Part shown: positions 1 to 32,981 of the stretch, in pieces
Position numbering within the stretch: position 1 is the first letter of the stretch
Layout of the letters: each line of letters starts with the position of its first letter
Origin: Chloroflexota bacterium
GTDB taxonomy: Bacteria; Chloroflexota; Limnocylindria; P2-11E
Reading direction: 5' to 3'
DNA length: 32,981 nt
Assembly: GCA_005889075.1 (NCBI GenBank)
Contig: VBDQ01000046.1
Location: forward strand, 1-32,981
Made by a program: the position numbers and the translations under genes
The notes under the pieces: generated by a model
Told to the model about the DNA's origin: nothing
The model's database searches: none
Seen by the model: the letters and a program-made list of their open reading frames with translations, nothing else

Positions 1-934
1 AGCCGATGCCCTCGACCATGAGCGCGAACCCCGGGCCGCTCGTCGCCGTCGCGGCACGTACGCCCATGTGCGCGGCGCCGATGGCCATGTTGATCGAGCT
101 GATCTCGTCCTCGCACTGCACGACGAGCAGCTTGTAGTCGCGCTGCTGGCGTTCGAGAAACACGCTCTCGTCCGTCGCCGGCGAGATCGGGTAATACGTC
201 TGAAACGCACAGCCGGCCTTCAGCTTCGCGATCGCGTGGATCTCGTATCCCTTTGCGAGGATGCGCGCCTTCTGTTCGGTGTGCGGCTTGAGCGTGTAGG
301 GGAATGCCTTCGTGTCGAAGTGATCGCGCACGTACTCGAACGCGAGCTTCGCGGCGCGCACGTTCAGCTCGCCGACCTCGGAGCGCTTTCCCTTGAACTG
401 GGAACGGATGACCTCGGCGACAAGATCGAACGGGTAGTCGCATAGGGCGAGTGACGCACCCAGCCCGACGGTGTTCTTCATCACCTCGTAGCGACGCGCC
501 TGGTCGCCCTTGCCGACCTCCTCGAGCGCCTTCTTGATGATGTCCATGAACGGGACGGCGTAGTAGCGGAGATCTTTGCGCGCACTCGCGTCGAGATCGC
601 CGAGGTCGGCGTCGTAGATCACGCCGCCGCCTTCGTTGATCTCGGCGAGGTGCCCGAAATGAGTCGCCCAACGACGGTGGTCGCCATCGCCGGCGAGGGT
701 CTCGTGGTCGAGCGCGACGAGGATGTCGGCCTTGTCCTTATACGAGCGCACGTCCTCGTCGTCGACGCGCACGCGATAGAAGGAGTGCTTGCCCATGATG
801 TTGGAGTGGTATTCGATGTTGGCGTAGACGCGTAGACCCGCTCTCGAGCAGGCCTTCGCGAACACCTCGGCGGATGCGTTGATCCCACTTCCCTGGGGGC
901 CGCCGATCATCCATGTGAGTCGGTTCTTTTGCAC
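1..934 (-). CDS. korA: 2-oxoacid:acceptor (ferredoxin) oxidoreductase, alpha subunit with fused gamma domain, 3'-truncated by window edge
   Basis: Not in the supplied ORF track because it runs off the window; I translated the reverse strand. The product begins near NRLTWMIGGPQGSGINAS, the thiamine-dependent oxidoreductase gamma-domain start. It continues through a gamma domain and reaches the alpha-domain signatures YYPISPATDES and ATATSGPGFALM before the window ends, so about 311 residues are visible. This family decarboxylates 2-oxoglutarate or another 2-oxoacid to the acyl-CoA while reducing ferredoxin, usually with a beta subunit encoded just downstream, here outside the window. A GTG at 934 is the chosen start; an ATG at 910 is the alternative but would cut into the NRLTW segment. 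It is divergent from aspA. The exact substrate cannot be told from this subunit alone; KorA is the likeliest of KorA, VorA or PorA. Confidence 0.85.
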   Translation of the reverse strand, partial: MQKNRLTWMIGGPQGSGINASAEVFAKACSRAGLRVYANIEYHSNIMGKHSFYRVRVDDEDVRSYKDKADILVALDHETLAGDGDHRRWATHFGHLAEINEGGGVIYDADLGDLDASARKDLRYYAVPFMDIIKKALEEVGKGDQARRYEVMKNTVGLGASLALCDYPFDLVAEVIRSQFKGKRSEVGELNVRAAKLAFEYVRDHFDTKAFPYTLKPHTEQKARILAKGYEIHAIAKLKAGCAFQTYYPISPATDESVFLERQQRDYKLLVVQCEDEISSINMAIGAAHMGVRAATATSGPGFALMVEGIG

Positions 935-956
935 GTCGGAACGTCTATTGTACGTT
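929..956 (+). promoter_or_regulatory. possible aspA promoter (TTGCAC - 16 nt - TACGTT)
   Basis: TTGCAC (929-934) and TACGTT (951-956) are separated by 16 bases and lie in the divergent junction between the korA-like gene and aspA. Only six bases separate the -10-like box from the TTG at 963, so a transcript would be leaderless or nearly so. No Shine-Dalgarno sequence is seen there. The call rests only on these weak matches; the element also overlaps the start of the opposite-strand gene. Confidence 0.25.
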
Positions 957-962
957 TTCGAG

Positions 963-2360
963 TTGAGCTCTCGTCGCGAGCGAGACACGCTGGGCGAGAT
1001 CGAAGTTCCGGCCAGCGCGCTGTGGGGCGCGCAGACCCAGCGGGCGATCCAGAACTACCCGATCAGTGGACTCCGGGCATATCCCGCGTTCATTCGGGCA
1101 TTCGTGCGCATCAAGCGAGCGGCGGCGCTCGCGAACGCGGAGTCCGGCCGACTCGACGCAAAGCGAAGCGAAGCGATCCTCGCCGCGTGCGACGAGGTCC
1201 TGGCCGGCCAGCACCTGGATCAATTCGTTGTCGATGTCTTCCACTCGGGAGCGGGCGTCTCGTTCCACATGAACGTGAACGAGGTTCTCGCCAACCGCGC
1301 CAATCAGATCCTGGGCAGTGGGCTGGGTACCTACGAGCACGTCAACCCGAACGATCACGTAAACATGGCGCAGTCGACAAACGACACGACGCCCACGGCG
1401 ATGCGGCTCGCCGCACTCGAGCTCACCAAGCCGCTGTGCGAGGAGCTCGACCGTCTCGCTGGCGCGATCGACGAGAAGGCTGAGCGCTACGCGGGATGCG
1501 TGAAGCCGGGCCGCACGCACCTGCAGGACGCGGTGCCAATCACGTTCGGTCAGGAGTTCTCGGGGTGGGCGGAGCGCATCCGCGGCGCCGCTTCGCGCCT
1601 GCGCGCGGGTCGAGCAGAGCTCTGCGAGCTCGGGATCGGCGGCAGCGCCGCCGGAACCGCGCTGAACGTGGACCCAAAGTTCCGCGGACGCGTCTGCGGG
1701 CTGCTTGCCGAGTGGTACGGCGAGCCGATCGTGCCGTCGAAGAATCTCTTCGCCGCGATGCAGTCGATGGCGCCGTTCGTCCGCATTTCGAGCGGCATGC
1801 GCACCGCGGCGATCGAGATCTCGAGCATCTGCAACGACATCCGGCTGCTCGTCTCAGGACCGCGGACAGGGTTCGGCGAAATCTCGATCCCGGCGGTGCA
1901 ACCGGGCTCGTCGATCATGCCGGGCAAAGTCAATCCGGCGATCCCCGAGATGGTCAACCAGGTCTGCTTCCAGGTCATCGGCAACGACACCGCGGTCGCC
2001 TGGGGCGCGCAGGCGGGACAGCTGGAGCTCAACGTCATGATGCCGGGCATCAATTTCGCGATCTGCTTCTCGGCGACGATCCTCGCGAACGCAGTCCGAG
2101 CGCTGCGCGAGCGCACGATCGAGGGGCTGACCGTGGATGAGGAGCGCGCGAAGGAGCTCATGGACATGAGCCCATCGCTCATCGTCACGGCGCTCTCGCC
2201 GCATATCGGCTACGCCAAGGCCGCCGCGCTCGTGAAACGCGCACTCGCGGAACGTCGCGCGCTCATCGATGTGGCACTCGACGAGAAGGTCATGAAGGAG
2301 GCGGACCTCCGGCGCGTGCTCGATCCGCTCCCGATGACGAAGGGCGGCGTCCAGAAGTGA
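963..2360 (+). CDS. aspA: aspartate ammonia-lyase (aspartase), class II fumarase/aspartase superfamily
   Basis: Reversible deamination of L-aspartate to fumarate and ammonia; cytosolic homotetramer in known members. The superfamily catalytic loop GSSIMPGKVNP lies near residues 315-325, with QSTNDTTPTA and GRTHLQDAVPIT upstream. Several segments match aspartase better than fumarase: the MNVNEVLANRA region, VNQVCFQVIGND, and a C-terminus ending in PLPMTKGG like the Bacillus enzyme. The ORF track starts at 879, but the leading residues are unlike the family and overlap the divergent gene. TTG at 963 gives 465 aa, the usual family length, and begins just before the conserved RDTLGEIEVPA. A GTG at 915 is also in frame. 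Fumarase activity cannot be fully excluded from sequence alone. Confidence 0.85.
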   Translation: MSSRRERDTLGEIEVPASALWGAQTQRAIQNYPISGLRAYPAFIRAFVRIKRAAALANAESGRLDAKRSEAILAACDEVLAGQHLDQFVVDVFHSGAGVSFHMNVNEVLANRANQILGSGLGTYEHVNPNDHVNMAQSTNDTTPTAMRLAALELTKPLCEELDRLAGAIDEKAERYAGCVKPGRTHLQDAVPITFGQEFSGWAERIRGAASRLRAGRAELCELGIGGSAAGTALNVDPKFRGRVCGLLAEWYGEPIVPSKNLFAAMQSMAPFVRISSGMRTAAIEISSICNDIRLLVSGPRTGFGEISIPAVQPGSSIMPGKVNPAIPEMVNQVCFQVIGNDTAVAWGAQAGQLELNVMMPGINFAICFSATILANAVRALRERTIEGLTVDEERAKELMDMSPSLIVTALSPHIGYAKAAALVKRALAERRALIDVALDEKVMKEADLRRVLDPLPMTKGGVQK

Positions 2361-3172
2361 TCGGGCATCCAGGCTGGGGGCAAATCGACAAGACCGCCGA
2401 TCCCGCTGGTTACGTCGAATACCTCCGCAAGGTGAGCGCGCTCGATTTGGTTCAGGTCTGGAAGCTCAAGAGCATCCAGCTCATGGCCGTCGAGCCCGGC
2501 CAGCGCGTGCTCGATGCCGGCTGCGGGAGCGGCGACGAAGTGATCGCCCTCGCGCGGATTGTTGGCGAGCGCGGGACGAGCGTCGGGGTCGATGCGAGCG
2601 AGGCGATGATCGGCGAGGCCAGACGGCGTGCGCAGGATGCGGGAGTGCGCGTGGAGCTGAAGATCGGGGATGCGCACGCCTTGCCATTCCCCGACGCGAG
2701 CTTCGATGCCGCTCGCATCGAGCGCACCCTGCAGCATCTGGCGAATCCGGACCGAGCGATCGCCGAGCTTCGGCGGGTCACCCGCGCCGGCGGACGCGTC
2801 GTTGCTGCCGATCCCGACTGGGCGACCCTCACCGTCGATGCGCCGGACGAAGAAGCGAGTGCGGTCGTCGTGCGTGCGCACGTCACCCACGTGACGAACG
2901 GAACGATGGGCCGGCAGCTTCGCCGGAGATTCATCGATGCCGGCTTCGAGGACGTTGCTTTCAAGCCGATGGCATTCGCGGTGACGGACCTCGCAGTTGC
3001 GGATCCGATCGTGGGGCTCACCGAGGGGGCGGGCGAGGCCGTCGGCGATGGAATGATCAGCGCCGGGCGCGCACAGGCATGGCTCGACTCGCTAAAGGCA
3101 GCGGATAGTCGCGGACGATTCGTGGCATCGCTGACGGGGTTCATCGTCTCCGGTCGCGTACCGGCCGCCTAG
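2357..3172 (+). CDS. class I SAM-dependent methyltransferase (UbiE / Methyltransf_11 type)
   Basis: Transfers a methyl group from S-adenosylmethionine to an unknown acceptor. The SAM-binding motif I is VLDAGCGSGDEVIALA near residue 50, followed by an acidic motif VGVDASEAMI, GDAHALPFPDASFD and a post-motif RVTRAGGRVVAADPD. These are the standard Rossmann-fold features of the UbiE-like family; 271 aa is a normal length. No membrane segment or signal peptide is seen. The GTG start overlaps the aspA stop as GTGA, so translation is probably coupled. Neighbours (aspartase, antiporter) do not reveal the substrate, so no specific pathway is assigned. Confidence 0.85.
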   Translation: MIGHPGWGQIDKTADPAGYVEYLRKVSALDLVQVWKLKSIQLMAVEPGQRVLDAGCGSGDEVIALARIVGERGTSVGVDASEAMIGEARRRAQDAGVRVELKIGDAHALPFPDASFDAARIERTLQHLANPDRAIAELRRVTRAGGRVVAADPDWATLTVDAPDEEASAVVVRAHVTHVTNGTMGRQLRRRFIDAGFEDVAFKPMAFAVTDLAVADPIVGLTEGAGEAVGDGMISAGRAQAWLDSLKAADSRGRFVASLTGFIVSGRVPAA

Positions 3173-3178
3173 CTCCCG

Positions 3179-4747
3179 GTGGAGGCGGCAAAGCTTCTCC
3201 TCGCGCTGCTGGTCGTCGTCGCCATCATGGTCACGGTCTCGCGCAGGCTCCGCGTTCCCTATCCGGTGCTCCTCCTCTTGGGCGGGCTCGCGATCGGAGC
3301 TCTGCCGATCGCGCCGCGTCTCGAGATCCCACCCGATGCGGTCCTCGTCCTCGTGCTCCCGCCTCTCGTCTACGTCGCCGCGTTCTTCACTCCCATACGC
3401 AGCTTCCGCGCGGACATCGGCAACATCGCGTCGCTCGCGGTTGGCCTCGTGCTCGCGAGCACCGTCGTGGCTGCGGGGGTGGCGCTGCTGATCGTTCCGG
3501 GCATGACCGTGCCAGTCGCGATCGCCCTCGGCGCGATCGTTTCGCCGCCTGATGAGGTCGCAGCGACCGCGGTAATGGAGCGCCTCGCCGTCCCCCGCCG
3601 AGTGATCGCGCTGCTCGACGGAGAGGCGCTCCTCAACGACGCGACCGCGCTGACTGTGTACAAGGTGGCGCTCGTTGCGGCGGCGGCAGCCGCGCCGAGC
3701 CTCTCACCGGCGCCGATCGGGAGCTTCTTCGTGGTCGCCGCTTTCGGGATCGCAGTCGGGCTCGCGGTCGGCTGGGTCGTCGCATGGATCCGTTCGCGGC
3801 TGTCAGACGTTCCGGTGGAGATCACGGTGTCCCTGCTCACGCCGTACGCCGCCTACCTTCCGGCGGAGCTCATCGGCGGGTCGGGCATTCTCGCGGCCGT
3901 GACCGCCGGCCTGTATCTCGGCCGACGCTCGTCCCGGATCATGGGTTCGGATACGCGCCTGGCCGGGCGTGCGTTCTGGGAGATGCTGGTCTTCCTCTTG
4001 AACGGACTGGTATTCATCCTCATCGGTCTCGAGATCTCCGCGCTGGCGCGCGACGTCGACCGCGCGACGATCGCGGAGCTCGGCCTGGCCGGAATCGCCG
4101 TGACCGTCGCCCTCCTCGCGGTCCGCGCCGTATGGATCCTCGCGATCGCCGCGTGGCAGCGGCTCGTACTGCGCGCACGCGATCCATTGGCCCCTCCCGA
4201 GATCGGCGTGCTGTCGTGGTCCGGGATGCGTGGCGCGGTCTCGCTCGCGGCGGCACTCGCGATCCCGCTCGCGCTCCCGAGCGGGTCGCCTTTCCCGGCC
4301 CGGAACGCGGTCATCGCGATCACGTTCGTCGTCATCCTGGTGACTCTCCTCGGGCAGGGCACGTTGCTGCCGCTGGTGATCAGGGCCGTGCGACTCGGCG
4401 CCGACGACGACGCATCTGCCGAAGAGACGCAGGCGCGCCGCGAGCTGCTCGGGGAGGCAATGCGCCGCATCGACGATCTCTACGAGCGCTGGCCCGGGCA
4501 TCGTCCGCTCCTTGACCAGATCCGCACCGCTTACCAGCACCGTGCGGAACATGAGGAGCAGCTCGACGAAGCGCCAGGGAGTGAGGCCGAGCAGGAGCTC
4601 GTCGAGCACCGACAGATCCGCCGCGACGTCATCGACGCCCAGCGCGACGCGCTCCTGCGCATGCGTGACCGCGGCGCGATCGACGACGACGTGCTGCGGA
4701 ATATCGAGCGCGACCTCGACCTCGAAGAGATACGTATGGAGGCGTGA
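3179..4747 (+). CDS. Na+/H+ (or K+/H+) antiporter, CPA1 family, NhaP-like
   Basis: A 522 aa polytopic inner-membrane protein with roughly twelve hydrophobic segments up to about residue 410. Two CPA1 hallmarks are present: SPPDEVAATAVMERL near residue 121 and GEALLNDATALTVYK near residue 148; the Asn-Asp pair of the second belongs to the ion-binding site in this family. Later segments such as VLSWSGMRGAVSLAAALAIPL also match CPA1 exchangers. The last ~100 residues are hydrophilic, charged and probably a cytoplasmic helical regulatory tail. Starts with GTG at 3179, seven bases after the methyltransferase stop; no clear ribosome site. Ion selectivity is not predictable here. Confidence 0.88.
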   Translation: MEAAKLLLALLVVVAIMVTVSRRLRVPYPVLLLLGGLAIGALPIAPRLEIPPDAVLVLVLPPLVYVAAFFTPIRSFRADIGNIASLAVGLVLASTVVAAGVALLIVPGMTVPVAIALGAIVSPPDEVAATAVMERLAVPRRVIALLDGEALLNDATALTVYKVALVAAAAAAPSLSPAPIGSFFVVAAFGIAVGLAVGWVVAWIRSRLSDVPVEITVSLLTPYAAYLPAELIGGSGILAAVTAGLYLGRRSSRIMGSDTRLAGRAFWEMLVFLLNGLVFILIGLEISALARDVDRATIAELGLAGIAVTVALLAVRAVWILAIAAWQRLVLRARDPLAPPEIGVLSWSGMRGAVSLAAALAIPLALPSGSPFPARNAVIAITFVVILVTLLGQGTLLPLVIRAVRLGADDDASAEETQARRELLGEAMRRIDDLYERWPGHRPLLDQIRTAYQHRAEHEEQLDEAPGSEAEQELVEHRQIRRDVIDAQRDALLRMRDRGAIDDDVLRNIERDLDLEEIRMEA

Positions 4748-4748
4748 C

Positions 4749-6089
4749 ATGGCGCCCGCCGATCTGACTGGAGAGGTGACCGACCTCCTTCAGCAGCTCA
4801 TCCGCAATCGCTGCGTGAACGACGGGACGCCTGCCTCCGGTCACGAGGTCCGCAGCGTCGATCTCCTCGAAAGCTACCTGCGGTTTCCGGGCGCGGAGCT
4901 CAAACGCTACGAGCCTGTGCCTGGCCGCGCGAGCCTCGTGCTTCGCATCCCGGGCAGCGATCCCCGAGCGCCGACGCTCCATTTCATGGGCCACACCGAC
5001 GTCGTCCCGGTCACGCCGTCCGGCTGGCGGCACGATCCCTTCGCCGGCGAGCTGATCGACGGCGAAGTCTGGGGCCGTGGCGCGGTCGACATGCTCGACA
5101 TCACCTCGTCGATGGCCGTCGCCGTGCGACGGCTGATGGAGAGCGATTTCCGCCCGAAGGGAACCCTCGTCTACTCCGCGGTGGCCGACGAGGAGGCGAT
5201 GGGAACGTTCGGCGCGCAGTGGCTCGTCGAGAACGCCTGGAACGACGTGCGCTGCGAGTATCTCGTGACGGAGTTCGGCGGCGCCCGGCTGCCGCTTCGC
5301 GGCACGATCAAGCTGCCGATCATGACCTCCGAGAAGGGCTCCCACTGGGTGCGACTTCGCATGCGGGGCACGCCGGGCCACGGGTCGTTGCCGTACCAGT
5401 CGGATAACGCGCTTGTCAAAGCGGCCGAGCTCGCCACCCGCATCGCGCGGTACAAGGCTCCACTCAGGCTGAGCGATCTCTGGAAGCGCTTCATCGAGCG
5501 TCTCGAGCTCGCCGCGCCGGCACGGCTCGGGCTCACCAATCCCGCGACGTTCGACATCGCGCTCAAGGGTGCCCCCGAAGGCGCTGCTGGTCTCTTCTAC
5601 TCCGCGACGCGCACGACGTTCTCGCCCAACGTCGTCCAGGCCGGGGTCAAGACAAACGTCATCCCCGACAGCGCCGAGCTCTACGTCGATGTCCGTACGG
5701 TTGCGGGTGACGAAGGGCCTGAGGTGCGCAAGATGCTCCGTGAGGCGGCCGGCGACCAGCTCTGGCGCGACGTCGAGATCGTCGACGAGGGCGAGAATCC
5801 GGCGACGCAGTCTCCGATCGGTTCGCCGCTGTGGGACGCACTCACTCGGGTGACTCAGCGGCTCGTCCCGGGCTCCGAGACGGTCCCGTTCATTTTTGTC
5901 GCGGCCACCGATGCGCGCTTCTTTCGCCGCAAGGGAGTCACCGCGTACGGCTACGGACTCCGGAGCGATCGGATCTCACTGAGGGAGTTCTTCAGGATGT
6001 TCCACGGCAACGACGAGCGGATCGATCAGGAGTCGCTGCGCCTTTCGACACTGCTCTGGGAGGAGACGGCACGGCTCTTCCTCGGCTGA
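4749..6089 (+). CDS. M20 family metallopeptidase (ArgE/DapE/carboxypeptidase G2-like)
   Basis: Co-catalytic zinc hydrolase that cleaves a terminal amide bond in a small peptide or acyl-amino acid. Metal-site motifs in order: GHTDVVPV near residue 80, GRGAVDMLD near 115 with the bridging aspartate, DEEA near 147 with the catalytic Glu pair, VTEFGG, and a late HGNDE near residue 418 that supplies the last histidine. The dimerisation domain sits between. The track starts at 4512 inside the antiporter; the ATG at 4749 is preferred because it follows the antiporter stop by one base, has GGAGG about six bases upstream, and gives a family-typical 446 aa. Substrate unknown. Confidence 0.88.
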   Translation: MAPADLTGEVTDLLQQLIRNRCVNDGTPASGHEVRSVDLLESYLRFPGAELKRYEPVPGRASLVLRIPGSDPRAPTLHFMGHTDVVPVTPSGWRHDPFAGELIDGEVWGRGAVDMLDITSSMAVAVRRLMESDFRPKGTLVYSAVADEEAMGTFGAQWLVENAWNDVRCEYLVTEFGGARLPLRGTIKLPIMTSEKGSHWVRLRMRGTPGHGSLPYQSDNALVKAAELATRIARYKAPLRLSDLWKRFIERLELAAPARLGLTNPATFDIALKGAPEGAAGLFYSATRTTFSPNVVQAGVKTNVIPDSAELYVDVRTVAGDEGPEVRKMLREAAGDQLWRDVEIVDEGENPATQSPIGSPLWDALTRVTQRLVPGSETVPFIFVAATDARFFRRKGVTAYGYGLRSDRISLREFFRMFHGNDERIDQESLRLSTLLWEETARLFLG

Positions 6090-6571
6090 GCGGCGCGAGC
6101 TTCAGTCGGGATCGCCGCTATCGCTATCGGCTGTGGCGTCGTTGGGACGCCGCGCGACCGGTCGTCGCGTTCGTGATGCTGAACCCGTCGACCGCGGACG
6201 CCGCTCGCGACGATCCGACCATCCGGCGCTGCATCGGCTTCGCGAGGTCGTGGGGCTACGGTCGCCTCGAAGTCGTGAACCTCTTCGCCTACCGCGCGAC
6301 CGATCCGCGGTCGCTTCGCCATGTCCCGGATCCCGTTGGCCCGGCGAACCTCCGCCATCTCGCGGCGGCGACCGCGCGAGCGCGTCTGGTCATCGCGGCA
6401 TGGGGCGGCGATCCGAGCGCGAACGACGCTCCGGCGCGAAAGCGCGTTCTCAGTCGGCCGGAGCTTCGCTGCCTCGGGCTGACGCGATCGGGAGCGCCGC
6501 GCCATCCGCTCTACGTGCCCGCGACCGCGAGGCCCAGGCGCGTTCGGCCCGTCCGACGATCCGTCGGGTGA
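6086..6571 (+). CDS. DUF1643 family protein, apparent CTG start
   Basis: Small soluble protein of the DUF1643 family, function unknown. The family core is plain: RYRYRLWRRW, then VMLNPSTADAARDDPTIRRC, GRLEVVNLFAYRATDP, DPVGPANLRHL, and a C-terminal CLGLTRSG-PRHPLYVP. The track begins at 5831, deep inside the M20 gene in another frame. No ATG, GTG or TTG lies in frame between that region and the conserved core, where the next is the GTG-ATG inside FVMLNP. A CTG at 6086, overlapping the M20 stop as CTGA, gives 161 aa and keeps the conserved N-terminal strand, so I infer it. No good Shine-Dalgarno lies at normal spacing. The 3' end overlaps the opposite-strand membrane gene by about 120 bases. 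Confidence 0.72.
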   Translation: MSGASFSRDRRYRYRLWRRWDAARPVVAFVMLNPSTADAARDDPTIRRCIGFARSWGYGRLEVVNLFAYRATDPRSLRHVPDPVGPANLRHLAAATARARLVIAAWGGDPSANDAPARKRVLSRPELRCLGLTRSGAPRHPLYVPATARPRRVRPVRRSVG

Positions 6572-7208
6572 GCGCGTCCATGGCCGCGTAGCCGGCACCG
6601 ATGCCGGTCGGCGGATTACCCGCCGGGAGCATGAGCGCGGGCAAGACCGGCGACCAGCGCCAGATGCCGAGCGAGGTGCCGTACAGCTCGAGAGCGGTGG
6701 TCATCGCGAAGCTCACGGCGTAGAGCAGCGGATAGCGTCCACGCAGGATGAAACGCAGGAATACCGCCCAGGTCACGAAGCCCAGAAGATCGGGCAGCGG
6801 GCGCGCGATGAGGCCATAGGCCATCCACCCGGTCGCGCCGAGCGTGACCGCGATCACGATCGTTCGCGCGTTGCGCATGAGTACAGGCAGCGCCGCCGCT
6901 CGCAGTGCCGTGAGGTAGAAGAGCCCGTGTCCGGCCGGAACGTAGAGGGGCAGGTTCGCGAGGCGGTAGGTGTACGCGCCCCAGACAAGCGAGCCGATGC
7001 ACTCGAGGATGGTGGCGATGGCGACGAGGGCGAGGACCTGCCGGCGGATCGGCACGGATTGCGTGAGGAGCGCGGCGCCGAGGAAGAGCCAAGCGACCAC
7101 CGAGACCAAGAGCTGGCCGGTCGGGGTCGTGCTCCGGTCGATCCAGAGGGCCGTGCCCGAGAATGCGGCGAACGCGACGAGAAGGACGAAGGTCGCGCGA
7201 GCGCTCAC
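6450..7208 (-). CDS. multi-pass integral membrane protein, unknown function
   Basis: About 252 aa with some seven or eight hydrophobic stretches, from ATFVLLVAFAAFSGTALWI at the N-terminus to SFAMTTALELYGTSLGIW. A conserved-looking periplasmic/outer stretch LPAGNPPTGIGAGYAAMDA precedes an Arg/Ala-rich tail. I do not recognise a named family. GTG at 7208 is chosen because AGGGA sits just upstream and the hydrophobic N-terminus begins immediately; the longer track start (7322) would lie inside hisS. The gene is divergent from hisS by 44 bases. Its last ~40 residues are low-complexity and lie antisense to the end of the DUF1643 gene, suggesting the stop may have drifted downstream. Confidence 0.62.
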   Translation of the reverse strand: MSARATFVLLVAFAAFSGTALWIDRSTTPTGQLLVSVVAWLFLGAALLTQSVPIRRQVLALVAIATILECIGSLVWGAYTYRLANLPLYVPAGHGLFYLTALRAAALPVLMRNARTIVIAVTLGATGWMAYGLIARPLPDLLGFVTWAVFLRFILRGRYPLLYAVSFAMTTALELYGTSLGIWRWSPVLPALMLPAGNPPTGIGAGYAAMDALTRRIVGRAERAWASRSRARRADGAALPIASARGSEAPAD

Positions 7209-7233
7209 TGTCCCTCCCTGCCGATCGAAAACG

Positions 7234-7243
7234 ACGATATCGT
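7234..7243. promoter_or_regulatory. 10-bp perfect palindrome ACGATATCGT in the hisS divergent promoter region
   Basis: The 44-base gap between the minus-strand membrane gene and hisS contains the palindrome ACGATATCGT. It includes TATCGT, a TAnnnT-type -10-like box nine bases before the hisS ATG. It could be part of a promoter or a short operator, but the site is small and no second copy was seen. Confidence 0.22.
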
Positions 7244-7252
7244 GAGCGTCCC

Positions 7253-8626
7253 ATGCCCACGTATCAGGCCCCGCGCGGCATGCGGGACCTGCTCCCCGAG
7301 GAAGCCGCCGGGTTCGACGCATTGGAGGCGGTCATCCGAGCGCGCGCCGCGCGCTACGGCTACCCGCGCATCGACACGCCGGTCGTCGAGGACCGCAGGG
7401 TCTTCCTCAAGACCGTTGGCGAGGCGACGGACATCGGCTACGAGATGTACGACGTCGGACATGCCGGCGAAGGTGGGCTCACGCTTCGACCGGAAGGCAC
7501 CGCGGCCGTCACGCGAGCCGTTCTCGAGCACGGGCTCCACCGCGCGCCGCAGCCGCTTCGGTTCTTCTACTGGGAGCCGATGTTCCGCGGGCAGCGCACG
7601 CAGCTTCTCCGCTATCGCCAGTTCTGGCAGTGGGGCCTCGAGTGCTACGGAGCGGGGGAACCCCCCGCGGACCTCGAGATGATCGAGTTCAGCGCCGGAC
7701 TCTTCGCCGAGCTCGGGCTCACCGAGTTCGAGCTCGTCGCCAACACCGTCGGCGATGCGAAATGCCAGCCGAAGGTCCGCGAGACCCTCGAGGCGTACTT
7801 CGCCGCCCACCGTGACTCGCTTTCACCGGAGTCGCAACGTCGCCTCGGAGCGAACGTGCTGCGGATCCTCGATTCCAAGGACCCGCGCGACCGGGCGGTG
7901 ACGACGGCCGCGCCAAAGCCCTACGACATCGTGTGCGACGAGGACCGGCGGCACTTCGATTCAATCGTCGAAGGGCTCGACCGCCTCAACATCGCCTACC
8001 GCGTCGAGCCGACGCTCGTGCGCGGGCTCGACTACTACACCCGGACGGTCTTCGAGTTCTGGCTCACGAATCCCGAGTACACCAAGGCCGGCCACATCTC
8101 GGTGGCCGGCGGCGGTCGATACGACGATCTCGTCGAGCTCATGGGCGGACCGTCGACGCCGGGGGTAGGTCTGGCCGGAGGGGTCGATGTCCTTTATTAC
8201 GCGCTGAAGCAGCAAGGCGTGCGGATCGAGGCCGATCTCAGCGCGGACGTGGCTATCCTCTCCGCTGAAAAGGGCGACGGGACCGATCGGCTCCAGCTGG
8301 CGGCGCCGCTGCGCCAGGACGGGTTCAGCGTGGCGATCGAATATTCGGACCGGCCGCTCGACAAGCAGCTCGAGAGCGCGGTGAAGCACGGGGCGAAGGT
8401 CGCGGTCATTCGCGGGACGCCCGAGGCCCGTGGAGGGAACGTCATCGTGCGCGATCTCGTCAACAAGCAGCAGCGCGTCACGCGGCTCGCCGCGGTGCGC
8501 ACCGAGGTCGGACGCCACGTGAAGCGGCGTCCGGTGCCGAAGCTGTCCGAGGCTTCGCCGCATGCCGACGAGCACGAGGCCGGCGCGGCGGGAGAGGCTC
8601 CATACGTGCCGGACGACCGGGACTGA
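7253..8626 (+). CDS. hisS: histidyl-tRNA synthetase
   Basis: Class II aminoacyl-tRNA synthetase charging tRNA-His in the cytosol. Seen in order: N-terminal PRGMRDLLPEE, motif 2 region EPMFRGQRTQLLRYRQFWQ, the histidine-specific RGLDYYTRTVFEF near residue 256, and motif 3 with AGGGRYDDLVELMGG. An anticodon-binding alpha/beta domain follows. The 457 aa length is slightly above normal because of a charged, disordered C-terminal tail of about 30 residues. The track start (7163) lies upstream; ATG at 7253 is preferred because MPTYQAPRGMRD is the usual family N-terminus. One base separates its stop from aspS, the common hisS-aspS pair. Confidence 0.96.
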   Translation: MPTYQAPRGMRDLLPEEAAGFDALEAVIRARAARYGYPRIDTPVVEDRRVFLKTVGEATDIGYEMYDVGHAGEGGLTLRPEGTAAVTRAVLEHGLHRAPQPLRFFYWEPMFRGQRTQLLRYRQFWQWGLECYGAGEPPADLEMIEFSAGLFAELGLTEFELVANTVGDAKCQPKVRETLEAYFAAHRDSLSPESQRRLGANVLRILDSKDPRDRAVTTAAPKPYDIVCDEDRRHFDSIVEGLDRLNIAYRVEPTLVRGLDYYTRTVFEFWLTNPEYTKAGHISVAGGGRYDDLVELMGGPSTPGVGLAGGVDVLYYALKQQGVRIEADLSADVAILSAEKGDGTDRLQLAAPLRQDGFSVAIEYSDRPLDKQLESAVKHGAKVAVIRGTPEARGGNVIVRDLVNKQQRVTRLAAVRTEVGRHVKRRPVPKLSEASPHADEHEAGAAGEAPYVPDDRD

Positions 8627-8627
8627 C

Positions 8628-10400
8628 ATGCTGAGGACTCACACCTGTGGCGAGCTCCGCGCGTCCCACGCGGGGAAGGAGGTGACGCTCTGCGGCTGGG
8701 TGCACCGCCGGCGCGAGCTCGGCGAGGTCATCTTCATCGACCTCCGCGACCGCTACGGGATCACGCAGGTCGTGGCGCACGCGAAGAACAATGCTGCCGC
8801 GCATGCGGCCCTCGGCGATGCGCGCAGCGAGTGGGTGCTCCAGGTGCGCGGGACCGTGCGACCGCGGCCCGAGGGCACGAAGAACCCGAAGCTCTCGACC
8901 GGAGAGATCGAGATCGTCGCGAACTCGGTCACGATCCTCAATCAGTCGAAGACGCCGCCCTTCTATGTGAACGAGGACACCGAGATCGAGGAGACCCTCC
9001 GCTGGAAGTACCGCTACGTCGACCTGCGGCGGGAACGATCGAGAGAGCTCATGCGGCTGCGACACGAGGTGACCAACTTCATGCGGAACTTCTTCGTCGA
9101 GCGCGGCTTCTGGGAGATCGAGACGACGATGATGATCCGCTCCGATCCGACAGGTGCGCGCGACTTCGTCGTGCCGTCGCGGTACTTCCCGGGAAAGTTC
9201 TGGGCGCTGCCGCAGTCGCCGCAGCAGCTGAAGCAGATCCTGATGGTCGGCGGCCTCGACAAATACGTGCAGATCGCGCGGTGCTTCCGCGACGAGGACC
9301 CGCGCGCCGACCGCATCTATGAGCTGACGCAGCTCGACGTAGAGATGACGTTCGCCGAGCCGAACGACGTGATGGAGATCCTGGAGGCGTGCTACACGGC
9401 CGTCTTCGAGAAGTTTGGCAAGAAACCGCTCCACGGCAAGCCGTGGCCGCGTATGACGTACGACGATGCGATGCGGCGCTACGGAAGTGACCGGCCCGAC
9501 ACGCGCTTTTCGATGGAGGTCGTTGACCTCACCGATGCGGTGCGCGGGACGTCGTTCGGCGTCTTCAAGGAGGCGATCGCGAGCGGCGGCGCGGTCCGCG
9601 CGATCTGCGTTGGGGGAAAAGGGGACGCCTCACGAAAGGACGTCGATGGCTGGGCGGCGATCGCGAAGACCCGGGGCGCCAAGGGTCTCGTGTCGTTCGC
9701 CTTCGCCGGAAGCGAGGTCCGCTCGCCCGTGGCGAAGTTCTTCACCGCGGACGAGCTCTCGCGGGTGCGATCGGCTTCCGGCGCCCGGGACGGCGACCTC
9801 GTCCTCGCTGTCGCCGCCGAATATCGTGTCGCGAGCCGTTCCATCGGTGAGCTGCGGCGGCACTTCGGCGAGGCGCAGGGGCTGGTCGACGGCTCGACGC
9901 ATCACGCGATGTGGATCCATCGATTTCCGATGTTCGAGCGCACGCCCGAGGGCGATTGGACCTTCTCACACAACCCGTTCGCGGGCCCGCTCACCGACGA
10001 GGACGCGAAGCTTCTCTACAGCGATCCCGGTAAGGCGCTGAGCTCGCAGTACGACCTCGTCATCGACGGCGCCGAGCTCGGCGGCGGGAGCATCCGCATC
10101 CATAACCGCGCGATGCAGGAGCGCGTGTTCGAGATCCTCGGCATCTCGAAGAAAGACGCCGCCGAGCGCTTCAGCGCGCTCCTCGACGCGCTCGAGTACG
10201 GCGCGCCACCCGAGGGCGGGATCGCGACGGGAATGGACCGAACCCTGATGGTCCTCGCGGGGCTCGCGAACGCGCGCGAGACCATCGCCTTCCCGAAGAC
10301 GCAGACGGGCTGGGACCCGATGCTCGAGGCGCCGGCCGAGGCCGATCCCAAGCTGCTCGAGGACCTTGGACTGCGGGTCATCGCGAAGCCGAAGGATTGA
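8628..10400 (+). CDS. aspS: aspartyl-tRNA synthetase (bacterial type with GAD insertion)
   Basis: Charges tRNA-Asp, and in non-discriminating forms also tRNA-Asn. The N-terminal OB-fold anticodon-binding domain carries LCGWVHRRRELG; the class II core has GARDFVVPSR, ALPQSPQQLKQ, motif 2 FRDEDPRADR and the late IATGMDR/IAFPKTQTG segment; the bacterial GAD insertion lies between. Length 590 aa is normal. ATG 8628 is chosen as it gives the conserved MLRTHTCGELR start directly after hisS. Residues linked to tRNA discrimination are mixed: Leu at the position of Pseudomonas His31 (discriminating-like), Gly at the Gly83 position (non-discriminating-like). Confidence 0.96.
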   Translation: MLRTHTCGELRASHAGKEVTLCGWVHRRRELGEVIFIDLRDRYGITQVVAHAKNNAAAHAALGDARSEWVLQVRGTVRPRPEGTKNPKLSTGEIEIVANSVTILNQSKTPPFYVNEDTEIEETLRWKYRYVDLRRERSRELMRLRHEVTNFMRNFFVERGFWEIETTMMIRSDPTGARDFVVPSRYFPGKFWALPQSPQQLKQILMVGGLDKYVQIARCFRDEDPRADRIYELTQLDVEMTFAEPNDVMEILEACYTAVFEKFGKKPLHGKPWPRMTYDDAMRRYGSDRPDTRFSMEVVDLTDAVRGTSFGVFKEAIASGGAVRAICVGGKGDASRKDVDGWAAIAKTRGAKGLVSFAFAGSEVRSPVAKFFTADELSRVRSASGARDGDLVLAVAAEYRVASRSIGELRRHFGEAQGLVDGSTHHAMWIHRFPMFERTPEGDWTFSHNPFAGPLTDEDAKLLYSDPGKALSSQYDLVIDGAELGGGSIRIHNRAMQERVFEILGISKKDAAERFSALLDALEYGAPPEGGIATGMDRTLMVLAGLANARETIAFPKTQTGWDPMLEAPAEADPKLLEDLGLRVIAKPKD

Positions 10401-10425
10401 AGCCTGCACAGGAAGTGTCGCGGCC

Positions 10426-10431
10426 TAGACT
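10426..10431 (+). promoter_or_regulatory. -10-like box TAGACT before the cysteine desulfurase gene
   Basis: The 38-base gap after aspS contains TAGACTTTG, a TAnnnT box seven bases before the ATG at 10439. Transcription starting there would give a leaderless message. The same TAGACTTT string recurs before alaS at 14988. No convincing -35 element is seen. Confidence 0.4.
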
Positions 10432-10438
10432 TTGACCG

Positions 10439-11596
10439 ATGGAGCGTGTGTATCTCGACCACGCCGCGACGACCCCCGTCGACCCGGAAGTCGCCGAGGC
10501 GATGACCCGCGTGCTTCGCGAGACGCACGGCAATCCCTCGAGCATCTACGCCGAGGGACGGGCAGCGCGAGCCCTCGTGGACGGCGCGCGCGAGCAGGTC
10601 GCAGACGCGATCGGTGCCCATCCCAGCGAGGTCGTCTTCACCAGCGGAGGCACCGAGGCCGACAATCTCGCGCTCCGCGGCAGGCTCAAGGTCGAGGACG
10701 GCCGCGACGGGCTGGTCACCTCCGCGATCGAGCACCACGCGGTGATCGATACCGCACGGGATCTTGCGGCGCACGGCCAGGCGCGTCTATCTGTGATCGG
10801 CGTCGATCGGCACGGCCTCGTCGACCCCGAGGCGATCCGAGAGGCGGTCGACGAGCAGACCTCGCTGGTCTCGGTGATGCACGCGAACAACGAGATCGGA
10901 ACGATCGAGCCGATCGAGGCGATCGGCGAGATCTGCCGCGAACGCGGGGTGACCTTCCACAGCGACGCGGTGCAGAGCGTCGGCGCCCTCGCCTTCGACG
11001 TGCGAAAGATCCCGGTCGACCTCGTATCGATCAACGCCCACAAGTTCTATGGACCGAAGGGCGTCGGCGCGCTCTACGTGCGGCGCGGCACTCGCATCGC
11101 CACGACCCAGACCGGCGGCGGACAGGAGAAGGGTCGTCGCACCGGAACCGAGAACGTCGCCGGTGTGGTCGGCCTCGGCGTCGCGATGCGCATCGCGCGC
11201 GAGCGGCAGACGAGCGAGTCGGGGCGCCAGTCGCGGCTCCGCGACCGGATCATTGCCGGCGTCACAGGTCGCATCGAAGATGCGGTGCTCACGGGTCATC
11301 CGACACGGCGCCTTCCGAACAACGCCTCGTTCTGCCTCGCGGGAACGGAAGGCGAGTCGCTCATCGTGGGGCTGGACCTCGAGGGCTTCTCGGTGTCGAG
11401 CGGGTCCGCGTGCACCTCGGGCGAGACGGAGCCATCCGCTGTATTGCTCGCGCTCGGTCTCGACCGTGAGCTCGCGAAAGGTTCGCTTCGCGTCACCGTC
11501 GGCCGAGAGACCACGGAGGCGGCGGTCGACTCGTTCCTCGCAGCGCTCGCGAGAGTCGTCGGCCGTCTGCGGAGCGCGACCGCGGTGACCGTGTGA
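10439..11596 (+). CDS. iscS: cysteine desulfurase, IscS/NifS family
   Basis: PLP enzyme that takes sulfur from L-cysteine as an enzyme persulfide for tRNA thiolation and Fe-S assembly. Visible: N-terminal YLDHAATTPVDPEV, GNPSSIYAEG, FTSGGTEADN, the PLP lysine in NAHKFYGPKG near residue 201, and the catalytic cysteine loop SSGSACTSGE near residue 325, a flexible group I type loop. Length 385 aa is normal. It precedes a SufU/IscU-like gene and mnmA, so its main job here is probably to feed sulfur to MnmA. A TAGACT box lies seven bases before the ATG. Confidence 0.93.
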   Translation: MERVYLDHAATTPVDPEVAEAMTRVLRETHGNPSSIYAEGRAARALVDGAREQVADAIGAHPSEVVFTSGGTEADNLALRGRLKVEDGRDGLVTSAIEHHAVIDTARDLAAHGQARLSVIGVDRHGLVDPEAIREAVDEQTSLVSVMHANNEIGTIEPIEAIGEICRERGVTFHSDAVQSVGALAFDVRKIPVDLVSINAHKFYGPKGVGALYVRRGTRIATTQTGGGQEKGRRTGTENVAGVVGLGVAMRIARERQTSESGRQSRLRDRIIAGVTGRIEDAVLTGHPTRRLPNNASFCLAGTEGESLIVGLDLEGFSVSSGSACTSGETEPSAVLLALGLDRELAKGSLRVTVGRETTEAAVDSFLAALARVVGRLRSATAVTV

Positions 11597-11609
11597 CACG
11601 GGCGCACGC

Positions 11610-11936
11610 ATGACGCGAGGCGCGGGCAGCGATACGAACCCGCTCGACGGCGACCGGGTCACGATCGAGCTCGAGATCAGCAATGGCGTCGTGAGCATCA
11701 CCAGGGCGGCTGCCGACGGCTGCGACTCGATCGGCCTCATGGTGCGGTCGGTCGAGGAGCTCGCGCATCGCAAGACCGAGGATCAAGCCTGGATGATCGA
11801 CGTGGCCGCGATCAAGCGCGCCATGGTCGCCGTGTCACCGGAGAGCGAGCGCTGCGCGGTCACGGCCGTGGGTGCCCTGCGCTCGGCGCTCGTCGACGCC
11901 CGAGTCCGCGCCCGCGTAGAGGGAGTCAAGCGGTGA
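11610..11936 (+). CDS. divergent SufU/IscU-like sulfur-transfer or scaffold protein lacking the first ligand cysteine
   Basis: A 108 aa protein that I align by eye with the IscU/SufU fold. NPLDGDRVTIELEISNGVV matches the SufU signature NPxCGDR, but the first cysteine is Asp13. DGC at Cys38 matches the second ligand cysteine, with the same 25-residue spacing as SufU Cys41-Cys66. ERCAVTAVGAL at Cys82 matches the third, with IscU-like rather than SufU-like spacing. Asp15 corresponds to the SufU zinc-ligand aspartate. The usual N-terminal helix of about 30 residues is absent. Located between cysteine desulfurase and mnmA, whose GTG overlaps this stop as GTGA. A role in relaying sulfur is inferred; an unrelated small protein is possible but the spacing argues against it. 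Confidence 0.65.
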   Translation: MTRGAGSDTNPLDGDRVTIELEISNGVVSITRAAADGCDSIGLMVRSVEELAHRKTEDQAWMIDVAAIKRAMVAVSPESERCAVTAVGALRSALVDARVRARVEGVKR

Positions 11937-13012
11937 GCGACCGCGTGTTCGTCGCGATGAGCGGCGGCGTCGACTCATCGGTCGCGGCCGCCGTCCTCAA
12001 GGAGCGCGGCGACGACGTCATCGGCGTCTGGATGCGGCTCGTCCCCGGCGGCGGCGAGCAGCTCGATGCCCCGCGGTGCTGCGGCACCGACGAGGCCGGC
12101 GAGGACGCGCGCCGGGCGGCCGCCGCGATCGGCATTCCTTTCTATGCGCTGGACTACGCCGACGTCTTCGGAGAGCGCGTCGTTGGCCGATTCGTTCACG
12201 CGTACGCGAGCGGCGAGACACCCAACCCCTGCGTGGCGTGTAACCAGCACGTGAAGTTCGACGCTCTGCTTGGCGACGTCGTGCGCAAATTCGGTGCCGA
12301 TCGCTTGGCGACCGGGCACTACGCCCGGATCGGCACCGAGCGGAGTGGCCGGCGCCGGCTGTATCGCGCGCGGGACCGCGCCAAGGATCAGTCGTACGCG
12401 CTCTACATGCTCGGCCCGCGCGAGCTGGCTCGGGTGGAGTTCCCGATCGGCGAGCTGGAGGACAAGGACGAGACCCGCGCGATCGCGTCGCGGTTCGGGC
12501 TCCCGACGGCGGCGAAGGCCGAGAGCATGGACATCTGCTTCGTGAGCGGGGACTACCGCGATCTCGTGCGCTCGCGTGCCCCGGAGGCATTCGCGCCGGG
12601 CCCGGTCGAGCGGCACGACGGGACCGTCGTCGGCACGCATGCGGGGATCGGCGCGCTCACCGTCGGCCAGCGCTCCGGGGTCGGGGTCGCGACTGGTGAG
12701 CGTCTCTACGTGCTGCGGCTCGAGCCCGATCGGAACGCGGCCGTGGTCGGGACACGCGACGAGATCTCGCGCACGACCTACGAGCTCAGCGACGTGCGCT
12801 TCGTCGCGGGGGAACCGCCCTCATCCACGTTCGAGACGAGCGTGGTCCTGCGATACCGCGGCATCGGGATTGCCGGAAGGGTGGACGTGCACGGGACCGA
12901 CGCCACGATCGAGCTCCGCTCGCCGGCCCTGGTCGCGCCCGGTCAGGCAGCGGTCTTCTACGACGCCGACGAAGTCGTCGGCGGTGGCGTCGTAAACCCC
13001 GACTCCCGTTAG
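11933..13012 (+). CDS. mnmA: tRNA 2-thiouridylase MnmA
   Basis: ATP-dependent enzyme that thiolates U34 of tRNA-Lys, -Glu and -Gln using persulfide sulfur. The PP-loop is MSGGVDSSVAAAVL near residues 9-22; the first catalytic cysteine is in TPNPCVACN; ATGHYAR and KDQSYALYML follow; the second catalytic cysteine is in SMDICFVSGDY. A C-terminal beta-barrel pair completes 359 aa, the usual length. GTG start overlaps the upstream stop by four bases. The desulfurase / SufU-like / MnmA order makes a self-contained sulfur relay likely. Confidence 0.95.
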   Translation: MSDRVFVAMSGGVDSSVAAAVLKERGDDVIGVWMRLVPGGGEQLDAPRCCGTDEAGEDARRAAAAIGIPFYALDYADVFGERVVGRFVHAYASGETPNPCVACNQHVKFDALLGDVVRKFGADRLATGHYARIGTERSGRRRLYRARDRAKDQSYALYMLGPRELARVEFPIGELEDKDETRAIASRFGLPTAAKAESMDICFVSGDYRDLVRSRAPEAFAPGPVERHDGTVVGTHAGIGALTVGQRSGVGVATGERLYVLRLEPDRNAAVVGTRDEISRTTYELSDVRFVAGEPPSSTFETSVVLRYRGIGIAGRVDVHGTDATIELRSPALVAPGQAAVFYDADEVVGGGVVNPDSR

Positions 13013-13016
13013 GGCC

Positions 13017-14375
13017 GTGCGCGCCCTCACGCGGATCGCGGCGATCGCGATGGCCGGCGCGGGTCTCTACTTCGCGGGGATCCTCAACAGCATCATCCTC
13101 GAGCACCCCGAACGGCCGGGAGCGCCCGCAGTGGTCGTCGGCGTTGGCGCGGCGATCGGGCTCCTCGTGTACGCGCTGCGTGGGACCGGCGAAGGCGAGG
13201 CGCGCACCACGACACGGCGCCTCTGGTTCTTGCGATTGACGTGGGTGTTTGTCTGCGTCATGGGGCTCGTCGGCATCTCATGGATCCTCGGCATGCCGCG
13301 GCAGCACTCCTATGACTGGACCCCGTACCACAACGACGCGATCGCGCTGAACGAGTGCGCGGCGCGTTTGGTGCTGTCGGGACGCGATCCCTATACCGAT
13401 CTCGACCTGTTCGCCTGCTACAACCGGCTGGCGATCGGCCCCGACCGCACGACGCCGCTTCGGCGCGGCCTCTTCGCGAACGACGTGGTCTATCCCACGG
13501 ATCAGGAGATGGATGACGCCTGGGACCTTCGGTCGAACGGCGTCGGAACGAACGTCGAATTCGTGTGGCGTCCGTCCTATCCGTCGCTCTCGTTCCTTTT
13601 CCTCTTGCCGGTCGTCGCGCTCGGCATCGACACCAACTACCTCTACGTGGCCTGCCTCCTCGCCGCGATGGCGCTCGTCATCTGGCGAGCTCCGTCCGGT
13701 CTCCGACCCTTCTTCCTGACGGCGCTGCTCGGAGCGGCAAGCCTCACGGCGTTCACCGTCGGTGGAAGCTCCGACCTTCTCTATGCGCTGCCCCTCGTCG
13801 TCGCCTGGATCTGGCGCGACCGCAGGTGGGCCGCCGTCCCGCTCGGTCTGGCGATCGCGACGAAGCAGATCGCATGGTTCTTCGTGCCGTATTACGCGAT
13901 CGCGGTCGCGGCCGAACGCGGATGGCGCGCCGCGGCGCGCGATCTGATCATCGCAGCGGGGATCTTCGTGGCTGCGAATGCGCCGTTCATCGTGCACGAC
14001 CCAGCCTCGTGGGTGCTCGGGCTCATGACGCCTCTCGTCGAGCCGATGTTCCCACGCGGCGCGGGCCTCATCTTCCTATCAACGAACGGCGGAGCGCCGC
14101 TCCTGCCATCGATCGTCTACGCGGTGCTCGAGATCGCCGCGTTGGCGCTCTCGATCGTCGTTGCGTGGCGCGCCCGGCGCACCAGCCCTGAGCTCGGCGC
14201 GGTCCTGGCGGTCCTGCCGCTCTTCTTCGCCTGGCGGAGCCTTTTCTCGTATTTCTTCCTCCTACCGCTCTTAGCGCTCGCGGCGGTCTCGCGAATGCCG
14301 CTCGGCGACCCGGTCGCCGATCGCGCCAGGCGCCTCGGCGGGCTCACGATCTTCGCCGCTCCCTCGCGCACGTAG
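13017..14375 (+). CDS. polytopic membrane protein, probable GT-C fold glycosyltransferase (GT87/DUF2029-like)
   Basis: A 452 aa protein with around ten to eleven hydrophobic segments. After the second segment, a hydrophilic loop contains LSGRDPYTDLD, resembling the GxDPY motif of GT87/DUF2029 polyprenyl-phosphate mannosyltransferases. Later, LAIATKQIAWFFVPYYA resembles the conserved KQ segment of the same group. These are weak family cues; a lipid-linked sugar transferase acting on the outer face of the membrane is inferred. GTG start four bases after the mnmA stop. A short separate ORF for a small membrane protein follows at once. No signal for substrate. Confidence 0.6.
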   Translation: MRALTRIAAIAMAGAGLYFAGILNSIILEHPERPGAPAVVVGVGAAIGLLVYALRGTGEGEARTTTRRLWFLRLTWVFVCVMGLVGISWILGMPRQHSYDWTPYHNDAIALNECAARLVLSGRDPYTDLDLFACYNRLAIGPDRTTPLRRGLFANDVVYPTDQEMDDAWDLRSNGVGTNVEFVWRPSYPSLSFLFLLPVVALGIDTNYLYVACLLAAMALVIWRAPSGLRPFFLTALLGAASLTAFTVGGSSDLLYALPLVVAWIWRDRRWAAVPLGLAIATKQIAWFFVPYYAIAVAAERGWRAAARDLIIAAGIFVAANAPFIVHDPASWVLGLMTPLVEPMFPRGAGLIFLSTNGGAPLLPSIVYAVLEIAALALSIVVAWRARRTSPELGAVLAVLPLFFAWRSLFSYFFLLPLLALAAVSRMPLGDPVADRARRLGGLTIFAAPSRT

Positions 14376-14378
14376 CGG

Positions 14379-14636
14379 GTGCCGCCGACGGTCGTGGTCC
14401 TCGCGCTCGTCGCGGCCGGGGTGCCGGCGGGCGTTCGGGCGGCGTTCGGCCGTCCGCGGTCGCTCGCGAAGGCCTGCCTGCTGGCGCTCGCCCTTGCGGC
14501 CAGCGCACAGGCCCTCGGCGAGCTGGCTGGCGTCACCTTTGGAGTCGTCGGCGACGCACAGCTCCTCCTTGCGGTCGTCGGCGCCGTCGCGGCCGCGGGT
14601 CTGGTGGCCATCGCGGAAGGCCGGGCGAAGCGGTAA
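14379..14636 (+). CDS. small membrane protein, unknown function
   Basis: 85 aa, GTG start three bases after the previous stop. Composition is mostly Ala/Val/Leu with about three hydrophobic helices separated by short Arg/Gly loops (VRAAFGRPRSLAK; EGRAKR at the end). No family recognised. Its tight spacing suggests co-translation with the GT-C-like gene. A chance hydrophobic ORF is possible, but no alternative gene lies on the other strand and the gap would otherwise be 290 bases. Confidence 0.5.
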   Translation: MPPTVVVLALVAAGVPAGVRAAFGRPRSLAKACLLALALAASAQALGELAGVTFGVVGDAQLLLAVVGAVAAAGLVAIAEGRAKR

Positions 14637-14663
14637 GGTCATGGGCTGAAAGGGGAGCTGCAG

Positions 14664-14927
14664 ATGGGCTTCATCGTTGGCATCCTCACCGGCGCGGTCC
14701 TGGCCCTCCTCTACGCGCCTCGCTCGGGCGAGCTCACTCGGGAAGAGCTGCGCCAGCGGAGCGACGAGCTCAAGCGTCGGGCTGACGACCTCCAGCGCGT
14801 CGCCCAAAAGCTCGCCGACGATGCGCAGGTCAAAGGTCGCGAGCTGATCGACGAAGCGAAGCGCCAGTGGGGCGAGACCGGTCGAGCAACGCCCCCGTCA
14901 TCGGGAGGCTCCGCCAAGCAGTCCTGA
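14664..14927 (+). CDS. YtxH-like membrane-anchored coiled-coil protein
   Basis: 87 aa. One N-terminal transmembrane helix (GFIVGILTGAVLALLYAPRSG) ends in the APxSG turn typical of YtxH-domain proteins, followed by a highly charged helical segment of about 45 residues with heptad-like spacing and a short Ser/Gly tail. YtxH proteins are small, often stress-linked, membrane-tethered proteins of unclear function. ATG 14664 is preceded by GGGGAG at suitable distance, and a TAAGGT box overlaps the previous stop. Confidence 0.7.
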   Translation: MGFIVGILTGAVLALLYAPRSGELTREELRQRSDELKRRADDLQRVAQKLADDAQVKGRELIDEAKRQWGETGRATPPSSGGSAKQS

Positions 14928-14935
14928 CCGCCGGT

Positions 14936-14987
14936 GGGGGCGCTACGCGCCAGGGGCCCCCTGCCCCTGCGCCCCCCAAACCCCCGG
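14936..14987. repeat. nested GC-rich hairpin with CCCCC-AAA-CCCCC tail (intergenic repeat, copy 1)
   Basis: GGGGGCGC (14936-14943) is complementary to GCGCCCCC (14969-14976), with an inner AGGGGC/GCCCCT stem (14952-14957 with 14963-14968). The 3' side reads GCCCCCCAAACCCCCGG, like the tails of the copies before alaS and efp. It lies just after the YtxH-like gene, so it may also help end that transcript, though no T-tract follows directly. Confidence 0.55.
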
Positions 14988-14993
14988 TAGACT
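14988..14993 (+). promoter_or_regulatory. -10-like box TAGACT upstream of alaS
   Basis: TAGACTTTTG matches the TAGACTTTG string before the cysteine desulfurase gene. Start of transcription about seven bases on would place the 5' end at or just before the hairpin at 15004, giving a structured leader of about 90 bases before alaS. No clear -35 box because the region upstream is the GC hairpin. Confidence 0.38.
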
Positions 14994-15003
14994 TTTGCAG
15001 GGG

Positions 15004-15042
15004 AACGCGGGGAGCCGAGGTCGGCGACCCGCGTTTTCGTTT
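15004..15042 (+). terminator. terminator-like hairpin in the alaS leader (possible attenuator)
   Basis: AACGCGGG (15004-15011) pairs perfectly with CCCGCGTT (15028-15035). Inside are opposed GA/GA bases and a GCCG/CGGC stem with an AGGT loop. A T-rich stretch TTTTCGTTT follows. This is the layout of an intrinsic terminator. It lies between a promoter-like box and alaS, so it may either end upstream transcription or act as an attenuator in the leader. No specifier loop or T-box sequence was found. Confidence 0.5.
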
Positions 15043-15050
15043 AGGCGAGT

Positions 15051-15078
15051 GGGGCTAAAGCCCCCAAGCCCCCGGAGG
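15051..15078. repeat. GC-tract hairpin repeat (copy 2), directly before the alaS ribosome site
   Basis: GGGGC-TAAA-GCCCC forms a small tetraloop hairpin, followed by CAAGCCCCCGGAGG. The end of the repeat supplies the Shine-Dalgarno sequence. The efp copy at 25550 has the same order: G-tract, short loop, C-tract, A(A)GCCCCCG, purine ribosome site, start codon. Confidence 0.6.
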
Positions 15079-15081
15079 AGG
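15076..15081 (+). promoter_or_regulatory. ribosome binding site AGGAGG that decides the alaS start
   Basis: A perfect AGGAGG sits six bases before an ATA codon at 15088. That is ideal spacing for initiation at 15088 and poor for any ATG, GTG or TTG nearby: the upstream GTG at 15050 lies before it, and the next downstream TTG is within the conserved catalytic domain. Confidence 0.55.
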
Positions 15082-15087
15082 GCCGAA

Positions 15088-17754
15088 ATAGACAGCGCGA
15101 CGATCCGCGAGCGGTTCATCACCTTTTTCGAGGAGAAGGGCCATCACTTGCTGCCCTCCGCCCCGCTTGTCCTGAAGGACGATCCCTCGGTCTTTTTCAC
15201 GAGCGCCGGCATGCAGCCGCTCGTTCCCTACTTCCTCGGGAAGAAGCAGCCGCCGTCCAAACGGATCGTCACCATCCAGAAGGTCTTCCGTACGTCGGAT
15301 ATCGACGAGGTCGGCAACGACAGCTGGCATCAGACCTTCTGGGAGATGCTCGGCAACTTCGGCATCGGCGATTACTGGAAGAAAGATGCGATCAGCTGGG
15401 GCTGGGAGCTCCTCACCGACCGGTTCGGCTTCGATCCGGCGAAGCTCGTCGCGACGGTCTACAAGACGGACGACGAGGCGTTCGACATCTGGACGAAGGA
15501 GCTGCGGCTCCTTCCTGCGGAGAAGGTCTACCGCTTGGGAGACCTCGAGAAGGGCGACGAGACGAACTTCTGGTCGCCTGGACCGACCGGGCTGTGCGGA
15601 CCCTGCAGCGAGGTGTTCGTCGATCGCGGTCCGCAGCCCGGTGTGCGCGAGCACGACTGCTCGCCTGCGGAGAACTGCGGACGATGGATCGAGATCTGGA
15701 ATTTCGTCTTCCAGCAGTACGACCGCCAGCCCGACGGCACCCTGACCCCGCTCCCAAAGAAGAACATCGACACCGGCGTCGGCCTCGAGCGGCTCGCTCT
15801 GGTTCTTCAGGGTGTGATCCCCGACAGCTTCAAGACCGATCTGTTCTTGCCGTACATCAAGAAGGTTGAGGCGCTCTCTGGCAAGCGCTACGGAGCTGAT
15901 AAGGCGACCGACCGCTCCATGCGGATCGTCGTCGAGCACGGGCGTTCGGCGACGTTCCTCATCGCCGACGGGATCCAGCCCTCGAACGAGTGGCGTGGCT
16001 ACGTCCTGCGGCGCCTCATCCGGCGCGCCTCCATGCACGCGCGGCGTCTCGGCCTGCGGACCGGCATCCTGGCCGCGCTCGGCACCGAGGTCGTCAAGCA
16101 CATGCAACAGCACTACCCCGAGCTCACGCGGGCGCGCGACCGTATCCCCCAGATCCTCGGCGACGAGGAGGCGAAGTTCGAGCGAACGCTCGAGAACGGG
16201 CTCGAGCAGCTCACCGCGGCCATCGAAAGCGCGAAGGGCGCTGGCTACGCGCGGATCGATGGGGACACCGCGTTCCGGCTCTTCGACACGTTCGGGTTCC
16301 CACTCGAGATGACCCGAGAGATCGCCGCCGCGTCGGGTCTGACCGTCGACGAGGCTGGGTACCGCCGGCTCCTGGAGGCCCAGCGCAGCCGTTCCCGGGC
16401 GAGCGCGAAGTTCAGCCAGGACGTGATGCGCTTCGGCCAGCTCTACTCATCGCTGAAAGAGCGCGAAGGGCTCCACACCGAGTTCAGCGGCTATGACGAG
16501 CTGGTCTCCGAGGCGCGGATCATCTCGCTCATCGTGGGCGGCGAGCGGGTCGAACAGGCGAAGGAGGGCGACGACGTCGAGATCGTGCTCGATCGCACAC
16601 CCTTCTATCCCGAGGGTGGCGGCCAGGTCGGCGACCGCGGCGACGTCACAACGGATCAGGGCCGGGCGATGGTCGCGGACACGCAGACCGCGGCGCCGGG
16701 CGTGATCGTGATGAGCGCGAAGGTCGTCGACGGCGTGCTGCGCAGCGGCGCGCGCGCGACGGCGAGCGTCGATCCCGAGCTACGCCGCGATACGATGCGC
16801 AACCACACCGCGACGCACCTGCTGCATGCGACGCTGCGGCGGATGTTCGGCGAGGACGTTCATCAGGCGGGGTCGCTCGTCCACGCGCCGAATCTGCGCT
16901 TCGACTTCACCTTCAATCGAGGCCTGACGGCAGAGGAGATCCAGAAGGTCGAGGACGAGGTCAACACCGCGATCCTCGAGAACGCCGACGTCCACGCGCG
17001 CGTCATGCCGCTCGACGAGGCGCTCGCGTCCGGCGCGGTGGCGCTCTTCGGCGAGAAGTACGAGGACGTCGTCCGCGTCGTGGAGGCGGGTCCGTCGCGC
17101 GAGCTCTGCGGCGGGACGCACTGCCACTGCACCGGTGACATCGGGATCTTCCTCATCACCAAAGAGGAATCAATCGGGGCGGGCGTGCGGCGGATCGAAG
17201 CCGTCACCGGGGTCGGTGCGCTCCGCGAGATCCACGAGATCCGCGACCGCGTCGCACGCGCGGCGGCGGCGCTGCGTGTCGCGCCCTCGCGCCTGCCCGA
17301 AGCGGTCGCACAGCTCCAGGCGTCGCGCGAACGGCTCGAGAAGGAGATCGGGTCGCTCCAGCGGAGCGGCGTGGAGTCGATCGCGACGTCGCTGCTCGCG
17401 AAGGCCGAGCTGCTCGGACCGGCCAAGGTCGTCGCGGCCAACGTCGGTGACGCCGACCTCGGCCAGCTGAAAAAGCTCGCGGACCGTCTGCGTGAAGGGA
17501 TCGGCAGCGGCGTGGTGATCCTGGGCGGCGCCAAGGACGGCCAGGCGGCGATCTTCGTCGCGGTGACGAAGGACCTCGCGCCGCGGGTCGACGCGGACGC
17601 GGTGATCAAGCTGGTAGGGCCGATCATCGATGGCAAAGGCGGCGGTCGGCAGGAGAGCGCTTCGGCGGGCGGTAAGGCGCCTGCGCGTCTGGCGGAAGCG
17701 GTCGAGGCGGCGCGGACGGCGGTCCACGAGCGTTTGAACGGCAGACGTGGCTAG
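15088..17754 (+). CDS. alaS: alanyl-tRNA synthetase, apparent ATA start
   Basis: Charges tRNA-Ala and clears mischarged Ser/Gly. In order: class II core (IRERFITFFEEKGHHLLPSAPL, FTSAGMQPLVPYF, FRTSDIDEVGND), an insert with GLCGPCSEVFVDRG and clustered cysteines, tRNA-recognition helices, the editing domain with HTATHLLH near residue 572 and CGGTH near 673, and the C-terminal DHHA1 domain with GGGRQESASAGG. 888 aa from 15088 is the normal length. The track starts at 14995, but those residues come from the leader and repeat. A GTG at 15050 is the conventional alternative (about 901 aa) yet has no ribosome site. The editing loop reads CGGTHCHCTGD, with two extra cysteines. Confidence 0.93.
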   Translation: MDSATIRERFITFFEEKGHHLLPSAPLVLKDDPSVFFTSAGMQPLVPYFLGKKQPPSKRIVTIQKVFRTSDIDEVGNDSWHQTFWEMLGNFGIGDYWKKDAISWGWELLTDRFGFDPAKLVATVYKTDDEAFDIWTKELRLLPAEKVYRLGDLEKGDETNFWSPGPTGLCGPCSEVFVDRGPQPGVREHDCSPAENCGRWIEIWNFVFQQYDRQPDGTLTPLPKKNIDTGVGLERLALVLQGVIPDSFKTDLFLPYIKKVEALSGKRYGADKATDRSMRIVVEHGRSATFLIADGIQPSNEWRGYVLRRLIRRASMHARRLGLRTGILAALGTEVVKHMQQHYPELTRARDRIPQILGDEEAKFERTLENGLEQLTAAIESAKGAGYARIDGDTAFRLFDTFGFPLEMTREIAAASGLTVDEAGYRRLLEAQRSRSRASAKFSQDVMRFGQLYSSLKEREGLHTEFSGYDELVSEARIISLIVGGERVEQAKEGDDVEIVLDRTPFYPEGGGQVGDRGDVTTDQGRAMVADTQTAAPGVIVMSAKVVDGVLRSGARATASVDPELRRDTMRNHTATHLLHATLRRMFGEDVHQAGSLVHAPNLRFDFTFNRGLTAEEIQKVEDEVNTAILENADVHARVMPLDEALASGAVALFGEKYEDVVRVVEAGPSRELCGGTHCHCTGDIGIFLITKEESIGAGVRRIEAVTGVGALREIHEIRDRVARAAAALRVAPSRLPEAVAQLQASRERLEKEIGSLQRSGVESIATSLLAKAELLGPAKVVAANVGDADLGQLKKLADRLREGIGSGVVILGGAKDGQAAIFVAVTKDLAPRVDADAVIKLVGPIIDGKGGGRQESASAGGKAPARLAEAVEAARTAVHERLNGRRG

Positions 17755-18811
17755 AGACCGGTCGCGCGAGGCTCCCGGCGGACCGCGCGTGAGCGGCATC
17801 GAGCTCGCGGCCGGATCCGCGCGTGCGGTCGTGGCCCGGATCGAAGCCGGCCACCTGCGCGTGCTGGCTCGAGGTGAGGCCGGGCTCGCGCCGGACGCGA
17901 TCGTCGGCGGGCTGGTCGTCGATCGGCCCGGGGTGAGCGCGTCGTTGGCGGCCGCTCTTGGCGTCGCCGAGCGCGGCGTCCCCACCGAGCGAACGGTCGT
18001 CGCGATCGACGGCGACGACGTCCGCACGTATCACCTGACCACGCCGTTCGAGCGTGAGGAGTCGACGACGCCGATCGTCCGTGCCGAGGTCGACCAAGCG
18101 CTCCGCGAGGCCCGCAACGAAGCCGCGCGTCGAGCCCAAGCGGAGGTCGAAGACGATCCAGCGCTCCGTGGCGTCGCTACCGCGCGGCTTTCCGACGACG
18201 TCGCGGGAGTGGTGCTTGACGGCCGACCGCTGGAGTCGCTCGTCGGGTATCACGGCAGATCTCTCGAGGTGCACACCGACGTCTCCGTGGCGCCGCTCGT
18301 GCTCTCGGGTGCGGCTCTCGCCACGGTCGCCTCACCACGCCGCCGCGCGACCGCGGTACCCGGCATCTACGCCATCGCGCGTCTCGTGGCTGAATCGGGG
18401 ATCGCGGATGCCGGGATCGTGCGACTGGGCGCGGACACGACCGCGCTCGCGCTCGTGCGCGAGCGGCGCGTCGTCGGCACGCGCGTGTTCGGGCTCGGCC
18501 GCGACGCGTTCGCGCTGCGCGAACAGACCCGCGACGCTGACGCTCGGATATGGGCCGAATGCGTGGCCCTTCCGCTTGCGCCGCGTGACGGACCACTGCC
18601 CGAACGATGGCTGTTCCTGGGCGTGCCAGAGACCCTGACCGCCCTTCCGAACGCACTCGCCGTGATCCTCGAAGAAGCGCGAGGCGGCGCGGCGCGGATC
18701 GGTCCGCTGTCGCCGGCGATCCTCAGCCGCGTCTTCTCGGATGTCGCGGTGCACGGAGACGACCTCGTCGCGGTCGGGGCGGCGGCGATCGCCGCGGAGC
18801 TCTACGGGTGA
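17747..18811 (+). CDS. actin-like ATPase of the FtsA/PilM family (divergent)
   Basis: A 354 aa protein without membrane segments. The order of features fits the FtsA/PilM actin fold: GIELAAGSARAVVAR near residue 17 as phosphate-1 loop, an SHS2/1C-like region with VVAIDGDDVRTYHL and an acidic helical stretch, VRLGADTTALALV as phosphate-2 loop, and FLGVPETLTALPNAL as the adenosine-side loop. Similarity is at motif level only; catalytic residues are degenerate. GTG 17747 overlaps the end of alaS by eight bases; GTG 17789 just before GIEL is an alternative. Its stop overlaps the start of a membrane-anchored baseplate-J-like gene as GTGA, suggesting a cytoplasmic partner for that envelope protein, as PilM is for PilN. 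Confidence 0.62.
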   Translation: MARDRSREAPGGPRVSGIELAAGSARAVVARIEAGHLRVLARGEAGLAPDAIVGGLVVDRPGVSASLAAALGVAERGVPTERTVVAIDGDDVRTYHLTTPFEREESTTPIVRAEVDQALREARNEAARRAQAEVEDDPALRGVATARLSDDVAGVVLDGRPLESLVGYHGRSLEVHTDVSVAPLVLSGAALATVASPRRRATAVPGIYAIARLVAESGIADAGIVRLGADTTALALVRERRVVGTRVFGLGRDAFALREQTRDADARIWAECVALPLAPRDGPLPERWLFLGVPETLTALPNALAVILEEARGGAARIGPLSPAILSRVFSDVAVHGDDLVAVGAAAIAAELYG

Positions 18812-20155
18812 CGGTCATGGCCACGACGAACCGACGCGCGGTCATCGATCTCGGTGCCGACGCGACCATCCTCGACGCGGCCGCGCGACTCGACGCGACG
18901 AACAGCGGACAGGATGTCGCGCTGGTCGTACCGACCGGCGCCCCCATCGCGCGCAATGCCGTCTTCCTCGACGTCCTCCGCCGCCGCGCAGCCGACCGGC
19001 GGCTCGCGCTCGTTTCCTCCGATGCCCGCGCGCGTTCGCTCGCCGCGTCGGTGCACGTCCCGGCCTTCGCGAGCCTGGCGGCCCTCGAGCGTCACGAGCT
19101 GGACGCGACCGAGCATCTGGGCGACGCGCGGCGTGCCGCACTCGCGACCATCGCCGCCGTCGGCGCCCACAGGACGGGCTCGGCGCGCCGGGGCGCGGCG
19201 GTGGTTGCGAGCCTCATCGTCGCCGCCGCGGTCCTCGCCGCGGTCGTCGCTCCGTCGGCGACGGTCATCGTCGCGCCCGCGGCGACGACGATCGGTCCAT
19301 ACGAATACGACCTGACGGCAGGACCCCGCGGTGACATCAACGACGCGCTGACCCAGGGGCCGTCGACCCTTTCGAAGACATTCGCGTCACCCGCGACGGG
19401 CTCCAAGATCGTGGACGTAAAGGCGACGGGCGTCGAGAAGTTCACGAATCTCACCACGAACGACATCCGGATCGCGAAGGGCACGGTCGTATCGACGCCT
19501 GACGGCATCCGCTTCCAGACGACCGAGGACAACGGGTGGCGACTCCAAGACCGTCGCTGTCGTGATGCAGGGCGACTACGACAAGGCGGTGGGCGCGGCC
19601 GACGATGCGCTGCGGACCGAGGCGAACGCGACGCTGCTCAAGCGCTGGCAGCAGGACGCGCCGAAGGGGCGGACGGTATATGGAACATACATCCAACGCA
19701 CCAGCATCACCCCGGCCTCCGACGTCGTCGGAAAGACGCTCGATTTCGGAACGACATTCGATCTGACCGCGACCGGCACCGCGGTCGGGTACAGCGTGCC
19801 GTCGACCGAGCCGCGGCAGACGGCGCTCAAGAACCTCGCCGGTAACGCGTCGCCCGGAAACCAGATCTCCACCGGTGACGCGGCAAAGCTCGAGGCCGTC
19901 ACGGGTCCGACCGTCGACGCGAACGGCGTCCACTGGCGCGTCCGCGTCTCTTCCATCCAGTACGCGCGGACGGCGCTCCTGACCTCCGCGATCGCGGGCC
20001 GGAGCTTCGACGACGCGAAGCGGATCGCCGAGGAGCGCGGCTTCAAGGTCGTCCAGATCGTCGCCACTCCCGGGTGGCTGCCGCGGATGCCGCTCCTCGA
20101 TTCGCGGATCGCGATCACGATCGGGGAGCCGACGATAACCGCAAGTGGTTCCTGA
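18808..20155 (+). pseudogene. membrane-anchored baseplate-J-like protein, interrupted by a single +1 frameshift
   Basis: Two track ORFs (18607-19845 and 19562-20155) are halves of one gene. The N-terminal ~120 residues form a soluble alpha/beta domain (VIDLGADATILDAAARLDA; ALVVPTGAPIARNAVFL); a transmembrane helix follows near residues 133-155; then a beta-rich region begins with ATVIVAPAATTIGP and VEKFTNLTTNDIRIAKGTVV, typical of bacterial baseplate-J-like proteins. At 19534-19536 a GGG run has one extra base: removing it joins FQTTEDNG to GDSKTVAVVMQGDYDKAV and gives about 448 aa with no other defect. GTG 18808 overlaps the actin-like stop; ATG 18817 is an alternative. The break may be a sequencing error. 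Function unknown; probably envelope-located. Confidence 0.66.
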
Positions 20156-20158
20156 TCG

Positions 20159-20539
20159 TTGCGCTATCTCGCTCTCGACGTCGGTGATCGCCGCATCGGC
20201 CTCGCGGTCGGCGACGAAGCGCACGGGCTGGTGCGACCCCTGCGGACGCTCGTGCGTCGCAGCGTCGCCAAGGATCTGGACGCCCTCGGCGCGATCGCGC
20301 GAGAGGAGGACGTGGGAGCACTGGTGATCGGCCTTCCGTTGACTCTCGGAGGCGACGAGGCGTTCCAGGCGCGCCGGGTTCGGCGGTTCGCCGAGTCGGC
20401 GAGCAGCCTCGGCCTTCCAGTCGAGCTCTATGACGAGCGTCATACCTCGACCGAAGCGGCCCTCCGGGGCGCGACCGATCTCGACAGTGGAGCGGCGACC
20501 GTCCTTCTCGAAGACTTCCTGGCGCAGCGCGCTCGCTGA
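20159..20539 (+). CDS. ruvX: RuvX/YqgF family Holliday-junction resolvase-like nuclease
   Basis: RNase H-fold protein; family members act in Holliday-junction resolution and 16S rRNA 5' end processing. Motifs: YLALDVGDRRIGLAVGDE with the first catalytic aspartate, VIGLPLTLGGDE, YDERHTSTEAAL and LDSGAATVLLEDFL with the last acidic residue. At 126 aa it is about ten residues shorter than E. coli RuvX; the loss falls in the variable loop after DERHTSTEA. TTG 20159 is the likely start because MRYLALDVG is the family N-terminus; no Shine-Dalgarno is evident. The stop overlaps the mltG ATG as TGATG. Confidence 0.88.
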   Translation: MRYLALDVGDRRIGLAVGDEAHGLVRPLRTLVRRSVAKDLDALGAIAREEDVGALVIGLPLTLGGDEAFQARRVRRFAESASSLGLPVELYDERHTSTEAALRGATDLDSGAATVLLEDFLAQRAR

Positions 20540-21597
20540 TGCCGCCGCGGGCACCCGCGCACCGTCCACCCCGAGCGCGCTCCACGACAGGTCCGCTCGT
20601 ATTCATCCTGGTGGTGATCCTGGCGATCGTCGCGGTCGTCGCGCTCGGGCGTCCCATCGCGGAGGACGCGCTCGTCGCGCAGGTCGAGCAGCACGACACC
20701 CTCCTCAAGCAATCGGTCGTCCGCGACATCGTCGCGGCGCGCGTCGGTGCGGAAGCCGATCTCGCGAAGGATGCGAATGCGGAGCCCCGCTCGTTCGTCA
20801 TCTCCCGCGGAGAAGCGATCGGAAGCATCGCGCGGCGCCTGGTGTCAGAGGGGTTCATCCGCTCTGCCCTCGCCTTCACCTACGTGCTCTATGACACGGG
20901 GCGAGAGGACTCGCTGCAGTCCGGTGCGTACACGATCTCCGCCGGCCTCACTCCCCGCGAGCTCTCGCAAGTCTTCGAAAAGGCGCCGGGCGAGCAGACG
21001 GTGCTCCGGATCATCGACGGCTGGCGGCTCTCCCAAGTTGCGACAGCGGTCAATAAGGCGTTCCCCAAGATCAGCGAGGACGACTTTCTGAAGACGGCGG
21101 TCGTCGGGGACCGGCGCAATACCGTCCTCTCCGGTCTCGGGCCGGATCAGTCACTCGAGGGCTTTCTCTTCCCGGACACCTATTTCTTCAAGCCCACCGC
21201 CACGCCCGGCACCATTGTCGACACGCTCCTCGACCAATTCGAGCAGCGCGCCGGCCAGACCCTCCGGCAGGCCGCCGTCGAAAACAAGACGACGATCTAC
21301 GACATCGTCAAGCTCGCCTCGATCGTGGAGCGGGAAGCGCGCGACCGGGTCGGCCAGTGGCGTGAGCTCACGCTGGCCGATCTCGAGATGGACTCGCCGT
21401 ACAACACCTACAAGGTCGCGGGCCTTCCGCCGACGCCGATCTGCAACGCCGGCCAGGCGGCGCTCGCCGCCGCGGCGAAGCCTGCGGATGTCCCGTACCT
21501 GTTCTTCGTCGCGAAGAACGACGGCACGGGCGATCACGCGTTCGCGAAGACGATCGAGGAGCAAGAAGCGAACCGGGCCAAGTACGGAAACAAGTGA
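20539..21597 (+). CDS. mltG: endolytic murein transglycosylase MltG-like, with a ~30-residue deletion in the catalytic domain
   Basis: Membrane-anchored peptidoglycan transglycosylase that sets glycan strand length. One transmembrane helix near residues 20-37, a LysM-like domain (FVISRGEAIGSIARRLVSEGFI), then the YceG catalytic domain. LASIVEREA carries the catalytic glutamate equivalent to E. coli Glu218. Immediately afterwards the conserved block with VFxNRL and LQxDPT is missing: only about 13 residues separate IVERE from ADLE, against about 44 in E. coli. The reading frame is intact and resumes with LTLADLEMDSPYNTY and GLPPTPI. The protein is therefore probably inactive, unless the deletion is a consensus error. 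GTGA overlap with aroE. Confidence 0.8.
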   Translation: MPPRAPAHRPPRARSTTGPLVFILVVILAIVAVVALGRPIAEDALVAQVEQHDTLLKQSVVRDIVAARVGAEADLAKDANAEPRSFVISRGEAIGSIARRLVSEGFIRSALAFTYVLYDTGREDSLQSGAYTISAGLTPRELSQVFEKAPGEQTVLRIIDGWRLSQVATAVNKAFPKISEDDFLKTAVVGDRRNTVLSGLGPDQSLEGFLFPDTYFFKPTATPGTIVDTLLDQFEQRAGQTLRQAAVENKTTIYDIVKLASIVEREARDRVGQWRELTLADLEMDSPYNTYKVAGLPPTPICNAGQAALAAAAKPADVPYLFFVAKNDGTGDHAFAKTIEEQEANRAKYGNK

Positions 21598-22397
21598 GCG
21601 CGGTCTGGCTTATCGGCGACCCCGTCGCGCACTCGCTCTCGCCCGCGATGCACAACGCGGCCTTTGCAACGCTCGGGCTTCCGCACCGCTACGAGGTGCG
21701 CGAGGTCAAGGCCGCGGAGCTCGCGGACGCGCTCGGGAGCATCCGGCACGAGGACGTGCTCGGCGCGAACGTCACGATCCCGCACAAGGAAGCCGCGCTC
21801 CGGCTCGTCGACGACGTGAGCGACGAGGCGCGCCGCATCGGAGCGATCAACACGATCGTGCGCCGCGGTAGGCGACTGGCGGCGGACAACACCGATGGCT
21901 ACGGCTTCGGACGCGCGCTGGAGGAAGCGTCGATCAAGGCGCGTCGCGCCCTCGTGCTCGGCGCGGGCGGGGCGGCGCGGGCGTGCGTCGTCGAGCTTCT
22001 GCGCGCGGGCGTCGACGTCTCAGTGGCGAATCGTACGCGCGCTCGTGCCGAAAGCCTCGCGCGATCGATACGCGTCGATCACGCGCGGGCGCGGGCCGTC
22101 ACGTGGCCGACGCAGGACGACCTCGATGCGACGGACCTGGTAGTGAACGCCACCCCGCTCGGGATGCACAACGAGGATCCGATCAAAGGACGACGCCTCC
22201 CGCGCGCGATCGTGGACCTCATCCCTCTGGCGACCGAGACCCCGCTCGTCAAGCGTGCGAAAGCCGCCGAGAATGTCACGGTCGTGGACGGTCTGAGCAT
22301 GCTGCTGCACCAAGCAGCGCGTTCCTTCGAGCTCTGGACGGGCGTGCCCGCGCCGCTCGAGGCCATGCGATCCGCCCTTCCGCGACCGATTCCGTGA
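21594..22397 (+). CDS. aroE: shikimate 5-dehydrogenase
   Basis: NADP-dependent reduction of 3-dehydroshikimate to shikimate. Substrate-binding residues are in SLSPAMHNAAF and NVTIPHKEAA (catalytic lysine), with NTDGYGFGRAL; the cofactor loop is VLGAGGAARACV and the basic NRTRARAE segment favours NADP. VNATPLGM and DGLSMLLHQAARSFELWTG close the protein. 267 aa is normal. GTG start overlaps the mltG stop; the aroC start overlaps this stop as GTGA, so the aro block is translationally coupled. Confidence 0.95.
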   Translation: MSAVWLIGDPVAHSLSPAMHNAAFATLGLPHRYEVREVKAAELADALGSIRHEDVLGANVTIPHKEAALRLVDDVSDEARRIGAINTIVRRGRRLAADNTDGYGFGRALEEASIKARRALVLGAGGAARACVVELLRAGVDVSVANRTRARAESLARSIRVDHARARAVTWPTQDDLDATDLVVNATPLGMHNEDPIKGRRLPRAIVDLIPLATETPLVKRAKAAENVTVVDGLSMLLHQAARSFELWTGVPAPLEAMRSALPRPIP

Positions 22398-23542
22398 GGC
22401 TCCTCACCGCCGGCGAGTCGCACGGCCCGGCCGTGCTCGCGGTGCTCGACGGCGTGCCGGCCGGGCTCGCGATCGCCCCTGCGGACATCGACGTGGATCT
22501 GCGCCGCCGCCAGCTCGGCTACGGGCGTGGGGCCCGACAGCGCATCGAGCGCGACGCCGTGCGCATCACCGGAGGCGTCCGTCAGGGCCGCACCACCGGG
22601 GCGCCGATCGCTCTTGAGATCGCGAACCGCGACGCCGTGAACTGGGAGCGCGTCATGAGCGTGGAACCGATCGCGGAGCCGCCCGATCCGGTGACGCGTC
22701 TGCGCCCCGGACACGCTGATCTCGCCGGCGCGCTCAAGTTCGGCCATGACGATGTTCGCGACGTGATCGAGCGTGCCAGCGCGCGCGAGACGGCCGCGCG
22801 CGTCGCGGCCGGCGGAGTCGCGAAAGCGCTGCTCCGGGCGGTCGGCACCGTGGTCGAGAGCGAGACGAAGGCCATCGGCGACGTTGCGGGGGCGGTGGGC
22901 TTCGACCGCGAGGCCGTGGAGGCCAGCGAGGTCCGATCGGGAGACAGCGAGCGCAGTGCCGCGATGGTGGCCGCGATCGCAGCGGCGCGCGAGGCGGGGG
23001 ACACGCTCGGCGGGATCGTCGCGCTGCGCGCGATCGCCGTCGTCCCTGGACTGGGATCGTTCGCGGAGTGGGACCGGCGCCTCGACGGCCGCATCGCGCA
23101 AGCGCTCATGTCCATCCAGAGCGCAAAAGGCGTGCAGTTCGCCGACGCGTTCGCGGCGGCGCGCGAGCGCGGCAGCGCCGTGCACGATCCGATCGTCGTG
23201 CGCGATGGCGCATTCACGCGATCGCGGAACCGCGCAGGCGGCCTCGAGGGCGGCGTGACGAACGGCCAGGACATCGTCGTCGAGGTCGCGTTCAAGCCGA
23301 TCTCGACGCTCATGAAGCCGCTCGCGTCCGCGGACCTGCGGACGGGCGAGCCTGCCCCCGCGCACGTCGAACGGAGCGATGTCTGCATCGTTCCGGCGGC
23401 CGGCGTCGTCGCCGAGGCGATGCTCGCGCTCGTCCTCGCCGACGCGCTCTGCGAGAAGTTCGGCAACGACAATGTCGACGACCTCTGCGCCGCCGTCGAG
23501 CGTTATCGCCGCCGGCTTCACCCGATCGACCAGCGGCGCTGA
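22394..23542 (+). CDS. aroC: chorismate synthase
   Basis: FMN-dependent last step of the shikimate pathway, EPSP to chorismate. Recognised by the N-terminal LTAGESHGPAV, the RPGHADLAGALKFGHDDVRDV block with the catalytic histidine, RASARETAARVAAG, NRAGGLEGGVTNGQDI, and ERSDVCIVPAAGVVAEAM. 382 aa is close to the usual length. The track begins at 21983 in the aroE region; GTG 22394 is chosen since VRLLTAGESHG is the family N-terminus and it overlaps the aroE stop by four bases. Confidence 0.95.
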   Translation: MRLLTAGESHGPAVLAVLDGVPAGLAIAPADIDVDLRRRQLGYGRGARQRIERDAVRITGGVRQGRTTGAPIALEIANRDAVNWERVMSVEPIAEPPDPVTRLRPGHADLAGALKFGHDDVRDVIERASARETAARVAAGGVAKALLRAVGTVVESETKAIGDVAGAVGFDREAVEASEVRSGDSERSAAMVAAIAAAREAGDTLGGIVALRAIAVVPGLGSFAEWDRRLDGRIAQALMSIQSAKGVQFADAFAAARERGSAVHDPIVVRDGAFTRSRNRAGGLEGGVTNGQDIVVEVAFKPISTLMKPLASADLRTGEPAPAHVERSDVCIVPAAGVVAEAMLALVLADALCEKFGNDNVDDLCAAVERYRRRLHPIDQRR

Positions 23543-25131
23543 TGCACCTGTTCCTGGTCGGTCCGCCGGGCATCGGCAAGTCCTCGGTGGCGCCGCTCCT
23601 CGCGCGCCACTTCGGCGCCGCCGTGGTCGACCTCGACCGCGAGATCGAGCGGCGGGCGCGCAAGAGCTGCAAGGACGTCATCGAGCAGGAAGGAATGGAC
23701 CGCTTCCGTGACCTCGAGGCGAGCGTTCTCGCCAAGCTTCGACCAACGCCGTCGTGGGTGGTCGTCGATACCGGCGGTGGCGCACCGATCCGTCAGGCCA
23801 ATCGCGCGATCATGCGGGACCTCGGCCTCATCGTCGGGCTGCGCGGCTCGGTCGACCGCGTTGCCGCGGGCATCGAGGCCACCATGGCGAAAAGGCCGAA
23901 TCAGCACGTAGGGCCGCGCGAGCGCGCACGGTCGGTCCTCGCGGAACGGCGCGACGCCTACGCCGACGTCGACGTCACGTTCGACGTGGAGCGGGCGACG
24001 GCCGATGAGGTCGCGCGCGCGATCGCCGCCTGGCTCGTCGCGGGTCGTGGCGTGCGGATCGACGTCGCCGGGCCCGATCACGGCTGCCGCGTGCTCATCA
24101 GGGCCGGGCTCCTGGAGCATGTCGGTCCGCATCTCGCGGACCTCGGCTGGCACGGCCGGGTCGCCGTGGTCAGCGACCCCGTCACCGCAGCGCATTACGA
24201 GTCGGACCTCGTCCGCTCGCTCGCCGCCGCGGGTCTGAACGCCACGACGCTGCGTATCCCTGCGGGCGAGCGCGGGAAGCGGCTTCACATCGCCGCGCGA
24301 CTTTGGGCGTCGCTCGCGAGGGAACGGATCGGCCGCGACGGAGGGATCCTCGCGCTCGGCGGGGGCAGCGTCGGAGACGTCGCCGGATTCGTCGCGGCGA
24401 CGTATTTGCGCGGGATCCGGATCGCGCAGATCCCAACGACGCTCCTCGGGATGGCGGATGCCTCGATCGGCGGCAAGACCGCGGTGGACATCGCGGCGGG
24501 AAAAAATCTCGTCGGCGCGTTCCACTTCCCTGACGCCGTCTTCGCCGACGTGTCTGTCCTCACGTCGCTTCCGCCGCGGCAGCTCTCGTCCGGCCTTGCC
24601 GAGGTCGTGAAGAGCGCGTTCCTGTTAGATCGCGAATCCGTCGCGCAGCTCGGGCGCGGGCTCGAACGCATGCTCGCGGGCGATCTCGCCGCGCTCCTCG
24701 CGGCGGTCGCCATCGGCGCGCAGGTGAAGAGCTCGATCGTGAGCCAGGACCCGCGCGAGGAAGGCATTCGGGAGCTCCTGAACTTCGGCCACACCATGGG
24801 TCACGCGTACGAGGCCGCGTCTGGATACCGCGTCACGCACGGCGAAGCGGTCGCGGTGGGCATGGTCTACGCGACGGCGCTCGCCGAGGTTCTCGAGCTC
24901 ACGTCACCCGCGCTCCGCCCGGAGCTCGAAGCGCTCCTCGAGCGCGCCGCGCTGCCCACGCGCGCGAAGCTGCCGCGCGCCGTCTGGACGTACGTGCTGA
25001 GCGATAAGAAGGCGCGTGCGGGTCAGCTGCGCTGGATCCTCCCTCGACGGATCGGGCGCTTCAGCGAGGTGACCGGCGTCGGTGAGCCGTTCCTCCGCGC
25101 CGCATCTCGGATCGTCGAGCGGGCGGCGTGA
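23542..25131 (+). CDS. aroKB: bifunctional shikimate kinase / 3-dehydroquinate synthase (AroK-AroB fusion)
   Basis: About 529 aa. Residues 1 to ~175 are a shikimate kinase: P-loop GPPGIGKSS near 7-15, VVDLDREIE, MDRFRDLE, DTGGGAPI and a lid with AKRPNQHVG. From ~185 on is dehydroquinate synthase: LALGGGSVGDVAGFVAATYLRG, IPTTLLGMADASIGGKTAVD, KNLVGAFHFPDAVF, GLAEVVKSAF and the zinc ligands in NFGHTMGHAYEA and HGEAVAVGM. One polypeptide thus carries steps 2 and 5 of the pathway. ATG 23542 overlaps the aroC stop (TGATG); the 687 aa track ORF is out-of-frame read-through of aroC. The kinase lid lacks the usual RPLL, so kinase activity is slightly less certain. Confidence 0.92.
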   Translation: MHLFLVGPPGIGKSSVAPLLARHFGAAVVDLDREIERRARKSCKDVIEQEGMDRFRDLEASVLAKLRPTPSWVVVDTGGGAPIRQANRAIMRDLGLIVGLRGSVDRVAAGIEATMAKRPNQHVGPRERARSVLAERRDAYADVDVTFDVERATADEVARAIAAWLVAGRGVRIDVAGPDHGCRVLIRAGLLEHVGPHLADLGWHGRVAVVSDPVTAAHYESDLVRSLAAAGLNATTLRIPAGERGKRLHIAARLWASLARERIGRDGGILALGGGSVGDVAGFVAATYLRGIRIAQIPTTLLGMADASIGGKTAVDIAAGKNLVGAFHFPDAVFADVSVLTSLPPRQLSSGLAEVVKSAFLLDRESVAQLGRGLERMLAGDLAALLAAVAIGAQVKSSIVSQDPREEGIRELLNFGHTMGHAYEAASGYRVTHGEAVAVGMVYATALAEVLELTSPALRPELEALLERAALPTRAKLPRAVWTYVLSDKKARAGQLRWILPRRIGRFSEVTGVGEPFLRAASRIVERAA

Positions 25132-25589
25132 AGATCCTGTTCATGAACGGGCCCAACCTGAACCTGCTCGGCATGCGCAATCCGGAGCTGTACGGGACCG
25201 CGACCCTCCCGCAGGTCGAGGCGCGCTGTCGCGAGATCGCGCGGCAGGCTGGTCGGGACCTCGTCGCGTACCAATCGAATCACGAGGGTGCGCTCATCGA
25301 TTTCCTGCAGCAGCACCGCGACGCGGCGGGTGCCATCATCAATCCGGGCGGACTCGCGCACACCTCCGTCGTGCTCCGCGACGCCGTCGCGGACTGCCCA
25401 TTCCCGGTCGTCGAGGTCCACATCACTGACGTCAGCAAGCGAGAAGATTTCCGCCGGCGGAGCTACCTGACCGACGTTGCCGCGAATCAGTTCATCGGCC
25501 TGGGCGTCGTCGGGTACGAGCAGGCCCTACGCTGGCTACTTGCGAACGTGGGGGGCTCCGCCCCCCAGCCCCCGAAGGACAAGAGTTGA
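25128..25589 (+). CDS. aroQ: type II 3-dehydroquinate dehydratase
   Basis: Dehydrates 3-dehydroquinate to 3-dehydroshikimate; dodecameric flavodoxin-fold enzyme. Signatures: FMNGPNLNLLGMRNPELYG with the catalytic tyrosine, YQSNHEGALIDFLQ, AIINPGGLAHTSV and VEVHITDVSKREDFRRRS. 153 aa; the last ~10 residues (GGSAPQPPK) are encoded by the GC-tract repeat that precedes efp, so the tail is repeat-derived. GTG start overlaps the aroB stop (GTGA) and the stop overlaps the efp TTG (TTGA). Confidence 0.95.
   Translation: MKILFMNGPNLNLLGMRNPELYGTATLPQVEARCREIARQAGRDLVAYQSNHEGALIDFLQQHRDAAGAIINPGGLAHTSVVLRDAVADCPFPVVEVHITDVSKREDFRRRSYLTDVAANQFIGLGVVGYEQALRWLLANVGGSAPQPPKDKS
25550..25579. repeat. GC-tract hairpin repeat (copy 3), inside the aroQ 3' end and before efp
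   Basis: GGGGGGC-TCC-GCCCCCC is a seven-base-pair hairpin followed by AGCCCCCGAAGGA, whose AAGGA serves as the efp ribosome site. The design matches the alaS copy. Here the repeat is read as aroQ codons without a stop. Confidence 0.62.
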
Positions 25590-26143
25590 TATCCACCGGT
25601 GAGATCAAGCGCGGCATGACCATCGAGCTCGACGGCACGCTCTACCAGGTCGTCGAATTCCAGCACATCAAGCTCGGGCGCGGCAGCGCGCAGATGCGGA
25701 TGAAGCTGCGCAACGTTCGCAAGGGCGATCTCATCGAGCGCACGTTCCAGGCCGGGGATCGTTTCCAGCGGGCGCGCCTGGATCACCGGAACGTGCAGTA
25801 CATGTACAAGGACGGGACGCATTTCCACTTCATGGACACCGCGAGCTACGACCAGATCGCGCTGGACGAGGATCAGCTCGGCGATGCGGTCAACTACCTC
25901 ACCGACGGGATGACCGCGGTGCTCAACGAGTACGAAGGGTCGCCGATCGGGGTGGATCTCCCGGCCTCGGTGGTGCTCAAGGTCACCGACACGGACCTCG
26001 GGCTGAAAGGCGACACCGCCACCGGCGCGACGAAGCCCGCGACCGTCGAGACGGGGCTGCGCGTGAACGTTCCGCTCTTCGTCGAGCGCGGCGACAAGAT
26101 CAAAGTGGACACGCGGACGGGTGAGTATCTCGAGCGCGCCTAG
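25586..26143 (+). CDS. efp: translation elongation factor P
   Basis: Binds the ribosome between P and E sites and relieves stalling at proline runs. Three beta domains in 185 aa, with the KOW-like N-terminus (TGEIKRGMTIELDG), the tip loop IKLGRGSAQ, YMYKDGTHFHFMDTASYDQI, and the C-terminal ETGLRVNVPLFVERGDKIKVDTRTGEY. The tip residue is Arg32, as in EarP-dependent factors, but the loop is KLGRGSA rather than KPGKG. TTG start preceded by AAGGA from the repeat; overlaps the aroQ stop. Its 3' end overlaps xseA by 23 bases. Confidence 0.96.
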   Translation: MISTGEIKRGMTIELDGTLYQVVEFQHIKLGRGSAQMRMKLRNVRKGDLIERTFQAGDRFQRARLDHRNVQYMYKDGTHFHFMDTASYDQIALDEDQLGDAVNYLTDGMTAVLNEYEGSPIGVDLPASVVLKVTDTDLGLKGDTATGATKPATVETGLRVNVPLFVERGDKIKVDTRTGEYLERA

Positions 26144-27341
26144 CCGCGTCGTCCGCGTCGGCCAGGTCGTGACGCGGCTTGCCGCGCACATCCAGTCCGG
26201 CGACGAGTTCAAGGATCTCTGGGTCGAAGGCGAAGTGGTGCAATCCACGATCTCTCCGCAGGGTCACGTCTACTTCACGCTGCGGGACAACGTCGGGCAG
26301 CTGCGCTGCGCGCTCTTCGCGATGAAGGCCGCACAGGTCGCGCTCACGCCGCGGGATGGCGCGAAGATCCTGGCGCACGGCTACGTCGAGCTCTACCCCC
26401 GCGACGGCCGCTGCCAGCTGATGGTCGACGACCTGCGGCCGGCGGGCGCGGGCGATGCGTACCTCCGTCTTGAGGCGCTCAAGCGCCGGCTCACCGCGGA
26501 AGGTCTCTTCGCGCTCGAACGGAAGCGCCCGCTGCCGCCGTCGCCTCGCCGCGTCGGCGTCGTGACCAGCCCGATCGGAGCCGCGTGGCATGACATCCAG
26601 ACCGTCGTCGCGAAGCGCGATCCGCGAGTCGAGCTGATCTTCTCTCCCGCGCAGGTGCAGGGGACCGGTTCGGTCGAATCGATGATCTCCGCTCTCGACG
26701 CGCTCGCGCAGCTGCGCGACCTCGATGTCGTGATCCTCGCTCGCGGCGGCGGGGCGGCGGAGGAGCTCTGGCCGTTCAACGATGAGGCTCTCGTGCGGGC
26801 GCTCGCGCGCTTCCCCCGGCCGGTCTGCTCCGGCGTCGGTCACGAGACCGACGTGACCCTCGCCGATCTGGTCGCCGACATCCGGGCGCCGACGCCGTCC
26901 GCGGCCGCGGCGCTCGTCGTGCCCGACTCCGGAGCGGCGCAGCAGCGCGCCGAACGCGCATGGCGGCGCGTGACGGCCCGCGTGCACGAGCGGATCGAGG
27001 AGCGGCGCCGTCGCCTGGAGACAGCCCGTCGGCTGGTCGACCGGCGCGCGCCGCCGATGCGCCTTGCGGTCTGGCGGCAACGGCTCGACGAAGCACGCCG
27101 CGCGCTCGACCGCGCGATCGCCCGCGCGGTCCCGTCCCGCCGGCAGCGTGCGGTCGCCGCGCAGCGCCGCCTCGCGGCGCTCTCGCCGCTCGCCGTGCTC
27201 GGACGCGGCTACGCGATCGTCGAGGGCTCCGACGGCCACATCCGCGCGTCGGTCGACGCTCTGGCAACGGGAGATCAGGTGCGCCTGCGGATGCGCGACG
27301 GTCGCGCCGGAGCCGCTATTGGGGAGATCGAACGTGCCTGA
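26121..27341 (+). CDS. xseA: exodeoxyribonuclease VII large subunit
   Basis: Catalytic subunit of exonuclease VII, which degrades single-stranded DNA from both ends. N-terminal OB fold (LWVEGEVVQSTISPQGHVYFTLRD), catalytic domain with RVGVVTSPIGAAWHDI, ILARGGGAAEELWPFNDE and SGVGHETDVTLADLVADIRAPTPSAAA, then a long Arg-rich helical C-terminus. 406 aa is normal. GTG 26121 lies within the end of efp. Overlaps xseB by eight bases, the usual pair. Confidence 0.95.
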   Translation: MSISSAPSRVVRVGQVVTRLAAHIQSGDEFKDLWVEGEVVQSTISPQGHVYFTLRDNVGQLRCALFAMKAAQVALTPRDGAKILAHGYVELYPRDGRCQLMVDDLRPAGAGDAYLRLEALKRRLTAEGLFALERKRPLPPSPRRVGVVTSPIGAAWHDIQTVVAKRDPRVELIFSPAQVQGTGSVESMISALDALAQLRDLDVVILARGGGAAEELWPFNDEALVRALARFPRPVCSGVGHETDVTLADLVADIRAPTPSAAAALVVPDSGAAQQRAERAWRRVTARVHERIEERRRRLETARRLVDRRAPPMRLAVWRQRLDEARRALDRAIARAVPSRRQRAVAAQRRLAALSPLAVLGRGYAIVEGSDGHIRASVDALATGDQVRLRMRDGRAGAAIGEIERA

Positions 27342-27561
27342 GGGCGAGGGATCGCTCGACAAGGCCCTCGTGCGGCTCGAGGAGATCGCCGACAAGCTCG
27401 AGGACCCCGCGCTCGACCTCGACGAGGCCGTCCGCCTCTACGAGGAAGGCCTGCGGCTCTACGGCGAATGCGCCAAGCGCCTCGACGCCGCAGACCTACG
27501 GATCACGCAGCTCGCGGACGCGCTCGCGAAACAGGCGCGCGAGCGCGGACCGCGGGGCTGA
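27334..27561 (+). CDS. xseB: exodeoxyribonuclease VII small subunit
   Basis: 75 aa helical protein that packs on the XseA coiled coil. LVRLEEIADKLEDPALDLDEAVRLYEEGLRL and the following YGECAKRLDAADLRI match the family almost throughout. GTG 27334 overlaps the xseA stop. The track start at 27064 is read-through within xseA. Confidence 0.92.
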   Translation: MPEGEGSLDKALVRLEEIADKLEDPALDLDEAVRLYEEGLRLYGECAKRLDAADLRITQLADALAKQARERGPRG

Positions 27562-27574
27562 GGCTAGCCAGGGC

Positions 27575-28150
27575 CTACGGCGCCGACCCGAGCGCAGCGT
27601 TCAAGATCCCCGCCTGTGCCTGGGCGGGAGCGCCGCCGGCGAGCGCACCGAGCAGGCCGCACAAGATCCCGCCGAGGACGCCGCCAAGATTGAGGTCGAG
27701 CGTGATCGGGCTGAGCTGCAACATGATCCCCAGGACGTCGAGAGTGACGCCTCCGAATTCGAGGTGGAGGATCTGGCAGTCCTGCGCCGGCTGCTGGGCC
27801 GCCACCGGTGCGTCGGCAGCTGGACCACGCGAGCCGGCAACGCTGACATTGGTGACCGGGAGCGTCACCGCCACGTCGGTCACGGAACGGCTCGTGCCCA
27901 GTGCGTTGGTCAGCGTCCCGTCAATTGTCCCGATGGCAAAGAGGCGACCGTCGCGTGCGATGAAGCGCTCGATATCCAGCGTGCCGCTGAACGAGCCCGG
28001 GCCGTCTGAATCTGTGAAGGCCCCACTCACCGGGATCGCCGGCAGCTGGCTGCCACCGCCTCGCCCGTGAGCCGCAACGCTGGTCCCGCCGACGGTTAGC
28101 GCGCCGAGCAGCGCGACGAGCAGAGCAAACGCAAGCAGTCGAACGTTCAT
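27575..28150 (-). CDS. secreted protein of unknown function with C-terminal hydrophobic repeat-like segment
   Basis: 191 aa with a clear Sec signal peptide (LLAFALLVALLGALTVGGTSVAAHG, cleavage likely after VAA or AHG). The mature part has a beta-rich middle (GAFTDSDGPGSFSGTLDIERFIARDG) and a C-terminal stretch that starts at a cysteine (CQILHLEFGGVTLDVLGIMLQL) and alternates hydrophobic residues before a second cysteine in ILCGLLGALAG. This C-terminal pattern recurs in secreted proteins of high-GC bacteria, but I know no function. ATG preceded by AAAGGA. Convergent with xseB, 13 bases apart. Confidence 0.7.
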   Translation of the reverse strand: MNVRLLAFALLVALLGALTVGGTSVAAHGRGGGSQLPAIPVSGAFTDSDGPGSFSGTLDIERFIARDGRLFAIGTIDGTLTNALGTSRSVTDVAVTLPVTNVSVAGSRGPAADAPVAAQQPAQDCQILHLEFGGVTLDVLGIMLQLSPITLDLNLGGVLGGILCGLLGALAGGAPAQAQAGILNAALGSAP

Positions 28151-28241
28151 CGCCTCTGTCCTTTCGGTTCGCGCAACCGCCGCTGCGGCACGCGAGCGTG
28201 GAGCTGCGCGTCGAGCGCTCGCGGTGGACGCGTGATCTCGT

Positions 28242-28262
28242 CGCGCTTCCGCAAGAAGCGCG
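28242..28262 (-). terminator. 8-bp hairpin downstream of the hydrolase gene
   Basis: CGCGCTTC and GAAGCGCG flank a five-base loop, ten bases beyond the minus-strand hydrolase stop. No T-tract follows, so it may be a weak or factor-dependent terminator, or may protect the mRNA 3' end. The remaining gap (28151-28271) shows nothing else. Confidence 0.35.
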
Positions 28263-28271
28263 CCGTTGTGG

Positions 28272-29144
28272 CTAGGCGGGCGCGGCCTCGCCTTCGCGGA
28301 TCTTGCGCAGGAACGGCTCCAGGTTCTCGATGAACTGCTCGGGACGGAAGCCGTGAATCAGATGGCCGCTCCCGGGAAACCGCTTGATCGTGACATCGGC
28401 AAGCTTCTTGAGCCTCCACTCCGACGCGTCGTCCAGCGCTCCGCCGAGACGCGGTTCGCCGGCGAGGACGAGGACGGGTGCTCGCACTCTCGCTATGGCG
28501 TCGGCGATGATCGCGGCGGTAGGGTCGTCTCCGGAAACGCGCGCGTCGATGAACGCCGGGTCGACATCGCGAAAATAGGTCAGAACCCGCTCGCTCGCGT
28601 AGAAGCCGCGAAGCTCGCCGTACGTTCGCTCGCCGCGCGGTCCTGGCGAGGGGAGCGGCTGCTTCGCGGTCGCCTTCGCGATGGTCACCGGGTCGGCGCT
28701 GGCGACCGCTTCGCGGAGCGTCCCGTAGCGCGAGGGGTCCCAGGCCCGCGCGTAGCCCAGCGCGGGGTCCTCGAGGACGGCTCCGCGAACGAGCTCCGGC
28801 GCCTCCGCCGCCGAGACGAGCGCCGAGAGCGCGCCCAGCGAGTGACCGATGAGCACGGCCGGTGCTTTGACCACCTCATGCAGGACGCGGAGCGCGTCGT
28901 CCGCGAACGAGCGAAGGGTGTAGTCAGACGCCCGCGCGCTCTTGCCATGGCCGCGCGCGTCGTAGGCGACCACGCGGTAACGCGTCGCGAGGCGCGGGAA
29001 GATGTTCTCCCAATCCTCGGAGCGCGCGAGACTCGAGTGGGACAGGACGATGGCGGGCTCCGAGCCGACGGTCGTACCGGCGTCGTAGTACACGAGCTTC
29101 GGATCGCCCTTGAGGGTGCGTGCGCGCGGAAGACGCTTCGGCAT
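28272..29144 (-). CDS. alpha/beta hydrolase fold protein
   Basis: 290 aa soluble protein. Oxyanion region [13 protein letters not shown], conserved [12 protein letters not shown], nucleophile elbow GHSLGAL with the catalytic serine, an acidic candidate after VLVLAGEP, and the catalytic histidine in [15 protein letters not shown] lid region lies between about residues 135 and 200. Esterase or haloperoxidase-like activity is possible, but the substrate is unknown. ATG 29144 is followed directly by a basic MPKRLPRAR. Divergent from tlyA by 32 bases. The 429 aa antisense ORF covering it is a shadow of GC-rich codons. Confidence 0.86.
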
Positions 29145-29164
29145 CGCAGCGAGTATGGGGATGC

Positions 29165-29170
29165 GAGAAT
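29165..29170 (+). promoter_or_regulatory. possible -10 box GAGAAT before tlyA
   Basis: GAGAAT lies six bases before the GTG start at 29177 within a 32-base divergent gap. The similar CAGAAT lies eight bases before the pyrimidine phosphorylase ATG. No -35 match is evident; the call rests on position and recurrence. Confidence 0.22.
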
Positions 29171-29176
29171 CCGGCC

Positions 29177-29953
29177 GTGCCGAAGCGGGTGCGCCTCGAC
29201 CAGCTGCTCGTGCAGCGCGAGCTCGCTCCGAGCCGCGAGCGCGCCCAGGCGCTCATCCTGGCCGGCGCCGTCCGCGTGGATGGCGACCGCGCCGATCGCG
29301 CTGCCGCTCCGGTCGCGGAGGATGCCGAGCTCGTCGTCGAACGAGGCAAGGCGTACGTCTCTCGGGGCGGCGAAAAGCTCGCGGGAGCGCTGGATGCGTT
29401 CGGGCTGGACGTTCACGGGCGTGTGGCCATCGATCTGGGATCGTCGACCGGTGGTTTCACCGACGTGCTGCTCCAGCGCGGTGCATCGCGCGTGCACGCC
29501 ATCGACGTCGGCAGGGGACAGCTCGACTGGCGTCTCCGCAACGATCCGCGCGTGATGGTCCACGAAGGGATCAACGCCCGCGAAGGCATACCGGTCGACG
29601 AACCTGTCGACCTGATCGTGGCCGATGTGTCATTCATCTCGCTCCGTTTGGTCCTTCCGCCCGCGCTCGAGCGGCTCGAGCCGGACGGTGATCTGATCGC
29701 CCTCGTGAAGCCGCAGTTCGAGGCAGGCCGATCCGCCGTCGGCAAGGGCGGCATCGTTCGGGACACGGCGGCGCGAGCCGACGCCGTCGTCGCCGTCGCG
29801 CGAGACCTTGCGGGGCGCGGCGTGCCCGTGGTGGCGGTCGCGCCATCGGTCATCCTCGGCCGTGAGGGCAACCGCGAGATCTTCGTGCACGCGCGGCGTG
29901 GCGCGCGCGAGGTCGACCGGCTCGAAGATGCCGCGCGCGAGGCCGCCAGCTGA
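29177..29953 (+). CDS. tlyA: TlyA family 16S/23S rRNA cytidine 2'-O-methyltransferase
   Basis: S4 RNA-binding domain at the N-terminus ([32 protein letters not shown]) followed by an FtsJ/RrmJ-like methyltransferase: [14 protein letters not shown] loop [39 protein letters not shown] and a late [10 protein letters not shown], which together supply the K-D-K-E type residues. 258 aa is normal. TlyA modifies 16S and 23S rRNA cytidines in known actinobacterial cases. GTG 29177 is chosen over the track start (29120), which lies in the hydrolase gene. Confidence 0.92.
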
Positions 29954-30774
29954 AGATCATCCTCGGCTCGCGGCCGGATTGGCCGGCGTCCGTCGACATC
30001 GCGAAGAAGACCGCGGTGAAGCTTCGCCTTCACGGCCACGAGATCCTCGAGCAGGCCCTCGATGGCACAGCGGTCCCAGCCGAAGCGGCGGCCGCAGGCC
30101 TCGCCTGCGCTTTTGGCGGCGACGGAACGGTGCTCCGGCTGGCCCGCGCGGTCGCGCCGCTCAACGTCCCGATCCTTGGGGTGAACCTGGGCCGCCTCGG
30201 ATTCCTCACGGCGACGACGCTGGAGCAGTTCGATGCGGCGATCGCCGACATCGCCGCGGGGCGCTTCGAGACCGAGGTCCGGGCGATGCTCGACGCGAGG
30301 CTGGTGCGGAACAAGAACGACGTCGCGCGTGCGCTCGCCCTGAACGACGTCGTGATCGCGCGGGGTGCGCATGTCCGGTCCATCCACATCGCCGTACGTG
30401 TCGATGGGGAGCCGCTCATCGTCTACTGGGCGGACGGCCTGATCGTCGCAACAGCGACGGGGAGCACGGCGTACGGGTTCTCCGTCGGCGGTCCGCTCAT
30501 CCTCCCGACGTCGCGGTCGCTCACGATCGTGCCGATCGCGCCGCACCTCTCCTTCAGCAACGCGGTCGTCTTCGAACCGGAACAGGAGCTCGACCTCGAA
30601 GTGCAGGACGAGCCCGCGGTGCTTTCGCTCGATGGTCAGGAGGAGCACGAGCTCAAACAGGCGGACCGCGTGATCGTCAAACGAGCGGAGGCCGTCGCGC
30701 GGTTCGCCCGGACGGCGCACGCACGACCATTCGTCGAGCTCTTGCGCGAGAAGATCCTGAAAGAGCTCAAGTGA
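29950..30774 (+). CDS. nadK: NAD+ kinase, apparent CTG start
   Basis: Phosphorylates NAD+ to NADP+. [11 protein letters not shown] near residue 56, [22 protein letters not shown] and [20 protein letters not shown] are the NadK motifs; the last replaces the usual TPTGSTAY with ATATGSTAY. The track starts at GTG 30016, which would drop the first beta strand ([18 protein letters not shown]) that the family needs. No ATG, GTG or TTG occurs in frame upstream of it; CTG 29950, overlapping the tlyA stop as CTGA and preceded by GAGG at seven bases, restores a normal 274 aa. GTGA overlap with the next gene. Confidence 0.9.
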
Positions 30775-31446
30775 CGGTCGACACGCGCGCCGCGGTAGCC
30801 GCGATCCGCGCCAAGACGAGACGAGAGCCGCGGATCGGGATCGTCCTCGGGAGCGGGCTCGGGGCACTCGCGAACGACGTGACCGAGGCCGTGCGCATCC
30901 CGTACCCGGAGATCCCCGGTTTCGAGAAGAGCACGGCGCCAGGTCATGCCGGCGAGCTTGTCGTGGGACGCCTCGAGGGCAAAGACGTCGCGGTCATGAA
31001 CGGCCGCTTCCACTACTACGAGGGCTACGACCCGCAGGCCATCCATGAACCCGCTGCGGGGCCCGAACGACCCAGATCTCGGCCCCCGCTTCCCCGACAT
31101 GGTCGGCGCCTATACGGAAGAGCTACGCAAGCTCGCGCACGACGTAGACGGCGATCTGCGCGAGGGCGTCTACGTCGCGGTCGCCGGCCCCAACTTCGAG
31201 ACGCCGGCCGAGCTGCGCATGCTCCGCGGTTTCGGAGCCGACGCGGTGGGCATGAGCACGGTGCCGGAGGTCCTCGTCGCGCGTCACATGGGAATGCGCA
31301 TCCTCGCGATCAGCACGATCACCGACATGGCGACCGGCATCCCGGGACAGATCGACCACGTGACGGCCGAGGGTGTGCTCGAAGTCGCCAATCGCGCCGG
31401 GGAGCGCCTCGCGACGGTCATCAAGGGCGTCGTCGCGAAGCTCTAG
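30771..31446 (+). pseudogene. purine nucleoside phosphorylase, broken by an internal deletion and frame change
   Basis: The 5' part (GTG 30771) reads GIVLGSGLGALAND, GRFHYYEGYDPQAI as in trimeric PNP. At about 31043 the frame changes: the next frame reads NPLRGPNDPDLGPRFPDM, NFETPAELRMLRGFGADAVGMSTVPEV and ends normally at 31446. About 44 residues are missing, including the TNAAGG phosphate/purine-site block. The track shows only the 3' piece (31045-31446). The enzyme would cleave purine nucleosides with phosphate; this copy cannot do so as written. Real decay or an assembly deletion are both possible. Confidence 0.8.
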
Positions 31447-31760
31447 GTTCGGCTCGGAGGTGTTCCAGAAACGGCCGCGGATGCTCGTCGGCCCAACGCG
31501 AGTGCGATACCGATCACGCCCACCGCGAATGCGATCGCCACCGTGAGGACCGGTCCGGCGGCGAAAACGATGTAGCCCGCGGCGCCGATAGCCGCGAGAA
31601 GCCATCCGACGAGCGGCCGGCGAGGCAAAAATATAGAGACGGGCCACGCGAGGACGAACGCAAGAAGCACGGCGACCGGGAAGAGCGGGACCAGGCCGCT
31701 GATGGAGGTCGAATCGTTGCACGCCGCGACGCCCTCGGGGCATGCCGCCTGGATCGGCAC
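31443..31760 (-). CDS. small membrane protein, unknown function
   Basis: 105 aa with three hydrophobic helices (LFPVAVLLAFVLAWPVSIFL, LVGWLLAAIGAAGYIVFAAG, VLTVAIAFAVGVIGIALAL) after a short N-terminal segment holding two cysteines (CPEGVAAC). GTG start at 31760. Convergent with the PNP gene, overlapping it by four bases. No family recognised. It fills most of the 365-base gap before the pyrimidine phosphorylase gene. Confidence 0.55.
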   Translation of the reverse strand: MPIQAACPEGVAACNDSTSISGLVPLFPVAVLLAFVLAWPVSIFLPRRPLVGWLLAAIGAAGYIVFAAGPVLTVAIAFAVGVIGIALALGRRASAAVSGTPPSRT

Positions 31761-31811
31761 GTTGCGATTCTTGCTCGCGGGGCGGCGAAACGCACGACAG
31801 AATGGACGCGC

Positions 31812-32981
<1,170 letters not shown>

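Follow-up and report, generated by a model that had tools for sequence, protein, structure and literature searches.

An FtsA-related protein and its baseplate-J-like neighbour as a possible cell-wall complex of Chloroflexota

What might an actin-like protein and an adjoining, presumably membrane-anchored protein do together in a block of housekeeping genes? This question is raised by two genes, here called P1 and P2, on a stretch of 32,981 nucleotides (the window) from a draft metagenome assembly of a Chloroflexota bacterium (144 contigs, 87% complete). The original prediction saw in them an actin-like ATPase coupled to an envelope protein, by analogy with PilM and its membrane partner PilN. 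A complex of this inside-to-envelope kind is plausible by that analogy, and FtsA–FtsN provides an equally good analogue. Deciding what such a complex could be for requires a look at the family, the state and the distribution of both proteins.

The layout of the locus is as predicted (Table 1). The pair is flanked by alaS on one side and by ruvX–mltG on the other and is thus beside a wall hydrolase, mltG encoding the lytic transglycosylase YceG/MltG (PF02618), and aroE is found further downstream. The stop codon of P1 and the GTG start of P2 at 18808 share the tetranucleotide GTGA (18808–18811). With alaS, ruvX and mltG as neighbours, the claim that pilus genes are absent from the vicinity also holds. 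Within the class, the block order is alaS-P1-P2-ruvX-mltG, alaS being located upstream of P1 in those relatives whose contig extends that far. Elsewhere in the window, the membrane protein encoded at 13017–14372 resembles glycosyltransferase family GT87, though below threshold (E 1.7e-4); a 429-aa ORF at 28266–29552 has no Pfam hit at E 0.001 and is possibly a non-coding frame.

Table 1. Positions of the P1–P2 locus in the window
Feature	Position	Strand	Remarks
alaS, upstream neighbour	14995..17754	+	ORF; 8-nt overlap with P1 start
P1 (354 aa), actin-fold relative of FtsA; nucleotide motifs not recognisable in the window's order	17747..18811	+	ORF from GTG 17747 to TGA 18811
Remnant of phosphate-1 motif	17786..17833	+	RVSGIELAAGSARAVV vs ALDIGTEFAKALV in class relatives (alignments)
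Remnant of phosphate-2 motif	18410..18457	+	AGIVRLGADTTALALV vs FVDIGGGTTDVALV in class relatives (alignments)
Remnant of adenosine motif	18605..18637	+	RWLFLGVPETL vs RIYLCGGGSRL in class relatives (alignments)
P2 5′ part, frame 1: N-domain, TM helix, ectodomain start	18808..19530	+	72% identity to L031/L102 P2
P2 cytoplasmic alpha/beta N-domain (predicted)	18835..19089	+	model of L102 residues 10–94
P2 TM helix (predicted)	19195..19251	+	mean Kyte-Doolittle 2.77 over 19 residues; helix 126–146 in L102 model
Junction of ~158-bp deletion and frameshift	19531..19534	+	alignment to intact L102; phase switch
P2 3′ part, frame 2: remaining ectodomain	19535..20155	+	64% identity to L031/L102
ruvX	20159..20539	+	PF03652 E 5e-28
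mltG/yceG	20539..21597	+	PF02618 E 4e-58

The window's P1 has nothing above cut-off in Pfam or NCBIfam and no match to TIGR01174 (ftsA). Its fold is nevertheless readily recognised: an AlphaFold model built from an alignment of 22 family members reached a mean pLDDT of 86.9 and a pTM of 0.87, and its top Foldseek matches were FtsA (7q6f, E 4e-18) and PilM (5eou, E 1.5e-17), with TM-scores of 0.65–0.68 against FtsA structures. The actin fold proposed for 17747–18811, and with it the description as a divergent FtsA/PilM-type protein, is hence borne out by structure prediction.

Kinship with PilM itself did not survive closer inspection. Syntenic orthologues from two class relatives match TIGR01174 with E 1e-31 to 1e-34 (109–118 bits, under the equivalog cut-off of 175.85 bits), as against 27–32 bits for the pilM profile, and P1 stays below the PilM cut-offs of both PF11104 and TIGR01175. 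In a tree that also included 13 sequences of canonical FtsA and 3 of MreB, P1 forms one clade apart from canonical FtsA (support 100/98, 99% of bootstrap trees), within which the position of long-branched rows is unsure. Canonical FtsA is carried by 375 of 400 Chloroflexota genomes and lies 5–9 kb from murG in several of them (e.g. G101, G212 and G056), while P1 is found between alaS and ruvX instead. The source genome, too, encodes a separate canonical FtsA (G000:C5:866-1975, L125; 405 bits) with an amphipathic C-terminus. Given the bit scores, the separate clade beside Chloroflexota FtsA and the failure to find PilM or PilN in relatives, P1 is, on sequence grounds, placed in a family of FtsA paralogues and not with PilM.

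The label 'ATPase' has to be dropped for the window's order. Class-relative P1 keeps the nucleotide motifs D[IV]GTEFAK, DIGGGTTDVALV and CGGG in alignments and ends in an amphipathic helix as in FtsA (muH 0.63–0.70). Throughout the order to which the window belongs (families f1 and f2), the phosphate 1, phosphate 2 and adenosine motifs are all absent from P1, subdomain 2B is shorter by ~30 residues in the alignment and the C-terminal amphipathic helix is lost, the tail of the window's protein having a muH of 0.09. Comparable erosion is seen in three other lineages, partly in L082 and L097 and fully in L090. Yet the degenerate protein does not look like a gene in decay: its length and many invariant residues are retained in 21 relatives, the 4-nt overlap with P2 is mostly kept, and dN/dS of the window's P1 is 0.17–0.22 in comparisons with four congeners and 0.38 with L112, which is more distant. 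By these measures of sequence evolution, the motif-less P1 of this order is under purifying selection.

P2 is best described from its intact orthologues, which measure ~500 aa in the window's family. Their predicted topology comprises a cytoplasmic alpha/beta N-domain, for which no significant profile match was found in Pfam or among PDB sequences, one TM helix and a baseplate-J-like ectodomain. Intact relatives pass the PF04865 (baseplate J) cut-off of 21.1 bits (e.g. L031 with 29.8 bits), and 16 of 20 aligned P2 rows match this family at E <= 1. The ectodomain core also matches the PHROG 6 baseplate wedge and, by fold, phage baseplates: in a fold search, the L102 core aligned with baseplate J of phiCD508 over 102 columns at 2.5 A and 29% identity. 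Since the domain orientation of the multi-domain model is uncertain (pTM 0.51), which accounts for the low whole-model TM-scores of 0.16–0.18, the baseplate-J likeness is claimed for the core only. The C-terminal half of P2 evolves faster (dN/dS 0.31–0.70), and a PASTA-like match at the C-terminus is weak and below cut-off (E 0.005).

Several variations on this theme deserve mention. P2 ectodomains from two loci match the GlxA beta-barrel domain PF21110 below cut-off (L050:7182-9011, E 4e-4; L044:7722-9491, E 0.024), and the fold search with L102 P2 likewise returned GlxA and a GlxA homologue. In family f21, P2 measures ~900 aa and has an extended low-complexity region separating the N-domain from the TM helix (e.g. 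L093:7346-10024), and many genomes of this family contain three P2-profile matches each; P2 at L099:7926-9410 apparently has no N-domain and begins in low-complexity sequence. Outside the phylum, P2 may resemble proteins of Patescibacteria.

The layout originally described for P2 thus stands for the family; what does not stand is its assignment to one continuous frame in the window. Position-specific G+C shows that coding leaves frame 1 for frame 2 around 19531–19535, where, compared with intact L102, a deletion takes ~158 bp of the baseplate-J core; in L031, 162 nt occupy this spot, as opposed to 4 in the window. Programmed frameshifting was rejected as the cause, as ~158 bp are missing rather than one or two bases. 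A real, recent mutation that left the strain without P2 is conceivable, though the less probable explanation when set against an assembly error. The loss is a clean, single piece, and the missing part was not found elsewhere in the assembly, in which the P2 profile matches just the two halves. However, the assembly is the fragmented and incomplete draft described above, P2 was matched in all ten of the other sampled genomes of the genus, and each half evolves like the corresponding part of P2 in intact relatives, the downstream half showing no sign of decay with a dN/dS of 0.31 against L102, the low end of the range for all pairs.

Conservation of the pair as neighbours, which the original prediction required, turned out to extend far beyond the genus. 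A search of 41 genomes with the 5′ part of P2 gave matches in 34, the source genome being one of them, and a profile search detected the P2 family in 288 of the 400 Chloroflexota genomes and intact P1 in 115. Every one of these 115 also carries P2 (83 expected); the two genes are adjacent in 70/70 same-contig cases, with 6 further cases on separate contigs. Across much of the phylum P2 is linked to ruvX and/or mltG. In several families P1 was not seen beside P2, which still adjoins ruvX or mltG in most loci, and some lineages have no P1 between alaS and P2. Because many lineages keep P2 without an adjoining P1, P2 does not need it.

P2 also tracks the peptidoglycan gene murG: 278 genomes have both P2 and MurG, 10 P2 only, 67 MurG only and 45 neither (Fisher p 2e-19). 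Like those for P1, these counts ignore shared ancestry, and a few clade-level losses could yield the association. The ten genomes with P2 only are mostly incomplete, the source genome among them. Among the 45 genomes with neither are complete chromosomes of family f12, which we take to be peptidoglycan-less Dehalococcoidia because an S-layer-like wall has been described there (PMC10608941).

Taken together, P1 and P2, an FtsA paralogue and a bitopic protein, may well form a complex at the membrane that belongs to the cell-wall machinery; by analogy with the known systems, we give this reading a probability of about 0.5. It is supported by the P1 fold, the domain layout, paralogy, motif loss, selection, conserved adjacency and the joint occurrence of P2 and murG. 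FtsN and PilN are single-pass proteins whose cytoplasmic tail docks in the IA–IC cleft of FtsA and PilM, respectively (PMC7613929). As P1 shares this fold and is encoded next to a single-pass protein that is inherited along with it, we infer a similar physical interaction, in which P1 would sit on P2 from inside like FtsA on FtsN or PilM on PilN. P2 would cross the membrane once, with its N-domain in the cytoplasm and its baseplate-J-like ectodomain reaching the wall zone, where it might oligomerise via this ectodomain. Ancestral P1 would bind ATP, touch the membrane with its own amphipathic helix and perhaps form filaments; in the window's order, P1 probably serves as an adaptor that needs no nucleotide and that P2 keeps at the membrane.

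A role in wall synthesis is indicated by the MurG association and the mltG neighbour. The linkage of alaS, ruvX and mltG is old in Gram-positive-related bacteria, so gene position alone is no proof of wall function, and the 67 MurG-positive genomes without detectable P2 speak against the wall reading. It is tempting, if rather doubtful, to go further and consider the pair a third wall-directing actin system of Chloroflexota besides FtsA and MreB, in which the FtsA paralogue would work with a bitopic, baseplate-like and possibly ring-forming partner and, in one order or more, would have turned into a pseudo-actin adaptor that works without nucleotide.

Three other readings of the pair rank lower. 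That P2 works alone in the wall or envelope, P1 being an ancestral accessory in the course of loss and a decaying remnant in the window's order, would explain why P2 occurs in so many more genomes than intact P1 and why several lineages have a degenerate P1 or none between alaS and P2. We consider it unlikely, since decay fits poorly with the selection on P1 evident from its retained length and invariant residues, its dN/dS against congeners and the overlap with P2. Still somewhat harder to credit is that P1 and P2 are the PilM–PilN-like platform of a type IV-pilus-type machine (a pilus, Tad or archaellum-like system) encoded away from its other genes. PilM structures do match the P1 model almost as well as FtsA does, PilM (5eox, E 1e-6) is the top match among solved structures for a profile restricted to degenerate P1, and four T2SSE-type assembly-ATPase matches lie on other contigs of the source genome (G000:C2, C43 and C89). 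Some pilus or secretion machine is hence likely to be encoded elsewhere in that genome. However, intact P1 is nearer to FtsA by its bit scores, searches for a PilN domain in 41 relatives and for TIGR01175 PilM in 121 genomes (E 1e-40) found none, the pair adjoins no pilus gene, and P2 combines a baseplate-J-like ectodomain with its MurG association. The lack of PilN, PilM and a pilus operon places this role below the wall reading even though assembly ATPases exist in the genome.

Baseplate-J similarity to phage structures could also mean that P2 is a domesticated part of a phage tail or contractile injection system, the pair being what remains of it. This is very improbable: the likeness is confined to the ectodomain, sheath, tube and spike genes were not seen in the neighbourhoods examined, the block lacks other tail genes, P2 has no PADLOC match, and phylum-wide synteny fits such a remnant poorly. 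A function in anti-phage defence was rejected as well, neither P2 nor the window's P1 having a PADLOC match; class P1 gave a single weak actin-core match (E 0.001).

Actin-fold proteins that act via a single-pass partner are already known from division (FtsA–FtsN) and pili (PilM–PilN). No description of the P1–P2 pair was found in the literature searched, and the pair is apparently an undescribed, conserved variant of such actin-plus-bitopic-partner systems. Should the wall role prove true, it adds a component to the wall machinery of a phylum with poorly known wall biology, and the Chloroflexota pair suggests a neglected link between cell interior and wall. Moreover, Chloroflexota offer a graded set of loci, some with a P1 that keeps its ATP motifs, some with a P1 that has lost them yet is under selection and some with P2 alone, so that the dependence of actin-like adaptors on nucleotide can be tested directly.

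How, then, does the pair compare with known systems? P1 shares with FtsA the FtsA-type actin layout and, in class relatives, the amphipathic C-terminal helix, and its neighbour P2 is predicted to be bitopic, just as FtsN is the bitopic partner of FtsA. It differs in forming a separate clade beside the canonical FtsA of the same genomes, below the equivalog cut-off, in the location of its gene outside the division and wall cluster and, in the window's order, in the absence of nucleotide motifs, a full subdomain 2B and the membrane helix; P2 differs from FtsN by its baseplate-J ectodomain. With PilM–PilN, the pair has in common the actin subfamily fold and a bitopic partner, PilN docking into PilM from inside. 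Yet P1 scores below the PilM cut-offs of Pfam and NCBIfam, neither a PilN domain nor a pilus operon is present, and P2, at ~500 aa, has a cytoplasmic alpha/beta domain of its own. Finally, phage baseplate J/gp47 (PF04865, PHROG 6) resembles the core of the P2 ectodomain, from which P2 departs by its predicted membrane anchor, its cytoplasmic domain and its place in a housekeeping block without tail genes.
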